The notes under the pieces: generated by a model
Told to the model about the DNA's origin: nothing
Databases searched by the model: none
Seen by the model: only the letters and a program-made list of their open reading frames with translations
Made by a program: the position numbers and the translations under genes
Part shown: positions 1 through 64,000 of the stretch, in pieces
Position numbering within the stretch: position 1 is the stretch's first letter
Layout: each line of letters begins with the position of its first letter
From: a bacterium
GTDB lineage: Bacteria > Vulcanimicrobiota > JABDET01
Direction of reading: 5' to 3'
Length of the DNA: 64,000 bases
Assembly: GCA_021817145.1 (NCBI GenBank)
Contig: JAKAVV010000003.1
Coordinates: 1-64,000 of the forward strand

Positions 1-732
1 GTTCAATTGATGGGGAAGTGGAGGAATCGTTTTGCAAAAATTATTCCTCCTCCTGAATTTCGAGATTCATATCAATTCTCTTTGAAAGGATTAGATGATC
101 TGACTGCTCTTGAATCTCAAACTCTTCCTCAGATTCTGCGAAAACCTGGAAGGGTTAACTCAGGCATTTCTCCTTTTGCAGCAGAGCTAACTCAGGATGA
201 AGAAAATTATTGGGACGCTTATGTCGCTGATGTAAAGAAACTTCCCAGGACTAGTCAGGTTCATGGAGTAAACCCTCTTATTTTAAATTATTTTCAACGT
301 CTTGAAAAGTGGGAAGATCGATATCTGTTTTCCCCTGATTTTTCAATAGAGATACTGCAGAATATTGGAAATCCCGATCTGGTCAATCATCCGAGCATGT
401 ATCTTAAGGGATTAAATCGTCTAGCTTCTTTCTATTCTAAAGCTCAGTCTGGTTTTTCTCGAATCTCCCCCCCTAAGAGCTTTCAGAAATCCAACACTAT
501 TTTGCTGCGGCTTTCTGCTCATTTCGGTTCACTGGCATCCGATATTCAGCAGTTAAAACAGCTTGCTCTTTCTTCAGGCGGTTTTTCAGGGGGTAACAAG
601 TTGGAGCAAGAGCAGTTCAGTGATTATCTGGCTCAATTGAATCAAATTGAGATGGATATGGCAGCTCAATCAAATGCGATGCAGAGAGATGCTGCGCTTT
701 ATTTGACTGTACTAAAAACGGAGCTCAAATAA
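1..732 (+). CDS. Hypothetical protein, 5' end cut by window (paralogue of the 44.3-45.3 kb gene)
   Basis: The frame is open from the first base, so the gene begins upstream of the window; the ATG at 10 lies inside the coding region. The visible 243 residues are mostly helical and end in a stop at 730-732. Two stretches match the C-terminal half of the protein at 44252-45322: a segment around IIPPPEFRDS (IVPPPQFENS there) and the closing LKTELK (LKVDLE there). I therefore read it as the C-terminal part of a paralogue. That paralogue has a signal peptide and a beta-rich copper-amine-oxidase-N-like domain at its N-terminus, which would be off-window here. Function is unknown; an envelope or secreted location is inferred from the paralogue. 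Confidence 0.7.
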   Translation, partial: VQLMGKWRNRFAKIIPPPEFRDSYQFSLKGLDDLTALESQTLPQILRKPGRVNSGISPFAAELTQDEENYWDAYVADVKKLPRTSQVHGVNPLILNYFQRLEKWEDRYLFSPDFSIEILQNIGNPDLVNHPSMYLKGLNRLASFYSKAQSGFSRISPPKSFQKSNTILLRLSAHFGSLASDIQQLKQLALSSGGFSGGNKLEQEQFSDYLAQLNQIEMDMAAQSNAMQRDAALYLTVLKTELK

Positions 733-785
733 CGATAAGGGTTAAGACTGGAGGTCAGGATAGCTTCTTTTTATAGGGCATTTTT

Positions 786-1679
786 TTACAATCTTGTATC
801 TAGAATCTGCTCGGTTTTAAACCCTTCTAACTGCATATAGTAGATCGCTGTTTCAGTTAGATATTTTAAGGGCACTAACCCCACAATTTCAGTCTCAGCA
901 GCAGTGACTCCATATCGCTTTGCTTCTGCTTTCACGAGTTCAATAACTCGATAGATAGGGGTTTCATCGCAGTTGACAAGATTCATAGAGACCTGAACCA
1001 TTCCGCGATCTTTTAATTCCATGCCAAGGGCTTTCACATTTTTTAGTCCCCCTCTGGCTTCTCTTACTCGGTTAGCAATGGCTTTTGCAATCTTGATGTC
1101 TGAGCAGTGGAGATTAATGTTGAAAGCAACTAAAAAAGGTCTTGCGCCAATGACAACCGCTCCTGCTGTAGGGTGCAGCTGAGGTTCCCCTTCATCAGGA
1201 TAACGTTCTGGTGTTTTTACCTCAACTTTTAATTTTTCATACCCGATGTTTCTTACATTCGAAAGGTTCTTTCTGTTAGGAGTTTTAGCAGCTGCTTCAT
1301 AATAATAAACAGGGAGTTTCAGTTCTTGATAAATTCTCTTTCCGCATTGATATGCTAATTGGGCGCATTCTTCAAGAGTAATCCCTGAAACAGGGACAAA
1401 TGGAATGACATCAACAGCCCCAATTCTTGGATGTTCTCCTGTATGGTGGTTCAAATCAATCAGTTCAACCGCTTTTTTTGAACTGTTGACTGCTCCTTCT
1501 ATTACAGCTTCAGGGGACCCAATAAAGGTAACAACCATTCGATTGTGATTGACATCATGAGACCAGTCCAAAAGTTTCACACCTTCTGTTTTTTGAACAG
1601 AATCCACGACAGCTTCCATTACCTCAGGCTTTCTTCCTTCACTGAAATTAGGGACGCATTCTACAATTTTTCCTGCCAT
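786..1679 (-). CDS. ftcD: Glutamate formimidoyltransferase (formiminotransferase domain only)
   Basis: Transfers the formimino group of N-formimino-glutamate to tetrahydrofolate in histidine degradation and one-carbon metabolism. The 297-residue protein starts with the family signature KIVECVPNFSEGR and carries the HPRIGAVDVIPF block and GARPFLVAFNINL. The length matches the stand-alone transferase, with no cyclodeaminase domain. It is divergent from the ELPLP-repeat gene at 1792 and convergent with the gene at the window start. No other hut gene is in the window, so it may serve folate metabolism generally. Confidence 0.9.
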   Translation of the reverse strand: MAGKIVECVPNFSEGRKPEVMEAVVDSVQKTEGVKLLDWSHDVNHNRMVVTFIGSPEAVIEGAVNSSKKAVELIDLNHHTGEHPRIGAVDVIPFVPVSGITLEECAQLAYQCGKRIYQELKLPVYYYEAAAKTPNRKNLSNVRNIGYEKLKVEVKTPERYPDEGEPQLHPTAGAVVIGARPFLVAFNINLHCSDIKIAKAIANRVREARGGLKNVKALGMELKDRGMVQVSMNLVNCDETPIYRVIELVKAEAKRYGVTAAETEIVGLVPLKYLTETAIYYMQLEGFKTEQILDTRL

Positions 1680-1740
1680 GATAAAATCGTTCGTTTTCTT
1701 AAAAAAGTTTCCTTTTTGTTACAAAATCTTAAATTTTTGT

Positions 1741-1772
1741 TCACAATTTAGCAATAAATTAAGTGTATAATT
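1741..1772 (+). promoter_or_regulatory. Possible sigma70-type promoter upstream of the ELPLP-repeat gene
   Basis: A perfect -10 hexamer TATAAT (1767-1772) lies 20 bases before the start at 1792. The best -35-like hexamer is TTCACA at 1741-1746, giving a long 20-base spacer. The region is very AT-rich, so the -35 assignment is weak. Confidence 0.35.
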
Positions 1773-1791
1773 GAATTAAGAGGAAAAGTTT

Positions 1792-2937
1792 ATGGTAAAC
1801 TCGGCTCAAAACAGTATTCGAAAATCAAGTGTTAATTCTGCTTTACCTCTGCCTGAGCAGGCTTCAGGTGTTCCTCCATTTGATCCTGAAATGGTTTATC
1901 ATAAGGGTGGAATGGAACTTGAAGAGGGATCACAGGGAGCCTCTCATGGAACTCTTGTGTCTGGTTCCTATTCAGCAGCTAATCAAGAAAGAATGAAAAT
2001 AGCGGAAGAGATTGGTAAAGCGGTCCAATCCGGCAATTTGAAGGAGCTGCATAAACTTCACCATGAATTTAATGCCTTAGACGAGAAGTGCAGACTTCTT
2101 GCCCTTCAGGCTCCCTCTGAACCAATGGCAGGTGGGATTCATGAACTTCCTCTGCCACAGCCAGCTAAAACAGCTCTGCTGCCAGATAATCCTCCTCTTA
2201 AGCCGATTAAAGAGCTGCCCCTGCCAGGTTCAATGCAGGCGCCTCACTTTTCAAAACAAGCTGATGCTTCTTCTCCTTCAATCCACACGGATCTTCCCGC
2301 TATTTCTGACAGCCATTCTTCCGCGCCTGCCGCTGTTAAATCCGATCCTATTAAACCTGTGGAGAAGTTACCTCTTGTTTCTGCTGAACCCGCTGCCCAG
2401 GCATCTCCAGCGCAGACATCCTCTGATTTACACATTAAAGAACTTCCTCTTCCACTAGCTGCTGACACTGTTTCGACTTCACCCCAAACCACAATAACTG
2501 CTCCATCTCAAACCGTTTCCTCTCAAAGTTTAGGTTCAGGAAACCCTTATGGAGTGTCAGAATCAGTTTGGGGAAATGCCTGCAGATCTTCTCAAATTAA
2601 AGAGGCTCTCTTAAATATGCCTGAAAAAGCAGTTAATTTGTTTAAACAAATGACTCCCCAAGAAAAACAAGAAATGGTGAAGCGGTTAAGCGGCACAACT
2701 CATATTTTTTTCAGCACGATTGACAACAGACAGGCTTTTATATCAGGACAAGCAATGGGACAGGATACTTTTAGTTATTTAAAACATCAGATTGATAAAG
2801 AAATGGAAAATGGAAAGATATCAATGGATGAAGGGGTCAAACAGGAGGCTGCTTTTCATATTTTAAAATCTTTGACCCCTTTACAAAGAGAAGGGTTCGC
2901 CGATCTGGTTGAAGCTGACACCAGCAGGGTCTTCTAG
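1792..2937 (+). CDS. Hypothetical protein with repeated ELPLP motifs and a helical C-terminal domain
   Basis: The 381-residue product has no signal peptide. Roughly residues 110-230 are Pro/Ser/Ala-rich and contain three copies of ELPLP (after IH, IK and IK) plus a variant EKLPLV; an LPLPEQ also sits near the N-terminus. This looks like a disordered linker with regularly spaced short linear motifs. A compact C-terminal domain (about residues 250-381) is helical, with WGNACRSSQIKEALLNMPEK and a segment of two or more further helices. RBS AAGAGGAAAAG precedes the ATG. The last 57 bases overlap the 3' end of the convergent glycosyltransferase gene. I do not recognise the family. Confidence 0.7.
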   Translation: MVNSAQNSIRKSSVNSALPLPEQASGVPPFDPEMVYHKGGMELEEGSQGASHGTLVSGSYSAANQERMKIAEEIGKAVQSGNLKELHKLHHEFNALDEKCRLLALQAPSEPMAGGIHELPLPQPAKTALLPDNPPLKPIKELPLPGSMQAPHFSKQADASSPSIHTDLPAISDSHSSAPAAVKSDPIKPVEKLPLVSAEPAAQASPAQTSSDLHIKELPLPLAADTVSTSPQTTITAPSQTVSSQSLGSGNPYGVSESVWGNACRSSQIKEALLNMPEKAVNLFKQMTPQEKQEMVKRLSGTTHIFFSTIDNRQAFISGQAMGQDTFSYLKHQIDKEMENGKISMDEGVKQEAAFHILKSLTPLQREGFADLVEADTSRVF

Positions 2938-4650
2938 GAAAGAGAGAATTTCAAGGAGATTTCCTCCTTTTTTTCCCGTTTTTAAAGCATGTCCTGCTTT
3001 TTCAAGATCAACCGTTTCTTTTAAGGAAGTAAAATGTCTTTTAAAAACATGCGCCGCTATTTTTTGTGCTTTTTCGCGATATCCATAACTCCAGAGTTTG
3101 AATGCTGTTTGAGCCAGGAATTTTTGGCTAAATGAAAAAGAGCGTTCGAGAAGATAATCGGATAGGAGTTCCAGAGAATCAGGGCTGTGTTCCTCCCTGA
3201 GCAGTTTAGCGCACAAGTAATCTCGTTCTGGTTCTTTATCAGGAACGTAATTTTCCCATTTTTGAAGTAACTGGCGAGTTTTTTTTAAATCTTTCTGCTG
3301 GAGGTGAATTTGAATCAGGGTGGTAAATATTCTCTTAAAAATGCAGGATTTTAATTTTTGACTTTCATTTTTATCGTATAATTTTTCATTCATGAATATT
3401 TCAGAAAATTGGGCAGTATAAAAATCTGACATTCCATTTTTAGGAAGAGGTCGAGCCTTAAAAGGCCATTCTAGATTCTGCGCTGCCAGGGAAAGAGCGG
3501 TTTCAATACAGGTAGAAGATTCAGCTAAATGATTTAAATAAAAATGAGCCATTCCTAAATTCCAGGCTGATGGAAGAAAGTTTGGGTTCTTCCTGGAACA
3601 ATTTTCCAATAGGTTGAGAGCTTGCTTCTGAACTCCACAGCTCCATAAAGATACAGCTAAATTGTTTAAAAGAATAGGGTCATTTTGGGGTAGATTGTTA
3701 AAATCTAACGGGAGAGATTCTGGAACTGACAAGAACAGTCCTGAGCTGAAAAATTCCACTTTATTGGATGGGTTAAGATGCGGCATCTCAAATTTTGAAT
3801 TTAAAAAACGATTTAATCTTTTTTGAACTGTAAACGCTTCTCTGCGATATTCTAAAAGTCTCTGCTGACCGTTTTCAGCAATTGAAATTCTTTCTTCAGG
3901 GTTTTCTAAAAAATGCTTCAATAAAGGGATAAGATTAGATTCTTGATAAGCGATCTTATCTCTTCCGTGTTTCAGCCAGGGAGCTGCCGCATGATTTTCT
4001 TCATTCACGAAAAGGAGAGCGCCGCAGGCAAGGGCATCCAGTGTTCTTTGATTTAAAACATCAGGTCTGACAGCATGATTAAAAACGATTTTACTCTGGC
4101 GGTACAATTCTAGGGTTTCATGATAATCGATTCCTGATAAGATTTTTACTTGATATTCTGGGAAGAGCTCAAACAGTTCTTTTATTCTTCTTGCTCTTGT
4201 CCGAAATCCTGCTTCATCCACTTGACCGACAAAGGAGATGTCAATCGGTCGTTCAGCAGCGCAGTCTGAAAAAGGGGGGTAATCCAGGATAATCAAAGGA
4301 TGGAAACAGATCGTTTCACTTTCTGTTGTTTTGAAAAAGGGAACTGCGTCTTCTCCATTGATAATCGCTGCGGGAAAAAGAGGAGCTGCTGAAAAAAGAG
4401 CTTGAAAGTTTAAATGATAATCTACAATAACAGGGGCAGCAGGAAGGGGAGAATCCATGAAATCAGGGGGTAGGCTGTTCATTTCAGGATAAAATACAAG
4501 AACAAGATCTGGCGAAAAAGGGGAGACTTCTTCCAGCATCTGGTGAATGGTTTTAGCGCCTGGGAACTCTAAAAAAGATTTAACCTCATGTCTTTCTAAT
4601 TCAAGAGCGTGTTCAAGAGGTGTGTATTTTTGAGTTAGCAGAATTCGCAT
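2881..4650 (-). CDS. CgeB-like glycosyltransferase with C-terminal TPR-like repeats
   Basis: 589 residues. The N-terminal 300 resemble the CgeB/DUF3880-type GT-B glycosyltransferases: PIDISFVGQVDEAGFRTRARR, then a nucleotide-sugar-binding half with SKIVFNHAVRPDVLNQRTLDALACGALLFVNEE, the typical family end motif before the EN-GQQRLLEYR helix. From about residue 330 the protein is helical with tetratricopeptide-like pairs (DPILLNNLAVSLWSCG; FLPSAWNLGMAHFYLNH). No signal peptide or membrane segment is seen. It may glycosylate surface or flagellar-type proteins, but the acceptor is unknown. Its 3' end overlaps the convergent ELPLP-repeat gene. Confidence 0.75.
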   Translation of the reverse strand: MRILLTQKYTPLEHALELERHEVKSFLEFPGAKTIHQMLEEVSPFSPDLVLVFYPEMNSLPPDFMDSPLPAAPVIVDYHLNFQALFSAAPLFPAAIINGEDAVPFFKTTESETICFHPLIILDYPPFSDCAAERPIDISFVGQVDEAGFRTRARRIKELFELFPEYQVKILSGIDYHETLELYRQSKIVFNHAVRPDVLNQRTLDALACGALLFVNEENHAAAPWLKHGRDKIAYQESNLIPLLKHFLENPEERISIAENGQQRLLEYRREAFTVQKRLNRFLNSKFEMPHLNPSNKVEFFSSGLFLSVPESLPLDFNNLPQNDPILLNNLAVSLWSCGVQKQALNLLENCSRKNPNFLPSAWNLGMAHFYLNHLAESSTCIETALSLAAQNLEWPFKARPLPKNGMSDFYTAQFSEIFMNEKLYDKNESQKLKSCIFKRIFTTLIQIHLQQKDLKKTRQLLQKWENYVPDKEPERDYLCAKLLREEHSPDSLELLSDYLLERSFSFSQKFLAQTAFKLWSYGYREKAQKIAAHVFKRHFTSLKETVDLEKAGHALKTGKKGGNLLEILSFLEDPAGVSFNQIGEPFSL

Positions 4651-4702
4651 AAAGCTCTATCCTTGTTATCGGCTTGAAGTCGCTGAGGAAAAGGGCTTTT
4701 AT

Positions 4703-6896
<2,194 letters not shown>

Positions 6897-7106
6897 AGAA
6901 ACCTCCTGCCCTTCAATTCAGACATAAAGGTATAATTCTTAATTCAAGACAGGAGTCCTTTTTAAGGTTTTTTTGGAGTTTCTTCTCGGTTCCAAATCAC
7001 CGCTTCTAGAAAACAGTGGATTATCTTAGGCTGAGCAAATCACAAAAGGAAAATTAGCCCTTCTCTAGGGAAAAACGACCTACCACAGGACATTACTTTT
7101 TCTAAT

Positions 7107-7313
7107 TTAAGCAAGAGAAACGTCTGCTGCCTGCTCTCCTTTTTGACTTTGCACCACTTCGAATTCTACTGCCTGTCCTTCTCGCAGAGTTTTAAATCCG
7201 CCTCCGCCAATGGCTGAATAGTGAACAAAAATATCTTTTCCTTCGTCAGTAGTGATAAAGCCAAAACCTTTTTGATCACTGAACCATTTAACTTTACCTT
7301 TAACACGAGCCAT
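7107..7313 (-). CDS. Cold-shock-domain protein (CspA family)
   Basis: A 68-residue single OB-fold RNA/DNA chaperone. Both nucleic-acid-binding motifs are present: KGFGFITT (RNP1) and DIFVHYSAI (RNP2), after the usual start [12 protein letters not shown]. It acts in the cytoplasm by melting RNA secondary structure. A strong promoter and a leader of about 115 bases with a hairpin lie upstream, which is typical of cold-shock mRNAs. It is a monocistronic unit between gyrB's small leader gene and the phosphoesterase gene. Confidence 0.95.
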
Positions 7314-7374
7314 CTTAATTTCACCTGCCTTTCAAGGTTCAACTTGGAGAATCGCTTGCTAACTTCGAACCCTC

Positions 7375-7392
7375 AAAGGCTTTGATGCCTTT
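7375..7392 (-). promoter_or_regulatory. Hairpin in the cold-shock gene leader
   Basis: A perfect six-base-pair stem, AAAGGC / GCCTTT, encloses a six-base loop in the untranslated leader of the csp gene. A second, imperfect pairing (GGTTC near 7365 with GAACC near 7335) lies closer to the start codon. Long structured leaders act as thermosensors in known csp mRNAs; the same role here is inferred. Confidence 0.45.
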
Positions 7393-7437
7393 CAGTACAA
7401 CCATTTTGCAGCGCGCTCCTACCTACTTTATGTTCAA

Positions 7438-7466
7438 AGTCTAGCATGAACTTTTAATTTTGTCAA
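7438..7466 (-). promoter_or_regulatory. Sigma70-type promoter for the cold-shock gene
   Basis: On the minus strand: TTGACA (7466-7461), a 17-base spacer, TAGACT (7443-7438). The -35 matches consensus exactly and overlaps the stop codon of the upstream phosphoesterase gene. The predicted transcript start is near 7431, giving a leader of roughly 115-120 bases. Confidence 0.75.
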
Positions 7467-8959
7467 TAGGTGGGTTTTCCTGTTTTTGGATCTAAGAATA
7501 AAGGGGAAAAATTGGGGTGTTGAAAATTAAGCATATCAAGGATAGAACCAGATTCTCTGTCCGCATCAGCTGGATTTTTTAATCGTCCCAGTTTCCAGTT
7601 GTCTTCAATGAATCGAAGAATGGAGGTTTGTTCCAGGAAATGATGAGATACATCATTGATTTTGCTGTAAGGGGAGATAATCAAAAAAGGAAGTCTTGGA
7701 CCTGGTCCGCAGCGATCCTGTGTATCAGCAGCTCCTTTCCCGCAGAGGCCGCTGTCATTTTTTGGGTCATCTGAGTGTCTGAGAATAGGGGGCATGACAT
7801 GATCATACCATCCGTCAGAGTCATCATAAGTAAGAACAATCAGAGTTGATTTCCATTCAGGACTTTTTTGAAAACGATTTAAAAAGTTGACAAGGTACTT
7901 TTGCTCATCCAGTGGATCGGAGTACCCCATTCCAGCATGACCATCTCCGACTGCAGGGGCTTTAATAAAACAGACTGCAGGCATGACATGATATTTTAGA
8001 GACTGCCAAAAATCTCTTAATCCATATTGATGATTTGCCTGATCTGTATAACCGATTTTGTAAGGTGAAGAGGGGGGGAGATGATGGGGATTAGCCGTTT
8101 GTTTAAAGTATTGAAAAGGTTCGTGATGGGGCATGTAATTTCTAATTTTTCTTCCCAGCACATTATAGGAGTATGAGCCGCAAACTGCAATTCCATGGAT
8201 TCTTTTCGTAGGAGTGAATCCTCCTTGAAACCATCCCCAGGTTATTCTTTTTTTATTTAGGAGATCTCCAATGTTTTTACCTGTGATGCTCATGGTTTGT
8301 TTATGATGATTGGAGCAGTCGTCATAAGTGGGGTCAATATCAGCGATATCCACTCCATTGACAATTGTGTCTTTATAATTTCTTGGATGAGCTCCTGCGT
8401 TTGTTCCTGCGATAAGATTTAAGGCTCCCATTGTTGAAGGTCCGAAATTAGTGCCAAAAGCATTGTCATCCATAGCGAATCTTTGAGCATAATTCCAGAG
8501 GGCTGTGACTGTGTTCCCATCAAAATATCCCATGACTGTGTCAGGGTTGCAGTGATCATATCTGCTGCCTGTTTCCTGGACAAAATGATTCATTAAGCCG
8601 CCATTGTAAGCTTTAATTTCCGCTTTATATTCATGGTTTTGGTCACAGGTTGAGACCTGGGAGCGATCCAGTCGGAATGGGTTTACCAGATTCGGATTGT
8701 GATGAAGCAAGTAAGAAGTTAATCCATTGATAGAGGGGGTGCCAGGTTTTGGATAAAAAGGAGGTTCACCTGGAGGATTTAGAGCATGAGGATAAGTGGC
8801 AAAATAATGGTCGAAAGAAACATTTTCTTGAAATAAAACGAGAATATGTTTAATTGGAGTAGCTGTATGAAAATTGTGGGCTGGATCAGGGTATGTTCGA
8901 GAATTGAAGAGAATAAAAAAAATAAAAACTGAGAGAACAAAAGCAAGTTTTTTCTGCAT
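7463..8959 (-). CDS. Secreted phosphoesterase (acid phosphatase / phospholipase C family)
   Basis: The chosen start gives a clean signal peptide: MQKKLAFVLSVFIFFILF followed by a polar junction. A longer in-frame extension to 9151 would overlap the divergent gene and has no family match. The body matches the AcpA/PLC phosphoesterase family: HILVLFQENVSFDHYFATYP near the N-terminus, NHFVQETGSRYDHC, MDDNAFGTNFGPSTMGALNL, and the C-terminal LIVLTYDDSDGWYDHV and RLPFLIISPYSK blocks that supply metal-binding residues. It probably hydrolyses phosphate monoesters or phospholipids outside the cytoplasm. The substrate cannot be decided from sequence. Confidence 0.85.
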   Translation of the reverse strand: MQKKLAFVLSVFIFFILFNSRTYPDPAHNFHTATPIKHILVLFQENVSFDHYFATYPHALNPPGEPPFYPKPGTPSINGLTSYLLHHNPNLVNPFRLDRSQVSTCDQNHEYKAEIKAYNGGLMNHFVQETGSRYDHCNPDTVMGYFDGNTVTALWNYAQRFAMDDNAFGTNFGPSTMGALNLIAGTNAGAHPRNYKDTIVNGVDIADIDPTYDDCSNHHKQTMSITGKNIGDLLNKKRITWGWFQGGFTPTKRIHGIAVCGSYSYNVLGRKIRNYMPHHEPFQYFKQTANPHHLPPSSPYKIGYTDQANHQYGLRDFWQSLKYHVMPAVCFIKAPAVGDGHAGMGYSDPLDEQKYLVNFLNRFQKSPEWKSTLIVLTYDDSDGWYDHVMPPILRHSDDPKNDSGLCGKGAADTQDRCGPGPRLPFLIISPYSKINDVSHHFLEQTSILRFIEDNWKLGRLKNPADADRESGSILDMLNFQHPNFSPLFLDPKTGKPTY

Positions 8960-9068
8960 TATACAATTACACTTCCTTTCATTTTTCCTTTTTTCATTTT
9001 CTTTTATTTTAATCCTCTTTGTATGATGCTGCCAGGAAAAAAATAAGAGAAGTAAAATAATTAAAGAC

Positions 9069-9620
9069 ATGGCAGTTCTTCCAAGACGTTTTTCTGATCT
9101 GATTAGAGAAAAAACAAAATTTTCTGAAGAAGCGGCGCAAAAGCGCGTCATTTATTTAAATAAACTTCCTGTTGGAGAGATTGAGCATCAACTGGCGGAT
9201 TATTATGATAAAGAAGCTAAAGTTAATATAACTTATATTGGAATCTTACGGCATATTCGCGATCTGGTTAAAGATGAGATTCCTCTAGATGATCCTGCAG
9301 CAAGGAAAAGAATTGAAAGTGAAGAGCTTCGCTTGAAAGTGATTTCGCAAGAAATGGATGAGGTTCGGGAAAAAGTAAAAGTTTTCTCTGAAGAATTGGA
9401 AGAAAAAGTTCATGCTATTATTCAGTTGAGACTTGCTGAAGTTACAAAATGCGATGACGGGCTTTTTATTTTACATTTTAGAAGAATTGACCCATCCAGT
9501 CCTGTGGGATTGGAATATCAGGATTCAGTTCAGATTTTTGTTGATACAACCCCTGGGGAAAATGGAGCCCTTGTTTTTGTTCACGAAATGCTCCAGCCTA
9601 AATGGATGCCTTCGGTATAA
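9069..9620 (+). CDS. Hypothetical helical protein upstream of the aconitase-like gene
   Basis: 183 residues. The first two thirds are strongly helical and charged, with coiled-coil character around residues 75-120 (KVISQEMDEVREKVKVFSEE). The C-terminal third is beta-rich (DGLFILHFRRIDPS; SVQIFVDTTP). No signal peptide or membrane segment. It ends only a few bases before the start of the aconitase-like gene, so the two may be co-transcribed. I do not recognise the family. Confidence 0.65.
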   Translation: MAVLPRRFSDLIREKTKFSEEAAQKRVIYLNKLPVGEIEHQLADYYDKEAKVNITYIGILRHIRDLVKDEIPLDDPAARKRIESEELRLKVISQEMDEVREKVKVFSEELEEKVHAIIQLRLAEVTKCDDGLFILHFRRIDPSSPVGLEYQDSVQIFVDTTPGENGALVFVHEMLQPKWMPSV

Positions 9621-9625
9621 TTTTT

Positions 9626-11596
9626 ATGAACAGCCATTCTATGGGAACAGTAAAATCGGATAAATTGATTCATGGGAAAGCTTTAATTTTTTGGGATCCT
9701 AATAAACCAGGGAAAAAATTGGATGGTATTGATACGGATCAAATTACACCTTCTGATGACTGTGTATCAGAATCTCTTGAAACTCTAGATAAAGGTTGGA
9801 AAGAAGGGGCTTTTCGATATTTGATGCCTGATTTTCGAAAAAGAGTTGCTAGCGGAGAAACTTTTATTATTGCGGGAGATAGATTTGGAATTGGAAGTTC
9901 TCGGGAGATGTCCCCTGCGGGTTTAAAAGCGATTGCTGATGAGGTAGGAGTTGACCTTGTCATTGTATGCGGAATCAATATGGGGGAAATTTTCCGAAAA
10001 AATTCTTTGAATTTAGGGCTTCAAATCTGCCAATCTCCAGAAGCTGTTTCTGATGCTGCAGAAGGGGATGAGTTTGAATTTAATCTTGAAACTCGACAGT
10101 TAAAAAATTTAACCCGAAATAAAACTTATACTCCTTTCCCTTTAACCCCAAAAGAGGAAGAAATCAGGGGATCAAATGGTGTTTTTGCCATTGGCAGACA
10201 AGAGTTTTCTCAACGCAAATTAAAGGAACAGGTGATTGAGTTCCCTGCTCCAGATTTAGCTCGTAAAATGACAACGACGGAGCAGATTGTTTGGGCTCAT
10301 CGAGTGGATAAAACGAAATCAGTCATTCCGGGTGAAACGATTCCTGTTTATGGAGATCTTTTTCCTGCTTCTGACGGCACTTCCCCTTTTGCTATTTATA
10401 CCTATTTACAGATCACAGAGGGAGAAACTCCTCCTAAAAAATGCGCTGTTGTCAATGACCATTTCGTTTTTACGGGAAAACAGACGCATGATAAACAAAC
10501 TAAAATTTCTCAAGATTTTGCTTTGAAATACGGGATAAAACCCCCTTATTACGCGGAAAAGGGGAGCGGGATCTTTCATTTTTATCTTCCTGAACAAGGA
10601 TTGATTCTGCCAGGTGGGTTTTATGCAGGCGGAGATTCCCATTCAAGAGCTTATGGGGCTTATGGAGCGGTTGGTATTGGAGTTGGATCCACAACCATTG
10701 GATTTGGATGGTCTTTAGGGTATATTTATTTTACTCCGCAAAAAGAAAGAAAAGTTATTTTTACGGGAAAGTTGAATCCATGGGTAACTGGAAAAGATGT
10801 GGTTCTGGCTCTGCTTGAAAAGTGGGGGAAAGCCCAGTCTGGAGGAATGACAGTAGAATTTAAGGATCAAAATTCACAGCTGCCTATGTCTTATCGAAAT
10901 ACTATCTGTAATATGATGGCAGAAGGGGAAGCATTAAACGGTATTTTTCATCAAGATAAAATAACAACAGAATGGTTTCAGAAAAAAGGGATTCAGATGG
11001 TTTACCCTCCCCTTGCTCCAGGGGAAGAAGCTTATTACGAGAGAACTGAAGAGCTTAATTTGTCTTTCATTCAACCCATGATCTCTAAGCCCTATTCCCC
11101 CTCTAATTCTTTTCTCGCTGAAGAAGTGGCTAAAGAGAAAATAAGATTTACAAAAGCTTATATCGGTTCCTGCACAAATGGAGGATATGAGGATCTGTTT
11201 CAAGCTGCTGTTCTGTTTTATGAGGCAAAAAAGCTGGGAATATCTAAAGTCGCTTCTGGGATTGATTTTATTGTTTTTCCTGGAAGCGGGAGAATTAAAG
11301 AGCAGATTGAAATCCCTGATCCTCGATTAGATGGGAATTCTATCGCAGAAGTTTTTCGAGCAGTGGGAGGGAAAATTAGGAATTCCTGGTGCGGACCTTG
11401 TTTTGGTCAGGGGGAAGATGCTTTAAAACCTGGAGAAGTCGCAATTACCTCGTTTAACCGGAATTGGCAGAATCGAATGGGAAAAGGGGGGCTTGGTTAT
11501 TTAGCAAGCCCTATGGTTGTTGCTTCATCCGCTCTTGCGGGGTACATGGCTCCACCAACAGAGCTGAAAATTTCTTGGAGCCCCTTATTTCTTTAA
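9626..11596 (+). CDS. Aconitase / isopropylmalate dehydratase superfamily enzyme with swivel domain first
   Basis: Single-chain hydro-lyase of about 656 residues. The first about 190 residues are the swivel (small-subunit, LeuD-like) domain, with DTDQITPSD and GDRFGIGSSREMSPAGLKA. The catalytic LeuC-like part follows: VVNDHFVFTGKQTHDKQ, GGDSHSRAYGAYGAVGIGVG, and three iron-sulfur cysteines in AYIGSCTNGG and SWCGPCFGQG. The usual fused order (aconitase A) is catalytic then swivel; here it is reversed. It should isomerise a tri- or dicarboxylate, but citrate, homocitrate, isopropylmalate and methylcitrate cannot be separated by eye. An ATG at 9602 inside the preceding gene is an alternative start; no strong RBS decides. 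Confidence 0.85.
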   Translation: MNSHSMGTVKSDKLIHGKALIFWDPNKPGKKLDGIDTDQITPSDDCVSESLETLDKGWKEGAFRYLMPDFRKRVASGETFIIAGDRFGIGSSREMSPAGLKAIADEVGVDLVIVCGINMGEIFRKNSLNLGLQICQSPEAVSDAAEGDEFEFNLETRQLKNLTRNKTYTPFPLTPKEEEIRGSNGVFAIGRQEFSQRKLKEQVIEFPAPDLARKMTTTEQIVWAHRVDKTKSVIPGETIPVYGDLFPASDGTSPFAIYTYLQITEGETPPKKCAVVNDHFVFTGKQTHDKQTKISQDFALKYGIKPPYYAEKGSGIFHFYLPEQGLILPGGFYAGGDSHSRAYGAYGAVGIGVGSTTIGFGWSLGYIYFTPQKERKVIFTGKLNPWVTGKDVVLALLEKWGKAQSGGMTVEFKDQNSQLPMSYRNTICNMMAEGEALNGIFHQDKITTEWFQKKGIQMVYPPLAPGEEAYYERTEELNLSFIQPMISKPYSPSNSFLAEEVAKEKIRFTKAYIGSCTNGGYEDLFQAAVLFYEAKKLGISKVASGIDFIVFPGSGRIKEQIEIPDPRLDGNSIAEVFRAVGGKIRNSWCGPCFGQGEDALKPGEVAITSFNRNWQNRMGKGGLGYLASPMVVASSALAGYMAPPTELKISWSPLFL

Positions 11597-11653
11597 CTTG
11601 AAGCGCTTTAATCTGTATAAAAGAGTCTCTATTCTTTTTTCTGGAGGTGTTTT

Positions 11654-13336
11654 ATGAAAAAAAAGTGGTGGGTTTTTGGAATGATTGTCTTGTTTTTTTT
11701 AATTTTTATTTTTGCGGTTCGATTTATTTTTACTTTTTATCGCCATTACGTCCCTAAAAATACGGTTGTCAATCTCGTGATTGATGGAAATGTTATGGAA
11801 AATCCTTCAGGTCTTTTTCCTCTTGGCCCAAAAGAATCTCTGCGGGATATTTTGTTTTGTTTAGATGCAGCTGCTGAGGATCCGCGTGTTTCAGGGGTTG
11901 TTGTAGATATCAGGTCCTTTAATGCTCTTGGATTTTTTCCGAACAATCCTGTTTCAGCTAAAATTCAGGAGATTAGAAATGCCATTGAAAAAGTAAATCG
12001 CGCGGGTAAATGGACAGCTGCTTATTTAAGCGATATGGATGAACAGGGGTATTATTTGGCAAGCGCCTGCCAAAAAATTTATTTACCCCCTCATGACGGG
12101 TTTGCCTTAAATGGCATTATTTTGCGCTATGGATTTATGCATAAGCTGCTGCATAAATTAGGGCTTAAATCTGAAGTCATAGAAATGGGAAGATATAAAT
12201 TAGCCAGCGCATCCCTTAATCAAACAAAATTTTCTCCTCTGCAGATAAAGTTTTTCTCTCGATTGATTTCCAGTTTTTTCCGTCAGTTGGTTTCTGGGAT
12301 TTCAAGTTCTCGGCATTTATTGAAAAGTCAGGTTATCTCTTTAATCAATAAAGGAGTTTTTGTTGGGAAACAAGGGTTAAAATCGAAATTAATTGATGGA
12401 TTCGCTTATCCCGGTGAATTTAAAAAGATGTTGATGAAACAGCACGGATCCTTTAAAATGATAAATGCTGAGAAGTATTATGCCAAGATAAAAGACGAAT
12501 ATTGGGGGACAGGGGAAAAGATTGCTCTGGTTTATATTCTGGGAACAATTATGCAAGGGAAAAGCACCTATAATCCAATTCCTTTTTTAGAAGGAGGACC
12601 TGTTGCTGGATCGGCAACACTTCGGAAGACGTTCCGCGAAATTCGCCGCAGCCCTTCCATTAAAGCAGTGGTAGTGCGAATTGACAGCCCTGGTGGAAGC
12701 GTGATTGCCAGCGAAGAGATTCGTCATGCCATGGAATTAACTGCTGCCAGGAAACCAATGATCATCTCTCTTTCTAATTTAGCGGTTTCAGGAGGATATT
12801 TAATCACCACTTTGTCTCCTAAAGCTACGATTTATGCGGATCCAGGGACCATGACTGTGATGATTCATGTTCTAGATGGATTGATCAATACAAGAGGTTT
12901 AAATAAAAAATTAGGGTTTACTTTTGATTCGGTTTCAAAGGGAAAAAGAGCTAAGTTAGGAGATCCTTTGTCCCCTATGACAAAAGGTGACAGAGCGCTT
13001 TTCCACCGGATTTTGTTTCATTATTATCAATGGTATATCAATAGTGTAGCTAGAAGCAGAGATCTCCCTGTTCAAACAGTCAGAAAACTAGCGGGAAGCC
13101 AGTATTATACAGGAACTCAGGCAGAACGCAGAAAGTTGATTGATCGGATTGGAGGACTGCTTTCCGCGATTCAGGCGGCAAAAAAAGCTGCAGGGGTAAA
13201 ACCGCAGCAGCCTGTTGATATTCTGGTTTATCCAAAACCTAAAACTCTTTTTCAAAGATTGAAAGGGATGTTTCAAGGAAAGCTTGGATTTTCGCTGCAT
13301 TTGCCATTCAGAACACGCGCTATCATGCTTTTTTAA
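11654..13336 (+). CDS. sppA: Signal peptide peptidase SppA, long (tandem-domain) type
   Basis: A membrane-anchored serine protease that degrades released signal peptides. At 560 residues it has the duplicated SppA-N/SppA-C layout. A single N-terminal membrane anchor (about residues 6-29) is followed by two ClpP-like domains. The candidate catalytic dyad is Lys182 (EMGRYKLAS) and Ser379 (NLAVSGGYL), matching the Lys/Ser pair of the long E. coli-type enzyme. VRIDSPGGSVIASEEI is the family oxyanion region. RBS CTGGAGGTG precedes the ATG. It stands alone between the aconitase-like gene and the toxin locus. Confidence 0.92.
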   Translation: MKKKWWVFGMIVLFFLIFIFAVRFIFTFYRHYVPKNTVVNLVIDGNVMENPSGLFPLGPKESLRDILFCLDAAAEDPRVSGVVVDIRSFNALGFFPNNPVSAKIQEIRNAIEKVNRAGKWTAAYLSDMDEQGYYLASACQKIYLPPHDGFALNGIILRYGFMHKLLHKLGLKSEVIEMGRYKLASASLNQTKFSPLQIKFFSRLISSFFRQLVSGISSSRHLLKSQVISLINKGVFVGKQGLKSKLIDGFAYPGEFKKMLMKQHGSFKMINAEKYYAKIKDEYWGTGEKIALVYILGTIMQGKSTYNPIPFLEGGPVAGSATLRKTFREIRRSPSIKAVVVRIDSPGGSVIASEEIRHAMELTAARKPMIISLSNLAVSGGYLITTLSPKATIYADPGTMTVMIHVLDGLINTRGLNKKLGFTFDSVSKGKRAKLGDPLSPMTKGDRALFHRILFHYYQWYINSVARSRDLPVQTVRKLAGSQYYTGTQAERRKLIDRIGGLLSAIQAAKKAAGVKPQQPVDILVYPKPKTLFQRLKGMFQGKLGFSLHLPFRTRAIMLF

Positions 13337-13428
13337 TGTGCTCTTTTTGCTTATGAAAGAAAAAGTGTTAATGGTTAAAGATTTAACAAAATAGCAATAA
13401 AACGGCAATCATGTTAACAATATGTTAA

Positions 13429-13457
13429 TTTACTGGTAAAACCATTTATGCTATCAT
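13429..13457 (+). promoter_or_regulatory. Probable promoter of the RNase A-like toxin gene
   Basis: TTTACT (13429-13434), a 17-base spacer and TATCAT (13452-13457) lie about 40 bases before the GTG start at 13496. The -35 has two mismatches to consensus. Just upstream the sequence is rich in TTAA/GTTAAC repeats. Confidence 0.45.
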
Positions 13458-13495
13458 AAATTTATGAATCTGCAGTTTCAAGAGGGGAATCGGCA

Positions 13496-14791
13496 GTGAG
13501 CTGGTGGGGGGGTATCACTCACGCCTTTCATACTGTAACCCATACTGTAGGGAATGCGGGGAAATGGGTGGCTCATTTCGGGAAAGATTCTGCCAAAGGC
13601 TGGTCCTGGGCGCAGAGCGAGATTAACAAAGGAATTAATGCTGGAGAAAACTGGACCAACCAAAAGGTCAATCAAGCCGAAACCTGGACTCATCATCAAG
13701 TGGATCGATTTGAGCATTCTTCCATTGGAAATAATTGGTTTGGTCATGAGTTTGGAGACGGGGTTGATACGACTGTAAAAGATGTTGGCAGTGGGGTTCA
13801 AGCAAGAGCGGATTTTACGGGTGGGGTGGCTAAAGGGATAACAGGTCTTATCACAGGAGCTGCCCAACTGCCAGGATTAGGGCTTGAAGTGGCTGGGGAT
13901 GGGACGAGATATGCTTCCAGCGGTTCGTTTAGGAAGAAGGCGGATCATACGATTGCTTCTGCTGCTTCAGCAGTGGTCCATCATCCGGGAGCAATTGCGA
14001 ATCATTTATGGAATGGGGTTAAAAAGGATTGGAAGAAAGATCCCGCTGATTTTGCGGGTCAGGCAGCAGTATTTGCCGCATCTCTGGCCGCAGGAGGGGT
14101 GGCTGCTGGGAAGCTTGGGCTTATTGGAAAAGCAGGGGAAGTTACTGATGCAGCAGCAGAGGGAACAGCAGAAGTGAAAGGAATTCAGCAGGCAGAGCAG
14201 GCAGGACAAGCGGGTGCAGAGGCAGTGGCAGGAAGCCAGACAGGGGAAGCCTCTAAAGGGGCTGAAGCGGCTCAAGAAGCAGGGAAGGCTGGAGAAGCTG
14301 GAGGTCAGGGTGTCCAGGCTGTCAATGACCTTTCGAAAGCAGAAGAAGAGTTTACAAATAATCTCCCTAAAGCCTTGAGAAGCTCAAAAGCCACAGATGA
14401 GCAGGTTGCTAATGCTTTGAATGGCGGAGGTCATGCGACTGCCAAGCATGTGGATTGGCCGGCTGAAAAACTGATCGCTGAAGCGGAGAGAAGAGGGGTT
14501 GATCAAAGCAAGTTTTATTCTTTACAAGATGCGGTTGATGCTGGGAGACAAGCTCCCACTGAGCTGCTGAAACAAGTGGAATCGGATCCTAAAAAGGCAG
14601 GGGAGTTTAAGGAATTTATGAGTGGGCAGAAAAAGAAACTCTCTTTTGATTTTAACATGGGCAGACCGATTGGGGAGGCATTTCTTCCTGATAAGAGTAT
14701 TGTTAAAGATTTAGAAGAGGTTACCGCTGTTTTTCAAAGGGATCCCAATGGCGCCATAAAAATTAAAACGATGTACCCTATTCAACCATAA
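13496..14791 (+). CDS. Polymorphic toxin with RNase A-like C-terminal domain
   Basis: 431 residues, GTG start after RBS AGAGGGG. Residues 1-65 are a Trp/His-rich N-terminus. Residues about 66-200 are a module shared with the kinase-like protein at 22.6-24.0 kb (VDRFEHSSIGNN, then GH, YASSGSFR, HHPG, WN, KDPADFAG). An Ala/Gly/Glu linker with a hydrophobic stretch spans 190-280. The C-terminal about 130 residues look like the CdiA-CT RNase A-like domain: GGHATAKHV (His313, Lys317, His318), the GRPIGEAF strand and the closing IKIKTMYP, which corresponds to the family's TAYP end. It probably degrades RNA in competitor cells. No signal peptide is seen, so the export route is unknown. The next gene is the likely immunity partner. 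Confidence 0.8.
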   Translation: MSWWGGITHAFHTVTHTVGNAGKWVAHFGKDSAKGWSWAQSEINKGINAGENWTNQKVNQAETWTHHQVDRFEHSSIGNNWFGHEFGDGVDTTVKDVGSGVQARADFTGGVAKGITGLITGAAQLPGLGLEVAGDGTRYASSGSFRKKADHTIASAASAVVHHPGAIANHLWNGVKKDWKKDPADFAGQAAVFAASLAAGGVAAGKLGLIGKAGEVTDAAAEGTAEVKGIQQAEQAGQAGAEAVAGSQTGEASKGAEAAQEAGKAGEAGGQGVQAVNDLSKAEEEFTNNLPKALRSSKATDEQVANALNGGGHATAKHVDWPAEKLIAEAERRGVDQSKFYSLQDAVDAGRQAPTELLKQVESDPKKAGEFKEFMSGQKKKLSFDFNMGRPIGEAFLPDKSIVKDLEEVTAVFQRDPNGAIKIKTMYPIQP

Positions 14792-14801
14792 GGAGGAGAA
14801 G

Positions 14802-15143
14802 ATGGATAAAAAACCGTACATTGATCGAGTTGAATGGCTTGGAGACGATTTAGGCGCTAACTTTGCGGATGAAGAGGAAGAGGTTGCCATTCAAGACTTG
14901 AAGGAGTATTTGAAAAAATCTGAAGAAGGGCGTGAGTGGTTTAAGGAGGCATTTCACATTATTTTAGATGATGAGAATTACTCTTGTTCTGAGTTTTTAA
15001 GAAAATATATGCAGGCACGTTGGAGTGAAGAGAGGTCTCGTGAATGGCTGTGGAAACTGCGGAGAATCTTTTTCCCTGAAGATTTTCCTTTAGAAGGGGA
15101 AAAACACTGTGTTTATTGTCAAGCCCCTGTAGAACTGCATTAA
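14802..15143 (+). CDS. Putative immunity protein for the RNase A-like toxin
   Basis: 113 residues, starting 10 bases after the toxin stop with RBS AAGGAGGAG. It is acidic and helical, with a Cys pair near the C-terminus (HCVYCQAP). I do not recognise a named immunity family; the assignment rests on position, size and charge. Two short pieces of this gene (14943-14959 and 15092-15104) reappear fused together at 15758-15787, so the locus has had duplications and deletions of immunity genes. Confidence 0.65.
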   Translation: MDKKPYIDRVEWLGDDLGANFADEEEEVAIQDLKEYLKKSEEGREWFKEAFHIILDDENYSCSEFLRKYMQARWSEERSREWLWKLRRIFFPEDFPLEGEKHCVYCQAPVELH

Positions 15144-15430
15144 ATTTGACCCCCCTTTAACAGCGAATTTCCTCCTTATGAGCGGTATGTTCGCCAGGTG
15201 AAGCAGGAACAGAAGAAAAACAAACGGATAACGACGCGCGTGGAAACAAACCCGGGTCAGCAGGCTCAATGGTCATTAGAGGAAACTATCATGGACATGA
15301 AGCCATTCAATTTTTTAACCCTTCAAGTGATTTATATATTTTGCTTCATCCGGATGGAACTTTCTGGACAGCATACAAGGCTGGACCGAATCAAATAACT
15401 CAACTTCTCACCAAAGGAAGGATGTATTGA
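15144..15430 (+). pseudogene. Remnant colicin D-like tRNase toxin cassette (frameshifted, no start)
   Basis: A frame ending at the TGA 15428-15430 encodes, from about 15269, VIRGNYHGHEAIQFFNPSS, then LYILLHPDGTFWTAYKAG and QITQLLTKGRMY. This is the C-terminal pattern of the colicin D-type tRNase domain (Y-G-HEAIHYFNP ... DG-F-SG-K ... Q ... GR). Upstream, a different frame (about 15144-15262) reads FPPYERYVRQVKQEQ and so on, so a shift lies near 15262-15272. There is no credible RBS and start for a full toxin. It looks like a displaced C-terminal toxin tip of the kind left behind or stored in polymorphic toxin loci. Its cognate immunity gene follows ten bases later. Confidence 0.65.
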
Positions 15431-15439
15431 GGAGGGAAT

Positions 15440-15745
15440 GTGGAATTTGTTGACATTAGTCCATACATAAAATTGGTAGAATCTTTTTTAGATGGGAAGA
15501 TTTCTGCAAAAGAATATGAAAAGGAGTTTTTGGATCTACGAAGTAAAAATTTGACTTTGAGATTTGAAATAGAAGAGCAATATTTTATCATAGAAAAACT
15601 TTTCGAAGATGTGGATTGTTTTTGTGCTGACCCGTCCCTTAGAGATGAAAAATATGATATTGATGAAGCGGAATTGAGAGAAGGTTGTAAAGCTGCATTG
15701 CCAAAGCTCAGAGAAGCGCTTCAAAATAGCCGTAAAAAGAGTTGA
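15440..15745 (+). CDS. Colicin D-type immunity protein
   Basis: 101 residues, GTG start with a strong RBS (GGAGGGAAT). The pattern matches the colicin D immunity family: YIKLVESFLDGKISAKEYEK at the start, LFEDVDCFCADPSLRDE in the middle and the IDEAELREGCKAALPKLREAL helix at the end. In the family this small acidic helical protein blocks the tRNase active site. It directly follows the colicin D-like toxin remnant. It could still protect against relatives carrying the intact toxin. Confidence 0.75.
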   Translation: MEFVDISPYIKLVESFLDGKISAKEYEKEFLDLRSKNLTLRFEIEEQYFIIEKLFEDVDCFCADPSLRDEKYDIDEAELREGCKAALPKLREALQNSRKKS

Positions 15746-15757
15746 AAAAGTTTTAAA

Positions 15758-15787
15758 AAGGAGGCATTTCACATAGAAGGGGAAAAA
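15758..15787 (+). repeat. Scar made of two fused pieces of the first immunity gene
   Basis: AAGGAGGCATTTCACAT (15758-15774) matches 14943-14959, and AGAAGGGGAAAAA (15775-15787) matches 15092-15104. The 132 bases between them in the first immunity gene are missing here. This is the footprint of a duplicated immunity gene that suffered an internal deletion. The GGAGG now lies upstream of the ATG at 15790. Confidence 0.6.
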
Positions 15788-15789
15788 TA

Positions 15790-16083
15790 ATGACTGCGCA
15801 TGAATTTAAAGATCTTATTCAAGACTATATAACTGGGAAAATATCTGTAAAAGAATTCGAAAAACGTTATAATGATTTTTACAGTTTTGGTTTTGAACCT
15901 AATAATGAAAGGTTGTTCAATATTCTAGATAGATTGTTTTGCGAGATAGACTTATACTGGGAGAATTGTCAGCCAGGACAAGAGAGTGATTTTGAGATTT
16001 CTGAGCCAGAACTTAGAAAACGCGCTGAGATAGCCCTCCATCAATTAGAAGAGTATCTCAAGGCTGAAAAGCTGAGCCCTTAG
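15790..16083 (+). CDS. Second colicin D-type immunity homologue
   Basis: 97 residues. It shares the layout of the preceding protein: DLIQDYITGKISVKEFEKRY at the start, LDRLFCEIDLYWENCQPG in the middle and SEPELRKRAEIALHQLEEYL at the end. An extra immunity paralogue without its own toxin is common in loci that collect immunity genes. It ends six bases before the convergent rRNA methyltransferase gene, closing the island. Confidence 0.7.
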   Translation: MTAHEFKDLIQDYITGKISVKEFEKRYNDFYSFGFEPNNERLFNILDRLFCEIDLYWENCQPGQESDFEISEPELRKRAEIALHQLEEYLKAEKLSP

Positions 16084-16089
16084 GGTTTG

Positions 16090-17499
16090 TTACACAGTCT
16101 GGGAATGCAGCGACCTGTCAATATTTTCTTTTTCCAGCAGAGCCAGGGATTCAATCTGGGCAGTTTGGGGAAAAAGATCAATGAGCGCTGTCTTTTTTAA
16201 ATTCCATCCCGCTTCTAGAAAGTTTTTCACATCCCGAATTTGAGTTGGTGGATTGCAGGAAAGATATAAAATTTTGGATGGGTTAAGACGGATAAGCTCT
16301 TTCAATTCTTTTTCATTCAACCCTTTTCGCGGTGGATCTAATAAAGCGATTGGGAATGTATTGGATCGAATTCTCTGTAATGCTGTTTCCACTTTTCCGT
16401 GAATCCACTCGATATTGGAAACTTGGTTCAGAATTGAATTTTTTCTTGCCAGTTCTACTGCTTCTTTGTTATTTTCGATTCCTATGACTTTTTTTACGGT
16501 TTTTGCTAAAGGGATTGTAAAAGTTCCAATACCGCAGAAAGCATCTAATATAGTGTCTTTTGAGTGAGCGCCTGTCCATTCTAAAACTTTTTGAATCAGG
16601 GTTTCAAGGATCAATGAATTGACTTGAAAAAAAGAGGTTGCCCCAATGAGATACTGATAATTCCCGATGGTTTCTTCAAAAAACTTTTCGCCCCATAAAA
16701 CCAGGTTCTTTCTCCCAAGAACAGCATTGGTTTTATCCGGATTTACGTTTAGGATGAGTCCTTTCAGTTTTAGAATTTCAGGATTGATGATTTTTAAAAA
16801 TCTTTCCCATTCAGGAAGGGAAGGGTTTTTTGCCACGATAGCCAGATAAGTTTCCCTTTTCCGATTTGTTCTAAGCAGTATATGTCGAATTAGCCCTGAG
16901 TTTGTTTCCTCATTGTATGGCTCCCATCCCATTTCAACGATCCCTTTTCGCACAAAGGTAAGAGCCGCGTTATTGGCTTCTTCTTCGATAAAACATTGGG
17001 TCATATCCACGATTTTGTGTGTTTTGGGTTCAAATAATCCGATGGTTATCCCCCCTTTTTCATTTTTTCCGACAGCTGCTTGAAGTTTGTTTCGATAGAA
17101 ATAAGGGGAAGGGGATGGGAGAGGTTTTTCTTGCGGAACAGTTTTTATTCCAAGTCCATGGATAAATAGATTTTCAAGAATTTTTGATTTTTCTCTGAGA
17201 GAAGCTTCATAAGTGATATGCTGGAACTGGCATCCACCGCATTTTCCATAAAGAGGGCAGGGGGGAGCTGTTCGATCTGGAGAGGGTTTTAAAATTTCTT
17301 GAATTTCGCCTATAGAAAAATTCTGCTTCTCTTGTATAATACGATAATTGATAACATCTCCAGGAGCGCTGAAAGGAATAAAAACAACTTTATTGTTTTT
17401 ATGTAGAATTCCGTTTCCTCCAAAAGCAGCGCTTTCTATCTCACCTGCAAAAGTTTTTTCCTCACTGACACTGATTTTACTTTCTGCTTTTTGGATCAT
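16090..17499 (-). CDS. rlmD: 23S rRNA (uracil-C5)-methyltransferase, RlmD/TrmA family
   Basis: 469 residues in three parts: an N-terminal TRAM-like OB domain, an iron-sulfur cluster region with CPLYGKCGGCQFQH, and a C-terminal SAM-dependent methyltransferase. The methyltransferase shows ILDAFCGIGTFTIPLA (SAM site), IGIENNKEAVELARKN, LLDPPRKGL and the catalytic LSCNPPTQIRD. It methylates uridine in 23S rRNA; RlmD versus RlmC versus an RlmCD dual enzyme cannot be settled by eye. It lies 15 bases downstream of larC on the same strand. Confidence 0.88.
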   Translation of the reverse strand: MIQKAESKISVSEEKTFAGEIESAAFGGNGILHKNNKVVFIPFSAPGDVINYRIIQEKQNFSIGEIQEILKPSPDRTAPPCPLYGKCGGCQFQHITYEASLREKSKILENLFIHGLGIKTVPQEKPLPSPSPYFYRNKLQAAVGKNEKGGITIGLFEPKTHKIVDMTQCFIEEEANNAALTFVRKGIVEMGWEPYNEETNSGLIRHILLRTNRKRETYLAIVAKNPSLPEWERFLKIINPEILKLKGLILNVNPDKTNAVLGRKNLVLWGEKFFEETIGNYQYLIGATSFFQVNSLILETLIQKVLEWTGAHSKDTILDAFCGIGTFTIPLAKTVKKVIGIENNKEAVELARKNSILNQVSNIEWIHGKVETALQRIRSNTFPIALLDPPRKGLNEKELKELIRLNPSKILYLSCNPPTQIRDVKNFLEAGWNLKKTALIDLFPQTAQIESLALLEKENIDRSLHSQTV

Positions 17500-17514
17500 T
17501 TTGCGTAAGTCTGA

Positions 17515-18744
17515 TCAAGTCAATTTTGTTTTGTAAAGAAGGGCAAAAACATCATGATACAATTTTTTCAATGGTATCTTTTTCTTTTGCGCAATTTTTT
17601 TAAGAGCTTCGTATTCAGGCGTTAAGTTTAAAATCTTTCCATTTTGATTGGAAATTTTTATTTGGATTCTCCCATAAGGGGTATTTATTTCTTGAATTGT
17701 TCTGTTTAAAATCTTTCTTTTAATCATTTCTTTTCTAATTCCAAGGGTGGTTGTTTCAGAAAAGATTAGTTCTGTCAGCTGCGATTCTTTTTTTACAGAA
17801 GCCAGAACAGTTAAAAGATTGGCAGGACGGCTTTTTTTCATGATCACAGGAGTTAAGAAAACTTCATAAGCTCCTGCTGCATACAGTTTTTCGATAATGT
17901 AATCCCAGAGCTGGGGGTTCATGTCATCTATATTGGTTTCCAGTTTTAGAATTTCATCTTCATCTTGGAGCTTCTCTGATCTGGGATCTAAAGTTTTGTT
18001 TTGCTTTTTTTCGGAGGAGAGTTCTCCCATCAAAATTCTGAGGATATTAGGGATCGACAATATTTTTGTTCCCGCCCCACACCCTGTTTTTTTTAAGATC
18101 ATGTTGGGTATTCCTGGAGAAGGTTTTGTAAAAGAGGAAATAATCAATGCTCCTGTTGGAGTTACTAACTCTTCTTCAATAGTTCCAGAATAAATGGGGA
18201 AATTTTTCAATAATTCTAGAACAACTGGTGGGGGAACAGGAAGGATTCCATGAGAGGTTTTCACAAATCCTTTTCCGACGTGAAGGGGGGAGGTAAGAAT
18301 TTTAGAAGGCTTAAAATATTCCAGTCCTGCTGTGATTCCAATGATATCAAATAAAGTGTCATACCCTCCTAATTCATGGAAGCGCACTTCTTCTGGTCTT
18401 TTCCCATGGATTTTTCCCTCTGCTTCTGCGAGTTTTTGAAAAAGATTTGATGATTTTTTTTTGATGTTTTTACTTAGTCCGCTTTTTTTTATGATTTTTA
18501 AGAAGTCGCTTAACTTCGAGTGTTTCTTTTGATTTTTTGGTATTTCGGGGAGGATTTGTTTTGACTGGATTCCTCCTCTTTCTACTGTTTTAACTTGAAA
18601 GGAAAGGGGGACAGAGAGTTTGTTTAAATGGGTTTGCAACTCTTTTTCGGGGAAACCGAGATCCAGGAGGCAGGCAAGGATCATGTCCCCGCTGGCTCCT
18701 GAATCTCCTTCTAAATATAATACCGTTTTTTTAACCTTTAAAAT
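17515..18744 (-). CDS. larC: LarC-type nickel-pincer cofactor biosynthesis protein (non-standard start)
   Basis: LarC inserts nickel into the pincer nucleotide cofactor of lactate racemase-type enzymes. Visible blocks: HFHELGGYDTLFDIIG with FHELG, LVTPTGALIISSF, KKTGCGAGTKIL and LETNIDDMNPQLWDYI. The first ATG is at 18684, but in-frame codons just upstream encode VLYLEGDSGASG, the conserved LarC N-terminus that precedes DM. Between the in-frame stop (18753-18751) and that motif there is no ATG, GTG or TTG. The start is therefore unusual (ATT at 18744 is possible) or the sequence has an error. larE lies at 24.1-25.0 kb; larA and larB are not in the window. Confidence 0.82.
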   Translation of the reverse strand: MLKVKKTVLYLEGDSGASGDMILACLLDLGFPEKELQTHLNKLSVPLSFQVKTVERGGIQSKQILPEIPKNQKKHSKLSDFLKIIKKSGLSKNIKKKSSNLFQKLAEAEGKIHGKRPEEVRFHELGGYDTLFDIIGITAGLEYFKPSKILTSPLHVGKGFVKTSHGILPVPPPVVLELLKNFPIYSGTIEEELVTPTGALIISSFTKPSPGIPNMILKKTGCGAGTKILSIPNILRILMGELSSEKKQNKTLDPRSEKLQDEDEILKLETNIDDMNPQLWDYIIEKLYAAGAYEVFLTPVIMKKSRPANLLTVLASVKKESQLTELIFSETTTLGIRKEMIKRKILNRTIQEINTPYGRIQIKISNQNGKILNLTPEYEALKKIAQKKKIPLKKLYHDVFALLYKTKLT

Positions 18745-19466
18745 TAACCCTTAAATTTGAGTATGATTTTTTTAGTTTGTTTTTTTCCAACTTTTACTTT
18801 CATTATCGTTTTGCTTCCATTTTGCTGAACTGCTTCAAGAATAAGGGTTCCTGGTGGAAGATCTGTGAGAGAAAATTCCCCCTTTTTATTTGTAACCGCA
18901 AAATAAGGGTTAGAGAAAACACCTACAAGGGCGCTCATCATTGGATGAGTTCCGCATTTGATCGGGATGATGCCAGATTTGGTGAATACGACTTGTTTTG
19001 AAGGGGTAGGTGAGCCTGGTTTTATTCCCTGGATGGTAAAAGTTTGTTTTGGTTTTGATAGAAATTCAACTTTATGAGAAACTTTTTTGTCATGGTTCAC
19101 CACATTGATCGGCTGTCCTGTCATGACTCCAAAAATAGCTGGTTGATACATATCTTTCACAATATTGAGCGTGACAGGTGTTGATGGGGCGTGGAATTTT
19201 ATTTTAGGAGAAACTCCTTTTTCAACAAACACAAGGATTTGAGATAATCCTTTCCCATGCGCTTTTGCTGAAACTACTTTTCCAGTAATTGATGCTGCTG
19301 TATTTAATGGAACAGGTAGAGCAGGTTTTGGGGCAGGGATACTGACTGGAGGTGGTGGGGGGGGAGGTGGTGGAGCAGCTGGTTTTTTAGCGCAGCCTCC
19401 TAGAACCAAAAATGAAATAACGCTTGTGGAAATAAAACTTTTTAAAACTAGATTTTGAATTTTCAC
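18744..19466 (-). CDS. Cupredoxin-like lipoprotein with C-terminal beta domain
   Basis: The GTG start at 19466 is preceded at good spacing by AAGGAGG; a longer version from 19493 would include that RBS. A lipoprotein signal ends in LVLGGC, followed by a run of nine prolines. The central part has a plastocyanin-like pattern with possible copper ligands: NHDKKVSHKV, then IKCGTHPMMS (Cys, His, Met). A carboxypeptidase-regulatory-like beta domain follows (GEFSLTDLPPGTLILEAVQ). It probably binds copper at the cell surface. Its stop overlaps the start region of larC. Confidence 0.72.
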   Translation of the reverse strand: MKIQNLVLKSFISTSVISFLVLGGCAKKPAAPPPPPPPPPVSIPAPKPALPVPLNTAASITGKVVSAKAHGKGLSQILVFVEKGVSPKIKFHAPSTPVTLNIVKDMYQPAIFGVMTGQPINVVNHDKKVSHKVEFLSKPKQTFTIQGIKPGSPTPSKQVVFTKSGIIPIKCGTHPMMSALVGVFSNPYFAVTNKKGEFSLTDLPPGTLILEAVQQNGSKTIMKVKVGKKQTKKIILKFKG

Positions 19467-19539
19467 TGGATCCTCCTTTTTGTTTCTTTCCATTTTCGAA
19501 AAAAGGTGATCTAAATCCTCTTTTGGAATAAAAATAGCG

Positions 19540-19974
19540 ATGAACAGTAAAACCTATCCTTCTACATCTTCTATTATTGTTCGTTTTCGGGATTTAGACG
19601 CATTTGGCCATGTTAATAATGCCGTTTTTCTATCTTATCTAGAAATGGGGAGAGCAGAGTATTGGAAACAAGTATTTGGGTTGAAAGATTATTCTAAAGT
19701 AGATTTTATCCTTGCTCATGTTTCAATTGATTACCGTTCCCCTGCTTACATGGGGGAAGTTTTGAAAATTTATTCCAGGATTTCAAAAATAGGGGCTAAA
19801 AGTTTTGATTTTCAGCAGGAAATTCGAGAAGCAGAAACAGGGAGATTGGTGGCAGAAGCTGTGACCACTCAGGTCATGTATGATTATAAAATGGGCAGGT
19901 CTAAACCGATCTCTTCGGATTTTCGCATGCGAGTTTCGGAATTTGAGAAAGTATCACAACTGGACACTTTATGA
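19540..19974 (+). CDS. Acyl-CoA thioesterase, 4-hydroxybenzoyl-CoA thioesterase (YbgC/FadM) type
   Basis: A 144-residue hotdog-fold protein. The family active-site pattern is present near the N-terminus: RFRDLDAFGHVNNAVFLSYLE, with the Asp and His-Val-Asn-Asn of the catalytic loop. It hydrolyses acyl-CoA thioesters in the cytoplasm; chain length is unknown. It is monocistronic and divergent from the lipoprotein gene. Confidence 0.87.
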   Translation: MNSKTYPSTSSIIVRFRDLDAFGHVNNAVFLSYLEMGRAEYWKQVFGLKDYSKVDFILAHVSIDYRSPAYMGEVLKIYSRISKIGAKSFDFQQEIREAETGRLVAEAVTTQVMYDYKMGRSKPISSDFRMRVSEFEKVSQLDTL

Positions 19975-20005
19975 CAAGGTTTATTTTCCTGTGTGTTCTT
20001 TCTCT

Positions 20006-20329
20006 TCAATCACGGCGCGCGCCATCAGAAATAAAGAAGCCGAGCCCTTTAGGTAATAACTCTTCAGGGAGTATTTTAATGACTTCTGGGTTCCACGGCT
20101 CAATTTTTTCGGGAATATCTAGGATTGGACCCCCTGGATAAGTGGGAGCAGATTCTTTCATCCGATAAAATGGCTGCGCAAAAAGTTCTTTCAGTTCATT
20201 TTCATATTTTTTGTTGTAAACATTCATAGTGATTGTTTGATTTTCGAGTTTGATCTTTGCAACCAGTTTGTTTGGATCCGGCTGGATCCCCCCATTTCGG
20301 TCTGTCAGCTCTACAATTTTTAAGATCAT
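20006..20329 (-). CDS. Partner/immunity-like protein of the zincin effector (paralogue of 21789-22115)
   Basis: 107 residues, starting 16 bases after the zincin gene. It aligns along its length with the protein at 21789-22115: an NK-x-A-x-I strand, a YENELKELF helix, then EKIEPW and LPKGLGF (AEPW and LPAMGF in the paralogue). Each copy closes a cassette downstream of an effector slot, so an immunity or chaperone role is likely. I do not recognise the family. The C-terminus (SDGARRD) differs from the paralogue. Confidence 0.62.
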   Translation of the reverse strand: MILKIVELTDRNGGIQPDPNKLVAKIKLENQTITMNVYNKKYENELKELFAQPFYRMKESAPTYPGGPILDIPEKIEPWNPEVIKILPEELLPKGLGFFISDGARRD

Positions 20330-20345
20330 TTTACAGTCCTTTTCC

Positions 20346-21614
20346 TTACCTTCTTAATAAAAATGTTTTTTCTGAAAAAGAAGTGATTTGAGAAAGAGGT
20401 AATTCTGGAGTAGTGGGTTGAGTTAAATAAAACCTCCGATAATAATCAGCAACCGCTCGTATTTTATTTTTAATTCCTGGAGATACTCCATAGTGATCAA
20501 GATAACGATTCATTTCCTCAGCGGGGAGAGAGAAAAACTCTTGAGTAGGTTTTATGTTTTTGAAATTTTGACGTATCTTGAAAGTAAAGCGGTGAGTTTC
20601 TGCCCAGTCTTCAGAATTGACGCGAGAAGCATATTCTGAAACATAGTCGGATTTTGATAAGTCTATTCCTCCAGAAGAGTTCTTGATCAGGGTTCCATTT
20701 CCAAAAAGTTTTTCTCCATCTGCTGTTTTATAAAAGTCGGATCTGAAAGGATTGGAGGCAAAATCAATAGAGTGTCCTGCTTCATGATCCAGAACGAATT
20801 GAGCTCCTCTTGGTGTTTCAATATCTTCTGCTCGTAAAAAGATATTTTTTGAGGCAGGATCATAAAAACCGCCTGCCTTTCTAATCGCACCATCTGGACC
20901 TCTTACTTCTCCAACCTGGTCTTTTATAAAGATCCCATTTACATTTTTAAATGTTTGAGGCGGATCCTCTTGTACGATTTTTGCTATATTTTGGAGAGAA
21001 TCCGTGGAAAGTTCTTTGTCACTGTAAAGGTGTATGGTTCTTCCATCGGGAAATTCAAGTCGTGAAAGCTGAACCCCATTTGGTCCAGGGTGAAATTGTC
21101 TATACGAAACTTTTGCTCCATTGAAATTAAACTCTCCTCTTTGGATTGGGCCAAGTCTGAGATTTGAATAAGCATCCTCTTCCATAGATCGAGAAGTTTT
21201 TGCTGGATCAAGCAGCCAGTTTTCATTTTTTCCATGAGTGTTTTGGACAATTGGAGTGTTATTAATCTTAAGCCCGGTAATCGTGGAGGAGCCGTTTTGT
21301 CTGTCAATTCGAGAGATTCCATTCCCTAAATCTGCAACTTTGTCTCCATTTTGGTAATGCGTTGTTTTGATTCCTGGAATCCTCCACAGAGATCCATCTT
21401 TTAGGGCTCCAAAGGGTTGATCTGAGAAGTGTTCAGGTTTTTCTAGAGCATTTCTTTTTAGATCGATTAAAGAATTTTTTTGGGTTCGAGAAAATTGCTC
21501 TTTTTCTTCTTCAGATGATTTTGAGACCGGGTTTTGAACACCATCAGTCAGGTTTATGTTAATTCTGCCAGAGCCATTAACTTGGTTTTTTCCTGTTTGA
21601 ATGATTTGTCCCAT
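20346..21614 (-). CDS. Zincin metallopeptidase effector
   Basis: 422 residues. The short N-terminus MGQIIQTG is shared with a decayed copy at 22132-22173. Residues 1-220 are polar and beta-rich (KVADLGNGISRIDRQNGSS; FPDGRTIHLYSD). The metallopeptidase domain carries HEAGH (277-281) and a downstream EDWAETHRF (Glu335, Glu339), a pattern seen in toxin-type zincins where a distal Glu is the third zinc ligand. No signal peptide. Context (next to the kinase-like toxin, with an immunity-like gene downstream) suggests a secreted or contact-delivered protease; targets are unknown. Confidence 0.7.
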   Translation of the reverse strand: MGQIIQTGKNQVNGSGRININLTDGVQNPVSKSSEEEKEQFSRTQKNSLIDLKRNALEKPEHFSDQPFGALKDGSLWRIPGIKTTHYQNGDKVADLGNGISRIDRQNGSSTITGLKINNTPIVQNTHGKNENWLLDPAKTSRSMEEDAYSNLRLGPIQRGEFNFNGAKVSYRQFHPGPNGVQLSRLEFPDGRTIHLYSDKELSTDSLQNIAKIVQEDPPQTFKNVNGIFIKDQVGEVRGPDGAIRKAGGFYDPASKNIFLRAEDIETPRGAQFVLDHEAGHSIDFASNPFRSDFYKTADGEKLFGNGTLIKNSSGGIDLSKSDYVSEYASRVNSEDWAETHRFTFKIRQNFKNIKPTQEFFSLPAEEMNRYLDHYGVSPGIKNKIRAVADYYRRFYLTQPTTPELPLSQITSFSEKTFLLRR

Positions 21615-21617
21615 AGT

Positions 21618-21743
21618 TCAATACCGTTTGTCCAGCTTTTTCAGCAGAACCGTGTTTCCTGTCCACCCAGGATTTCCTGTATTTGGAAATGCCGCCATCT
21701 TTTTTCTCTCTTGTAAAACCTGACCTTCTATAATATTTGACAT
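21618..21743 (-). pseudogene. Truncated copy (41 residues) of the small cassette gene at 22188-22538
   Basis: The frame starts MSNIIEGQ and runs through KKMAAFPNTGNPGWTGN and LLKKLDK before a stop at 21618-21620. It matches the N-terminal 45 residues of the intact copy at 22188-22538 almost residue for residue, then ends abruptly. The ATG of the zincin gene follows four bases later. It is the 5' stub left after a tandem duplication and deletion. Confidence 0.75.
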
Positions 21744-21788
21744 CCTTGTTCTGCCTCCAAACTCCTGTCAGAAAGAAAATAGGACAAT

Positions 21789-22115
21789 TTATGGCTGCTG
21801 TGAATCTAAGAGTTTTACCTTAAACCCCATGGCTGGAAGAATGCGATTGATGATTTCCATCACATTTTCCTGTTCCCATGGCTCAGCCTTTTTAGCCATA
21901 TCTCCTACTCCATCATTATATTTAATAGATGAAGTGAAGATCTGTCTTTCTTTGTTAAAAACATCTTGAAGATCTTTGGAATACTGTGAATCATGGATCT
22001 TAATGGATCGAGTATCAGTATCAATATCAGCAATTTTATTGTAGGATACGATTTTGTTCTCCTTTACATCAGGGGCATAAACCTCAAATCTCACGGGCAT
22101 ATTTTTCGAGACCAC
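21789..22115 (-). CDS. Partner/immunity-like protein, first cassette copy
   Basis: 108 residues, GTG start with RBS AAGGAG at 22134-22129. It is a paralogue of the protein at 20006-20329: shared IKI-x-DSQYSKDLQDVF helix region, KKAEPWEQE and ILPAMGF. It follows an effector slot that has shrunk to 13 codons, so this copy may protect against a toxin that is no longer encoded, or act with the small protein upstream. Function is inferred from context only. Confidence 0.6.
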   Translation of the reverse strand: MVSKNMPVRFEVYAPDVKENKIVSYNKIADIDTDTRSIKIHDSQYSKDLQDVFNKERQIFTSSIKYNDGVGDMAKKAEPWEQENVMEIINRILPAMGFKVKLLDSQQP

Positions 22116-22131
22116 TTAGACATCTCCTTTC

Positions 22132-22173
22132 CTATAAAGCAACATCATATCCTGTTTGAATGACTTGTCCCAT
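22132..22173 (-). pseudogene. 13-codon stub of an effector gene (MGQVIQTG...)
   Basis: ATG GGA CAA GTC ATT CAA ACA GGA encodes MGQVIQTG, the same opening as the zincin effector (MGQIIQTG), followed by YDVAL and a stop. Upstream of both, the bases CTATGGGACAA are conserved. The body of the effector is missing, so this is the remnant of the duplicated effector or a bare junction where variable bodies are exchanged. Confidence 0.6.
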
Positions 22174-22187
22174 AGTACAAGCTTTTT

Positions 22188-22538
22188 TTAAGACGTCTTC
22201 TCTGGTTCAGCCCAAAAGTAAGCTGATTTATATACAAAAGGAAGCTCATCCAGGAATTTTTGTCCGTCTTTAGGATATACCCTGCCATTTTGCTGTCTTC
22301 CAAAAATTCCCTCTGTATTCCATTGTTCAAGAAGATCTTTGTCATCGCAAGAAACAGTTCCTGATTTTGGCTCTAGCTTGACGGTTGCTCTAACTGTTTC
22401 AGCAAGCTGTTTGTCCAGCTTTTTTAGTAAAACTGTGTTTCCTGTCCACCCAGGATTTCCTGCGTTTGGAAATGCCGCCATCTTTTTTCTCTCTTGTGAA
22501 ACTTGTGAAAACTGACCACCAATAATATTCGAACTCAT
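22188..22538 (-). CDS. Small hypothetical protein of the duplicated cassette
   Basis: 116 residues from the ATG at 22538, which has an excellent RBS (AGGAGGGAAAAC). The N-terminal 45 residues (MSSNIIGGQ..., GNPGWTGNTVLLKKLDK) are repeated in the truncated copy at 21618-21743. The rest (WNTEGIFGRQQNGRVYPKDG; LPFVYKSAYFWAEP) is not recognised. It lies 16 bases after the kinase-like toxin and may be its partner, or a separate small effector or adaptor. Confidence 0.6.
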   Translation of the reverse strand: MSSNIIGGQFSQVSQERKKMAAFPNAGNPGWTGNTVLLKKLDKQLAETVRATVKLEPKSGTVSCDDKDLLEQWNTEGIFGRQQNGRVYPKDGQKFLDELPFVYKSAYFWAEPEKTS

Positions 22539-22554
22539 TGTTTTCCCTCCTGTA

Positions 22555-23997
22555 TTAAGGCAGGTTCCAATGGTCAACTTTCCACCAAGCATTGGTTTTT
22601 CCTGTCTGAAGAATATGATCCACCCGATCCCACATGGATTGAATTGCCTTAGGTTCTAAAAGCCCAGAGAGTTTTGCATTGACTGCGTCTTTGTTAGCTG
22701 CCAGGTTCTCAAGTGAGCTTCTTGTTTCAGGATTAAGGTTCATTGGTTTTCCAAAATCAAAATTTCCATCCTGCAGCGGATTGTTTTCGGTTGGAAATGA
22801 AAGTCCATTATCAATAGCATGAATGTTCCCATTTCCATCTACCATCCAGTTTCCTGCATGTCTGTCCAGATTTCCAATAACATTATCATAAAGATTCATC
22901 CGCGCGTATGCCTCTGGGTTTTCGTTAAAAACCCGACCTGCTGTTTTTCCAATGTCCATGGCAGTTTCTGAATCAGGAACAAAATGCATAAGGGCTCCTG
23001 AGTCATTTCCAAATTGTCGGAAAACAGTAGGAGTAGCTTCTGGAATGCCTAGATGTTGTCCTATAACAGAGGCTGCAGCTTCACGCTGGCTTTGTGTCCC
23101 TGCAGGAATAAAACTTCTATAGCTGTTTGCAGATTCTCCTGCAGAGGGTTTCCATACTCCCATCTCGCCATTGTCAAGTCTGCCAATATACGTTTGATTG
23201 ATATGAGTTCCACTGGAAAGATCTTTGACAACTGTCATTTTTGCATTTGGATCAGCTAGTTTGTCAAGGGTTTCTTGATATTTAGCTGCGTCTGTTACAT
23301 CCCCTGCCTTTGAGGCAGTGTCTGCCGCATCGGACAGATCCCCTACTTTTGAGGCAGTGTTTGCGGCATCTGCAGCCTCTCCTACTTTTGAGGCGGCATC
23401 AGCTGCATCTGCCACATCACCTGCGACTCCTGCCCCTTCCCCTGCATCCCCAGCCACTCCTGCTCCTCCAGTTAAAACCGCAGAACCCACAATACCTGCA
23501 ATCTCTCCTGCTGCATGGGCAGGGTCTTTTTCAAAGGCTTGCACCCCTTGATTCCAGACTGAATCAGCCACTTGTCCAGGATGTGTGGCTATGTATCCGA
23601 TCGTTTTGTTGGTATTGTCTCTAAATTGGCCGTTTGAGGCATACTGCATGGCTCCACCTGCCAGTTCTGCAGTTCCTGAAACAAGGGTGGTGGCTCCAGA
23701 AGCGACCCCTGTTGCAAAATGGGTTGTGTCTTCTACAGCGCTCCCAAGGGCATGACCAACAACATTGTTTCCAATAGAGGAATGTTCGAATGAATCTACA
23801 GCATTATCCACATGGTTGTCCACCCAGTTCCCAGCGCCATCTACCGCGTTTTGGAGATCTTTTCCTGCGGTAGAAACCGCTTTCCCTGTATCATCAACAG
23901 CACCGCCCACAGCATTAACAGCAGAATGGACAGCTCCTCCAACCGCTTTCCCCGCGCTGCTGAACGCATTACCTACTGCTTTGACCACTCCGCCCAC
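22555..23997 (-). CDS. Polymorphic toxin-like protein with PI3/4-kinase-like C-terminal domain
   Basis: 480 residues, GTG start after RBS AAGGAG. Residues 1-60 are Gly/Ala/Val repeats. Residues about 58-175 are the module shared with the RNase A-like toxin (VDSFEHSSIGNN, GH, GVASG, YASNGQFR, THPG, KDPAHAAG). Residues 180-240 are a repeated Ala/Asp linker. The C-terminus (255-480) has a PI3/4-kinase-like fold pattern: GVWKPSAGE with Lys283, the catalytic loop NLDRHAGNW (Asp378, His380, Asn383) and the metal loop AIDNGLSF (Asp396). It could phosphorylate a lipid, protein or small molecule in a target cell. No signal peptide is evident. Confidence 0.75.
   Translation of the reverse strand: MGGVVKAVGNAFSSAGKAVGGAVHSAVNAVGGAVDDTGKAVSTAGKDLQNAVDGAGNWVDNHVDNAVDSFEHSSIGNNVVGHALGSAVEDTTHFATGVASGATTLVSGTAELAGGAMQYASNGQFRDNTNKTIGYIATHPGQVADSVWNQGVQAFEKDPAHAAGEIAGIVGSAVLTGGAGVAGDAGEGAGVAGDVADAADAASKVGEAADAANTASKVGDLSDAADTASKAGDVTDAAKYQETLDKLADPNAKMTVVKDLSSGTHINQTYIGRLDNGEMGVWKPSAGESANSYRSFIPAGTQSQREAAASVIGQHLGIPEATPTVFRQFGNDSGALMHFVPDSETAMDIGKTAGRVFNENPEAYARMNLYDNVIGNLDRHAGNWMVDGNGNIHAIDNGLSFPTENNPLQDGNFDFGKPMNLNPETRSSLENLAANKDAVNAKLSGLLEPKAIQSMWDRVDHILQTGKTNAWWKVDHWNLP
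23280..23440 (-). repeat. Direct repeats encoding the Ala/Asp linker of the kinase-like toxin
   Basis: Repeated units of about 30-36 bases (plus strand: CTACTTTTGAGGC followed by a run of GCATC/GTCTG variants) encode SKVGEAADAAN, SKVGDLSDAAD and SKAGDVTDAA. Such repeats can expand or contract and would let the C-terminal domain be exchanged by recombination. Confidence 0.6.
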
Positions 23998-24038
23998 TGG
24001 TAGGTCTCCTTTTGGAGCAAAACTTTTCTATTACCTAT

Positions 24039-24067
24039 ATTATCACACAAAAAGAGGAGCTTGTAAA
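24039..24067 (-). promoter_or_regulatory. Probable promoter of the kinase-like toxin locus
   Basis: On the minus strand: TTTACA (24067-24062), a 17-base spacer and GATAAT (24044-24039), about 40 bases before the GTG at 23997. The RBS GGAG lies in a short CTCC-AAAA-GGAG hairpin, which could limit translation. Confidence 0.55.
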
Positions 24068-24109
24068 GTATCAAAAGTTAAAATTTGTGAAAAATAAGCG
24101 ATTGATTAG

Positions 24110-24955
24110 TTAATGAGTTGTAAATTGGCGATTGCCCGAATTGTTTATTAAATGATTTAAACTTCCGCTTTTAAATCCGGATAAGTCAAGTGTAATATAA
24201 GTATATCCTAATTTTTTAAATTCTTCTATTATTTTAGAGTGGAGAGGTTCCCCTAATATTTCAGACATTTTTTCTTTCTGCACTTCAATTCTGGCAATTG
24301 GGAAATGGTCCCGAACACGAACTTCCTGAAATCCCGACATTTTTAAGAGTTTTTCTGCTTGATAGATTCGACTCAGCCGCTCTAATGTGATTTCCTGTCC
24401 ATAAGGAACCCGTGAAGAAAGACATGGCATGGCAGGTTTGTCCCAGGTTTTTAAATTCCATTCTCGGGATAAAACTCGGATTTCATTTTTTGTGAATCCT
24501 GATTCTAAAAGAGGGGATCTGACATTGAATTTTTCCCTGGCTTTTAATCCTGGGCGATAATCTTTGATATCGTCTGCATTGGTTCCATCTAAAATTGTCT
24601 TGTATCCTTGGTCCATTCTTAACTTTTCTAATTTTGAGAAAAGTTCTTCTTTGCAAAAATAACAGCGATTAAAGGGGTTGGTTCGATACTCTTCTTTCTC
24701 CATTTCATCCGTGTGGATAGTTAGATAAGGGGCATGAAGTTCTTCCGCGATTTTTTCAGCCTCTTTTTGTTCTTCCAGGGGAATAGAAGGAGAGATTCCT
24801 GTAACTGCTAAAACTTCGGATGGCATAAGAAAATTCATACATAGTTTCAGCAAAAAAGCGCTGTCGCTTCCTCCTGAAAAAGCAACAATAACAGGAGAAT
24901 AGTCCAGAAGAAAAATTTGGATCCTATTTAGTTTTTCCTGAACTGCTGGCGTCAC
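24110..24955 (-). CDS. larE: LarE-type ATP-dependent sacrificial sulfur transferase
   Basis: 281-residue PP-loop protein that adenylates the pincer nucleotide precursor and adds sulfur. The PP-loop VAFSGGSDSAFLLKL is near the N-terminus; NRCYFCKEELFSKL, DGTNADDIKDYRPGLKA and MPCLSSRVPYGQ follow, as in LarE. The YFC and MPCLSSR cysteines allow a cluster-type as well as a sacrificial-Cys mechanism. It starts three bases after tatA and lies 5.4 kb from larC on the same strand, with the toxin-like locus between. Confidence 0.88.
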   Translation of the reverse strand: MTPAVQEKLNRIQIFLLDYSPVIVAFSGGSDSAFLLKLCMNFLMPSEVLAVTGISPSIPLEEQKEAEKIAEELHAPYLTIHTDEMEKEEYRTNPFNRCYFCKEELFSKLEKLRMDQGYKTILDGTNADDIKDYRPGLKAREKFNVRSPLLESGFTKNEIRVLSREWNLKTWDKPAMPCLSSRVPYGQEITLERLSRIYQAEKLLKMSGFQEVRVRDHFPIARIEVQKEKMSEILGEPLHSKIIEEFKKLGYTYITLDLSGFKSGSLNHLINNSGNRQFTTH

Positions 24956-24958
24956 TGT

Positions 24959-25246
24959 TTACGAAGGGGAGCCGCCTGAAGGAATTGTTCCAGGAGCTAA
25001 AGGTGAAGAACACCTTGGGCAAAAGCGGGCTTCAGTATCTTGTGGAACATATTGACAGGTAGGACAGGTTAATGGTTTTTTGTGTCCATTTTCTGAAAAA
25101 GCATAATTGTGGAGATCTTCTTGAGTCGCTTTTTTAAACTCTTTTACTCCTTGTCCAAGCGATTTTGCCATTTCAGGAAGCCGTTTCGGTCCGAAAAGAA
25201 TGAGCGCAACAGCCCCAATTACGATAACATCCTGCCAATCTAGCAT
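24959..25246 (-). CDS. TatA/E-like translocase subunit with C-terminal zinc ribbon
   Basis: The ATG at 25246 has RBS GAGGAGG; an upstream in-frame codon is less likely. The N-terminus is a standard TatA: MLDWQDVIVIGAVALILFGPKRLPEMAKSLG, with a membrane helix, the FGP hinge and an amphipathic helix, shown here in overlapping pieces VIVIGAVALILFGPKRLPE and MAKSLGQGVKEFKKA. The C-terminus carries two CxxC pairs, CPTCQYVP and FCPRCSSPL, forming a zinc ribbon that is not part of ordinary TatA. The protein probably forms the Tat pore; the ribbon may bind metal or another protein. tatC is not in the window. Confidence 0.82.
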   Translation of the reverse strand: MLDWQDVIVIGAVALILFGPKRLPEMAKSLGQGVKEFKKATQEDLHNYAFSENGHKKPLTCPTCQYVPQDTEARFCPRCSSPLAPGTIPSGGSPS

Positions 25247-25469
25247 GGTTAATCCTCCTCTGTTTTTCAACCGTTAAACCTATGTAATTTTCAGCAATTT
25301 TAAATTTTTTCCTGCTAATTTTTATTTGTCGTTATTCCCAAGCAAAAATGCCATCAGTTTTGTCACGCGATTATTTCATGGTGTTTTTGTCATCCTTAAT
25401 TTAAAAGAGGAGATTAAAAGAGGTGTTTAGAAATATACGATTCATTATTTTATTTTAAGGAGGGTATGT

Positions 25470-25859
25470 ATGTTTCGAAAGTTAGCAATTGCAGGGTTAG
25501 CCAGTCTTATTTTATTTGTTGGCGCAGGATGTTCTAAAAAAGCCAAAACTCCTCAATCTCAACCACTCGCATCTCAATCTTCTCTTCCTCCCATGACTTC
25601 ACAGCAGAATCCCATGTTAGGAATGCCAATGATGAAAGAAAATCCGATGACCATTAAACAGGTGACTGGAGTAATTGAAGGGGTGCAGAAAAAAACATTA
25701 ATTCTTTCTGCAAAGGGAGTTATTTTAAAATTTGGATTAACTCCGAAAACAGAAGTGCTTCCAAAAGGAAGGAAACTGATTTCAGGTTTGAAAGTAAAAA
25801 TCATGATTAAACATGTGCCATCAGGAATGGAAGCAAAAGAGGTTGATATCTTAAAGTAG
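25470..25859 (+). CDS. Small lipoprotein
   Basis: 129 residues with a clear lipoprotein signal (LASLILFVGAGC) and RBS AAGGAGG. After a Ser/Gln/Pro/Met-rich linker there is a compact beta domain (VTGVIEGVQKKTLILSAKG; KVKIMIKHVPSGMEAKEVDI), similar in layout to small DUF5666-like OB domains. Location is probably the outer face of a membrane. Function unknown. Confidence 0.7.
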   Translation: MFRKLAIAGLASLILFVGAGCSKKAKTPQSQPLASQSSLPPMTSQQNPMLGMPMMKENPMTIKQVTGVIEGVQKKTLILSAKGVILKFGLTPKTEVLPKGRKLISGLKVKIMIKHVPSGMEAKEVDILK

Positions 25860-25906
25860 GATCTATTAAAATAACAGTTCAGGACAAAAATTTTATTTAA
25901 GTCCGA

Positions 25907-26527
25907 TTATTGAAAAGAGATGTGCCTGTTTTTGTATTGAATTCCAGGGCAGGGTCCTAAGATTTGCCAAAACATAATATCATTCAGAGTTAACTTTAAA
26001 TTGAGTGGCATTTTGGAACTTGGGATTGTGGAGGATAGTTCTGTTTTTAATTCGTCTTGCTGGTTAGGGTTTGAGGGTGGGGAAGGGATTTGATTCTGAC
26101 CGTTTTGAATCTGTTTATGATACTGCTCTTGAATTTGTTCAAACTGCTGCGCTTGTTTTACTTCCATTTGATGTTTCAGCTGCTGTGAGAGTTGACTCTG
26201 TTTGTGAAGCTGCATTTGCCCCTGTTGATTTCCTTGTAATGTTGATTGTAAATGACGAGAATGAGAAAATGGATGATAGTCAGCTGAAGGGTCTATAGAG
26301 CGTTGGGGGCGTGGATTGAGATTAGTTAATGATTCAGAAGGCTGCCCTGTATAATTTGGAGTTGAAATTTCTAAGGATCCAGTATCTGCTGCTGAATCCT
26401 TGAATGAACCTCCTCTTGTCCAGTTCAGATTTTTTCGTTTTTTCTGGGTAGAAGAAACAAGAGCTGCCACCCCGATAATGATCCAGATGATAATACCAAT
26501 AAAACCGGAATCAGCCTGAAGGATCAT
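25907..26527 (-). CDS. Membrane-anchored Gln-rich protein in the FloA operon
   Basis: 206 residues with an N-terminal membrane helix (FIGIIIWIIIGVAALVSS), a low-complexity Gln/His/Ser middle (about 90-150: LSQQLKHQMEVKQAQQFEQI) and a short conserved-looking C-terminal motif around LNDIMFWQILGPCPG. Its ATG overlaps the stop of floA by four bases, so it is translationally coupled. It is probably a partner of the flotillin scaffold; I do not recognise a named family. Confidence 0.65.
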   Translation of the reverse strand: MILQADSGFIGIIIWIIIGVAALVSSTQKKRKNLNWTRGGSFKDSAADTGSLEISTPNYTGQPSESLTNLNPRPQRSIDPSADYHPFSHSRHLQSTLQGNQQGQMQLHKQSQLSQQLKHQMEVKQAQQFEQIQEQYHKQIQNGQNQIPSPPSNPNQQDELKTELSSTIPSSKMPLNLKLTLNDIMFWQILGPCPGIQYKNRHISFQ

Positions 26528-27627
26528 GGACCAACCCTAACTGTGGTTTTTGTCTGGTCAGTCACCTCTCCTGCTTTTCCAATTGCTGACCTCATGTCTG
26601 TATCAGCCTGAATATTTTTCATGGCATAATAATCCATGACTCCGAGTTTGCCATTTCTCATTGCCTCAGCAATGGCAAGCGGGATTTGAGATTCAGATTC
26701 CACCACTTTAGCCTGCATTTCCTGGGTTTTAGCAATCATTTCCTGAGCTGTTGCTTCAGCCATGGCTTTCCTTTCCTGAGCTCGGGCTGTTGCTGTTCTC
26801 ATATCTGCTTCAGCCTGGGTTGCCTGCAGTTCAGCTCCAACATTTTTTCCGACATCCACATCTGCAATATCAATGGAAAGGATCTGGAATGCGGTTCCTG
26901 AATCAAGTCCTTCTTCTAAAACTTTTTTGGAAATCAGGCTCGGATTCCCTAACACATCTTTATAAGTATTAGCCATTCCCACAGCCGCCACAATTCCTTG
27001 TCCAACACGCGCAATAATGGTTTGTTCAGTGGCTCCACCTACTAATTTTGCAATCTCTGTTCTTACTGTAACTCTTGCTTTGACAAGGAGCTGCACCCCA
27101 TCTTTAGCAGTCCCTGTAACTGCAGGGACATCAATAACATTCGGACGAACACAAGTATTTACGGCATCTTTCACATTTCTTCCCGCTAAATTGATCGCAC
27201 AGGCGGTTTTAAAATCAAGAGGGAGATTTGCCCTTGCCGCTGAGATCAATCCATGCACCACTTCCATAATATCTCCGCCTGCTTGCAAATGACTCTGCAA
27301 ATCTTTAGCAGGGGTTGGAATCCCAGCATTATGGAGCTGGATTAAAGCATCAGCTACCTGATCCACATCTCCTCCCGCCATAATAAATGCCTGCATGTCT
27401 TCAATACTGTAAGGAGCATTGTTTTTTACAACTTTAATATAAGCATTTACAAGAAAGGCAGGGGAAAGCCCTCTAAGTCTCATGGCAATCAATGAGCTGA
27501 GGCTGATAGGAGCCCCTGAAACAAAAGCCCTGAGCCATAAGCCCCATGGTATATAATAACTCGCGAGTAAAAAAAGAAAAAGAACAACAATAATACCGCC
27601 GCCATAAAGTTCAAGTCCAGTCGGCAT
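26524..27627 (-). CDS. floA: Flotillin-like protein FloA
   Basis: 367 residues. FloA organises functional membrane microdomains. An N-terminal membrane hairpin (GGGIIVVLFLFLLASYYIP) is followed by the SPFH domain with VVKNNAPYSIEDMQAF, DFKTACAINLAGRNVKDAV, LLVKARVTVRTEIAKLVGG and GLDSGTAFQILSIDIADVDVG. The C-terminal coiled coil has the family's EA-rich repeats (ADMRTATARAQERKAMAEAT). It lies between nfeD and the Gln-rich gene, the classic nfeD-floA pairing. Confidence 0.93.
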   Translation of the reverse strand: MPTGLELYGGGIIVVLFLFLLASYYIPWGLWLRAFVSGAPISLSSLIAMRLRGLSPAFLVNAYIKVVKNNAPYSIEDMQAFIMAGGDVDQVADALIQLHNAGIPTPAKDLQSHLQAGGDIMEVVHGLISAARANLPLDFKTACAINLAGRNVKDAVNTCVRPNVIDVPAVTGTAKDGVQLLVKARVTVRTEIAKLVGGATEQTIIARVGQGIVAAVGMANTYKDVLGNPSLISKKVLEEGLDSGTAFQILSIDIADVDVGKNVGAELQATQAEADMRTATARAQERKAMAEATAQEMIAKTQEMQAKVVESESQIPLAIAEAMRNGKLGVMDYYAMKNIQADTDMRSAIGKAGEVTDQTKTTVRVGP

Positions 27628-27650
27628 ACCTAAATCCTCCTTTTCATTAT

Positions 27651-28343
27651 TTAAGATGGAATTTTATTTACTTTTAAATTGGTCCCATCTAAAGCTGCAA
27701 CTTTAATTTTTGTGTTAGAAGAAAGAAACCCATCTTCTGAAATAGCGCTGTACTGCGCATTTTCTATCTGAATTTTCCCCAGAGGCCTCAAATCTGAAAG
27801 AGCAATTCCTGTTTTTCCAATTAATTTTTTTAAATTTTCTTTTTCATCAGGTGCAGTCAGGGTTGGAGATAAGACAGGTGTCTCAAGGCTCGTTTTTAAG
27901 ATAAGCTTCTGGAATAATGGAGCTTTTGGCAAATAACGAAGCAGCATGAGAAAAATAACAACGGCTATTCCAAGAGAAAATGCTATTTCTTTCGCTGCCA
28001 GAGCAGCTAAAGCTCCCCCTCTGCCTCCTCCCATGACTAGAAAAAGACTTGCCAGCACAGCGGCAATTCCAAGAATGGCGGAAACGCCGTGACCTGGAGC
28101 CACATGTAGTTCAAAGAGAATGAGCCCACATCCAATCAAAAATAAAATCAGAAACCAGAAATTGAGCGGATTGGCAGTTAAATAGGCGCCAAAAAAAAGT
28201 CCTAAAGCAGTCAATCCAATTAATCCCGCAATCCCATGCTGGGTGGTAATTTCAACAGCAATCCCTAAAATTCCGATCGTTAATAGGATGATGCTCAAGT
28301 AAGGCTGAGTAATAAAATGAATAAAATTTTGCGTGGGATTCAT
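27651..28343 (-). CDS. NfeD-like membrane protein
   Basis: 230 residues with about five membrane helices (LSIILLTIGILGIAVEI; GLIGLTALGLFFGAYLT; FWFLILFLIGCGLILFEL) and a C-terminal OB-fold domain (LIGKTGIALSDLRPLGKIQI). This is the short NfeD type that partners FloA; it lacks the ClpP-like protease domain of the long type. The 3' end is 23 bases from floA. Confidence 0.88.
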   Translation of the reverse strand: MNPTQNFIHFITQPYLSIILLTIGILGIAVEITTQHGIAGLIGLTALGLFFGAYLTANPLNFWFLILFLIGCGLILFELHVAPGHGVSAILGIAAVLASLFLVMGGGRGGALAALAAKEIAFSLGIAVVIFLMLLRYLPKAPLFQKLILKTSLETPVLSPTLTAPDEKENLKKLIGKTGIALSDLRPLGKIQIENAQYSAISEDGFLSSNTKIKVAALDGTNLKVNKIPS

Positions 28344-28429
28344 AAGTTAATCATAGCATAATTTTACCCTTTGTCAAGTGGTCGAAAAAGGTTGATTTTT
28401 GATGAGTTTAAATTGTGATGGATGAACTT

Positions 28430-29008
28430 TTAAGCGTGAAAATCATTCGTGCGATCATAAGCCGCAGCTTTCTTTAATTTTTTTTCACAGTCCGCGCAAA
28501 ATAGAGATGATTTTTGATCAATGTCATAAATCGTGCTAGAATAATAGAGGACGCAGTGGCGGTTGTAACAGTGTTTTAATCCTAAGATATGAGATAATTG
28601 ATGGACCGCTTCCTTTAATAGTCTATCAAAAAGGGGATTCTCTCCATTTTGATAAGCGTAAAATTCGGGGCTAAGACGATAATAACTTGTCAAAGCGATT
28701 TTTTCATTCAGATTAGCATCCCCAAAAACAGTGTTTAAAGAGCTGCTGTACAAATCAAGTCGAGTAATCCCCAGCGAATATTTAACATCCTCATGGAAAG
28801 ACAACTTCGCTTTATTCATTAAAGCAGGGGCAAAATACTGTTTCTTAACCGCGTTAAAGGCGCTGGAAGGGGGCGGGTAATTTGAAGAAACCAGAAATTT
28901 ATACAAAAACCTTTCTTCTAAGCAGCAAATAAGCCTGTAAAGAAGCCGTAAATCCACTTCTCCAATTGTGAAGACACCGATTTTCATATCATTCACCTTT
29001 TGCGCCAA
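28430..29008 (-). CDS. Archaemetzincin-like protein with Gln in place of the catalytic Glu
   Basis: 192 residues. The C-terminal part matches archaemetzincin: zinc motif HQLSHILGLKHC, then CVLYYSSTIYDIDQK and LFCADCEKKL with the second zinc-binding cysteines. The three His and four Cys are intact, but the base catalyst of HExxH is Gln (codon CAA). In metzincins this change abolishes peptidase activity while keeping the fold. N-terminal KIGVFTIGEVD and LGITRLDLYSSSLNTVFGDAN also fit. It lies 70 bases downstream of the two ATP-grasp genes on the same strand and may bind, rather than cut, the modified product. Confidence 0.8.
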   Translation of the reverse strand: MAQKVNDMKIGVFTIGEVDLRLLYRLICCLEERFLYKFLVSSNYPPPSSAFNAVKKQYFAPALMNKAKLSFHEDVKYSLGITRLDLYSSSLNTVFGDANLNEKIALTSYYRLSPEFYAYQNGENPLFDRLLKEAVHQLSHILGLKHCYNRHCVLYYSSTIYDIDQKSSLFCADCEKKLKKAAAYDRTNDFHA

Positions 29009-29078
29009 TATTTAATGGTCAAAAGTTCTTGTTAAACATCATGAAATCCTCTCTATTTTCTTGCGTTTTATAGATTTT

Positions 29079-30014
29079 TTATTTATTTCCTTGATTTAAA
29101 AGATGACATAAAGCGTCTGTAATCGGCTCTGGGGAAGCCAATCCAAAATTAGTTTTTCTTTCATAATAGATGTAAACAGGAGATGGATTCGCTTCAAAAC
29201 AGTAAAATTCTCCTTCAGGAGTCATTCTTAGATCAATTCCTGCGAGCGGTAAATTGAGTCCGTATGCCACTGTAAAACAGGCTTGAGCGATCTCTTCGGG
29301 TAGATCAAATCTTTTCATGCTGGTGGTACGGTCATAACGATAGTCGGACTCCTGCGCGCAAATTTCTGAAGCAAAAATTTCCTGACCGACCACATGAACT
29401 CTAATATCAATTCCATCAATACACTCTTGGACTTGAACAGGCGAGTAGCGCAGTGTATCAAGACGCTCAAAATCTTCTTCTTTCATTTTTCTCACAATGG
29501 ACCTAACAGAGCTGATGGATTTGTAGATTACCTCTCCTTTGTGATTTTCATAGAATTCTTTAATGGCTTCTGGATCATTGGTAACCAGTGTTTTAGGAAC
29601 CTGAAGTCCAAGAGCCTGGATTAAGCGAATTTGATTTGGTTTAGAAGCATTCGAACGGGAGGCAGAAGGACGGTTTAAGACCAGAAAATTCCCATATTCC
29701 AACAGCCAGGTTAATGTGATTAAACATTCAGAATTGACGAAATCAATCTCTTTTTGTTCGTACTGGTCATATACTTCAAAATAGCCGACCCCTGGCCTAG
29801 CATAGATGCTGCGAATTTCATTAAACAAAATTTTTTTTGAGTTTTCCAGAAGGAAATATCCTGTTATTTCATCCCCTTTTGCTTCCATGATGATTTTGAT
29901 GGTGTTTGGAATATCTGACTGCTCAATCATAATGGCATCCATCCCTCTGGAAATAAGGGATTGATAGAGATGGGTTACAATGGTTTCTTGATTTGATCCC
30001 AGAACAAGAATCAT
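29079..30014 (-). CDS. ATP-grasp ligase, graspetide-maturase (MvdC/MvdD)-like, probably active
   Basis: 311 residues. The N-terminal half (about 1-130) resembles the pre-ATP-grasp domain of RiPP maturases, with LFNEIRSIYARPGVG and the NRPSASRSNASKPNQIRL stretch before the ATP-grasp core. The core has VIYKSISS (ATP-binding Lys), VQECIDGIDIRVHVVG and the metal triad in GIDLRMTPEGEFYCFEANPS (Asp, Glu, Asn). Known relatives join carboxylates of Glu/Asp to Ser/Thr or Lys side chains in peptides; glutathione-synthase/RimK-type ligases are the alternative. Its ATG overlaps the stop of the next-upstream ATP-grasp gene. Confidence 0.75.
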   Translation of the reverse strand: MILVLGSNQETIVTHLYQSLISRGMDAIMIEQSDIPNTIKIIMEAKGDEITGYFLLENSKKILFNEIRSIYARPGVGYFEVYDQYEQKEIDFVNSECLITLTWLLEYGNFLVLNRPSASRSNASKPNQIRLIQALGLQVPKTLVTNDPEAIKEFYENHKGEVIYKSISSVRSIVRKMKEEDFERLDTLRYSPVQVQECIDGIDIRVHVVGQEIFASEICAQESDYRYDRTTSMKRFDLPEEIAQACFTVAYGLNLPLAGIDLRMTPEGEFYCFEANPSPVYIYYERKTNFGLASPEPITDALCHLLNQGNK

Positions 30015-30955
30015 GATATAGGGTTTCCTTGTTCTAAAAGGTTTAAAATTGATCTTCCGATGAGTGAATCCCCGTGTTCATTCGTAAAAGTTAAAACAGG
30101 CAGACTGACAAAAGGGTAAACTCCAAGCCCTTGACACTTCCCATCAGGGGTTATTCGAAGTCTGATTTCTAGAAGGGGAATATTGATATCTCGCGCCAAT
30201 TGGAGAGACTGGAATTTCCAATTTTCTTCTAAAGAATAGAGGGACAGGTTAACAGTCCCAGTTTGACTCAGAGATTCTTCAAATCCGAAAGTTTCTTTTC
30301 CGACAGTAACTAGACGGATTACTTTTCCTGGGGAGTATTCTTCAAAATGGACAGGGCAGTAAGAGATTTTTTCGATTCTCTGGAGATCTTGATTTGTCAT
30401 TTTTTTAAACATTGCATCTGGGTCCTTAACATGTTTATAAATAACCTGACCCTTCCAGGTTTGATAAAATTCTTTGGCTTTTTCGGGATCGCTTGTAATT
30501 AAAAAATGCGGGGAGTCAAATCCGTATTTTTGAAGCAGGAGAACAGCCCCTCCTCTTCCCATAGAAAGGTCAATTTTAGGGAGAGGATTTAAAACAGAGC
30601 ATTGATGAGATAAGCTGGCAGCAGCAGCCAGAAGAGCTGCCCAACCTTCTGTTTGAACATATTGTTTGTCTTTCTCTGAAAGCTCGGTGAATCCATAAGC
30701 TGATACAAACTGATTTTCCATGCAGAGTCCGCTGATCTCACTGAAATTCAAACCCGACCCATCAGGCAGGATAAAACTTCCTTCTATCTGATTCTGATTT
30801 ATTGAAAAAGTGAGTTTGGTTTGAGTTAAAAAAGTCTCCTGCTGGATGAAAACAACCGGCTTAGAACTGCGGCTTGACAAATACTGCAGCAAATATGAAA
30901 TCACCGGGTTAGCCGGTGATCCATAAACAAGAATGGAGGATTTTATCGAACCCAT
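30011..30955 (-). CDS. Second ATP-grasp protein with degenerate metal site (pseudo-ligase)
   Basis: 314 residues, aligning end to end with the downstream ATP-grasp protein. Conserved: the FSEISG strand, VIYKHVKD, FEEYSPGKVIRLVTVG. In the metal loop, EIRLRITPDGKCQGLGVYPF replaces GIDLRMTPEGEFYCFEANPS: Asp to Arg, Glu to Gly, Asn to Tyr. It is therefore probably unable to bind the catalytic magnesium and may act as a substrate-binding or allosteric partner. It begins 31 bases after the Lys/Glu-repeat gene. Confidence 0.7.
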   Translation of the reverse strand: MGSIKSSILVYGSPANPVISYLLQYLSSRSSKPVVFIQQETFLTQTKLTFSINQNQIEGSFILPDGSGLNFSEISGLCMENQFVSAYGFTELSEKDKQYVQTEGWAALLAAAASLSHQCSVLNPLPKIDLSMGRGGAVLLLQKYGFDSPHFLITSDPEKAKEFYQTWKGQVIYKHVKDPDAMFKKMTNQDLQRIEKISYCPVHFEEYSPGKVIRLVTVGKETFGFEESLSQTGTVNLSLYSLEENWKFQSLQLARDINIPLLEIRLRITPDGKCQGLGVYPFVSLPVLTFTNEHGDSLIGRSILNLLEQGNPIS

Positions 30956-30986
30956 TTTAATCTTTGTTCAGAAGTCAATATTCTGT

Positions 30987-31889
30987 TTAAAAGAATCGGG
31001 ATGAACCTCCTAAACCTCCTAAATTGGGCTGCATTTGACCCCCTAATAATCCGGAGAAAGGACTGCACATACATCCAAAAGGTGAAGAGAAAGACATCAT
31101 CATCATCATGAGCATCATCATCATTTCCATCAGCATATAAAGTTCCATGGGATTCATTCCGCCGCAGCCAGGGGGAGGTCCTTCAGTTTCTTCTTTTCCC
31201 TCTTTGCCCTCTTTGGCTCCCCCCCCTTCTTTTGTTCCACAAGTATCTTTTTCTTTAGCGTTTTCTTTCCCCTCTTTTCCTTCTTTTCCAGTCTCCTTGA
31301 TTTCTTTCTCTTTTTCTTCTTTCCCCTCACCTTTAATGCCAACCCCGTCTTTTTCCTTTATGTCTTCTTTACCTTCTTTCCCCTCTTTAATACCGCCGTG
31401 TTCTTTAATGTCTTCTTTCCCCTCTTTGCCAAACTCTTTTACTCCTTCTTTTCCGCTTTCTTTCAGGGCGCTGTGCTCTTTTATGGCTTCTTTTCCGCCT
31501 TCTTTAATGCCACTGTGTTCTTTTATTCCTTCTTTTGCAGACTCTTTTACATCTTCTTTCCCTTCTTTGCACTCCTTGCTTTCTTTAGATTCCTTCCCTT
31601 CTTTTGCATCCTCTTTAACCGCTTCTTTCCCCCCTTCTTTCCCTTCTTTTTCTTTGACATCATGTTTTTCAGAAGCGGTCATTTTTTCATCAAGCCGCAT
31701 TTTTTCAATGGTTTCCTGTTTTTCAGCCCCTTTTTCCCCGCTTTTTTCGAGCAATTTCTCTTGATTTTGTTTTTCTTCCAGTTTTTCTACCCCTTTTTCT
31801 GAGGCGCTCATTTTTTCTGAGCCTTTAATCGGACCTGTTTTGATTAAGTCAGGCCTTAATTCTGATGTGATAAATAATCCTGTTGTCAT
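30987..31889 (-). CDS. Lys/Glu/Gly-repeat protein with poly-Met, Cys-containing tail (candidate ATP-grasp substrate)
   Basis: About 300 residues; the ATG at 31889 follows a GGGGGTG RBS, with a GTG three codons upstream as alternative. Residues about 1-25 form a non-repetitive leader (TTGLFITSELRPDLIKTGPI). Residues about 25-240 are almost only Lys, Glu and Gly with a few Ser, Ala, Ile, Val and His, in units such as GKEAIKEHSALKESG and KEGKEDIKEHGGIKEG. The C-terminus has PPPGCGGMNPMELYM, a run of about 17 residues that are mostly Met, PFGCMCSPFSG and a Gly-rich end. Placed first in the operon before two ATP-grasp genes, it is a candidate precursor whose Lys and Glu side chains are joined. A plain disordered stress or metal-binding protein is the alternative. 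Confidence 0.7.
   Translation of the reverse strand: MTTGLFITSELRPDLIKTGPIKGSEKMSASEKGVEKLEEKQNQEKLLEKSGEKGAEKQETIEKMRLDEKMTASEKHDVKEKEGKEGGKEAVKEDAKEGKESKESKECKEGKEDVKESAKEGIKEHSGIKEGGKEAIKEHSALKESGKEGVKEFGKEGKEDIKEHGGIKEGKEGKEDIKEKDGVGIKGEGKEEKEKEIKETGKEGKEGKENAKEKDTCGTKEGGGAKEGKEGKEETEGPPPGCGGMNPMELYMLMEMMMMLMMMMMSFSSPFGCMCSPFSGLLGGQMQPNLGGLGGSSRFF
31200..31680 (-). repeat. Degenerate repeats encoding KEG units
   Basis: The plus strand is a run of TTCTTT, CCCTCTTT and TTCCTTC variants at irregular spacing, reflecting AAA/GAA/GGA codons. Unit lengths vary between about 9 and 45 bases, so slippage and unequal exchange are likely. The strand bias (pyrimidines on plus) is extreme. Confidence 0.7.
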
Positions 31890-31978
31890 GTTCAACACCC
31901 CCGCTTTTTTTATTTTATCAAAGCAGACGGTGATTTTTCTATCACAAAATAAATTGTTTTGTTACAAAACAGTTAAAG

Positions 31979-31992
31979 AATTGTTAACAATT
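31979..31992. promoter_or_regulatory. 14-bp perfect palindrome AATTGTTAACAATT
   Basis: It lies between the end of the NRAMP-like gene and the promoter region of the Lys/Glu-repeat operon, next to a second TTGTTACAAAA-like element. A perfect palindrome of this size could be a repressor operator. Similar GTTAAC-containing sequence lies upstream of the toxin gene near 13411-13427. AT-rich chance is possible. Confidence 0.35.
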
Positions 31993-32001
31993 TGTTACGG
32001 A

Positions 32002-33273
32002 TTACAATCCTGGTAAAGAGGTTACCAGAAGCGCCAAAGTCAATCCGATCATAATGATCGTTGTCGTCCAGGCGATCCAGTTAAAAACTGGGGAATTGAC
32101 ATATTTTCCCATCAATTTTTTATTATTAATTAAAAGCAGCATATAAATTAAAATAAAGGGGAGCAGAATCCCATTTGCCACTTGAGAAAGCAGAAGGATA
32201 GCCTCCAAATTCACATGAGGGATTAAAACAACCCCTGCCCCAATACAAATCATGAGTGTGTAAAGAGTGTAAAAAACAGGGGCTTGTTTAAATTTTCGAT
32301 CGATTCCTGATTCAAATCCAAAAGCTTCGCAAACATAATATGAGGTTGCTAGTGGAAGAATAGAGGCTGAAAAGATGCTGGCATTTAGAAGTCCAACCCC
32401 AAACAGGATAGTGCAGTATTTTCCTGCTAGTGGTTTGAGGGCTAAAGCTGCATCAGCTCCAGTTTGAATGGTAATATGGTGCACAAAAAGGGTTGCTCCA
32501 CAGGCAACAATGATAAACCAGGCAACCACATCAGTCATAATACATCCCACAATAACATCCAGCCTGCTGTAAGGATAATCCTCTGTTCCAATCCCTTTTT
32601 CAACAACAGCGGATTGAATGTAAAACTGCATCCAAGGGGCAATGGTTGTTCCAATGACTCCAATGAACATTAAGAGGTAATCTTTATTGAGAGAAAAGGT
32701 TGGAACAAAAGTATAATACCATACTTTATGCCAATCCGGATGGGCAAGAAAAACAGAAGGCAGATACACAAGATAAATGGAACAGGCGATTAAAAAGATC
32801 CTTTCAACGGATTTATAATTCCACTTTAAAACTAAAAGCCAGACTAAAACAGCCGCAGTTGGGACAATAATATATTTGCTGATCCCAAACACCTGCCCTG
32901 CCCAGGCAACCCCTGAAAATTCTGCCATTGTATTTCCGATATCAGCAACAATTAGACAAAGGAGGACAAAAAAGGTTGTTTTAACTCCAAACCCCTCTCG
33001 AATTAAATCTGCCAGCCCTTTTTGAGTGACTGCTCCCATTCTGGCGCACATCTCCTGCACCACAATAAGGCTAATCGTTACCACTAATATCCAAAAAAGC
33101 AGATGATATCCAAACTGAGCCCCTGCAACAGAGTAAGTCGTAATTCCTCCTGCATCATTATCCACATTGGCAGTAATGATTCCAGGACCTAAAACAGCCA
33201 GAAATAGAGCCACTGTTCTCCAGGGGATTTTAGGAAAACTCCACTCTTTAATTCGTAATTTTTTCTCTGCCAT
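32002..33273 (-). CDS. NRAMP-superfamily divalent metal transporter, non-canonical metal site
   Basis: 423 residues with about eleven membrane helices. It begins with the NRAMP-like GPGIITANVDNDAGGI. Canonical NRAMPs have DPGN in TM1 and MPH in TM6; here TM1 reads DNDAGG and the TM6 region reads TTIAPWMQFYIQSAVVEKG. It therefore belongs to a divergent branch, and manganese, iron or magnesium cannot be chosen from sequence. RICHNESS of Trp and the EMCARMGAVTQKGLADLIRE loop after TM2-3 fit the family. It is upstream of no obvious operon partner except plsC-like at 33285. Confidence 0.82.
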   Translation of the reverse strand: MAEKKLRIKEWSFPKIPWRTVALFLAVLGPGIITANVDNDAGGITTYSVAGAQFGYHLLFWILVVTISLIVVQEMCARMGAVTQKGLADLIREGFGVKTTFFVLLCLIVADIGNTMAEFSGVAWAGQVFGISKYIIVPTAAVLVWLLVLKWNYKSVERIFLIACSIYLVYLPSVFLAHPDWHKVWYYTFVPTFSLNKDYLLMFIGVIGTTIAPWMQFYIQSAVVEKGIGTEDYPYSRLDVIVGCIMTDVVAWFIIVACGATLFVHHITIQTGADAALALKPLAGKYCTILFGVGLLNASIFSASILPLATSYYVCEAFGFESGIDRKFKQAPVFYTLYTLMICIGAGVVLIPHVNLEAILLLSQVANGILLPFILIYMLLLINNKKLMGKYVNSPVFNWIAWTTTIIMIGLTLALLVTSLPGL

Positions 33274-33284
33274 AACCGTTATTT

Positions 33285-33917
33285 TTAGAGTTTATTAGTC
33301 CCAGATTTTAACTGTCGTATTTCTTCTAAAATCTTATCTGCAATTTCCTGTAAAACTTCTCTTTCCCTTTCTTTGGTTTCTTGATTAAAATCAAATTTTA
33401 AGGGTTTGCCAAAACGAACTTTTAAATGAGAAAACCAGGAAATAACCCCGAAAATTTTCCGATGCCAGGGTTGTGTTCCTAAAATCGCTGCAGGCACAAT
33501 CGGGACTCCTGCGAGCTTTGCGATAAAAGCAATTCCGGGTTCTGCTCTTTTTTTCTCCCCTGGAGGAACTCTCCCTCCTTCAGGGAAAATGCAAACGCAT
33601 TCACCGTTTTTTAAAAGTTCAACCGCTTTTTTAATAGAAGTTCGATCCTGAACCGAGTGATGAAGTGGAATCACTCCTACCCCTTTCATCCAGGGGGATA
33701 ATAGTGGAACTGAAAAAAGTTCGATTTTAGCTAAAAAATAAACTTTACGGGGGCAGGCTGATCCAATAACAGGGGGATCCAGGAAACTGACATGATTAGG
33801 CGCTAAAATAAACCCGCCTGATGCTGGCACATTGTCTCTACCTTCTACAGTAAACCCCCAGAAGATCGAGAAGAAAAACTTTATCAGGGCACGCGAAAAA
33901 GAGTAAAGCTTTTTCAT
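33285..33917 (-). CDS. plsC: 1-acyl-sn-glycerol-3-phosphate acyltransferase (PlsC family)
   Basis: 210 residues. Adds the second acyl chain in phosphatidic acid synthesis at the membrane. The HX4D motif is in LAPNHVSFLDPPVIG, the FPEGGR substrate motif follows, and VPIVPAAILGT is the fourth acyltransferase block. An N-terminal hydrophobic helix anchors it. Its ATG overlaps the cmk stop by four bases, so the two are coupled, a pairing common in bacteria. Confidence 0.9.
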   Translation of the reverse strand: MKKLYSFSRALIKFFFSIFWGFTVEGRDNVPASGGFILAPNHVSFLDPPVIGSACPRKVYFLAKIELFSVPLLSPWMKGVGVIPLHHSVQDRTSIKKAVELLKNGECVCIFPEGGRVPPGEKKRAEPGIAFIAKLAGVPIVPAAILGTQPWHRKIFGVISWFSHLKVRFGKPLKFDFNQETKEREREVLQEIADKILEEIRQLKSGTNKL

Positions 33918-34576
33918 TTTTCTTTTTCTTCAGTTTTTTTAACAATCATTTCAGCAACCTGTTCTAGAGTGAGATGAGTTGAATCTATTTCTATCCCGTC
34001 TTCTGCTATTTGAAGAGGGGAGTCTTTTCGCGTGCTGTCTCTTTTGTCTCGTTCAGAAACCTCTTTTTTAAGCTCTTCTATTGAGATATTGTTCTTCTTT
34101 TGGATTAATTCTTCATACCTCCGTTTGACACGGGTATCCAGGGAAGCCGTTAAAAAAATCTTTAATTCAGCATCAGGAAGGACAACTGTCCCAATATCTC
34201 GCCCAACCATCACAATTCCACCATTTTTAGCCATTTCTCTCTGAAAGGAAACTAAAGTTTTTCTAATTTCAGGGGAAGCTGCTACTTTTGAGGTAAAAGA
34301 AGAAATCTCTGGAGAAAAAAGAGAATCTTTTATCACGATTCCATCTATAGAAAGGGTGGGTTTAGAGGGTTCTCCTATCCAATCAAAAGTTGTTGTTTTT
34401 GCCGCTGCCTCCCATTTTTCCAAAGGGATATTCTGAGTTTTAATTTTGTAAGCCACTGCTCTGTACATTACACCTGTATCAATGAAACGATAATTTAATA
34501 AAAAAGCTGCTCTGCTGCCAGCAGAAGATTTCCCTGATGAGACAGGACCGTCAATTGCAACTCTTATTTTTGACAC
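33914..34576 (-). CDS. cmk: Cytidylate kinase
   Basis: 220 residues; phosphorylates CMP/dCMP. The P-loop is DGPVSSGKSS, the CMP-binding region FIDTGVMYRAVAYK, and VGRDIGTVVLPDAELKIFLTAS and the lid RDKRDSTRKDSPL are as in Cmk. It is divergent from the SLBB gene and coupled to plsC downstream. Confidence 0.95.
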   Translation of the reverse strand: MSKIRVAIDGPVSSGKSSAGSRAAFLLNYRFIDTGVMYRAVAYKIKTQNIPLEKWEAAAKTTTFDWIGEPSKPTLSIDGIVIKDSLFSPEISSFTSKVAASPEIRKTLVSFQREMAKNGGIVMVGRDIGTVVLPDAELKIFLTASLDTRVKRRYEELIQKKNNISIEELKKEVSERDKRDSTRKDSPLQIAEDGIEIDSTHLTLEQVAEMIVKKTEEKEK

Positions 34577-34607
34577 TTTTTTGACACCTATAGTTTATAC
34601 TTAGGAC

Positions 34608-35183
34608 ATGGAGATTTGGAATCATATCCCAGGTTCATTGAGAGTCTTTTTCTTGATCTTTTTATTTTTCCTTTTTTTGGTCACTGGTCTGCTTTTGTAT
34701 CCAAAAGTAAGAAGAGTAAAAGAACCTGTGGAAGTGGTTTTGACCCCAAAAACACGAGAAGTGACGATTTATATTACAGGAATGATTAAAAAGCCCGGTG
34801 TTTACACTTTAAAAAAAGGGGACCGCGTGATCAATGCGATTAAAAAAGCAGGGGGTCCTTTAAAAGGATGGGACCCAGAGAGGATTAATTTAGCCAGAAG
34901 ATTAGAGGATCAAGAGATGATCGTGGTTCCAAGGAAAAAGAAAAGCTTGTGGAATGACTCCCATTCCTCTAATGGACGAAATTTTAATAAACGAAATTGG
35001 AAAAAACAAAAGGACAAGTCTAGAGGTCGCGTAAAGTTTTCTTACTGGCATTGGAAAAAGCATGACTGGGAGAAATACCATTGGAGGAAATACCATTCTT
35101 CACGCTGGAACAGCTATTACAGACAAGGCAGATATCATGACCACTATCAGCGCAGCTATTGGGAGCATCCCGAAAAACGGTAA
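34608..35183 (+). CDS. SLBB-domain membrane protein with Trp/Lys/His-rich tail
   Basis: 191 residues. A membrane anchor (about 10-30: VFFLIFLFFLFLVTGLLLY) is followed by an SLBB domain (VTIYITGMIKKPGVYTLKKGD, with AIKKAGGPLKGWDPERINLAR and DQEMIVVPRKKK). This is the N-terminal part of ComEA-type proteins, but the DNA-binding helix-hairpin-helix is missing; instead the C-terminus is a basic aromatic-rich tail (KRNWKKQKDKSRGR; WHWKKHDWEKYHWRKYHSS, in pieces). The tail could bind nucleic acid or cell wall. Confidence 0.72.
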   Translation: MEIWNHIPGSLRVFFLIFLFFLFLVTGLLLYPKVRRVKEPVEVVLTPKTREVTIYITGMIKKPGVYTLKKGDRVINAIKKAGGPLKGWDPERINLARRLEDQEMIVVPRKKKSLWNDSHSSNGRNFNKRNWKKQKDKSRGRVKFSYWHWKKHDWEKYHWRKYHSSRWNSYYRQGRYHDHYQRSYWEHPEKR

Positions 35184-35231
35184 TAATGACTCCGCGAATT
35201 CTTCCTTTTTAGATGCAGCACTCCGGCGTCG

Positions 35232-35648
35232 TTAGCCCGCTTTAAAAGTAGGTTCAAGATTCGGATCAATGGCTTTCATAAGCTGATTGAGCTTTTCGAT
35301 GGTAGGAATACTTCTACCCTGCTCATAGCGCGCGTATGCATTCGGAGATTTTGAATCAAGCCTGTGCGCCATCTCCAGCAATGTCAGATTGTGCGCTTCT
35401 CGCTGCCGTTTCAACATCATGGCGAATAAGACTCCTTCCTGGTTAGCGCCAATTGTAAACCTTGATCCTGAGCAGGGACGAACGTCCGCCTTAAAACCTT
35501 TTCTATCGATCAGGGCTTCAATTGCATCGGTAATCATCCGGTATGCGTTCTTTTTTGAGGCAGCTTGTGTCATGACGTCCAGCAGTGGAACTTCGATTAA
35601 CCAGTACTTGCTTCTCTTGTCTTTCCAAACGCGTCCTTCAAATCTCAT
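35232..35648 (-). CDS. hicB: HicB-type antitoxin with C-terminal Xre helix-turn-helix
   Basis: 138 residues. The N-terminal half is the degenerate RNase-H-like HicB domain (WLIEVPLLDVMTQAASKKNA), and the C-terminal half is a helix-turn-helix (TLLEMAHRLDSKSPNAYARYEQG). It overlaps the hicA stop by 11 bases. HicB neutralises the HicA mRNA interferase and represses the operon. Codon use is more GC-rich than the surroundings, consistent with transfer. Confidence 0.82.
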   Translation of the reverse strand: MRFEGRVWKDKRSKYWLIEVPLLDVMTQAASKKNAYRMITDAIEALIDRKGFKADVRPCSGSRFTIGANQEGVLFAMMLKRQREAHNLTLLEMAHRLDSKSPNAYARYEQGRSIPTIEKLNQLMKAIDPNLEPTFKAG

Positions 35649-35829
35649 CTTTTTCTCCCTTCACGCCCGGATGTGCCTCGGCTTTTCGGAGGATTTTTTT
35701 GACCAAGGGCTCGGCAATCTCCCTGTGTCGAGGAACAGGCTCTGTTTCTTTTCCGTTCGTCCATATTTCGTGATTTCCACCTTCTCGCGATAACCACCAT
35801 CCGAAAGATCTCAGTCCAACAAGCCGCAA
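35638..35829 (-). CDS. hicA: HicA-type mRNA interferase toxin
   Basis: 63 residues with the HicA signature: GWWLSREGGNHEIWTNG (catalytic His in GGNHEIW), PVPRHREIAEPLVKKILRKA. The start is a TTG at 35829, preceded by AAGGG; the N-terminus is short and an upstream start in another frame is possible. HicA cleaves mRNA. It lies directly upstream of hicB. Confidence 0.78.
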   Translation of the reverse strand: MRLVGLRSFGWWLSREGGNHEIWTNGKETEPVPRHREIAEPLVKKILRKAEAHPGVKGEKDEI

Positions 35830-35930
35830 CCGAATAGCCCTTATCTTGTGTAACGGGTGGAACCACCCTCGCCTTTATCTGTTAGTTCATCGGATCCGAA
35901 ACAGGCGCGCTTCCATATTATCTCCTTTTC

Positions 35931-36374
35931 TTACATCATCATATGCCAGAACGGTTTCCAGGAGCCTCCTTTTTTAATCCAGATTTTTTGGACCATAATT
36001 GTATCATGGTTGGTATAAAGAGTTCCCATCACTTTGACTTTTTTAAAGAAGAGCTCTGACTGCTGATACCGTGGAAGAGCGGCAAAATAATAAAACTGGT
36101 GCATATCAATATTCCCGTTTTTGGTTGGGAATAAAACAGGAGTTTCCACTTTAACTTCAAAAGGCGGACATTCCATAGATGCCAGTCCACACAGGTTCCC
36201 TGCCACAATCCCTGTCCAGACCCCTTTTTCCCCTTTGGGCATCATTTTCATCATCTTCATCATCATTTGAGATTTACTCATATGTCCATTCATCATGCTC
36301 ATGCTCCCAAAAACAAGGGCTGGCAGCAAGAAAAAAGTAAAAGCGAAAAGTAAACGATTTTTTAAAAGACTCAT
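35931..36374 (-). CDS. Secreted Met-rich protein of the mercury operon
   Basis: 147 residues with a signal peptide (LLFAFTFFLLPALVFGS) and then a Met/His-rich segment (MSMMNGHMSKSQMMMKMMKMMP) given here in two pieces: MSMMNGHMSKSQ, MMMKMMKMM. The C-terminal part is beta-rich with CGLASMECPP and an HMMM end. Met/His/Cys enrichment suggests binding of soft metals outside the cytoplasm. It is the last gene of the merR-merTP-merA unit. Unrecognised family. Confidence 0.62.
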   Translation of the reverse strand: MSLLKNRLLFAFTFFLLPALVFGSMSMMNGHMSKSQMMMKMMKMMPKGEKGVWTGIVAGNLCGLASMECPPFEVKVETPVLFPTKNGNIDMHQFYYFAALPRYQQSELFFKKVKVMGTLYTNHDTIMVQKIWIKKGGSWKPFWHMMM

Positions 36375-36391
36375 TCTCTACCTCCTATTTT

Positions 36392-36526
36392 TTAATTATC
36401 ACAGCAGCAGGAACATCCTTTTTCCTTTTCTTGTGCTGGTTGATTCTCTTCCATCTTTTTCTTTTCATCTATCAAGGTCTCTTGATCTTTAACCATGGCT
36501 TTTTCTCCACAGGATTCATCAGGCAT
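36392..36526 (-). CDS. Small Cys-rich protein (44 residues) of the mercury operon
   Basis: ATG at 36526 with a near-perfect RBS (AGGAGGTGAACGA). The protein starts MPDESCGEKA, has a Lys/Glu/Gln-rich middle and ends KGCSCCCDN, a cluster of four cysteines in five residues. It lies 60 bases downstream of merA. It is probably a metal-binding peptide that hands over or sequesters Hg(II) or a similar soft metal. Confidence 0.7.
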   Translation of the reverse strand: MPDESCGEKAMVKDQETLIDEKKKMEENQPAQEKEKGCSCCCDN

Positions 36527-36586
36527 TTCGTTCACCTCCTTGTATTAAAATTGTAAAGAAATTCATTTTTAAAACTGTAAGCTGGC

Positions 36587-38002
36587 TTACACACAGCAGG
36601 ATAATTTAGAAATATCTGTGGTAAAGGATAGGGCAGCGGTTTTTAAAGATTCGGACAAGGTTGGGAAAACAAATAAGAGATCTGTTAATTCTTCAACTGT
36701 CATCTTTTTTTGGATGGCTAATGCTGCTGTTGAAATAAATTCAGGAGAGTAAGGGGCTAATACATGGACCCCTAAAATTTTGTGAGTTTTCGCATCTATG
36801 ACCATTTTGATTACGCCATCTGCTTTTCGAAGGATTTGGGCTTTTGGTATTTTATCAAGAGAGAGGACGTGGCAGGAGCAGGAGTATCCTTGATTAACTG
36901 CCTGCTGATCCGTTAATCCAACCCAGGATAAAGCGGGATCCGTGAAAATGGAGGCGGGAACAGAGTTGTAATCAATTGTTTTTTTCGTTCCGGTAAGAGC
37001 ATTCATGGCTGCAAGAGTTCCTTCTTTTCCAGCAGTTGTTTCTAATCTCATGGGCAGATTTGTCACATCTCCTGCCGCAAAAACATGAGGAGCCGATGTT
37101 TCAAGAGTATCCTGTGTGATAACAGCCCCTTTTGAATCTGTCTTAACTTCAGGTTTTTCTAATTGCAGATCTTTAGTATTCGGCTTTTTCCCTGAAGCAG
37201 CTAAAATTTCATCGCAAACCAGTTCCTGAACTTCCCCTTCTGACTGTAAAATCAATCGTTTCAGCTCTTTCTCTTTCACGATTTTCGTAATTTGAGTTTT
37301 GTGGAGAATCTGGATCCCTTCTTTTTGAAAAATCCGTTCCAGCTCTTTTGCTAATTGAGGTTCATGTGAAGGCAGAATCCTTTCTCTTCTGGAGATAATC
37401 GTTACTTTTGTTCCTAATCTTGAAAACATTTGAGCAAATTCAAGTCCAACAGGTCCTGCTCCCAATACAGCGAGACTTTTAGGTTGATGGGATAATTTTA
37501 AGGCTTCGATATGGGTTAAATATCCTGATTCTTGAATCCCTGGAATAGAAGGGATCTCTGCTTTTGATCCTGTGGCAATTAAAAACTTTTCTCCTTTCAG
37601 AATTTCCCCGTTCACTTCTACTTCATGGGTGGAAAGAAATCTGGCTTTCCCTTCAAAAAGTGAAACAGAATCCAGTTCATTCAAGACTTTTTCATATTTT
37701 TCTTTTCGAGCATTTGAAACAAGGGTTAATTCTTCTTGGATTAGATCGGAAAAAGAGATTCTGGTTCCATTATGAGAAGAGAAAATAGGCAGCCCTTTTA
37801 TTCCATGATGGGTGAACAAGTGTAAAACTTCCCCTGGATACAGCATGGCTTTTGAAGGGACACATCCCACATTCACACAGGTTCCACCTAAAGGCAGCCC
37901 TTCATTGATTAAAGCGGCTTTAGCTTTTAATTCATTGGCTTTAATCGCAGAGGCAAAAGCAGCTGCTCCCCCTCCAAGTATCACAATATCGTATGTTTTC
38001 AT
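36587..38002 (-). CDS. merA: Mercuric reductase MerA (core type, no N-terminal HMA domain)
   Basis: 471 residues. FAD-dependent disulfide oxidoreductase that reduces Hg(II) to Hg(0) with NADPH. The FAD motif ILGGGAAAFASAIKA, the redox-active GGTCVNVGCVPSK, the NADPH-binding VLGAGPVGLEFAQMFS and the C-terminal vicinal cysteine pair (LSCCV) that accepts Hg(II) are all present. The N-terminal NmerA domain is absent; the fused MerP domain of MerTP or the small CCC peptide may supply metal instead. It starts one base before the merTP stop. Confidence 0.92.
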   Translation of the reverse strand: MKTYDIVILGGGAAAFASAIKANELKAKAALINEGLPLGGTCVNVGCVPSKAMLYPGEVLHLFTHHGIKGLPIFSSHNGTRISFSDLIQEELTLVSNARKEKYEKVLNELDSVSLFEGKARFLSTHEVEVNGEILKGEKFLIATGSKAEIPSIPGIQESGYLTHIEALKLSHQPKSLAVLGAGPVGLEFAQMFSRLGTKVTIISRRERILPSHEPQLAKELERIFQKEGIQILHKTQITKIVKEKELKRLILQSEGEVQELVCDEILAASGKKPNTKDLQLEKPEVKTDSKGAVITQDTLETSAPHVFAAGDVTNLPMRLETTAGKEGTLAAMNALTGTKKTIDYNSVPASIFTDPALSWVGLTDQQAVNQGYSCSCHVLSLDKIPKAQILRKADGVIKMVIDAKTHKILGVHVLAPYSPEFISTAALAIQKKMTVEELTDLLFVFPTLSESLKTAALSFTTDISKLSCCV

Positions 38003-38707
38003 TTACTTGTAAGCTACCTGCAAGCTGCCAGGCTTTTGGCAGGAGAATTTTTTCCCGGAATCAGCTCGATACCCTATCTTAGAAATAACAGTCTGAATTT
38101 GCGCCATGGTTGTTTGTTTTGGATCAAAACAAATCAGAGCTTTTTTCTGATTGTATGAAACTTTAGCTGCATAAACCCCTTTTAAAGAAAGAATTGTGTG
38201 TCTGATCCCATAAACGCACATCGGGCAGTCCATTTTATGAACGGTAAAACGGACAAGAACTGTTTTAACTGGAATTTGGGTTGATTCAGAGAGGGTTTGT
38301 GAGGACAGAACAGTTGAATTGACGTGAGATGATTTTATTGAATGCAAGCTGTACAAAGAAGGTGTTGCCCATTTCATAAGCCCATAAACAGCAATAGCAA
38401 AAGCGCCTAACAGCAGAAAAGACTCTACAAGTGGAAACTTGTACCGAGTAGAGGATTGATTTTTCTGATTTATCGTTGATTCGGTTTCACAGGCGCAAGA
38501 GCTCTGTTTTCTTCTAATATAATAAAAAAGTGAAAGAGCAAGCAGAATTCCTCCTAATCCATAGAATAGAAGATGATATTTTGCGAAAAAAGAGCCCCCT
38601 GCCAGAGTTCCTATTCCAATCCCTGCCAGTAAAGCAGGACCCAGACAGCAGAGACTTGCGGTAAAAGCGGCTAAGATTACTCCAAATATCGGAAATTTTT
38701 GTTTCAT
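38003..38707 (-). CDS. merT: MerT-MerP fusion mercuric ion transporter
   Basis: 234 residues. The N-terminal part is MerT-like: three to four membrane helices with the Cys pair in FTASLCCLGPALLAGIG and a second CAC pair. The C-terminal part (about 145-234) is a heavy-metal-associated domain with KMDCPMCVYGIR, the GMxCxxC-type site of MerP. It carries Hg(II) into the cytoplasm and hands it to MerA. merT and merP are usually separate genes; here they are one. The promoter just upstream overlaps merR. Confidence 0.85.
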   Translation of the reverse strand: MKQKFPIFGVILAAFTASLCCLGPALLAGIGIGTLAGGSFFAKYHLLFYGLGGILLALSLFYYIRRKQSSCACETESTINQKNQSSTRYKFPLVESFLLLGAFAIAVYGLMKWATPSLYSLHSIKSSHVNSTVLSSQTLSESTQIPVKTVLVRFTVHKMDCPMCVYGIRHTILSLKGVYAAKVSYNQKKALICFDPKQTTMAQIQTVISKIGYRADSGKKFSCQKPGSLQVAYK

Positions 38708-38742
38708 GACTCTCCTCCTCTTGATTCTTATCTTTCATGATT

Positions 38743-38773
38743 AGTATAAACCTTAGAGTTGGTTTAATGTCAA
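38743..38773 (-). promoter_or_regulatory. MerR-controlled promoter with 19-bp spacer, inside the merR 3' end
   Basis: On the minus strand: TTGACA (38773-38768), a 19-base spacer and TATACT (38748-38743). The long spacer is the hallmark of MerR-activated promoters. A perfect dyad TAAACC - 8 bases - GGTTTA sits between the boxes. The -35 is the Leu-Thr codon pair near the end of merR, and the merR stop codon lies in the spacer. Confidence 0.88.
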
Positions 38774-39166
38774 GAGGGGGGTGTGAGTTTCAATGCACCC
38801 GCAGATTTCTCCTTCGATCCCTTCAGAAGGGAGCTGTTTAATCCATTGGTCCAGATCCCTCTGAGAAGAAATTAATAAATCAATTTGAGATTTAAGCTCA
38901 GACAGCTTATTTTCTAAGATTTTTCTCACCTGAGGACACGGTTTTATTCCTTTGTCATTTAAATCTAGAATATGAGCGATTTGGAGAAGGTTTAATCCAA
39001 GAGTTTTTGCTTTTTGGATGAATTCAATTCTTTTTAAATCTTTTTCCGTGTAATTTCGATAACGATTTTTGGTTCTATCAGTTTTTGGCAGAATCCCTAT
39101 TTTTTCATAATAACGAAGGGTGTGAGCCTGTATCCCTGTCAGTTTTACAAATTCTCCGATTTTCAT
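38753..39166 (-). CDS. merR: MerR-family metal-responsive activator
   Basis: 137 residues. N-terminal winged helix-turn-helix (KIGEFVKLTGIQAHTLRYYE), then a dimerisation helix and a metal site: one Cys in GIKPCPQVR and a Cys pair near the C-terminus (ICGCIE). The Cys spacing resembles the Hg(II) sensor. It should bind the dyad at 38743-38773 as a dimer and twist the DNA on metal binding. It has its own extended -10 promoter upstream, and a partial copy of its 5' end lies at 39918-40003. Confidence 0.9.
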   Translation of the reverse strand: MKIGEFVKLTGIQAHTLRYYEKIGILPKTDRTKNRYRNYTEKDLKRIEFIQKAKTLGLNLLQIAHILDLNDKGIKPCPQVRKILENKLSELKSQIDLLISSQRDLDQWIKQLPSEGIEGEICGCIETHTPLLTLNQL

Positions 39167-39221
39167 CCTAAATTTTTAATTATATCAGATGAGCTGTTAA
39201 ACCTGCTGAGTGTTTCTGCTG
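39136..39221. repeat. Direct repeat copy A (merR 5' end and leader)
   Basis: 86 bases that match 39918-40003 with about nine substitutions by eye and no gap. It contains the first codons and promoter of merR. The two copies flank the mazF/antitoxin genes. Confidence 0.8.
39179..39187 (-). promoter_or_regulatory. Extended -10 promoter of merR
   Basis: TGATATAAT (TGn-TATAAT) on the minus strand about 14 bases before the merR ATG, with no clear -35. The duplicated copy near 39958 has TGTTGTAAT, so it is weakened there. With so short a distance, the transcript would be nearly leaderless. Confidence 0.5.
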
Positions 39222-39230
39222 GATTGCCAC

Positions 39231-39572
39231 TTAAGTTAGCGCGAGACTTTTCTTTAGTGCCGTATCCACCTGCGCCATATATGTGGATGGCAGAAATCCG
39301 ACGAAATTCCCCAGATCTACGTTTAATACGCAAGCAATGTGTCCGCAATCAATAACTGAGTCTTTCTTAAGACCTGCAACTTCCTTTGGAACGGAAACCA
39401 TGACAGGAAGAAGCTTCATCTTCTCATGATGGATGGGCACAATGATCGTGTAAGGGGAATATTTGTTTCCTAAATCGTTTTGAACGATCAAGAGTGGGCG
39501 ATCTTTATCCATCCCTGATTTCGTGGAGTCGCCTTCGTATATTTCTCCGCGCCTGGGATGGCTCGATCTCAT
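39231..39572 (-). CDS. mazF: MazF/PemK-type mRNA interferase toxin
   Basis: 113 residues. MazF fold motifs: RRGEIYEGDSTKS, KDRPLLIVQNDLGNKYSPYTIIVPI and KKDSVIDCGHIACV, with the usual Arg/Thr/Ser positions. It cuts mRNA in single-stranded regions when its antitoxin is degraded. Its start overlaps the antitoxin stop by four bases. Confidence 0.87.
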   Translation of the reverse strand: MRSSHPRRGEIYEGDSTKSGMDKDRPLLIVQNDLGNKYSPYTIIVPIHHEKMKLLPVMVSVPKEVAGLKKDSVIDCGHIACVLNVDLGNFVGFLPSTYMAQVDTALKKSLALT

Positions 39573-39841
39573 TCGTTTTTCAGCGCCCTTTTGCTGATAA
39601 TCTTTAAATCATTAGTTAATCTAGTATGTCTTGCCACATTCTTAGGATCAGCGTAATATTGGCAGTAAAGGTCCTCCTCGCGCGCGGCTTCTATTTGTTT
39701 TGTGAATAGGGTTAACGCTTCTTGAACCACTCTGCTAAAAGAAATTTTAAGCTCTTTAGCCAGGCGCTCGACCTGCTCTTCTTGGGCGGGGATGAGGCTA
39801 ATCCCTTTTTTGACTCTGCCTCTCTTTTTCTCTAATAGCAT
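39569..39841 (-). CDS. Ribbon-helix-helix antitoxin of the mazF pair
   Basis: 90 residues. A basic N-terminus (KKRGRVKKGISLIPAQEEQV) and a helix-turn region (RLAKELKISFSRVVQEAL) give a CopG-like pattern; the C-terminal half would wrap the toxin. It is upstream of and coupled to mazF. The start codon is at 39841; promoter elements lie in the 39842-39917 gap. Confidence 0.72.
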   Translation of the reverse strand: MLLEKKRGRVKKGISLIPAQEEQVERLAKELKISFSRVVQEALTLFTKQIEAAREEDLYCQYYADPKNVARHTRLTNDLKIISKRALKNE

Positions 39842-39917
39842 TTTTCATACCTCTATTCCTTCCCATAGTATACACTAAATAGGGTACAAAAGTCAAGAAA
39901 ATAATTCCTACCTATCT

Positions 39918-40003
39918 CTGTTAGTTTCACAAATTCTCCGATTTTCATTCCAAACTTTTAATTACAACAGATGAGATGTTAAACCTGTTGAGTGTTTCTG
40001 CTG
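39918..40003. repeat. Direct repeat copy B (remnant merR 5' end)
   Basis: On the minus strand it encodes MKIGEFVKLTEIG, the first ten codons of merR, and then diverges. The frame leads into the antitoxin upstream region and stops. It is the left-over of a second merR or the product of a duplication that accompanied insertion of the toxin-antitoxin pair. Confidence 0.75.
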
Positions 40004-40017
40004 AGAGTTGTGGGCTT

Positions 40018-40737
40018 TTAAATGTGTTCGTTTGCCAGGCGTTTCACATCAACGAGAATGATTTTTCTCCCTTCTGAATCCACAATTCCTTCTTTTTTCC
40101 ACTGTCCCATAATGGCCGATACGGTTTCCCGTGTGGCGCCGATTAAGTTTCCTATCTCTTGATGGGTTAATGCAATCCGAAGTTTGATGCCGCGCGAATT
40201 TTCTTCTCCGTACTGTTCTTTCAGCGAAAGTAGAAGATTTGCTAGTCGGGTTGGGACATCGTTAAAGATCATTTCATCAATTCTGGATTCGATCTGCAGT
40301 CTTCGAAAAACAATGAACTTTGTCAGCTTGAAATTAAGCTGGGGATTGCGTCCGAGCACTTCCAGAAAGTCTGGTTTTTTCATGGAGCAGAGAATGCTGT
40401 TCTCCATGACTTGAGCTTGAACGTTTCGCTCCCCTTCATCATAAACAGAAAGCTCCCCAAAAATTTCACCTGGTTCCAAAATTGCGAGGGTAATCTCTCT
40501 TCCTTCAGGGCTCACTCTGGAAAGCTTGACTCTCCCTTCTTTAAGAAAATAAACGTCACTTGAAGATTCCCCCTGGGAAAAAACGATTTCTCCTTTTTGC
40601 GGAGAGGTCATTTTGCTGCATTTATTGATAAACCCCATCTCTTCTTCTGAAAGTTCTTTTAATAAATTGATCTTTTTTAGATACCAAAACTTGCTGGATT
40701 CCGCGGTCTGGAGCATCATATATTTTCTTGACTTCAA
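40018..40737 (-). CDS. Crp/Fnr-family transcription regulator
   Basis: 239 residues. An N-terminal cyclic-nucleotide-type sensor domain (GEIVFSQGESSSDVYFLKEG; ILEPGEIFGELSVYDEGERN) and a C-terminal winged helix (LTHQEIGNLIGATRETVSAIM). There is no Cys set for an iron-sulfur cluster at the N-terminus, so a Crp-like rather than Fnr-like effector is likely. It probably controls the neighbouring genes at 40.8-42.2 kb, but I see no certain operator. Confidence 0.88.
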   Translation of the reverse strand: MKSRKYMMLQTAESSKFWYLKKINLLKELSEEEMGFINKCSKMTSPQKGEIVFSQGESSSDVYFLKEGRVKLSRVSPEGREITLAILEPGEIFGELSVYDEGERNVQAQVMENSILCSMKKPDFLEVLGRNPQLNFKLTKFIVFRRLQIESRIDEMIFNDVPTRLANLLLSLKEQYGEENSRGIKLRIALTHQEIGNLIGATRETVSAIMGQWKKEGIVDSEGRKIILVDVKRLANEHI

Positions 40738-40804
40738 AAGACAGAAACATTTTCCTGCTTTCTACAGTTTCTACAGTTTCTCTATCGCTGGATGCGGCGG
40801 CACG

Positions 40805-41485
40805 TTAAGGGTTGGTTTTGCAGATTATGGAGAGAAAAAAATGAAGAACTCCTGTCTGCTGAACAGAGAAGCGACTGACAACCCATCCAAGTATCCCGCC
40901 GAACACAAGATGAGCCGTGATGACTGTTATCGCAAAACTAGGACCAACATCCCGCCCAAAGATCCCTGCTCCCATGCTCACCACCACAGGGCTTGTCATA
41001 AATCCGACTGCAAGCAGAAAGCCATAAATCATCCCGTTCCACCAGGGGCGTTTCCCGAAAATGAGGAGATAAATGATCCCGAAGCAGGCTCCATTCAAGA
41101 AATGATAACCCCAACCAATAAGATTAGATAAAAGGTCTGGTCCGACCATCATCCGATTTGTGAGCAGAGCGCCCATGAGCATGGGTAATTCCCCTGGCAT
41201 CGAGTGAAAAACTCGGAACCCTGTTTCTCGAACGATTTCAAGCCCTAAAGTTCCTGCGATTCCCGCGCAGCTTCCAATAAGCAAGCCTGTTGTCAGCTGG
41301 CTCCATCCTTTCAGGATCGCAAAAATCCACAAAATAATCAAGGCAGTCATCGCTGGGATCATTGCTTTCTCAGACAGACTGTGCATGGAAAAGTATCCGG
41401 CAGCAGAAACGGGAAAGATTAAGGGAGGGATTCCAGCTAAGATCAGGGCTAGAACCGCGCTGATAAATTCACTCCAGTTTTTCAT
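40805..41485 (-). CDS. Multi-span membrane protein
   Basis: 226 residues with about six membrane helices (FISAVLALILAGIPPLIF; MIPAMTALIILWIFAIL; LLIGSCAGIAGTLGLEI; GMIYGFLLAVGFMTSPVVV). It has Gly/Met-rich loops and no recognised transport motif. It lies 35 bases downstream of the DUF302 gene region and upstream of the Crp/Fnr gene on the same strand. Function unknown. Confidence 0.68.
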   Translation of the reverse strand: MKNWSEFISAVLALILAGIPPLIFPVSAAGYFSMHSLSEKAMIPAMTALIILWIFAILKGWSQLTTGLLIGSCAGIAGTLGLEIVRETGFRVFHSMPGELPMLMGALLTNRMMVGPDLLSNLIGWGYHFLNGACFGIIYLLIFGKRPWWNGMIYGFLLAVGFMTSPVVVSMGAGIFGRDVGPSFAITVITAHLVFGGILGWVVSRFSVQQTGVLHFFLSIICKTNP

Positions 41486-41542
41486 TGGAATCCCTCCCTT
41501 GTCATTTTTGCGCTGCTTCTTTCACTTTATAAAGGATAGATT

Positions 41543-42025
41543 TTAATGGGTTGCAGCATGAACCATCATGGCAATTTTTCTATCCAACATGGATCCTGCC
41601 ATTTTCATCATTGGGCTGATTTCCGCAAGATGCGATGAGGGCTTGAAATAACCGACCTCAGTGTTTCCCTGGTGATTGACCCATACATAAATGCGAAAAG
41701 GAACAACTGCTCCAACCGCTGGATTCATGGCAAACAGTTTTTTCCCGAAAACAGGATTCCCAACGAAGAAACTGCGCGCTCCTTTCAGATACAGGCCGGT
41801 CATGGACAAAATCCTCTTCTGGTTCATTCCTCCAGCAATCATCATTCCATTTTCAGATATTGCCCGCTTCAGGGCAGAAATCGTGCCATGGAAAGATCGG
41901 GAAGAAGTTTCATGAACAAAGTCGTTCCCCGACTGGGCAAAACTTCTTTTTCCTCCTATAGAAAACAAGAGTGCCACCGAGAGAAGGAAAGCCCCAATCA
42001 AGATGTAAAATCGTACTGATTTCAT
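41543..42025 (-). CDS. Secreted DUF302-family protein
   Basis: 160 residues with a signal peptide (ILIGAFLLSVALLFSIGG). The body has the DUF302 layout: SRSFHGTISALKRAISENGM, an NPVFGKKLFAMNPAVG loop and PFRIYVWVNHQGNTEVGYF. It is Met-rich near the C-terminus (SPMMKMAGSM). DUF302 proteins are often linked to metal or redox stress. It is part of the gene group between the merR-flanking repeat and the small peptide. Confidence 0.78.
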   Translation of the reverse strand: MKSVRFYILIGAFLLSVALLFSIGGKRSFAQSGNDFVHETSSRSFHGTISALKRAISENGMMIAGGMNQKRILSMTGLYLKGARSFFVGNPVFGKKLFAMNPAVGAVVPFRIYVWVNHQGNTEVGYFKPSSHLAEISPMMKMAGSMLDRKIAMMVHAATH

Positions 42026-42099
42026 AGTTTCACCTCCTTTCTATGATAGAATAACATACGAAACAAAATCTTTCTGTAAGACACTTTACGAAAAGGTTT

Positions 42100-42213
42100 T
42101 TATTTTAAAAAGTACCAGGCAAGACCAGCAATAACTGCTATCATCATCAGCATCGTCATGGTTTTGTGAACACACCAGCCTTCGCTATGACAACCGCTCA
42201 TTGGACACTGCAT
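42100..42213 (-). CDS. Tiny Cys-containing membrane peptide (37 residues)
   Basis: ATG at 42213 with RBS AAGGAG. MQCPMSGCHSEGWCVH gives three Cys and two His at the N-terminus, followed by one membrane helix (TMLMMIAVIAGLAWYFL). A strong promoter lies 40 bases upstream. It could be a metal-sensing or metal-carrying membrane peptide, as in the neighbouring mercury operon. The next gene on the strand encodes the DUF302 protein. Confidence 0.7.
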   Translation of the reverse strand: MQCPMSGCHSEGWCVHKTMTMLMMIAVIAGLAWYFLK

Positions 42214-42252
42214 AAATTTATCACTCCTTTCGATTTTGTCTAATTCTAATTT

Positions 42253-42281
42253 ATTCTATCAGTTTCGGAGTTCGTTGTCAG
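42253..42281 (-). promoter_or_regulatory. Sigma70-type promoter of the tiny membrane peptide gene
   Basis: On the minus strand: CTGACA (42281-42276), a 17-base spacer and TAGAAT (42258-42253). The DUF302 and membrane-protein genes downstream could be read from it as well. Confidence 0.65.
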
Positions 42282-42306
42282 TATTCTGGATTACATCCAG
42301 GTGTAA

Positions 42307-42597
42307 ATGGAATCAAGCGGATGGCAGCAGCAATGGAAGAAGATTTCTCCCAGGATTAGCTTGCCCCGCTCTCGAAAAAATATCTTAATGGTAAAAGATG
42401 CAAAAACGCTTGAGGCATTTGACAGGGAATGGCTTTCCAGGAAAACAAATAATCCGGAAATAAACTGGAATATTTTTGAAGCTCTCTATGAAGAGGCAAA
42501 ATCTCTCGGTATTTTTCCTTTAAAGGATCCGCTGGATGGATTGGAACATAAAATACAATTAGCCCGAATAATTCATGATTTTTCAATCTCTTCTTGA
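42307..42597 (+). CDS. Small hypothetical protein preceding a nucleotidyltransferase remnant
   Basis: 96 residues, helical, ending LEHKIQLARIIHDFSISS. Its 3' end overlaps the next gene by 23 bases, an arrangement seen for small helical partners of minimal nucleotidyltransferases. The segment AFDREWLSRKTNNPEINWN is not recognised. It could be an antitoxin-like partner. Confidence 0.5.
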   Translation: MESSGWQQQWKKISPRISLPRSRKNILMVKDAKTLEAFDREWLSRKTNNPEINWNIFEALYEEAKSLGIFPLKDPLDGLEHKIQLARIIHDFSISS

Positions 42598-42817
42598 GAA
42601 GCTGGCAAATGCCCTGAATTTTTTTAAAATCCCTTATATGATCATTGGAGGGCAGGCAGTCCTTCTATATGGTGAGCCCCGCTTAACAGATGTCAAAACC
42701 ATTTTGTTGAAAAATCCTGAATATAATGAGACTTATATTTTTCAATGGCTTTCTCAATTCGACCAGGCACTGCACATTGACTTTACGGGAATATTTGAAA
42801 GCGTGAAACAGGGGTAA
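42575..42817 (+). pseudogene. Internally deleted nucleotidyltransferase (AbiEii-like) remnant
   Basis: 80 residues. It begins like a nucleotidyltransferase-fold protein (IPYMIIGGQAVLLYGEPRLT), where the GGQAVLLYG motif is followed in intact relatives by the DxD catalytic strand. Here the sequence jumps directly to DVKTILLKNPEYNETYIFQW, which is normally near the C-terminus. The catalytic core is therefore deleted in frame and the product is inactive. Confidence 0.6.
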
Positions 42818-42830
42818 GATTTTTTGCAAC

Positions 42831-43202
42831 TTAATGACTGACTAAAATTTGGAAAGCGAACCAAGCCCAGCCTGCCAAAAAACATAATCCTCCAAAGGGT
42901 GTGATAATTCCCAAGAATTTAATTCCTGTCAGAGCCAGCGCGTACAAACTTCCTGAGAATAGAATAATCCCCGCAGCAAAGAGCCATCCGCACAGCTCTA
43001 GTCTTGCTTCTGGCCAGTGTAATTGAGCAAATGCAAGGGCTAACAGAGCCAGCGCATGATACATTTGATATTTGACTCCTGTTTCAAAAACAGCCAGCAT
43101 TTCTTCAGATATTTTTCCTTTTAAAACATGAGCTCCAAATGCCCCTAAAGCAATCCCCAGAAAAGCCGAGATAGAACCTAAAACAACAAACAGTTTTTCC
43201 AT
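42831..43202 (-). CDS. DUF423-family membrane protein
   Basis: From the ATG at 43202, 123 residues: MEKLFVVLGSISAFLGIALG, GAFGAHVLKGKISEEMLAVF, YHALALLALAFAQLH and GKFLGIITPFGGLCFLAGW type segments match the DUF423 (YwdK) family with four membrane helices. A longer version to 43307 adds an unrelated hydrophobic stretch. Function unknown. Confidence 0.85.
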   Translation of the reverse strand: MEKLFVVLGSISAFLGIALGAFGAHVLKGKISEEMLAVFETGVKYQMYHALALLALAFAQLHWPEARLELCGWLFAAGIILFSGSLYALALTGIKFLGIITPFGGLCFLAGWAWFAFQILVSH

Positions 43203-43251
43203 AACTCTTTGTTTAATTACTGCAGTTTGCAGGATAGTTCCTGTGTCAGAT

Positions 43252-43590
43252 TTAAAAACAAAAGGAGATAAGTAAATAAAAATGGTAAATAAAAAAAATA
43301 GAGGCAAAAATGGAGATCCAGATAACTAAAATTCCAATGATTCGTCGGGGTATTGCATCGAATTGCAAGAAATGATTGGCGCGGATCCCCAAAATGATGG
43401 CAATGACAATGGAAAAACTGCTGAGAAACAGTCTGAACTTAGCTAATCCGCATAAATTGTACATGGCATCATACATGATTCCATGAAACATAGGTGTTCC
43501 AAGACATGGAATCATAGAAATATAGGAAAAAAAAATACTCCCTCCTAAAAAAATATCACTGGATCTGCGATTATTATCAGAATTTTGCAT
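43252..43590 (-). CDS. Small hydrophobic membrane protein
   Basis: 112 residues with three predicted membrane helices (IFLGGSIFFSYISMIPCLG; FRLFLSSFSIVIAIILGI; IIGILVIWISIFASIFFIY). The stop is shortly before the DUF423 region and the ATG is immediately after the next gene's stop, so the three could form one transcript. Unrecognised. Confidence 0.6.
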   Translation of the reverse strand: MQNSDNNRRSSDIFLGGSIFFSYISMIPCLGTPMFHGIMYDAMYNLCGLAKFRLFLSSFSIVIAIILGIRANHFLQFDAIPRRIIGILVIWISIFASIFFIYHFYLLISFCF

Positions 43591-44133
43591 TTAAGGAGCT
43601 GGAACAAAATAATATTTTGGCTCTCGTTTAAGCCAATAAGTTCCTTTGATCATCTTTCCTTTTGGGAAATATAAGACATAACGGATTTCAGTGATCCAAA
43701 AATTAGCGGTGTAAGATTGGCGCCAAACCGCCCAAAAGGGGGGATGATAAAGAACATCTTTATAAACTGGCATTCCAGAGTAAGAAATGGCTTCAAAAAT
43801 GACCTTTTTAGGATGGATGTTCTTTTGGAGAGAAACATAAAAGGAATGAAAAATATGAGAAACTTTTACAGGACCGTAATGGAATTCCCCTTGAGAAACA
43901 CCAGCCACAGGGTCAAATTGAAATTTTCCCGCCTGTGAGGGTGGTAAAGGGACATAAATGCTGCCAGAAGAGTGCGATTGAGAAGTGGTTGAAGAGGATT
44001 TTAATGCTTTTTTAGAGTGGGTAGTTTTTACTTTTTGAGTGTGTGAATGAGTGGGAGCCGCATACCCTGTGTGGTGAAATCCCCCCAGCATAAAATTGAA
44101 AACAAAGATCACCACGACCAGCATTTTTTTCAT
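43591..44133 (-). CDS. Secreted hypothetical protein
   Basis: From the ATG at 44133 with RBS AAGGTGA, 180 residues. A signal peptide (MLVVVIFVFNFMLGGFHHTG) is followed by a Ser/Thr/His/Lys-rich segment and a beta-rich domain with many aromatic residues (IFEAISYSGMPVYKDVLYH; PPFWAVWRQSYTANFWITE). Unrecognised; probably periplasmic or cell-surface. Confidence 0.62.
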   Translation of the reverse strand: MKKMLVVVIFVFNFMLGGFHHTGYAAPTHSHTQKVKTTHSKKALKSSSTTSQSHSSGSIYVPLPPSQAGKFQFDPVAGVSQGEFHYGPVKVSHIFHSFYVSLQKNIHPKKVIFEAISYSGMPVYKDVLYHPPFWAVWRQSYTANFWITEIRYVLYFPKGKMIKGTYWLKREPKYYFVPAP

Positions 44134-44251
44134 AACCAATCACCTTCTTACAATTATACCATAAATTGCAAAAAAAGGGAAGTGCTTTATAATAATAAGA
44201 ATCAGTGCTTATGTCCGAGAGTGTTTTTCAAGAAAAGAGAAGAAAGATTTT

Positions 44252-45322
44252 TTAATGGAAATTCTCAAGATCCACTTTAAGTGCTCTTAAGTAGTTAGCG
44301 GCTATTTCCATTTCTTGGACTTGGAATTGGCGGATATGAAACAATAACATTCTTATCCTTTCAAGAAGATATTGAGTTTGCTGGGGATCCGCTGTTTGGA
44401 GCCCTAACATGATATGTGAAGCTTCAGTGGCATAAGTTTTCAATTGAGAAAATTCCTCTACTCCTTGCTGTAAAACACTGTTCGAATTTTCAAACTGAGG
44501 AGGAGGAACAATTTTGTAAAAAGATTGCTGAATATTGGTAGTTTGGTTAGCATACTGCTGAAAAAGCGATGCCAGTTGACTCTCAAATTCAGATTTGCTT
44601 TCAGAGCTCATCATTTGATTGATTTGTTGGACTCGAAAAGAAAATTGAGTTTCACTTTCTTGGTCTTGATTCCCCCAGCCTTCCAACTCGGCAAAATACT
44701 GCAGAGCATTTGCGCTTTTGTCTAATCCAGAACCATACTTTTCTTTTAAGTGCTCAATTCCCTGCGCCAGGCTTGGCGCAGGAGCGGTTTGCGGAATAAT
44801 TACTGAAGCATGATTTTTTTGATTCGCGTTTTGGGAAGGGGAAGGAAGAGGGGCGGTAGAGGCAAAAAACGTGGTCTGTATCATTTGTTTCACTGTTAGA
44901 TTTGTTACAGGAGATTTTGCTGGTACAATATTTATAATTTGTGTAATTTTATTGTATAGAAGTCTATTTCCAGTCTTTTCTATAAACAATTTTAACGGCA
45001 CAAAAACAATTCCATTTTTAACAATAGTAGAATGGAAAAGTCGCCCATTTAAAAATAATTCAGCAGCAGAGTTAGATTGAATGATTTTTTTACGTCCATT
45101 CTTCTTAGGAATTGTTCCAACCCATAGTTGTTTTCCTGAATGGGAAACTTTTAAATGCAGAGCTTCCGCTAATTTGACGGCTTTGACATACAGGGTTCCA
45201 TGGCTGAGAATTTGTTTAGAGCGCAGCATCTGATCGGACACAAAAATAAGAGCCTTTTGCGCAAAAGCAAATTGAGCGAGAAAAGCAGAAAGGAAGAGAA
45301 TGACACGAATTTTTTTCCTCAT
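44252..45322 (-). CDS. Secreted protein with copper-amine-oxidase-N-like stalk domain and helical C-terminus
   Basis: The ATG at 45322 gives a clean signal peptide (IRVILFLSAFLAQFAFAQK) and has an AGGAG RBS; a longer frame to 45373 lacks both. Residues about 25-140 resemble the copper-amine-oxidase N1 or stalk domain (GTLYVKAVKLAEALHLKV; GIVFVPLKLFIEKTGNRLLY). A polar linker leads to a helical C-terminal part (SEFESQLASLFQQYANQTTN), which matches the partial gene at 1-732. Extracellular; function unknown. Confidence 0.7.
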   Translation of the reverse strand: MRKKIRVILFLSAFLAQFAFAQKALIFVSDQMLRSKQILSHGTLYVKAVKLAEALHLKVSHSGKQLWVGTIPKKNGRKKIIQSNSAAELFLNGRLFHSTIVKNGIVFVPLKLFIEKTGNRLLYNKITQIINIVPAKSPVTNLTVKQMIQTTFFASTAPLPSPSQNANQKNHASVIIPQTAPAPSLAQGIEHLKEKYGSGLDKSANALQYFAELEGWGNQDQESETQFSFRVQQINQMMSSESKSEFESQLASLFQQYANQTTNIQQSFYKIVPPPQFENSNSVLQQGVEEFSQLKTYATEASHIMLGLQTADPQQTQYLLERIRMLLFHIRQFQVQEMEIAANYLRALKVDLENFH

Positions 45323-45448
45323 TTTTATTATCGTTCTCCTAGTGATTAAATTTAGCAATTCCCTTCTGCGCAAGACGATATTCTTCCTCCAAAAGCAAGA
45401 GAAGTGTCATGCTGCTGCATTTTCGAGCAGAATCTGGATTTTCCTGGT

Positions 45449-46630
45449 TTAAACAACCCCGTCTTTTCGGAGGGCTTCTATCTCTGCTGGGAGCAGTTTG
45501 AGGATTTTTTGCAGAACCTCTTCTGTGTGTTCCCCAAGAGCTGGAGGAGGGGCATTTTGAGCTGTCTCTTCCCGAACCGCAGGAATAGGGTTTGCTAAAA
45601 ATCGAAACGGTTTTTCGCGAACAGGGAGATCCAGGATCATTTTTCTTTCTTTCAGCTGGGGGTGCTCTAGAATTTCTGGAACAGAAAAAATCAGCCCTGC
45701 TGGGATTCCTTTGCTCTGTAGTTTGCTGACCCATTCAGCAGCAGAGCGTTCCTTAAAAATGTTTTCTAAAATTTTGATCAGTTCAGGACGATTTTGAACT
45801 CGATCCGGATTGGTTTTAAATCGAGAGTCATCCTTTAATTCAGGATGAGCGACTGCTTCGCAGAAAGTTCCCCAGAGTTTGTCATTGGCAGCAGCAAGAT
45901 TAAAGTATCCATCTTTTGCTTGGAAGGTTTCATAAGGACAGATCGAAGGATGTTGGTTTTCCATCCGTTTAGGTTTTCCTCCGCTGAAGTAAAGACTAGC
46001 TTGATAGGTCAGCATAGAGGTTAGAGAATCGAGAAGAGCAATATCCAAATATCTCCCTTTCCCTGTTTTTCCCCTTTCCAGCAGTGCCAGTAAAATCGCT
46101 TGAACAGCAGTTAAACCAGCCACCAGATCCGCAATTGAAGTTCCTACTTTTAATGGGGGAGCTTCTGGGTTTCCTGTTAAATCCATTAATCCTGAAAGGC
46201 CTTGTATAATCAGATCATATCCAGGTTTTAAAGCTTCTGGGCCTGTTTGTCCATACCCTGAAATGCTGCAGTAAATAAGTTTCGGATTTAAAGGTGAGAG
46301 TGTTTGATAATCCAGTCCAAGTTTAGCCATGGTCCCTGGACGGAAATTTTCCACTAATATATCGCTAGCGCGAATAATCGCTAAAAGGATCCCTCTGGAT
46401 TTTGGGTGCTTTAGATTCAAGGTTAAAGATTTTTTCCCTCGATTAACACTTAAAAAATAAGTGCTGAATCCTTCAAAAAAAGGGGGACCATAAGCCCTTG
46501 TTTCATCCCCTTTTCCCGGCTCTTCAATTTTAATCACTTCTGCTCCCATATCAGCCAAATGCATGGTAGAAAAGGGTCCTGCCAGAATTCGGGTGAAATC
46601 TAAAACACGGATCCCATCCAATGGTTTCAT
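45449..46630 (-). CDS. CaiB/BaiF-type (family III) CoA-transferase
   Basis: 393 residues. Transfers CoA between acyl groups, for example succinyl- to a branched or hydroxy acid. It shows GIRVLDFTRILAGPFSTMHLADMGAEVIKIE, given here as RVLDFTRILAGPFSTMHLAD and GAEVIKIEEP, the NRGKKSLTLNL strand, DILVENFRPGTMAKLGLDY and the GYGQTGPEALKPGYDLIIQG catalytic Asp region. It lies downstream of the mutase B12 subunit and overlaps it by four bases, which suggests a role in the same acyl-CoA route. Confidence 0.9.
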   Translation of the reverse strand: MKPLDGIRVLDFTRILAGPFSTMHLADMGAEVIKIEEPGKGDETRAYGPPFFEGFSTYFLSVNRGKKSLTLNLKHPKSRGILLAIIRASDILVENFRPGTMAKLGLDYQTLSPLNPKLIYCSISGYGQTGPEALKPGYDLIIQGLSGLMDLTGNPEAPPLKVGTSIADLVAGLTAVQAILLALLERGKTGKGRYLDIALLDSLTSMLTYQASLYFSGGKPKRMENQHPSICPYETFQAKDGYFNLAAANDKLWGTFCEAVAHPELKDDSRFKTNPDRVQNRPELIKILENIFKERSAAEWVSKLQSKGIPAGLIFSVPEILEHPQLKERKMILDLPVREKPFRFLANPIPAVREETAQNAPPPALGEHTEEVLQKILKLLPAEIEALRKDGVV

Positions 46631-47034
46631 GTCAGAGATTTTTCTTTTTCCAGTTGTTTTAGATAGGAGATGATATCTTGAGTTAATGTTCCTGGTCCGA
46701 ATAATTTAACAATTCCCAGTTTTAACAGTTCAGCTTTATCTTCTTCAGGTATGATTCCTCCTCCCATGACAAGAATATCTTCTCTCCCTTTTTGTTTTAA
46801 AAGTTCAAGGGTTTTAGGAAAAAGGGTCATATGGGCTCCTGAAAGATGGGATAAACCAATCACATCCACATCTTCTTGCACAGCGGCATTAACAACCATT
46901 TCAGGAGTTTGGTGAATGCCCAGATAAATCACCTCAAAACCAGCGTCTCTCAGGGATCGAGCAATGACTTTTGCTCCTCGATCATGTCCATCCAGTCCAA
47001 TTTTAGAGATTAAAATTTTTAATTTTCTTTCCAT
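46627..47034 (-). CDS. Methylmalonyl-CoA mutase-type B12-binding subunit
   Basis: 135 residues. The cobalamin-binding Rossmann domain alone: KIGLDGHDRGAKVIARSLRD with the DHxxG motif in GHDRG, then HLSGAHMTLFPKTLELL and VMGGGIIPEEDK. It is the small, separate coenzyme domain of methylmalonyl-, ethylmalonyl- or isobutyryl-CoA mutase. The large catalytic subunit is not in the window. It overlaps the chaperone gene by 16 bases. Confidence 0.9.
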   Translation of the reverse strand: MERKLKILISKIGLDGHDRGAKVIARSLRDAGFEVIYLGIHQTPEMVVNAAVQEDVDVIGLSHLSGAHMTLFPKTLELLKQKGREDILVMGGGIIPEEDKAELLKLGIVKLFGPGTLTQDIISYLKQLEKEKSLT

Positions 47035-47993
47035 TGTTTTTTAATTTGTTTAGACCATTTTTCTGCTGCTGTATAAGGGTCTAATACTCCTTCCATGATT
47101 TTTTGAGCAAAACAAGCAAGATTTTCTTTTGCTTTATCTTTTTGAAAAACCTCTTTTTCAATTTTTTCCAGCATCAAATCGCGCAGTTTTTTTTCAATTT
47201 TTTTCAAACGATAATCGTGTCTTTCATTTTTTTCTAGAAAGGCTTTGTGATTCAAACACCCATCAAAAACCTCTTTCACTCCAATCCCGCGATAAGCCTG
47301 GGTTAATAAAACAGGGGGAGGCCACTCAAGAGGAGGGGCAAGACTCAAAACATCTTCTATTTCTTGTTTTATTCGGCTTGCTCCTGGGCGATCCGCTTTA
47401 TTAACAACAAACAAATGGGCGATTTCCATCAGTCCTGCTTTCATTGCCTGGACTCCAGTTCCTGATTCAGGGACTAAAACAACAACTACTGTGTCAACTG
47501 CATGAAAAATATCCAGTTCTGACTGCCCAACTCCAACTGTTTCAATGAAGATCAAGTCTTTTCCAGCTGCTTCTAGAACCTCTGCCACCTCTTCTGTTGT
47601 TCGGGCGATTCCACCCAAGGAGCCTCTTGCTGCCATGCTGCGAATAAAAATATTTGGATCCGCTGCGGATTTATTCATTCGAATTCGATCTCCTAAAATA
47701 GCTCCCCCTGTGAATGGGCTTGTCGGATCAACACAGACAATCCCAACCTTTAAGTTCTGCTGTCTTGCTAAAAGAGCTAATCGGTCCACAAGGGTAGATT
47801 TTCCACCGCCTGGTGGACCTGTAATTCCAATGCGAAAAGCTTTTTTTCGATGAGGATACAGAGTTTTAAGAATATGAGCTGCCTCTGGAGTTTCGTTTTC
47901 CACCAGAGTAATCAATCGGGATAAAGAACTTTCCTTCCCATCCAGTGCCTGCTGAATGATTTGCTCAAGAGGAATGGTTTTAATTGGGATCAT
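47019..47993 (-). CDS. meaB: MeaB/ArgK-type G-protein chaperone of acyl-CoA mutase
   Basis: 324 residues. GTPase that loads and protects the B12 cofactor of the mutase. The P-loop is ITGPPGGGKSTLVDRLA, with VDPTSPFTGGAILGDRIRM (switch region), DLIFIETVGVGQSELDI and NKADRPGASRIKQEI. Gene order transferase-B12 domain-MeaB supports a methylmalonyl-CoA pathway. Confidence 0.92.
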   Translation of the reverse strand: MIPIKTIPLEQIIQQALDGKESSLSRLITLVENETPEAAHILKTLYPHRKKAFRIGITGPPGGGKSTLVDRLALLARQQNLKVGIVCVDPTSPFTGGAILGDRIRMNKSAADPNIFIRSMAARGSLGGIARTTEEVAEVLEAAGKDLIFIETVGVGQSELDIFHAVDTVVVVLVPESGTGVQAMKAGLMEIAHLFVVNKADRPGASRIKQEIEDVLSLAPPLEWPPPVLLTQAYRGIGVKEVFDGCLNHKAFLEKNERHDYRLKKIEKKLRDLMLEKIEKEVFQKDKAKENLACFAQKIMEGVLDPYTAAEKWSKQIKKQWKEN

Positions 47994-47996
47994 GAT

Positions 47997-50165
47997 TCAG
48001 GATTTTACGATCTTTTCATACAGAGGAGAAAAACTGGATGAAACAGAGATTCCAAGCTCTTTTTCTAAATGTCGAATGGCTTCTTGGTATTGTTTTAATG
48101 CTTCCGTTTTTTTATTTTGAGCAAGAAGAGACTCAATCAGGTAGTGATAAGCTTCTTCCTGCAGGTTATCTTTTAGAATGACCTGCCTTGCCGCTAATTC
48201 AGCAGCTTCCGGATCTTTAGCCATAAGACAGCATCGGGAAAGAAGAAGGGTAGCTTTTATGAAGGATAAAGAGAAGTGCGTTCTCGGGGTGTCAGTCCAT
48301 TCGTCTTTAATGTTTTCAAGAAATTCTCCTCTATCATAAGAAAGGGCTTGTTTAAGATAAGATAGAGCTTCGTCAAATTTTTTTTCTGATACTAGATGAA
48401 CAGTAGAAGAGTATAAATTTTCAAATTCTTCGGTATCCACAAAAATCGAGAGATTAAGGGTTAGTGTTCCTGTTTTCCGACTGCGGATAAGAAATCGGGA
48501 ATATTGGTTTTCATCCAGCAGATCTTTAAAAAGAAAACGAACGTGGTGCAGAGCGTTTCTTAAGCTGTTTCTTGCTTTTTCTTCGTCTTTATCCGGCCAG
48601 AAAAGGTCGAGCAGAGTTTCATCTGGAACAGCAGATTGATGACGATAAACCAAATAAGCAAAAAGCTTCATTGCTTTCTGCGTGGGCCAGTTTTCTTCTG
48701 TAATAATATGGCTTTTGATTTCGACTTTAAAACTTCCCAAGAAAAAGATTCGCATAGAGATGTTGGGTTCATTTCCAGGCTCGAGGAGAGAGATTCTTGT
48801 CTCTTCTTTTATAGGAACTTTTGCGGGAAAGTAAGAAAAAGGGAGTTCAATATGAATGGCTTCAATCCACTGATTGACAGGCATCTGTTTAAGCTTTTCT
48901 TCGATATGCGGCACACAAGGTTCTCCCATGCGTGTTAAAAGAATTCTGCAAAAGGATGGGTTGATTTGATGGATGACCCCGCTCAACAAAGTGAGAAGAG
49001 CATACTGGCGATATTGAATCATGAGATCGAACAAATCATGTTTCATGAGAAGATTTAAAAATTCATTAAGCCATTTGAGGTGTGTTTCCAGCCATTTTTG
49101 CTGTGAATCAGGAGATACTGGTTTTTGGAGAAGAGTTAAGCATGAGAGAAAAAGAAGAACGGTAAATAATCCGATTAAATTTTCTTGGTTTTTAAACTCC
49201 TGGAAAAGAGTCTCAAGAATTTTTATCCCTTTTTCTTTCCTGCCTTCAGCCCATTCTAAAAGTCCTCTTAAAATAAGGGATCTTTGTTTTAAAAAAGTTG
49301 AAGCATGAATTTCTTCTTTTTGAACGCGATCCAGAAGGGCTTTAGCAGACTCTAAATCTCCAGTGCTCCAAAAAACCATAAAGAGTTTTGAGAGAGCGTT
49401 AAGGATGAGATCTGAATCTTTCATTTCCTCTGCTGTACGGAGAGACAGGGTATAACAGCGGATTGCCCAATCTGCCTGCTGGCTCTGCCGGTAAAAATCG
49501 CCTAAGTCCAGCCAGTGGAAACACTGAGCCTGAGTAAAACGATAAGCTCTTTCTTGAGCATCCCATTTTTCTCCTTTTAATATAAGAGCAGACAGAGCAT
49601 TGACAAAGGCTGGATCAAATTCTGAGCCTGAAAGTTCAGAAATCCTTTGCATAACTTCGACTCCTGTTGCGGGATAGCGATGTGATTTTGGAGTGGCGAG
49701 ATCCACGTATGCATCCGCAGCAGCCAGCAGTCTTGCTTCTTCAAGAATCTCCCCCTCTTTTAAGCCTTGTATTCCTGTTCCATTATACCATTCATGTCTT
49801 TGAAGAATGACAGGGATTATTTCTGCAAGTTGAGGATCTCCTTTGAGGAGATCTTGCAGAATTTCTTCTTCTCGCTGAATTAAAGAAACTTCTCTGGCTT
49901 TTCCTTGACTTGAACAAAGTGGGATGGATAAGTGCGTTTTTTTCTCCTCGATCTGCAGGAGAACCCCAATGGTATGCACTTCTGCAGCTGTCATCGCTCT
50001 TTTTAAAACATCAGGACTTACATTTGCTTTTTCCCCAATTTTTCCAGCATAATGAGAGACTAACTGACAGTGGTTCACATTAAAAGGGTTGCGCGCCTCA
50101 ATAACCCTCATTAGAGTTAAAATAAGCTTTGAATAGTGAGAAAGATCTGATTTTATAAGTTCCAC
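47997..50165 (-). CDS. Degenerate HD-GYP / TPR / SARP-type transcription regulator
   Basis: 722 residues. Residues about 1-195 look like an HD-GYP domain with broken residues: VHTIG for HDIG, RHEWYNG for HHE-W-G and GTGIQG for GTGYP. Residues 210-470 are TPR-like helices. A SARP-type winged helix follows (MRIFFLGSFKVEIKSHI; WPTQKAMKLFAYLVYR), then the bacterial transcriptional activator domain (SARNSLRNALHHVRFLF in the protein reads EEKARNSLRNALHHVRFLF; later CLMAKDPEAAELAARQVI). It probably senses a metabolite or protein and activates transcription. The genes it controls may include the CoA cluster 4 bases downstream. Confidence 0.75.
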   Translation of the reverse strand: MELIKSDLSHYSKLILTLMRVIEARNPFNVNHCQLVSHYAGKIGEKANVSPDVLKRAMTAAEVHTIGVLLQIEEKKTHLSIPLCSSQGKAREVSLIQREEEILQDLLKGDPQLAEIIPVILQRHEWYNGTGIQGLKEGEILEEARLLAAADAYVDLATPKSHRYPATGVEVMQRISELSGSEFDPAFVNALSALILKGEKWDAQERAYRFTQAQCFHWLDLGDFYRQSQQADWAIRCYTLSLRTAEEMKDSDLILNALSKLFMVFWSTGDLESAKALLDRVQKEEIHASTFLKQRSLILRGLLEWAEGRKEKGIKILETLFQEFKNQENLIGLFTVLLFLSCLTLLQKPVSPDSQQKWLETHLKWLNEFLNLLMKHDLFDLMIQYRQYALLTLLSGVIHQINPSFCRILLTRMGEPCVPHIEEKLKQMPVNQWIEAIHIELPFSYFPAKVPIKEETRISLLEPGNEPNISMRIFFLGSFKVEIKSHIITEENWPTQKAMKLFAYLVYRHQSAVPDETLLDLFWPDKDEEKARNSLRNALHHVRFLFKDLLDENQYSRFLIRSRKTGTLTLNLSIFVDTEEFENLYSSTVHLVSEKKFDEALSYLKQALSYDRGEFLENIKDEWTDTPRTHFSLSFIKATLLLSRCCLMAKDPEAAELAARQVILKDNLQEEAYHYLIESLLAQNKKTEALKQYQEAIRHLEKELGISVSSSFSPLYEKIVKS

Positions 50166-50180
50166 TTTTGAGTTCTCATT

Positions 50181-51155
50181 CTAATTGATCAAGGGTTGAA
50201 AGAAAAATTTAATTTCATCGATAATCTTTTTTCTATTATTTAAAGCCGCGATTTTTCCTCTGAATGATGCGGCATTAGGCAGTCCTTTCACATACCAGAT
50301 TAAATGACGTCTTGTTTCCAAAATCCCCTCTTTTTCTCCATGTTCTTCATACGCCATCTGAAAATGTTTTAACATAATTTCCATTTTTTCCTGTAAAGTG
50401 GGGGGATGCGGGTTTATTCCTGTTTCTAAATATTTTGTAATTTCAGAAAAAACCCATGGGTTTCCCATGACCCCTCTGCCGATCATAACTCCAGAAACAG
50501 AAGTCTGACTTAATTTTTCAAAAGCGATTTCAGCACTGTTAATATCTCCGCTGCCAATAACAGGAATCTTTACGGAACGGGCGACTTTATCAATAGTGTC
50601 CCAGTCTGCTTTCCCTTTGTACCCTTGAACACTGGTTCTTCCATGAACTGTGACAGCATCAAATCCGATACTTTCAGCTGTTTTTGCGATTTCAAAACAG
50701 GTTAACCGATCTTCATCCCAGCCTTTCCGAATTTTAATTGTGACAGGTATTTTGACCGCTTTTCGAACGGATTCCATCACTTCTTTCAGCAGAGACAAAT
50801 CTTTTGCAAGATAGGCTCCTGCCCGACATTTTTCCATTCTTGGAACAGAACATCCGCAGTTAATGTCCAGAATATCGGCTCCCAGGTCTTCCATTTTTTT
50901 TGCGCATTCACTCATGATTTTGGGGCTGCTGCCGAAAATTTGGATTGTGATAGGTCTTTCAGATTCATGAAATCGAACCATTTCCCATATCTTTTCTTTC
51001 CCATAGATTAGTCCATCAGAAGAACAGAATTCGGTAAAGACCAGGCTGGCTCCAAAAGGTTTTACAATCCTCCTAAAAATTGAATTTGTAACGTGTTCCA
51101 TTGGGGCTAAAAGCGCGGGGCGAGCGATTTTTACTTTTCCAATGTAAAAGCCCAT
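50181..51155 (-). CDS. dusB: tRNA-dihydrouridine synthase, DusB type
   Basis: 324 residues. FMN-dependent reduction of uridine in tRNA. The FMN and active-site segments are LLAPMEHVTNSIFRRI, DINCGCSVPRMEKCRAGAYL (catalytic Cys in KCRAG), VTIKIRKGWDED, TVHGRTSVQGYKGKADW and VIGSGDINSAE. It follows the acyltransferase gene on the same strand. Confidence 0.92.
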   Translation of the reverse strand: MGFYIGKVKIARPALLAPMEHVTNSIFRRIVKPFGASLVFTEFCSSDGLIYGKEKIWEMVRFHESERPITIQIFGSSPKIMSECAKKMEDLGADILDINCGCSVPRMEKCRAGAYLAKDLSLLKEVMESVRKAVKIPVTIKIRKGWDEDRLTCFEIAKTAESIGFDAVTVHGRTSVQGYKGKADWDTIDKVARSVKIPVIGSGDINSAEIAFEKLSQTSVSGVMIGRGVMGNPWVFSEITKYLETGINPHPPTLQEKMEIMLKHFQMAYEEHGEKEGILETRRHLIWYVKGLPNAASFRGKIAALNNRKKIIDEIKFFFQPLIN

Positions 51156-51166
51156 TTAGTTTCTCC

Positions 51167-52333
51167 TCAAAATCGTTTGTTCTGCAGATTTCTAGCTTTT
51201 TTCTGCAGCTCCTGGACAGATTTTTGCAGCGCTGATCGCAAATCTGCGAGCAAGCTCTGCATGGTTTCTTTTTTCTCCACTGGGTTCAAATATTTTTCTA
51301 AATAGGGTTGAACTGAAAGCGGTTCTTCAATTTTTACCATAAAACGGCGGTGACCTGGAAAAAGCGGAATTTCATTCCCTGTTATCAGTCTTTCTATTTT
51401 GAGGATCGTTTCCATCTGGTGGTATTGATCTAAAGGCTCCAGATATCCTGGCAGAAAAGAAAGGCTATATAAACCCCAGAAAGCTTTTCTAAATTTTTCA
51501 GATGGCTTTTGGAAACGCGACATAAAAATTCTTGCCCTGTCTGACAGTTCCCCTTTTGAGATTTTTCCAAACTCTTCTATTTCGAGTTTCTCCAATAGAA
51601 GAGGGCTTAAGTGGTAAAGTTTCTCTTCAACGGTTTCTCCTTGTGGGGAGACATCAAACTCTTTTTCTGCTTTTAAAAGCAGATCATCCATGAGGCCCTC
51701 CAGTCTGTCTATAATCTTTCCCGTCCTTGCTTTTTTAAAAACTTTTTTTTCAAGATCTGAAACTTTTTTTTCAAGAAGATCCGTGATATCCTTCTGATAA
51801 ACGTATTTTAAGCCAACAGGAATGAAATAAAGGCTGTCAGGTTTTCCCGCCAGACTTCTTGCTTTTGCTGCTTCAAGAGCAAAATACGCATTTCCATTTT
51901 TTAGAGGGGCGACATAATCATTGAGATAAAAAAGCTCCCCTTCGGGGAAAACCACCAGAGTGGATTCCCCTTCTTTTAGTTCTTCTATAATAAATCGAGT
52001 GGCTTGAATATTTTTTCCACCTCGATCAACGGAAAGTGCTCCAAAAGATCGGAGAAAAAACTTCTGAATTCCAAAAAACCCTTCAAATACTTCAGGTGCT
52101 GCAAGATACAGACATTTTGCTTTTATCCTGTGCCCCAATTCGTAAATGACAAAGACATCGTTCGGATGGGCATGTTTAACCGCCAGGATAATACCTGCTC
52201 CTTTCGGAATAGAACTCCAGTGTTCGAGCCCTTCAATATCCCATGTCACATCACGGGATAAAATCCAGCGATTAAAATAAACGAAAATTTCTTGAATGAA
52301 AGAATTAGGAGATGGGGGAATAAAAGCGTTCAA
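51167..52333 (-). CDS. Large PlsC-like acyltransferase
   Basis: About 389 residues from the TTG at 52333, which overlaps the dehydrogenase stop (TTGA) and has RBS AAAAGGA; an ATG at 52375 would overlap the upstream gene by 46 bases. Motifs: HX4D in AVKHAHPND, VDRGGKNIQATRFIIEEL, VVFPEGELFYLND. The C-terminal 200 residues are helical and charged (ISDLEKKVFKKARTGKI type). The acceptor is unknown; a lysophospholipid is likely. Confidence 0.8.
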   Translation of the reverse strand: MNAFIPPSPNSFIQEIFVYFNRWILSRDVTWDIEGLEHWSSIPKGAGIILAVKHAHPNDVFVIYELGHRIKAKCLYLAAPEVFEGFFGIQKFFLRSFGALSVDRGGKNIQATRFIIEELKEGESTLVVFPEGELFYLNDYVAPLKNGNAYFALEAAKARSLAGKPDSLYFIPVGLKYVYQKDITDLLEKKVSDLEKKVFKKARTGKIIDRLEGLMDDLLLKAEKEFDVSPQGETVEEKLYHLSPLLLEKLEIEEFGKISKGELSDRARIFMSRFQKPSEKFRKAFWGLYSLSFLPGYLEPLDQYHQMETILKIERLITGNEIPLFPGHRRFMVKIEEPLSVQPYLEKYLNPVEKKETMQSLLADLRSALQKSVQELQKKARNLQNKRF

Positions 52334-53511
52334 CTGAAATCCTTTTCCAGTGAAAGAGAATGGAGGATATCCCACATTTCAAAAGGACCGAGTTCCCATC
52401 CAAATCCCCATTTTGCGGCTTGATCCAGAGACGTTTTGCTGTCAGCGATTTCGAGGGCGATATCGGCTGCGTAATCCACCAGCCCCTTTGTGGTTTTTTT
52501 GAAGAAATTCGAAGCTTTATCTTCTCCGCGAGCTAACCATTTAATTCCTTCCTCAATATTGTTTTGCGCTTTTGCTTTGTAAAGTGAAGAGAATTCAGGG
52601 GATTGAGCTGCTGGAACATATTCCTGTGTTTTTAAATCAAGAGAGAAAATTTCAGATTTTCCATCTTCCCTTGTCATCCTTTTGTAAAATTTTTCTTTTG
52701 TTTTTACTCCAGATTTTTGATTTTCAGCCATCTGCAGCATAAAGTCAGGGACTTTAAAGTATTCTCTCATGGGGTCATAAGGCAGAGAGTCATAGAGATA
52801 TTGGGCGACCCGCACGAAGTTCTCCATTCCAACCATATCAAGGGTGCGGAAAGTTGCGCTTTTCGGTCTTCCGATGATTTTTCCCGTTAATTCATCTACT
52901 TCTCCTGCATTTAATCCTTGTTCAACAGCAGTCTTGAGAGTGAGTCCAACAGTAAAAGCCCCGATTCGATTGGCGATAAAACCTGGTACATCTTTACTAA
53001 TAACTGTCATTCTTCCCAGGTTATTTGAAGCAAAATTCTGGATGAATTGCGCAACAGAAGGCAGAGTTTTAACCCCTGGTACAATCTCTAAGAGTTTCAG
53101 GTGCTTTAATGGATTAAAAAAATGAGTTCCCAAAAAATGGGAGAGAAATTCTTCGCTGAAACCTTCCGAAATTTGTGAAATTGGGATGCCAGAAGTATTC
53201 GTGCTTATAATGCTGTCTCTTTTCCTAATGGGTTCAATTTTTTTCATGAGGGATCGCTTGATTTCTATCTGCTCTACAACAGTCTCAATGATCCAGTCTG
53301 CTTCTCGAAGTTTTTCTGCCTGGTCTTCAAAATTTCCGATTTGTATGTTTGGATCTTCACCCACCCTTTTTCTCTGTAAGTTCCGCATGGATGATTCAAG
53401 GGATTTAGATCTGGCAGTCAGAAGCATAACCTGTAATCCAGATTCTGAAAGGAGTTCCGCAATTTGAGTTCCCATGACTCCTGTTCCTATAACAGCAGCT
53501 GTTTTAATCAT
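52330..53511 (-). CDS. 3-hydroxyacyl-CoA dehydrogenase
   Basis: From the ATG at 53511, 393 residues: NAD-binding VIGTGVMGTQIAELLSESGL, WIIETVVEQIEIKRSLM, ISTNTSGIPISQISEGF, GTHFFNPLKHLKLLEIVPG (catalytic His in this block) and DVPGFIANRIGAF. The C-terminal part continues through the second helical domain (GRPKSATFRTLDMVGMEN) and an extra region. It oxidises 3-hydroxyacyl-CoA in beta-oxidation or a related acid pathway. No hydratase is fused. A longer frame to 53577 is possible but lacks a better RBS. Confidence 0.87.
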   Translation of the reverse strand: MIKTAAVIGTGVMGTQIAELLSESGLQVMLLTARSKSLESSMRNLQRKRVGEDPNIQIGNFEDQAEKLREADWIIETVVEQIEIKRSLMKKIEPIRKRDSIISTNTSGIPISQISEGFSEEFLSHFLGTHFFNPLKHLKLLEIVPGVKTLPSVAQFIQNFASNNLGRMTVISKDVPGFIANRIGAFTVGLTLKTAVEQGLNAGEVDELTGKIIGRPKSATFRTLDMVGMENFVRVAQYLYDSLPYDPMREYFKVPDFMLQMAENQKSGVKTKEKFYKRMTREDGKSEIFSLDLKTQEYVPAAQSPEFSSLYKAKAQNNIEEGIKWLARGEDKASNFFKKTTKGLVDYAADIALEIADSKTSLDQAAKWGFGWELGPFEMWDILHSLSLEKDFS

Positions 53512-53591
53512 AAAATTTTTAAATTCTTCTGAAATGAGGCAACTTCCTCTCAAAGGGGATTTTGTAACTTTTCTCAAATATCCTATTCATT

Positions 53592-54944
53592 ATGTTTGAA
53601 ACTCTTGCAGAAAGACTGCAGTCTGCCTTTAAGAAGCTTAGAGGGAAAGGAAAACTTTCAGAAGCGGATGTGACAGAAGCTCTTCGAGAAGTTCGCATGG
53701 CTCTTTTGGAGGCAGATGTCGCATTAAAAGTGGTTAAAGATTTTACAGCAGCAGTTAAAGAAAAAGCGGTAGGCGCAGAAGTTTTAGAAAGCCTGACTCC
53801 AGCGCAGTCTGTTATTCGAATTGTTAGGGATGAAATGAATCATATCCTTGGGGAGGCTGCTAAACTTCAAAAATCCCAGAAGTCTCCAACCATTTATATG
53901 ATTGTTGGACTGCAGGGTTCAGGTAAAACAACGACTTGCGGAAAATTAGCTTTGTCTTTAAAAGAAGGTGGAGAAGATCCCATGCTGGCTGCTTGTGATA
54001 TTTACCGCCCTGCTGCGATTAAACAGCTTCAGGTTCTTGGAAAAGAGTTGGATGTTCCCGTTTTCTCTTTAGGGGATAAATCGGATCCAGTTCAAATTGC
54101 TAAAGGGGCTGTTCAATTGGCTGAGTCTTCCAGAAAAAATATTGTGATTCTTGATACAGCGGGGAGACTTCATATTGATGAAAACATGATGTCAGAATTA
54201 AAACGTTTAAAAGCAGCTTTAAATCCAACAGAGATTCTGCTGGTGGCTGACGCCATGACAGGACAGGATGCAGTGAAGATTGCCGAAAGGTTTCATCAAG
54301 ATTTGACTCTGACAGGGATTATTCTGACTAAGATGGATGGGGATGCTAGAGGAGGAGCAGTTCTTTCTATTCGCGCTGTTACCGGGTGCCCTGTAAAATT
54401 TGTGGGGGTTGGAGAAAAGTTGAAAGCTCTGGAGCCTTTTTACCCTGATCGGATGGTTTCCAGGATTTTAGGGATGGGGGATGTTTTAACACTGATTGAA
54501 AAAGTCGAGCAGGAAATTGACGAGAAAAAAGCTAGAGAACTGGAAGAGAAACTTAAGAAAGCCGAGTTTGATTTGGATGATTACCTGGATCAGCTGCAGC
54601 AAATCAAAAAAATGGGTTCTTTAACGGATCTCCTATCCATGCTGCCAGGTAATATGTTCCCCGGATTGAATTTACAAAAACAGCTAAAGGAAGTAAAGCC
54701 GGATGATAAACAGATTTTTAAAATCGAAGCTGTTATTCGTTCTATGACAAAAGAGGAAAGAAAAAACCCTGAAATTTTAAATGCCAGCAGGAAAAAAAGG
54801 GTTGCTCGTGGGTCAGGAACAGAAGTTTCAGACGTGAATCAGGTGCTGAAGCACTTTGATATGATGAAAAAGATGATGAAACAGTTTTCTTCTGCCCAGA
54901 AACAAGGTGGGAAAAAACTGCTTCGTCTTCCATTTTTAGGGTAA
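53592..54944 (+). CDS. ffh: Signal recognition particle protein
   Basis: 450 residues. SRP54: N domain (LADRLQSAFKKL in the form LAERLQSAFKKLRGKGKLSE), the GTPase motifs GLQGSGKTTTCGKLA, ACDIYRPAAIKQLQ, DTAGRLHIDE and ILTKMDGDARGGAVLSI, and a Met-rich M domain near the end (MMKKMMKQF). It binds signal peptides and 4.5S RNA at the ribosome. It starts a long run of co-oriented genes up to 63.8 kb. Confidence 0.96.
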   Translation: MFETLAERLQSAFKKLRGKGKLSEADVTEALREVRMALLEADVALKVVKDFTAAVKEKAVGAEVLESLTPAQSVIRIVRDEMNHILGEAAKLQKSQKSPTIYMIVGLQGSGKTTTCGKLALSLKEGGEDPMLAACDIYRPAAIKQLQVLGKELDVPVFSLGDKSDPVQIAKGAVQLAESSRKNIVILDTAGRLHIDENMMSELKRLKAALNPTEILLVADAMTGQDAVKIAERFHQDLTLTGIILTKMDGDARGGAVLSIRAVTGCPVKFVGVGEKLKALEPFYPDRMVSRILGMGDVLTLIEKVEQEIDEKKARELEEKLKKAEFDLDDYLDQLQQIKKMGSLTDLLSMLPGNMFPGLNLQKQLKEVKPDDKQIFKIEAVIRSMTKEERKNPEILNASRKKRVARGSGTEVSDVNQVLKHFDMMKKMMKQFSSAQKQGGKKLLRLPFLG

Positions 54945-54980
54945 CGAATCGACATTCGCGCCTCATAAGGAGAATTTAAA

Positions 54981-56006
54981 ATGATTATCGTAATGAAGCC
55001 TGCTTCTAGTTCAAAAGAGTTAGAGCATGTAATAAAAACGATTCATAAACAAGGGTTTAAACCTCATGTTTCAAAAGGGGAAGAAACCACGATCATTGGA
55101 GTGATTGGGGATGAGAGGAAATTAGATCCGGTTCCTTTTCAGCTTTTACCTGGCGTTGATCGAGTGATCCCTGTTTTAAAGCCGTTTAAATTAGCCAGTC
55201 GTGATTTTAAACGCGATGACACAGTCATTAAAGTCAATGGAATTCCTATCGGAGGAGGTCATTTTACCGTTATTGCTGGACCTTGCGCTGTTGAATCTCT
55301 TGAACAGGTGATGGAAACGGCGAAAAAAATAAAAGGAGCAGGGGCTGTTATTTTGAGAGGAGGGGCTTATAAGCCTCGGACTTCCCCTTATAGTTTTCAG
55401 GGGCTTGGGCCTGCGGGATTGAAAATTTTGGCGGAGGCTAAAAAGCGAACAGGACTTGCCATTATTACAGAAGTGATGTCAGAAATGGATCTTCCACTGG
55501 TCGCAGAGACTTCTGATATTTTACAGATTGGAGCCAGAAATATGCAGAATTTTGCGCTGCTGGATGCTGCTGGAAAACAGAAAAAACCCATTTTGCTGAA
55601 AAGAGGACTCTCATCCACGATTGAGGAGTTTCTGCTTTCTGCTGAATATATTCTTTCAAGAGGAAATTATCAGGTTATCCTCTGTGAGAGAGGGATACGA
55701 ACCTTTGAAAAATCGACTCGAAATACTCTGGATATCTCGGCAGTCCCTGTCATTAAAAAACAGAGTCATCTTCCTGTGATTCTGGATCCAAGTCATGCTG
55801 CCGGCTATCAGGAATACGTTTCAGATCTGGCTTATGCTTCTGCAGCAGTAGGGGCTGATGGAATTATGATTGAAGTTCATCCCCATCCCGAAAAAGCTTT
55901 TTGCGATGGCCAGGAAAGTTTGACCCCGGAGCAGTTTAAAACCATGATGATAAAGATCAAGTCTTTAGTGAAAGTAATGGGGAAAAGGTTGAATAAAGTC
56001 TCATGA
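54981..56006 (+). CDS. aroF: 3-deoxy-7-phosphoheptulonate synthase (type Ib, with N-terminal ferredoxin-like domain)
   Basis: 341 residues. First step of the shikimate pathway. The N-terminal about 70 residues (IIVMKPASSSKELEHVIKTI; TTIIGVIGDERKLD) form a regulatory ferredoxin-like domain. The TIM barrel carries FTVIAGPCAVESLEQVMETA, LRGGAYKPRTSPYSFQGLG, LQIGARNMQNFALL, VILCERGIRTFE and VILDPSHAAGYQEYV. It belongs to the KDO8P-synthase-like subfamily, as in Bacillus and Thermotoga. It is followed at overlap distance by tyrA. Confidence 0.93.
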   Translation: MIIVMKPASSSKELEHVIKTIHKQGFKPHVSKGEETTIIGVIGDERKLDPVPFQLLPGVDRVIPVLKPFKLASRDFKRDDTVIKVNGIPIGGGHFTVIAGPCAVESLEQVMETAKKIKGAGAVILRGGAYKPRTSPYSFQGLGPAGLKILAEAKKRTGLAIITEVMSEMDLPLVAETSDILQIGARNMQNFALLDAAGKQKKPILLKRGLSSTIEEFLLSAEYILSRGNYQVILCERGIRTFEKSTRNTLDISAVPVIKKQSHLPVILDPSHAAGYQEYVSDLAYASAAVGADGIMIEVHPHPEKAFCDGQESLTPEQFKTMMIKIKSLVKVMGKRLNKVS

Positions 56007-56884
56007 CCTTAAGCAGTTCTCGAATTGAGATTGTTGGATTAGGACAAATTGGTTCATCTCTCGCATCCGCTATTATAAAAAACAATCTTGCAAAAGAAGT
56101 GATCGGGTTTACTAGAAATCTTGAAACAGCAAAAGTCGCCCAAAAAATGGGGATTGTGACAAAAGTTTTTATGGATGAGAAAGAGATTTTTAAGCAGAAA
56201 GCCGATCTTGTCATTTTTGCTGTTCCTGTCCATGCTCTTATTCCTTTGATCCAGAAAATACCAGATAATCAGAATTCAACTCTTTTTCTGGATGTTGCCA
56301 GCGTAAAAAAGGATGTGGAAAAAGCAGCAAGAAAAAAAGAGATTCATTATGTTTCTGTTCATCCAATGGCAGGGACCGAAAGAACGGGAATCGCTGCCTG
56401 CAACTTTCAATTGTTCGTTAATAAGCCATTTTTAATTCTCCCTGTCAGTCGTTTTTCCATTAAAACCAAAAAGATGATAGAAGATCTTGCAGAAGGGATT
56501 GGCAGTTTTCCAATTTATTTGAAAAGCGCAAAAGAACATGATGAGATTACTGCTGCTGTCAGTCACTTGCCCCATCTTTTTGCGTACACGCTGCTGCATA
56601 CAGCTCAGAAGACGGCTAGAAAGAGTAAAGCGATTTTCTGGAACTGCGCTGGACCCAGTTTCCTGGATGCGAGCCGAGTTGCGGGAAGCAGTCCTGAAAT
56701 TGTATTTGATTTTTTGTGGAATAATCGTCACTCCCTTGTTCCTGTTCTGGATTCTGCCATTCTGCAGCTTGCAGAGATCAGCAGCTGGTTTAAGGGCTCA
56801 AAGAAAAAAGCGCTGGAAGATTGGATTGAGGAAGGCAGCATACTCAAGGCATTAGCCAGTCTTGCTCCTTCTGAAAGAAGATGA
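56003..56884 (+). CDS. tyrA: Prephenate dehydrogenase
   Basis: 293 residues. Tyrosine branch. NAD-binding IEIVGLGQIGSSLASAIIKNN, LVIFAVPVHALIPLI, SVKKDVEKAARKKEI, SVHPMAGTERTGIAACN (catalytic His) and the AVSHLPHLFAYTLLH helix. Coupled by ATGA overlaps to aroF upstream and the chorismate mutase downstream. Confidence 0.92.
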   Translation: MTLSSSRIEIVGLGQIGSSLASAIIKNNLAKEVIGFTRNLETAKVAQKMGIVTKVFMDEKEIFKQKADLVIFAVPVHALIPLIQKIPDNQNSTLFLDVASVKKDVEKAARKKEIHYVSVHPMAGTERTGIAACNFQLFVNKPFLILPVSRFSIKTKKMIEDLAEGIGSFPIYLKSAKEHDEITAAVSHLPHLFAYTLLHTAQKTARKSKAIFWNCAGPSFLDASRVAGSSPEIVFDFLWNNRHSLVPVLDSAILQLAEISSWFKGSKKKALEDWIEEGSILKALASLAPSERR

Positions 56885-57195
56885 AGCCTGATTTAAAAAA
56901 GCTTAGAGAAAAGCTGGATAAAATTGATGAGGAGATTATCAGAGACATTTCTCTTCGGATGAAAGTTGTTCATCAAATCGCTTCTGTTAAAGCTCTTCAT
57001 GGGATTAAGATTAAAGATAAAAAACGTGAGCAAGAACTTTTTGAACATATTGCTGAAACAGCTCGTGTTTATCATCTCTCCTCTTTATTCGCGGAAAAGG
57101 TCTTTTCAATCATTCTTCAAGAATCTTATCGGGAACAAAAGGAATTTTTACGATTTTACTCGAATAAAAAAGAAAATCCGAATGGAAAGAGGTGA
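56881..57195 (+). CDS. Chorismate mutase (AroQ-type helical)
   Basis: 104 residues. LKKLREKLDKIDEEIIRDIS, MKVVHQIASVKALHGIKIKD and the closing VFSIILQESYREQKEF fit the three-helix fold. Converts chorismate to prephenate, feeding TyrA. Its stop is three bases from the rpsP start, so aromatic and ribosomal genes share an mRNA. Confidence 0.88.
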   Translation: MKPDLKKLREKLDKIDEEIIRDISLRMKVVHQIASVKALHGIKIKDKKREQELFEHIAETARVYHLSSLFAEKVFSIILQESYREQKEFLRFYSNKKENPNGKR

Positions 57196-57198
57196 AAA

Positions 57199-57471
57199 AT
57201 GGCGACTCGAATTCGATTGAGAAGAACAGGAAAGAAAAAACAGCCTGCTTATCGTATTGTGGTAGCAGATTCCAGATCCCCCCGCGATGGGAGATTTATT
57301 GAAGTGATTGGCCACTATAATCCAAGAACCAGTCCAATGACTCTTGTCATTAATGAAGAAAAAGCTAAATTATGGCTGTCTAAAGGGGCATCCCCTAGTG
57401 ATACAGTGACAAGACTTTTTACTTTGAAAGGGGTTTTAAATTCAAAAGTTGACGGAGGCGAACAACAATGA
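57199..57471 (+). CDS. rpsP: 30S ribosomal protein S16
   Basis: 90 residues: [40 protein letters not shown] and a C-terminal [13 protein letters not shown] helix. RBS AAAGAGGTG. Four-base overlap with khpA. Confidence 0.97.
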
Positions 57472-57698
57472 AAGAACTACTTGAATATCTTGCAAAAGCT
57501 CTAGTAGATCATCCTAATGAAGTGAATGTCAGCCTTGTTGAAGGAGAAAAATCGCAGATTTTGGAACTGCGGGTTAACCATGCAGACATGGGAAAAGTGA
57601 TTGGAAAACAGGGAAGAATCGCTCAAGCTCTTCGCACTATTGTAAAGGCTGCTGCTGTCAAAGAAGGGAAAAAAGTGATGGTTGAAATTATTGAGTGA
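57468..57698 (+). CDS. khpA: KH-domain RNA-binding protein
   Basis: 76 residues with the KH core [20 protein letters not shown] (GxxG loop GKQG). It binds small RNAs or ribosomal RNA. The next gene is trmD, overlapping by four bases; rimM, usually between, is missing. Confidence 0.93.
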
Positions 57699-58360
57699 AA
57701 GTTTTCATTATAACCCTTTTCCCTGAAGTCATTCAAACGTATTTAAATACCAGCATCATGAAAAAAGCTCAGGAAAAAGGGGTTATTTTTTTTTCTATTA
57801 TACCATTGAGAGATTTTGGGATTGGGAAACATCGTCAGGTTGATGATTATCCTTATGGTGGAGGACCAGGCATGCTGCTTCGTCCTGAACCGGTTTTTGA
57901 AGCCGTTGATTCAATTCTAAAGACAGGAGAAAATCCACATAAAATTTTCCTTTCTCCACAGGGAAAGCGGTTTAAGCAAGATGACGCAAAAAATCTTTCA
58001 AAAAAAGATTCCCTTCTGTTTTTTTGCGGACACTATGAAGGATTTGATGAAAGAATTCGAATCTCTCTTGCTGATGAGGAGATTTCTATTGGGGATTACG
58101 TTTTGACTGGAGGGGAGCTGCCCGTTTTAGTAATTATTGACGCTGTTGCGCGAATGGTAGAAGGGGTTCTTCCAAAAGAAAGCATAGAGTCTGAATCTTT
58201 TTATGATTATCTTTTAGAATATCCGCAGTATACTCGCCCTGCTGAATATCGAGGAATGAAAGTGCCTGAGCTTCTTTTAAGCGGGAATCATCGCGAGATT
58301 GAAAAATGGAGGAAACAAAAAGCCGTTGAGCGAACAATAGAGCGTTCAGCAATCTTATAA
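57695..58360 (+). CDS. trmD: tRNA (guanine-37-N1)-methyltransferase
   Basis: 221 residues, GTG start overlapping the khpA stop. SPOUT-fold: FIITLFPEVIQTYLNTSI, GKHRQVDDYPYGGGPGMLL, LLFFCGHYEGFDERI and SIGDYVLTGGELPVLVIIDA. It methylates G37 of tRNAs to prevent frameshifting. The trefoil-knot motif is complete. Confidence 0.97.
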   Translation: MKVFIITLFPEVIQTYLNTSIMKKAQEKGVIFFSIIPLRDFGIGKHRQVDDYPYGGGPGMLLRPEPVFEAVDSILKTGENPHKIFLSPQGKRFKQDDAKNLSKKDSLLFFCGHYEGFDERIRISLADEEISIGDYVLTGGELPVLVIIDAVARMVEGVLPKESIESESFYDYLLEYPQYTRPAEYRGMKVPELLLSGNHREIEKWRKQKAVERTIERSAIL

Positions 58361-58384
58361 AAATGAATGTGGAGGATAAACAAC

Positions 58385-58729
58385 ATGGATTTAATTGCAG
58401 ATATTGAGAAGGGTTTCTTTAAACAGGAGATTCCTGATTTTCGCGTTGGGGATTCGGTCAAAGTCAGTTATAAGATTACTGAGAGCGGAAAAGAAAGAAT
58501 ACAATCTTTAGATGGAGTTGTCATTGAAAGAAAAGGTTCTGGAGTCAGGGAAACTTTTACCATTCGAAAAATTTCAAATGGGGTTGGAGTCGAGCGGACT
58601 TTTCCGCTGCATTCTCCTAAAATTGAAAAAATAGCGGTTCTTAAGAAAGGAGTTGTCCGTAAGGCAAAACTTTTTTATTTAAGGGATAAAATCGGTAAGA
58701 AAGCAAAAGTAAAAGAAAAGAAAGGTTGA
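58385..58729 (+). CDS. rplS: 50S ribosomal protein L19
   Basis: About 114 residues from the ATG at 58385 after RBS GGAGG; a longer frame to 58367 is less likely. DFRVGDSVKVSYKITESGKE, IQSLDGVVIERKGSGVRETF and TFPLHSPKIEKIAVLKKG match L19. It sits at the 30S/50S interface. lepB overlaps its stop. Confidence 0.96.
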   Translation: MDLIADIEKGFFKQEIPDFRVGDSVKVSYKITESGKERIQSLDGVVIERKGSGVRETFTIRKISNGVGVERTFPLHSPKIEKIAVLKKGVVRKAKLFYLRDKIGKKAKVKEKKG

Positions 58730-59637
58730 ATTTGAGTTCCACGCAGCTTGTTGTTTTAACGTCTCTTGTCGCCCTTGTTCGCGGTTTTTCCAGTTTTAAT
58801 TTTAATGAGCGGACAAAGCGATTCATGGAAAGAATGATTGATCTTATTCTTGCCGCAATTCTTGTTTTAGCCGGATATGAATATGCGCGTCATTCAAGAG
58901 TATTGAAATATTATTTCCACTGGAACCATTTTACACACTGGATGCAAGACAATATGGGCACTTTTGCTTTTACGCTTTTGGCTCTCCTTCTTCTTGCTGG
59001 ATTTAGAATCGCTTTGTCAAAAGAATGGAGTTTAAGCGCGAAAAAAGCTCTTCATGATTGGCTTGATCCCGCTCTTCTTGCAGGCGCTCTTGCTTTAATA
59101 TTAATCACTTATGTGGCAAGAACTTATTATATTCCGTCAGGATCTATGGAACCCACTTTGAAGGTGCATGATTATATCATTGTGATAAAACCGTTTATGC
59201 TGGGCTTGTTTCATGATTTTCCGCCTCAGAGGGGAGATATTATTGTGTTCCATCCCCCTCTTCCTCATGAGACAAAAGAATTTATTAAGCGTGTGGTAGG
59301 ACTTCCAGGTGAAACGATTCAAGTGCGGCATGAGAAAGTTTGGGTTGATGGAAAGCCGCTCCATGAGCCTTATATTAAATCCCCCCCTGATTATCGCTGG
59401 GGACCTGTTACAATCCCACAGAAACATTATATTGTTTTTGGAGATAATCGAAATAACAGTTTAGACAGCCATGCATGGAAAGATGATGGCGGCACCCCTT
59501 TTCTCTCTTTAAGGAGAATTGTCGGAAGAGCGGTTCTCGTTATCTGGCCCCCTTCCCAATTTCAAGTTCTTCATGATTATCATTGGTATCAGACCCATCT
59601 TGCGCATGCGTATTCAGGGACTGCTGTTCTGTCTTAA
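58726..59637 (+). CDS. lepB: Signal peptidase I with long N-terminal membrane region
   Basis: About 303 residues, TTG start overlapping the rplS stop. Three hydrophobic segments (QLVVLTSLVALVRG; LILAAILVLAGYEYARH; FTLLALLLLAGFRIAL) precede the catalytic part. The Ser is in YYIPSGSMEPTLKVHDY; the Lys in FIKRVVGLPGETIQ; then HYIVFGDNRNNSLDSHAW. The extra N-terminal membrane domain of about 120 residues is longer than the family's usual one or two anchors. Confidence 0.9.
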   Translation: MNLSSTQLVVLTSLVALVRGFSSFNFNERTKRFMERMIDLILAAILVLAGYEYARHSRVLKYYFHWNHFTHWMQDNMGTFAFTLLALLLLAGFRIALSKEWSLSAKKALHDWLDPALLAGALALILITYVARTYYIPSGSMEPTLKVHDYIIVIKPFMLGLFHDFPPQRGDIIVFHPPLPHETKEFIKRVVGLPGETIQVRHEKVWVDGKPLHEPYIKSPPDYRWGPVTIPQKHYIVFGDNRNNSLDSHAWKDDGGTPFLSLRRIVGRAVLVIWPPSQFQVLHDYHWYQTHLAHAYSGTAVLS

Positions 59638-59673
59638 AAACAAGGTTCAAACGTTTTGCTCACTGCCAATAAA

Positions 59674-60462
59674 ATGAGTTTTTCATTCCAATGGTTTCCA
59701 GGTCATATTGGAAGGGCGAGAAGAGAACTCAAACCTCTGGTTTCACAGGCTCAAATTGTTTTTCACATTCTGGATGCAAGAGCGCCTTCAGCTGCTTTTT
59801 ATCCTGAATTGATTCAAAAAAGAAAAGCTGTGATCGTGTTTGCCAAAACCGATCTGGCTGACTTAAATTTAACCTTGCAGTGGAAAGAATGGTTTGAAAA
59901 TAAAGGGTATCCTGTTTATCTTTCAAGAAAAAACGATACGCTTCAAGAATTGAAAAAAGCGGATTTTTGGAAAAAAAGTTCTCTTTTTGGGAAAGCTGTT
60001 GTAACAGGACTGCCAAATGTTGGGAAATCCACCTTTATTAATTGTCTGGTTGGAAGAAAAAAAGCTAAAACAGGCAAAATTCCAGGAATCACTCGCGGCC
60101 CTCAATGGATAAAATTAGATGAGAGGATGTACTTGTTAGATACCCCTGGTATTTTTTATCCTCAAAATCTGCCTGAAGCAAAAGCATGGAGGCTGGCCGC
60201 CCTTGGAATTATTCCAGAAAGTCGTTATACTGAGTTTGTTTTTGAAGTGGGGAATCTTTTAATTCAATATGTTAGAGAAAATTACGGCGTTTTTAAAAAT
60301 CAGGCTGAAGATTTTTCCTCTTTTCTTGAAATTTTTGGAAGATCGCAGGGGATCCTTTCAAAAGGGGGGAATGTTCATCTAGAAAATGCTGCTTTAAGGC
60401 TGATCAGGGAGTTTCAGGCGGGAAAATGGGGAAGGATTACTCTGGAGAAACCTACAAAATAA
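59674..60462 (+). CDS. rbgA: Ribosome biogenesis GTPase RbgA (YlqF)
   Basis: 262 residues from the ATG at 59674. A circularly permuted GTPase: G4 (VIVFAKTDLADL) precedes G1 (TGLPNVGKSTFINCL), G2 (GITRGPQWIKLD) and G3 (LLDTPGIFYP). It acts late in 50S assembly. WFPGHIGRARREL is the N-terminal family motif. rnhB starts within its last codons. Confidence 0.93.
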   Translation: MSFSFQWFPGHIGRARRELKPLVSQAQIVFHILDARAPSAAFYPELIQKRKAVIVFAKTDLADLNLTLQWKEWFENKGYPVYLSRKNDTLQELKKADFWKKSSLFGKAVVTGLPNVGKSTFINCLVGRKKAKTGKIPGITRGPQWIKLDERMYLLDTPGIFYPQNLPEAKAWRLAALGIIPESRYTEFVFEVGNLLIQYVRENYGVFKNQAEDFSSFLEIFGRSQGILSKGGNVHLENAALRLIREFQAGKWGRITLEKPTK

Positions 60463-61070
60463 TTGCAGGGGTAGATGAAGCGGGAAGAGGGCCTTTGGCT
60501 GGACCTGTTGTGGCAGCAGCTGTTGTTCTTCCTGAAGAGTTTACCTGTAGAGAAATAAAAGATTCAAAACAATTAACACCTGGAAAACGAAGTCGAATTT
60601 TTTCGGTGATTCAGGAAAATGCGATTGGAATCGGTGTTGGGATCATTCATGCCGATGAAATTGACAGGATAAATATCCTTCAAGCCACTTTCAAAGCCAT
60701 GCGTCAAGCTTTGGAGAACTTGCCTTTAAAACCAGAAGAGGTTTTTGTGGATGGAAACAAAACCATACCTTATCTCTCCATTCCACAAACCCCTTTGATA
60801 AAAGGGGACACCTATCATCTTTCCATTATGTCTGCTTCGATCATCGCAAAAGTCACCCGCGACCAGTGGATGGAAGAAGCGCATCAACAATTTCCTGAAT
60901 ACGACTTTAATCGTCACAAAGGGTATGGAACAAAAGAACATTTAAGATTACTGCGAATTTATGGCCCTTCTCCTATTCACAGAAAATCTTTTTACCCCGT
61001 GAAAATTCGCATTTTTGATTCTCGTTTAAAAGGATTTCAACAGTTAAGTTTGAACTTCACAGAATTATGA
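60426..61070 (+). CDS. rnhB: Ribonuclease HII
   Basis: 214 residues, overlapping rbgA by 37 bases. Removes ribonucleotides from DNA. The acidic active site is in AGVDEAGRGPLAGPVVAAAV, with VDGNKTIPYLSIPQ, GDTYHLSIMSASIIAKVTRD and NRHKGYGTKEHL. It overlaps yraN by four bases. Confidence 0.95.
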   Translation: MGKDYSGETYKIIAGVDEAGRGPLAGPVVAAAVVLPEEFTCREIKDSKQLTPGKRSRIFSVIQENAIGIGVGIIHADEIDRINILQATFKAMRQALENLPLKPEEVFVDGNKTIPYLSIPQTPLIKGDTYHLSIMSASIIAKVTRDQWMEEAHQQFPEYDFNRHKGYGTKEHLRLLRIYGPSPIHRKSFYPVKIRIFDSRLKGFQQLSLNFTEL

Positions 61071-61423
61071 AAAAAACAAATGCTGTTTTTGGGAAAAAAG
61101 GGGAAGAAGAAGCGAAAAAGTTTTTACAAGATAAAGGATTTGGAATTCTTGCCCAGAACTATCGTTCTCCTTTTGGAGAAGTGGATTTAATTTGCAAGGA
61201 TAAAAATGAACTGGTATTTGTGGAAGTGAAAACAAGGAGAAACCTTGAATTTGGGGATGGCGCTGAAGCTGTTGATCGGAAGAAACAAGAAAAGATTATG
61301 AAAACGGCATTTTATTTTTTAAAAAATCAACATTTTGAAGCCCATCCATTTCGTTTTGATGTGGTTTCTATCTTATCAGGAAGCGATTTAAAAATTTCTT
61401 ATATTCCGCGCGCTTTTCCTTGA
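61067..61423 (+). CDS. yraN: YraN/UPF0102 endonuclease-like protein
   Basis: 118 residues. FGKKGEEEAKKFLQDKGF, ILAQNYRSPFGEVDLICKDK and VFVEVKTRRNLEFGDGAEAV give the restriction-endonuclease-fold D-ExK pattern. Often next to rnhB. The role is probably DNA repair or recombination; no defined reaction. Confidence 0.92.
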   Translation: MKKTNAVFGKKGEEEAKKFLQDKGFGILAQNYRSPFGEVDLICKDKNELVFVEVKTRRNLEFGDGAEAVDRKKQEKIMKTAFYFLKNQHFEAHPFRFDVVSILSGSDLKISYIPRAFP

Positions 61424-61483
61424 AGAGAAGGAAGAATAGAAGGGGAAAAGAGTAGGATAAGACAAAAGGATTAGATTAAATTC

Positions 61484-63079
61484 ATGGATAAATTAACAGA
61501 AGCCATTTTAGAGAAACTGGAAGAGCGACAGGCGCTTCCTAAAAACGAGATTCAAAGAATTTTGGATCAGTTAAAATCAGGGCTCTATTCTCTTGAAGAA
61601 ATGCTGCTTCAGAGTGGAGTTTCTAAAGAGGTTCTTCTTAAAGCTAAAGCAGCTGCTTTAGGAGGAATTGACTGGGTTGATTTTGATGCTTTTCAGCCTG
61701 ATTTAGAAATGGTTAGATTGATTCCGAAAGAGACCGCGCTGCGGTATAATCTTCTCTGCATTGGGAAAAAAGAGTCGAAATTAGTGGTTGCAATGAGTGA
61801 TCCAGAAGATGCGTTTGGGCTGGAGTACGCTCAAATGATAACAGGATATGAAATGATACCTGCTGCAGCCCTGGAATTAGATTTAACCGCGCAGATTAAT
61901 GCTCTTTATCCTGACAAAAAACAAGGGGTAGGAATCAGCGCAAAAGAGGCTGTAGAAGAAAAGAAGCTGGAAGAGGTTGGGAAAAAACGATTTCTTTCTC
62001 TTGATTTTCACGAAGGGAAAAGGCCTGAAGCGAAAACAGCAGTTTCTCTTTTTAATCTTGCCCGTGAGTTGTCTGAAACATTGGATATGGATCACCTTTT
62101 GTTAAAAGTTTTGGATGCCATTGAAGAGCTGTGCGATTCTGAGGCAGGCTCTATTTTGCTTTATGATGAAATTTTGCATGTTCTTTATTTTAAATGCGCT
62201 TCAGGGGAAAAAGGGGAGCTTTTGAAACAGGTGGTCCTGCCTGTGGCTGAAGATTCGATTGCCGGATGGGTCGCTCTTCACCGCGAACCTGTTATTGTGA
62301 ATGATATTGCTCGAGAGAATCGCCACTATAAAGGGATGGATCAGCTTTTAAAATTCAAGACTGAAAATCTTATTTGTATTCCAATCATATCAGGTGGAAA
62401 ATTGTATGGTGTCCTGGAGTCTGTCAATAAAAAGAATGGGAATTTCTCCGATGAAGATAAAGCTTATTTAATGTTTTTGGCGGCTCATACAGGGGTTTGT
62501 CTTGCCAATGCCAAGCTGGTAGATGAGCTGCAAGATTATTTTTCCTCAAGCCTCGAAATTTTAATCTCAGCGGTGGAGTCTTTGGATTCAGGATTTAAGG
62601 GGCATGTCAGCTCTGTTTATAAGCTCTCTCTTGCCCTTGCGAAAGATGCGGGTATCAGCGGAAAAACCTATCAGGTTATTGCTTACGCTTCTCTGCTTCA
62701 TGATATTGGAAAATTGAAACTATTGGCTCTGCCTGAAGAAGAGATCCAAAAGCAGCATTCTGCAGCTGGATTTCAAATGGTGAAAGAGATTAAACTTTTA
62801 AAAGAAGCAGCTCCCTTGATTCAACTTCATCATGAAAAATGGGATGGAAGCGGATTTCCAGAAGGATTGAAAGGAGAAGCTATTCCACTTTCTGCTCGAA
62901 TTATCTCTCTGGCTGAGAGTTTTGTGGAATGGGGGGAGAGAACAGGATGGAAAGCCACTGTTAGCGAGTTTATCGTTAAAGAAGGGGGTTCTCATGATCC
63001 TCGTCTTGTTGGCTCTCTGGAAAAAGTCGTGAAAAATTTGTCCAGTTTCCAGCTTACAGCAGCTGTTTCGAGATCGTAA
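61484..63079 (+). CDS. MshEN - GAF - HD-GYP signalling protein
   Basis: 531 residues. Residues about 1-145 are a MshEN-type (GspE N-terminal) domain (VDFDAFQPDLEMVRLIPKET), a known cyclic-di-GMP-binding module. Residues 190-355 are a GAF domain (EELCDSEAGSILLYDEILH; GKLYGVLESVNKKNG). Residues 360-531 are HD-GYP-like: SLLHDIGKLKL, LHHEKWDGSGFPEGLKGEAI; but the last Asp motif reads LAESFVE in place of VADxxD. It may bind and/or hydrolyse cyclic-di-GMP. The arrangement is unusual. Confidence 0.82.
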   Translation: MDKLTEAILEKLEERQALPKNEIQRILDQLKSGLYSLEEMLLQSGVSKEVLLKAKAAALGGIDWVDFDAFQPDLEMVRLIPKETALRYNLLCIGKKESKLVVAMSDPEDAFGLEYAQMITGYEMIPAAALELDLTAQINALYPDKKQGVGISAKEAVEEKKLEEVGKKRFLSLDFHEGKRPEAKTAVSLFNLARELSETLDMDHLLLKVLDAIEELCDSEAGSILLYDEILHVLYFKCASGEKGELLKQVVLPVAEDSIAGWVALHREPVIVNDIARENRHYKGMDQLLKFKTENLICIPIISGGKLYGVLESVNKKNGNFSDEDKAYLMFLAAHTGVCLANAKLVDELQDYFSSSLEILISAVESLDSGFKGHVSSVYKLSLALAKDAGISGKTYQVIAYASLLHDIGKLKLLALPEEEIQKQHSAAGFQMVKEIKLLKEAAPLIQLHHEKWDGSGFPEGLKGEAIPLSARIISLAESFVEWGERTGWKATVSEFIVKEGGSHDPRLVGSLEKVVKNLSSFQLTAAVSRS

Positions 63080-63086
63080 TCATTAA

Positions 63087-63797
63087 ATGAGCAAGCTAGA
63101 GTTGAAATTTCAATCTCGATTTTCTGAAAAGGCGCGAAATTCGAAATTTAGTTTAATGGTTAGTATTCCGAGAAATGATCCAGAGATGGGGAAAGCTGCT
63201 GAAGAAGCAGGCGCTGATGCAATTAAAATGCACATTTACACAAAACATCCCGCAAGTCAGCATTTGTTTGGGAGTTTGCAAAAAGAGAGGAAGAATTTAG
63301 AAAAAGTTTTGTCCGCTGTTCACCTTCCTATTGGCATTGTTCCAGGGGCAGAAAAGATCGCTTCATTAAAAGAAATGGAAGAATTGAAAAAAATGGGTAT
63401 TGATTTTTTTGATGTGTTTGCCCATTATCTGCCATTAGATTATTTATCTCTAAATTTAGGGAGAATGGTTTGTCTAGACTCTAGATACTCTTCCTCACAG
63501 GTGAAAAATATGGCTTTCTTCGGTGCGGATGTTTTTGAAGCTTCTATTATTCCGCATGAAGGATATGGGAAATCTGTTTGTTTTGCCGATTTAGTGAATT
63601 GGAAAGCTCTTGCAGAAGGGATTTCTGTTCCAATCATGGTCAGCACCCAGAGGAAAATTAGACCAGAAGAAATTGCTCTTCTGCAAGAAATCGGAATAAG
63701 GGGAGTAGTGATTGGAGTTGTTGTTACAGGGGAAACAGCGAAGGGAGTTTATGAAGCAGCAAGACTTTTCAGAAAAGCGGTGGATCGGTTGAAATAA
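63087..63797 (+). CDS. Putative TIM-barrel protein
   Basis: 236 residues. Repeated beta-alpha pattern with a phosphate-binding-like end (IRGVVIGVVVTGETAKGVYE). EEAGADAIKMHIYTKH and GIDFFDVFAHYLPLDYL are seen, and VSTQRKIRPEEIALLQEIGI. It resembles BtpA/NanE-like or phosphoglycosidase-type barrels but no family motif decides. It lies eight bases after the HD-GYP gene, so may be co-transcribed. Confidence 0.6.
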   Translation: MSKLELKFQSRFSEKARNSKFSLMVSIPRNDPEMGKAAEEAGADAIKMHIYTKHPASQHLFGSLQKERKNLEKVLSAVHLPIGIVPGAEKIASLKEMEELKKMGIDFFDVFAHYLPLDYLSLNLGRMVCLDSRYSSSQVKNMAFFGADVFEASIIPHEGYGKSVCFADLVNWKALAEGISVPIMVSTQRKIRPEEIALLQEIGIRGVVIGVVVTGETAKGVYEAARLFRKAVDRLK

Positions 63798-63823
63798 GGG
63801 GTTTAGCAAATTCAGCGATAAAT

Positions 63824-64000
63824 TTACACCACTGTCAGCCTTCTTAAGCCCTGCTCTTTTAATGTAGCAAGGGCAAGGTAATAACTGAACTCTCCAAATC
63901 CTGAAATCTGTCCTAAACAAACCCCTGAAAGGACAGATCTATGTCTGAACTGTTCTCTTGAATAGATATTTGTCAGGTGAACTTCGATCGTTGGAATTTT
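63824..64000 (-). CDS. aroQ: Type II 3-dehydroquinate dehydratase, C-terminal part (cut by window edge)
   Basis: The minus strand from 64000 reads [20 protein letters not shown], then [20 protein letters not shown] and a final LRRLTVV, stop at 63826-63824. This is the C-terminal half of the type II dehydroquinase, with the VHLSNIxxRExFRHxS motif that carries the catalytic His (EVHLTN). The N-terminal half lies off the window. It would supply the shikimate pathway feeding the aroF-tyrA group. Confidence 0.87.

Follow-up and report, generated by a model that had tools for sequence, protein, structure and literature searches.

Operon and predicted precursor

Within the window, a 64,000-nucleotide stretch of DNA from a member of Candidatus Eremiobacterota, we analysed an operon of four genes, all on the minus strand, which encode in order a Lys/Glu/Gly-repeat protein (P0004), two proteins of ATP-grasp fold (P0003 and P0002) and an archaemetzincin homologue (P0001). 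Between the end of P0004 at 30987 and the first base of P0003 at 30955 lie 31 bases. P0003 runs on to 30011 and overlaps P0002, which begins at 30014, by 4 bases; between the end of P0002 at 29079 and the start of the archaemetzincin ORF at 29008, whose start codon (TTG, GTG or ATG) is uncertain, lies a gap of 70 bases. The arrangement described in the initial annotation, four genes on one strand with these two gaps and one overlap, was confirmed in full. Genome G001, of the same genus, carries the same gene set: P0002 and P0001 are each 84% identical to their counterparts there and P0003 is 73% identical, and the P0004 orthologue has the same leader, repeat and C-terminus.

P0004 (30987..31889, minus strand, 300 aa) most likely begins at the ATG at 31889 (MTTGLFITSELRP...), three codons after the GTG at 31898 to which the span had originally been extended. 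Residues 6–15 (31845..31874, minus strand) read FITSELRPDL, a version of a tag with the consensus FIxxExRPxx. The repeat, the predicted ligase substrate, occupies residues 19–234 (31188..31835, minus strand). It had been described as about 215 residues of nearly pure Lys, Glu and Gly; the length holds (216 residues) but the purity does not, as K+E+G make up 67% of the region (55 E, 54 K and 35 G in 216 residues) and 80% of its richest 50-residue stretch. Counted over 217 residues, there are 54 K and 1 R, and 56 E and 8 D. An N-terminal part with EK-type spacing is followed by KE(G)-type spacing, the spacing being irregular, and the codons include 51 AAA and 45 GAA; repeat length is not equal in P0004 and its G001 orthologue. 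Like a graspetide core, the region abounds in residues of the acceptor (Asp/Glu) and donor (Ser/Thr/Lys) types, which recur in a pattern. The C-terminal segment (30990..31187, minus strand) contains a Cys/Gly/Met-rich stretch, MELYMLMEMMMMLMMMMM, and ends in SSRFF, which fits an [SA]xRF[FL]-like motif of other Eremiobacterota precursors.

The last gene product, P0001 (28430..29008, minus strand), matches Pfam PF07998 (4e-18) and scores 143.8 bits against NCBIfam NF033823, for which the cut-off is 145. Aligned to archaemetzincin structures, it reads HQLSHILGLKH and its G001 counterpart HQLSHAIGLKH, so the HExxHxxGxxH of active archaemetzincins (M54) has lost its catalytic Glu. Because HQxxH replaces HExxH, P0001 is probably not a protease. 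Among the loci searched, the gene occurs only in this genus. P0001 was also considered as a leader protease and, given HQxxH and its genus-only occurrence, set aside as a poor candidate.

A predicted active synthetase and a degenerate partner

P0002 (29079..30014, minus strand, 311 aa) matched TIGR04187 best (1.3e-39), followed by MvdD (1.7e-29) and RimK (1.6e-14). By score it falls outside both the TIGR04187 (TgmB) family, scoring 136.3 bits against a curated cut-off of 350, and the RimK family, where its 53.9 bits against a cut-off of 143.4 also fall below the graspetide models. A profile search of the PDB ranked PsnB (7drm, 1e-45) first, then CdnC, MdnB/C, AMdnB, PruB and finally RimK (6e-12), and Foldseek, run on the AlphaFold2 model (pLDDT 89.6), likewise placed MdnC, CdnC and PsnB before RimK. 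HMM, profile, fold and tree thus all put P0002 closer to MdnB, MdnC, PsnB and CdnC than to RimK or glutathione synthase. All 12 catalytic sites checked are retained, with the ATP/Mg sites intact and the substrate-recognition motif DxR present as D203-x-R205, and from its sequence P0002 looks like a catalytically competent graspetide-type ATP-grasp synthetase.

P0003 (30011..30955, minus strand, 314 aa) shares the ATP-grasp fold of P0002: its AlphaFold2 model (pLDDT 92.3) has MdnC, AMdnB and CdnC as best Foldseek matches, and its profile match to PsnB reaches 1e-25. The ExN and Asp-x-Arg catalytic residues are gone and, because residues for Mg binding and activation are lost, we regard P0003 as a pseudoenzyme. 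Of the two ATP-grasp proteins annotated at the outset, both have the fold but only P0002 looks catalytically competent, and the locus lacks the two competent ligases of a microviridin-type system.

Related loci and their putative tagged substrates

Relatives were recovered by an alignment scan of genome contigs; a single-sequence scan with P0002 gave none. Two sequence patterns gave 191 hits, of which our survey took in the best 80. In nearly all of these 80 loci, from about ten phyla plus archaea, the active and dead ATP-grasp genes adjoin, and a partner-family profile detected a member in 78 of the 80, almost always directly upstream of the synthetase. The synthetases form one clade (support 100/98) apart from MvdC, MvdD and TgmB. 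Among 21 aligned synthetases, the Lys, Gln, Arg, Asp, Glu and Asn sites that we checked are conserved, the exceptions being Asn-x-Arg for DxR and Lys or Ile for R263 in three of the sequences. The 20 aligned partners have all lost most of these sites, forms of about 235 aa also being without the ATP-binding hairpin. No Pfam or NCBIfam name was found for the partner family or for several tagged proteins, and one partner sequence, when searched for on plasmids, gave no match.

Upstream of the synthetase, F[IV]xxxxRP was present in 64 of 72 related loci and missing in eight. Other Eremiobacterota precursors carry the same tag motif, and the identical 10-mer FITSELRPDL occurs in a Roseovarius locus (L098). 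The precursor beside the synthetase bears a conserved recognition sequence, FIxxExRP, which we infer to be a docking site for the enzyme. Elsewhere the tag stands at the C-terminus, where it is found on proteins of subtilase, M6-protease, kelch, lectin and Ig-like type, whose folded domains are mutually unrelated and which have the K/E stretch and tag in common; the stretch on tagged folded proteins is very short in some cyanobacteria and kelch proteins. Judged by sequence, P0004 is one member of a far larger set of putative substrates sharing the tag. When further tagged genes were sought in eight Eremiobacterota genomes, counts were near those of a reversed-pattern control, and we claim no second substrate.

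A K+E/D-rich stretch lay upstream of the synthetase in 46/72 loci and, by the same criterion, downstream in 4/72; about a third of the 72 fell below the stricter K/E-rich threshold. Together with the same gene set in G001, this asymmetry argues that the gene association is not due to chance, and the Lys/Glu-rich neighbour that had been proposed as a test in relatives proved to be regularly present. The five graspetide-type loci that were checked outside the clade had no comparable K/E-rich stretch.

Lys nearly replaces Arg in the substrate stretches, even in GC-rich genomes. In genomes above 60% GC, K/(K+R) within the most charged 30-aa window, chosen by total charge, was 0.88 for substrates (K>R in 33/33) versus 0.14 for other genes (4/92). 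The ratio of K to E+D in substrates was 0.94, or about 1:1. Repeats with Gly, Pro or Asp are common in these stretches, KDTKDGKDG and KEGKEGKE being examples. Glu or Asp at +4 from Lys was enriched 1.5-fold in substrates outside Eremiobacterota and 3.0-fold in other Eremiobacterota. In P0004 itself +4 was not enriched (1.17-fold, z 0.9) and +1 and +5 were, which counts against the cross-linking reading that we favour below. No single Lys–Glu spacing proved universal when one was sought in the substrates: of the non-adjacent spacings, +4 is shared best, but P0004 favours +5.

In Nostoc-type cores such as KELKIEVKEFEK, too, Lys and Glu stand five residues apart.

Comparison with known graspetide systems

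The initial proposal of a candidate graspetide-type system gains support from the Lys/Glu-rich neighbours of the relatives and from the synthetase, which groups with graspetide maturases rather than with the RimK- or glutathione-type families raised at the time as an alternative. Microviridin MvdC and MvdD (MdnB/MdnC) resemble the pair studied here in being encoded by two adjacent ATP-grasp genes by the precursor and in their fold, and one of them forms a Lys–Glu amide; however, both are working enzymes, the precursor is short, and both fall outside the P0002 clade in the tree. TgmB/GRASP_SAV_5884 (TIGR04187) provides the best HMM and plesiocin PsnB (7drm) the best solved structure by profile, but P0002 attains 136 of 350 bits, the precursors of the TgmA type are short, and the TgmB loci that we looked at showed no gene for a dead partner.

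In corallotide (graspetide group 15, Corallococcus, CorA/CorB/CorC), an ATP-grasp synthetase makes Lys–Asp isopeptide bonds, proven at KxxxD (PMC13097080), and this is the +4 spacing enriched in our relatives. As described there, corallotide also has a large precursor with repeated Lys-to-acid motifs, a synthetase that requires a partner protein, and a collagen-like, aggregation-prone product, which we count as a likeness to the P0004 system. The partner differs, CorC being a 2-oxoglutarate oxygenase and that of P0002 a dead ATP-grasp protein, and so does the scale: five spaced motifs in one genus as against a dense K/E array in a clade that spans phyla. Neither the 2-oxoglutarate oxygenase nor the beta-lactamase-like gene of group 15 is among the four operon genes searched with HMMs; flanking genes were read as translations.

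The same 2026 RODEO survey lists groups 34 and 35, with long precursors and repeated linkage residues (34 with an extra protein matching no HMM), and group 41, with large precursors in diverse taxa (PMC13097080). These uncharacterised groups are mentioned in passing, and the main text describes neither a tag nor a pseudoenzyme nor a K/E rule for them. Part of the P0002 clade may belong to group 34, and the published long-repeat groups may overlap with the clade. In the main texts of the literature consulted, we found no description of the tag or of an active/dead ATP-grasp pair.

Proposed mechanism and alternatives

Computation establishes the enzyme family, the catalytic loss in the partner, the conserved gene set, the tag and the Lys/acidic-rich substrates, and we consider it probable that they make up a graspetide-type cross-linking system, in which a two-subunit ATP-grasp ligase forms Glu/Asp–Lys side-chain amides on a tagged substrate. 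P0002 would be the catalytic subunit and P0003 its degenerate ATP-grasp partner, which probably heterodimerises with it and helps to bind the substrate. FITSELRPDL near the N-terminus of P0004 would recruit the enzyme, which would phosphorylate Glu (or Asp) carboxylates and join them to nearby Lys side chains. In the predicted product, short amide loops within the chain would follow one another in large number along the repeat, and the whole may form a stiff, protease-resistant rod or stalk. Counting against this reading are the eight loci without a tag upstream, the loci below the K/E-rich threshold, the brevity of the stretch on some tagged folded proteins and the lack of +4 enrichment in P0004.

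The common ATP-grasp fold and the weaker RimK matches of P0002 would also suit a RimK-like ligase that adds free amino acids (e.g. Glu) to Glu/Lys side chains or to the C-terminus, and such branching, with no internal cross-links, would account for Lys/Glu-rich tails as well. We consider this unlikely, since in HMM, profile and fold searches alike RimK comes far behind the graspetide synthetases, and glutamylation needs one type of carboxylate or amine, whereas here Lys and acidic residues occur about 1:1 and Arg is avoided.

Equally, the Lys/Glu stretch might be a mere charged, flexible or helical spacer, with modification elsewhere, at Ser/Thr esters or a folded domain. Charge alone gives no cause to exclude Arg in GC-rich genomes, the Gly, Pro and Asp repeats make poor helices, and the K/E stretch and tag are shared by unrelated folded domains; we accordingly give this explanation a low probability, even though single alpha-helices would also fit a K/E periodicity of 3 to 5 residues and most characterised graspetides contain Ser/Thr esters.

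Comparably improbable, in our view, are cross-links between chains, which would make the product a covalent polymer, fibre or shell of the kind suggested in the initial annotation: the graspetide links known so far are intrachain, and obligatory polymers are hard to reconcile with relatives in which the K/E stretch sits on enzymes (proteases). Such polymers would suit the repeat of Eremiobacterota precursors, which is very long and uniform, as well as the aggregation of corallotide fragments (PMC13097080). A fortuitous neighbourhood with a functionless, slippage-derived KEG repeat, for which the AAA/GAA-rich codons and variable repeat length might speak, is effectively refuted by the recurrence across phyla of independent Lys/Glu-rich sequences, Asp-type and high-GC ones included, with the same enzymes and conserved tag.

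The Glu/Asp–Lys cross-linking reading extends to the relatives, in which subtilases, M6 proteases, kelch, lectin and Ig-like proteins, among others, would have their Lys/Glu(Asp)-rich tails modified by the same ligase through the same tag. The recurrence of enzyme pair and tag beside such tails suggests that the system is widespread and for the most part undescribed. More tentatively, it could be a general bacterial and archaeal tail cross-linker, in which a tag (FIxxExRPDL) that in nature can sit at either terminus steers an active/dead heterodimer to Lys/Glu(Asp) stalks of numerous unrelated folded proteins to give covalently stiffened, protease-proof tethers.

Graspetides are generally known as small cyclic peptides. 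A 2022 census admitted precursor candidates of at most 150 residues (PMC8939145), and because of this limit most substrates of the clade, up to about 900 residues long, would escape it. A tag at either end would be the natural counterpart of the leader-to-follower swap recently engineered for ThfB (PMC13003496), and the short, portable tag and the dead-enzyme partner might be put to use in engineered proteins that need stiffening or protection. If our reading is correct, cells of about ten phyla equip proteases, lectins and structural proteins with long, cross-linked Lys/Glu segments and, should the system be a general tail cross-linker, graspetide chemistry would serve protein modification as well as the making of small natural products.

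The Lys/Glu-repeat operon

All analyses were computational. The four genes share the minus strand and are placed as the initial annotation had described: the Lys/Glu/Gly-repeat protein P0004 (30987-31889), the ATP-grasp proteins P0003 (30011-30955) and P0002 (29079-30014) and the archaemetzincin-like P0001 (28430-29008), with gaps of 31 and 70 bases and a 4-base overlap. The genome containing the window is 2.66 Mb in size, and the entire operon is kept in a same-genus genome. The repeat region of P0004 is rich in Lys, Glu and Gly, but the near-purity first ascribed to it did not hold, these residues making up 67% of 216 residues and 80% of the best 50. Met-rich stretches were observed in Eremiobacterota repeat-like proteins at 30990-31187 of the window (MELYMLMEMMMMLMMMMM), at L040:4993-5859 (RIMMMQMLQMMESMLQMF) and at L021:6952-7638 (SMMMSFMPGGG).

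P0001 aligns with solved archaemetzincins (4e-21). Its active-site motif reads HQLSH instead of HExxH and the Met of the CxM motif is replaced by Leu, changes common to both genus members. A role as a zinc-bound binding protein is more probable for P0001 than one as a leader peptidase. Among the loci searched, no archaemetzincin gene was found outside the genus.

A graspetide-type synthetase and its degenerate partner

P0002 matched TIGR04187 (1.3e-39), MvdD (1.7e-29) and MvdC (1.5e-28), with RimK far behind (1.6e-14), every match lying under its curated cut-off; this ranking agrees with the graspetide-type assignment proposed initially over a RimK-type one. A profile built from 21 relatives matched PsnB best (1e-45), followed by CdnC, MdnC, AMdnB, MdnB and PruB, and RimK at 6e-12. 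The folds nearest to the AlphaFold2 model (pLDDT 89.6) were MdnC, CdnC, PsnB and AMdnB, with RimK after these. Of the positions checked, catalytic or substrate, P0002 retains all 12, including Lys165, the DxR motif D203-x-R205, D261, R263, E274 and N276. Judged by sequence and predicted fold, P0002 is an enzyme of a known kind, a graspetide synthetase.

P0003 has the same fold (pLDDT 92.3; Foldseek hits MdnC, AMdnB and CdnC) and a profile match to PsnB (1e-25). However, Gly and Tyr stand at the positions of the P0002 Mg ligands E274 and N276, Val at that of D203 and Arg at that of D261. Most checked catalytic sites are gone in 20/20 partners compared, and the ~235-residue partners of other phyla additionally lack the ATP-binding hairpin. 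None of about 10 members tested received a Pfam or NCBIfam name. The partner family was represented in 78 of the 80 loci that were the best of 191 hits, nearly always directly upstream of the synthetase; the profile was built from non-Eremiobacterota partners, and in a few Eremiobacterota loci its match was the synthetase itself, the partner there being identified by BLAST. That the partner is dead yet conserved suggests that it forms a heterodimer with the synthetase.

A third, distant ATP-grasp gene lies in the window's genome (L021:5138-7638; contig C32, about 181137-183637). Two paralogous Asn/Gln/Gly-rich proteins (NPWDEFGPNSWVSPVMPFN...) are encoded beside it on the opposite strand, and together these genes may form a peptide-modifying system of their own.

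Predicted substrates with a common tag

The 80 loci, retrieved with two peptide patterns, are biased to close relatives; cyanobacteria are over-represented and some loci are interrupted by contig ends. Besides the window, seven Eremiobacterota loci encode a Lys/Glu-repeat precursor, an eighth being interrupted by a contig end. These precursors have a putative N-terminal recognition tag of the DLFIxxxFRP type wherever the contig includes the start; in the sister species it reads LFITSELRP. An extended EK array (EKxxxEK) follows, and the C-terminus bears an xRF[FL] motif. In other phyla the neighbor is often a larger protein with subtilase, M6 protease, kelch, B-lectin or Ig-like domains, in which a stretch rich in Lys and Glu/Asp is followed by a C-terminal FIxxExRPxhG tag. 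The sequence FITSELRPDL is identical in Roseovarius and the window.

Within this best 80 of 191 hits, the tag occurred upstream of the synthetase in 64/72 loci (~132,000 residues scanned), downstream in 11/80 (258,000 residues) and on the opposite strand in eight. Several downstream matches are genuine precursors (L048, L059, L071 and L087); in those of L071 and L087 the tag is N-terminal and is accompanied by a KD/KE array. A survey for Lys/Glu-rich neighbors, suggested by the initial annotation, found a stretch rich in Lys and Glu/Asp upstream in 46 of the 72 loci versus 4 downstream (64 versus 9 at a looser threshold).

The synthetase frame of Nostoc sp. UCD121 runs on into a tagged segment with a putative PqqD-like C-terminal domain (L048:3567-4925); the same tagged, putatively PqqD-like protein has its own downstream gene in a Nitrospirales genome (L059:6944-7426). 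Two tagged Lys/Glu-rich proteins stand in tandem in Nitrospira (L101:1637-5174), and a second copy lies on the opposite strand in a Pseudonocardiales genome (L082:3512-5159). Judging from these loci, several substrates may share one enzyme pair.

In two Eremiobacterota loci (L041:2287-3170 and L038:2319-5595) the synthetase is directly followed by prepilin/pseudopilin-like genes with GFSLVE/GFNLIE motifs. As a lead, the putatively cross-linked protein may be connected with pili or with a type II secretion-like system.

A distinct clade with an apparently movable tag

In a maximum-likelihood tree, the synthetases of these loci formed one clade (support 100/98), separate from TgmB, MvdC, MvdD and two further graspetide-like enzymes. 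Five non-clade loci checked had no comparable K/E-rich stretch, and one chance-like F[IV]xxxxRP match was seen among them (L154). Because the tag is N-terminal in basal branches (Eremiobacterota, L059, L071/L087) and C-terminal in the derived branch, it seems to have changed protein end in the course of evolution. ThfB tolerates engineered leader-to-follower swaps (PMC13003496).

The synthetase of plasmid pPCS109 of Candidatus Megaera polyxenophila (AP017967.1; L149:3373-6696) fell inside the clade on a long branch of unsure placement. A small adjoining protein carries FISFDLRPDL, and two genes have annotations as dioxygenases of the isopenicillin N synthase type, reminiscent of the corallotide oxygenase (graspetide group 15).

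In the literature searched, no description was found of a dead partner and a movable tag occurring together with Lys/acid stalks on large proteins. A 2022 graspetide census restricted precursor candidates to proteins of at most 150 aa (PMC8939145). A 2026 survey mentions long or large precursors for its groups 34, 35 and 41 (PMC13097080), and these groups may overlap with this clade.

Predicted cross-link chemistry

We compared the most charged windows, picked regardless of Lys or Arg content, in genomes above 60% GC. K/(K+R) was 0.88 in substrates, with K>R in 33/33, and 0.14 in other genes, with K>R in 4/92. A requirement for positive charge alone would not produce such a bias. The ratio of Lys to Glu+Asp in substrates is 0.94, near 1:1. 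Both order types show an excess of Lys with Glu/Asp at +4 (1.51-fold, z 10.6; 3.01-fold, z 18.9), where the z-scores describe a pattern, not independent events, and the shuffles leave repeat structure in. In P0004 itself +4 is not enriched (1.17-fold) and +5 reaches 1.57-fold. The +4 spacing equals the KxxxD spacing proven for corallotide isopeptides (PMC13097080). The preference for Lys over Arg, the nearly equal numbers of Lys and acidic residues and the +4 spacing favor Lys-Glu/Asp amides as the predicted cross-links in these substrates.

What the first reader, a model, noticed from the sequence alone, without database searches (positions are those of the whole stretch)
30011..30955. One of the two ATP-grasp proteins has lost its metal triad
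Aligning the two proteins, the active one has Asp, Glu and Asn in GIDLRMTPEGEFYCFEANPS. The other reads EIRLRITPDGKCQGLGVYPF, so Asp becomes Arg, Glu becomes Gly and Asn becomes Tyr. The fold-keeping residues around them are conserved. An active plus pseudo-enzyme pair suggests that the pseudo-copy recognises the substrate or controls the other.
Basis: partly seen in the sequence, partly recalled or inferred. Interest (0 to 1): 0.55.

Follow-up and report, generated by a model that had tools for sequence, protein, structure and literature searches.

The report
Dead-plus-live ligase pair with tagged substrates
A bacterial enzyme that stitches peptide side chains together always travels with a catalytically dead sister copy, and next to the pair sits a protein carrying a short shared tag and a lysine/acid-rich tail that is its likely target.

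Summary
P0001 (30011-30955, minus) lacks the Asp/Glu/Asn triad (R265, G278, Y280) that its neighbour P0002 keeps. It is not recent decay. All 8 complete P0001 orthologues in the phylum (titles name Eremiobacterota) lack the triad, dN/dS is 0.146, and the predicted fold is an intact graspetide synthetase. In 80 wider relatives plus one viral-collection contig, the active ligase keeps Lys/Asp/Glu/Asn in 80 of 81. A homologous degenerate partner sits beside it in 79 of 80 assessable loci, and none keeps the triad. A truncated inactive partner was already reported for 'branch 8' graspetide ligases (PMC8939145), whose precursors could not be predicted.

What I found beyond that: the protein beside the pair, including the peptidases of those loci, carries a tag F-[I/V]-x4-R-P in 76 of 77 assessable loci and in 5 of 5 held-out loci. 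FI-x4-RP occurs in 2 of 2967 other ORFs. Next to the tag lies a segment of Lys with Glu/Asp and almost no Arg. In the window this protein is 30987-31889.

Best reading: a heteromeric graspetide-type ligase with an obligate dead subunit, tag-guided, making Lys-Glu/Asp isopeptide links in protein tails. Pairing and tag are shown; chemistry and dimer are inferred.

The parts
30011..30955 (-). P0001, pseudo-ATP-grasp partner (A), 314 aa, graspetide-synthetase fold without the metal/ATP triad
   Evidence: AF2 pLDDT 88.1; best PDB matches are graspetide synthetases, Z 25.0 to 7mgv_A over 299 residues, rmsd 3.4
30110..30169 (-). degenerate triad segment EIRLRITPDGKCQGLGVYPF (residues 263-282; R265, G278, Y280)
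29079..30014 (-). P0002, active ATP-grasp ligase (B), 311 aa
   Evidence: (best PDB sequence match 7drm, PsnB, E 1.5e-27); AF2 pLDDT 80.8, Z 26.5 to PsnB 7drp_A over 288 residues, rmsd 2.6
29181..29240 (-). intact triad segment GIDLRMTPEGEFYCFEANPS (D261, E274, N276)
30011..30014 (-). 4-nt ATGA overlap: stop of A with start of B (translational coupling, inferred)
   Evidence: same junction type ATGA/GTGA/TTGA in 56 of 72 wider loci
30987..31889 (-). P0003, KE-repeat protein, likely substrate; ATG at 31889 by homology (ORF opens at GTG 31898)
31851..31874 (-). tag F-I-x4-R-P (FITSELRP) near the N-terminus of P0003
31182..31817 (-). Lys/Glu-rich repeat region (EK, then KE repeats; 42-nt tandem unit in part), putative cross-linked core
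30990..31181 (-). Met-rich hydrophobic segment and conserved C-terminal SRFF
   Evidence: C-terminal RF[FL] in the relatives

Best explanation
P0001 and P0002 form one heteromeric graspetide-type synthetase. P0002 is the catalytic subunit. P0001 is an ancient paralogue that keeps the fold, has lost ATP/metal chemistry and serves as an obligate partner subunit, replacing one protomer of the dimer or stabilising and activating the ligase. The complex acts on a dedicated protein encoded beside it (here P0003), which it finds through the tag F-[I/V]-x4-R-P at the N- or C-terminus. The active subunit phosphorylates Glu/Asp side chains in the neighbouring Lys/acid-rich segment and lets Lys side chains attack. 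The result is isopeptide (macrolactam) links along the tail of the protein. Shown: partner homology, triad loss and conservation; pairing; tag; Lys-not-Arg segment. Inferred: complex formation, leader-like use of the tag, isopeptide chemistry, and what the stitched tail is for.
For: (1) Partner: in 81 loci (80 kept of 191 confirmed; one from viral contigs) a homologous degenerate partner directly precedes the ligase in 72 and lies a short gap upstream in 7 more; L082 starts inside the ligase and L071 is a decayed cluster. Triad: 0 of 79 complete. A and B distances correlate, r = 0.89, 0 of 1000 permutations as high. (2) Tag: F[IV]x4RP in the upstream protein in 69 of 81 loci, in a downstream gene in 5, in an extension of the ligase in 2; of the 5 without, 4 are cut by contig ends and 1 is decayed. 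Background 2 of 2967 other ORFs >=100 aa for FI-x4-RP; 0.21 expected in shuffles of the 74 tagged proteins. Held-out set fetched after the motif was fixed: 5 of 5 distinct loci with a partner have it directly upstream and nowhere else in about 10 kb; 2 of 2 relatives without a partner lack it. In 20 genomes searched with the 22-row HFI...RPDL tag profile, 18 had 1-2 matches each. (3) Core: in the 26 GC-rich tagged proteins with a >=50% K/E/D stretch, that 40-aa segment holds 351 K, 33 R, 222 E, 132 D, while the rest of the same proteins holds 313 K, 1283 R; only Lys, not Arg, can be an amide donor. (4) Precedents: CorB (TIGR04187) makes KxxxD isopeptides in five repeats of a ~22-kDa precursor, and MirB needs a copurifying partner protein (PMC13097080, abstract, sections 7 and 10, passages); ThfB accepts its leader moved to the C-terminus and cyclises whole proteins (PMC13003496, PMC12291112, passages).
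Against: No chemistry or complex was tested, and no heteromer could be modelled. P0002 scores 136 bits against a 350-bit cut-off for TIGR04187. Only 42 of 74 tagged proteins have a 40-aa window with >=50% K/E/D, and some (L077, L130) have no such tail. The K-to-acid spacing i+4 seen in corallotide is enriched in 5 of 7 phylum proteins and 50 of 62 others, but not in the window protein (ratio 1.1; its enriched spacings are +1 and +5). The Lys bias could partly reflect low-complexity AAG/GAG repeats. Two tag calls (L059, L062) lie in extensions of the ligase ORF and may not be the same thing. The motif was defined on the 81 loci before being counted there; only and L040 are held out.
Confidence: 0.62

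Rival explanations
1. The pair acts on the tagged proteins, but by another ATP-grasp chemistry: links between molecules (polymers, attachment to a surface or injection apparatus), or addition of amino acids to side chains or termini as in RimK.
For: RimK is the next structural neighbour after graspetide synthetases (Z about 18-21). Payloads are whole enzymes and structural proteins (S8, M6 and M64 peptidases, kelch, DUF6519, CIS13), for which attachment would make sense. Two neighbour proteins match eCIS_core.
Against: Graspetide synthetases rank first for both models. The segment is a near 1:1 Lys:acid mixture (351 K to 354 E+D in the GC-rich set), as links within a chain would need.
Confidence: 0.22
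2. The peptidases and other upstream proteins are not substrates. They supply peptides to the ligase, and precursors lie elsewhere (the view in PMC8939145 for branches 7 and 8).
For: That paper found peptidases of unrelated families and predicted no precursor (passages).
Against: The same tag is shared by peptidases, kelch proteins, injection-system-like proteins and proteins that are only tag plus KE repeat, as in the window. Tag-profile matches were 1-2 per genome in 18 of 20 genomes.
Confidence: 0.05
3. P0001 is not dead but has a new activity, using other residues of the old pocket.
For: It keeps the full fold and has its own conserved residues, e.g. E263 at the position of B's G259 and a YxQxExWA helix motif.
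Against: The wider partners lack K125 in 79 of 80 rows and the stretch around B165 in 58 of 80 rows, too little for a shared ATP site.
Confidence: 0.1
4. P0001 is a recently decayed duplicate without function.
For: None found beyond loss of the triad.
Against: Triad loss in all 8 orthologues and 79 wider partners, dN/dS 0.146, confident fold.
Confidence: 0.01

Closest known systems
'Branch 8' (and 7) ATP-grasp loci of Makarova et al. 2022 (PMC8939145; abstract, outline, section 6 part 2 and passages read)
   Same: Graspetide-type ATP-grasp encoded with a truncated, catalytically inactive ATP-grasp; peptidase genes of unrelated families in the loci.
   Different: They predicted no precursors and suggested the peptidases supply peptides. 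Here the neighbouring proteins, peptidases included, share a tag and often a Lys/acid tail. In the window's phylum the partner is full length. Identity with branch 8 is by description only; their tree and tables were not available to me.
Corallotide synthetase CorB/CorA, graspetide group 15 (PMC13097080)
   Same: TIGR04187-type ligase, large repetitive precursor, KxxxD isopeptide repeats.
   Different: One ligase, no dead partner named in the parts I read, hydroxylase present, precursor not fused to enzymes.
Rosaritide MirB/MirC (PMC13097080)
   Same: Ligase unstable alone and active only with a copurifying partner protein.
   Different: The partner is a PPIase/chaperone-like protein, not a dead paralogue.
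Microviridin MdnB/MdnC (MvdC/MvdD) and PsnB
   Same: Fold; PsnB is the best sequence match; microviridin loci also carry two paralogous ATP-grasps.
   Different: Both microviridin ligases are active (recalled), and the precursors are short peptides.

Membership tests
Graspetide synthetase (catalytic subunit P0002) | graspetide-synthetase fold with pre-ATP-grasp domain | tested here: met
   Z 26.5 to PsnB 7drp_A, 288 residues, rmsd 2.6; 7drm E 1.5e-27 by sequence
Graspetide synthetase (catalytic subunit P0002) | conserved ATP/metal residues and DxR motif | tested here: met
   K125, D261, E274, N276 in 80 of 81 loci; D203-x-R205 invariant in 9 of 9 phylum sequences
Graspetide synthetase (catalytic subunit P0002) | NCBIfam TIGR04187/04184/04185 curated cut-off | tested here: not met
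   136/103/100 bits against cut-offs 350/475/425: a relative, not a member of those models
Graspetide synthetase (catalytic subunit P0002) | forms ester/amide links between side chains | not testable with these tools
   needs mass spectrometry
Graspetide precursor (P0003 and tagged proteins) | conserved recognition motif next to the ligase gene | tested here: met
   F[IV]x4RP in 76 of 77 assessable loci and 5 of 5 held-out loci
Graspetide precursor (P0003 and tagged proteins) | core with donor (Lys/Ser/Thr) and acceptor (Asp/Glu) residues | tested here: inconclusive
   Lys/acid segment clear in 42 of 74; i+4 spacing not enriched in the window protein
Graspetide precursor (P0003 and tagged proteins) | short peptide with cleavable leader | tested here: not met
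   303 aa here; the 74 tagged ORFs, some cut by contig ends, are 103-1395 codons, often with enzyme domains
Makarova branch 8 | adjacent truncated inactive ATP-grasp | tested here: met
   79 of 80 assessable loci have an inactive partner; many are shortened, those of the window's phylum are full length
Makarova branch 8 | placement in their ATP-grasp tree | not testable with these tools
   their tree and tables are in supplements, which could not be read
Pseudoenzyme | fold kept, catalytic residues lost, conserved in orthologues | tested here: met

The most novel reading that the evidence does not exclude
A widespread protein-level graspetide system: a two-subunit synthetase, one subunit a pseudoenzyme, reads a short F-I-x4-R-P tag and stitches Lys-Glu/Asp isopeptide links along charged tails of whole enzymes and structural proteins. 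The 'missing precursors' of branch 8 are then the tagged proteins themselves.
Probability: 0.5. Interest if true: 0.85.

Novelty: new variant of a known kind. Interest (0 to 1): 0.72.

Why it matters
Published work on these ligases noted the inactive partner but could not name a substrate. A tag of four fixed residues, present beside nearly every such pair across cyanobacteria, proteobacteria, acidobacteria, actinobacteria, the window's phylum and archaeal bins, makes the substrate question directly testable. If the isopeptide reading holds, it would be a natural, tag-guided way to staple protein tails, with possible use in protein engineering. It would also be a clear case of a pseudoenzyme subunit kept in a RiPP-type ligase.

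Tried and rejected
Recent decay: rejected (orthologues, dN/dS). Peptide precursor hidden in a small ORF: not pursued once the tag was found; no separate small-ORF search was made. A plasmid-borne home: tblastn of P0002 in plasmids returned only matches below 60% identity (35 of 74 records Streptomyces; listed names include tgmB and MvdC/MvdD), with no close relative. Conserved operon neighbours that would tell the function: none; the tally over 57 neighbours was scattered, and archaemetzincin and Nramp beside the window pair recur only in the sister species among the loci I held. Solved structure with the tag peptide: no sequence match for a 30-aa piece. K-to-acid i+4 spacing as a universal rule: not met in the window protein. 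Literature: searches showed, in their listings, no paper on the tag or on a KE-tail substrate for such a pair; only open papers are held and supplements could not be read. Carter et al. (PMC13097080, section 7) list new graspetide groups (32, 34, 35, 41) with diverse proteases, long repeat precursors or copper amine oxidases that may overlap this set; I could not check.

Drops and limits: one search kept 80 of 191 confirmed relatives. One search aligned 58 of the 74 tagged proteins, and searches scanned those 58. Alignment A3 was selected by the motif, so its conserved F, I, R, P prove nothing. L170 and L171 are the same contig and were counted once. Some phylum loci occur both under G handles and under contig names (L050-L055, L103); one search counts them twice, one search does not.

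Full report
1. Check. P0001 (30011-30955, minus) and P0002 (29079-30014, minus) are paralogues (27% identity, E 2e-32). Pfam gives P0002 a RimK hit and P0001 nothing above a curated cut-off. NCBIfam places both near MvdC/MvdD/SAV_5884 graspetide maturases, below their cut-offs.

2. Conserved in the phylum. A search of 118 related genomes found the pair in the sister species (73% identity) and in further families of the phylum. Record titles of the same contigs name Eremiobacterota (one title says Armatimonadetes). All 8 complete P0001 orthologues lack the triad, while 9 of 9 P0002 orthologues keep it. The stop of A and the start of B coincide. The ligase clade is patchy: 8 of 149 genomes of the phylum. 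P0001 dN/dS is 0.146, P0002 0.087.

3. Structure. AlphaFold2 models: P0001 pLDDT 88.1, P0002 80.8. The closest solved folds of both are graspetide synthetases: P0001 to 7mgv_A Z 25.0 (299 residues, rmsd 3.4), P0002 to PsnB 7drp_A Z 26.5 (288 residues, rmsd 2.6); RimK comes next. So P0001 is a whole synthetase fold without the chemistry.

4. Wider family. The P0002 profile found 191 relatives in genome contigs (80 kept) and 1 in viral contigs. An ORF of roughly 220-340 codons ends at or near the start of the ligase in most. Iterated profile search from the P0001 family recovers all 72 such ORFs, and 7 more lying a gap upstream; the only other non-ligase hit among 8154 ORFs is one weak one of 23 bits. 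Of the 72, 59 keep none and 0 keep all of D/E/N; the ligases keep K/D/E/N in 80 of 81. The 7 others read Q/D/N. Partner and ligase distances correlate at r = 0.89, 0 of 1000 permutations as high. This correlation includes shared ancestry. One cluster (L071) is broken in tagged protein, partner and ligase together.

5. Likely substrate. Directly upstream of P0001 lies P0003: tag, then EK/KE repeats, then a Met-rich stretch ending SRFF. In the phylum the same kind of protein, starting MSDLFIxxxxRP or MTTGLFITSELRP, is next to the pair in the 8 pairs where it can be seen: in full in 7 (window, L032, L033, L034, L037, L039, L040) and as a cut fragment in 1 (L036); it is not assessable in L035. In the wider family the neighbour is diverse: of 58 scanned, 6 S8 peptidases, 5 kelch, 3 M6, 1 M64, 2 DUF6519, 1 CIS13, 1 putidacin-like lectin, 1 PqqD. 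F[IV]x4RP is present in 76 of 81 loci; 4 of the 5 misses are cut by contig ends and 1 is decayed. FI-x4-RP is in 2 of 2967 other ORFs, one of which is a second tagged protein; with V allowed it is 8 of 2967, three of these being tagged proteins. The tag lies within 87 residues of the C-terminus in most, but at the N-terminus in the phylum and in L085 and L101.

6. Held-out test. After fixing the motif I searched relatives of three hit genomes and fetched ten stretches. Two were already known and two were the same contig. Of 7 distinct new ligase loci, 5 have the partner and all 5 have the tag directly upstream and nowhere else in the stretch. The 2 lower-scoring relatives have neither partner nor tag. 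Partner and tag thus go together.

7. The tail. In the 26 GC-rich tagged proteins with a >=50% K/E/D stretch, the segment holds 351 K, 33 R, 222 E and 132 D, against 313 K and 1283 R in the rest of the same proteins. Glu and Asp are interchangeable; Lys is not replaced by Arg. That is what Lys-carboxylate amide links need. K-to-acid at i+4 is enriched in 5 of 7 phylum and 50 of 62 other proteins, but i+1 more often still (57 of 62), and the window protein shows no i+4 enrichment.

8. Comparison with print. PMC8939145 (abstract, outline, section 6 part 2 and passages read) reports for branch 8 a truncated inactive ATP-grasp, peptidases of unrelated families and no predictable precursor. The dead partner as such is therefore known; the tag, the neighbours as substrates and the Lys/acid tail are, in my searches, not described. 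PMC13097080 (abstract, sections 7 and 10, passages) gives KxxxD isopeptides and a required partner protein in other graspetide systems. PMC13003496 and PMC12291112 (passages) show that a leader works from the C-terminus and that whole proteins can be cyclised.

9. Verdict. Observation confirmed; interpretation partly supported. The most likely mechanism is a heteromeric, tag-guided graspetide-type ligase acting on protein tails. Membership: a relative of graspetide synthetases by fold and residues, not a member of the curated maturase models; the substrates fail the 'short peptide with cleavable leader' feature.

Noticed in passing
28430-29008 (-): Archaemetzincin-like protein next to the pair reads HQLSHxxGLKH: the Glu of the (recalled) HExxH zinc motif is Gln, also in the sister species. 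A second possibly dead enzyme beside the first.
   Followed up: partly
L049 7886-8884 (G000:C32): A third, single ATP-grasp with intact residues in the window's genome, flanked by two similar Q/N-rich proteins of 217 and 228 aa on the opposite strand.
   Followed up: no
L071: Desmonostoc cluster in which tagged protein, partner and ligase are all broken: they seem to decay together.
   Followed up: partly
L062 3567-4928; L073 6944-7429: The tag is joined to a PqqD-like domain (one Pfam/NCBIfam PqqD match among the scanned proteins; the L062 domain is named by eye), in L062 as an extension of the ligase itself.
   Followed up: no
L092, L094, L129, L130: Possible links to contractile injection systems: DUF6519 and CIS13 matches among tagged proteins and eCIS_core matches among two neighbours (which loci hold which match is my reading of the sequences).
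   Followed up: no
30987-31889 (-): Repeat number of the KE region differs between the two species by insertions/deletions while both ends are conserved.
   Followed up: partly
24959-25270 (-): Small TatA-like protein with a C-terminal zinc-ribbon-like pair of CxxC (named by eye, recalled).
   Followed up: no
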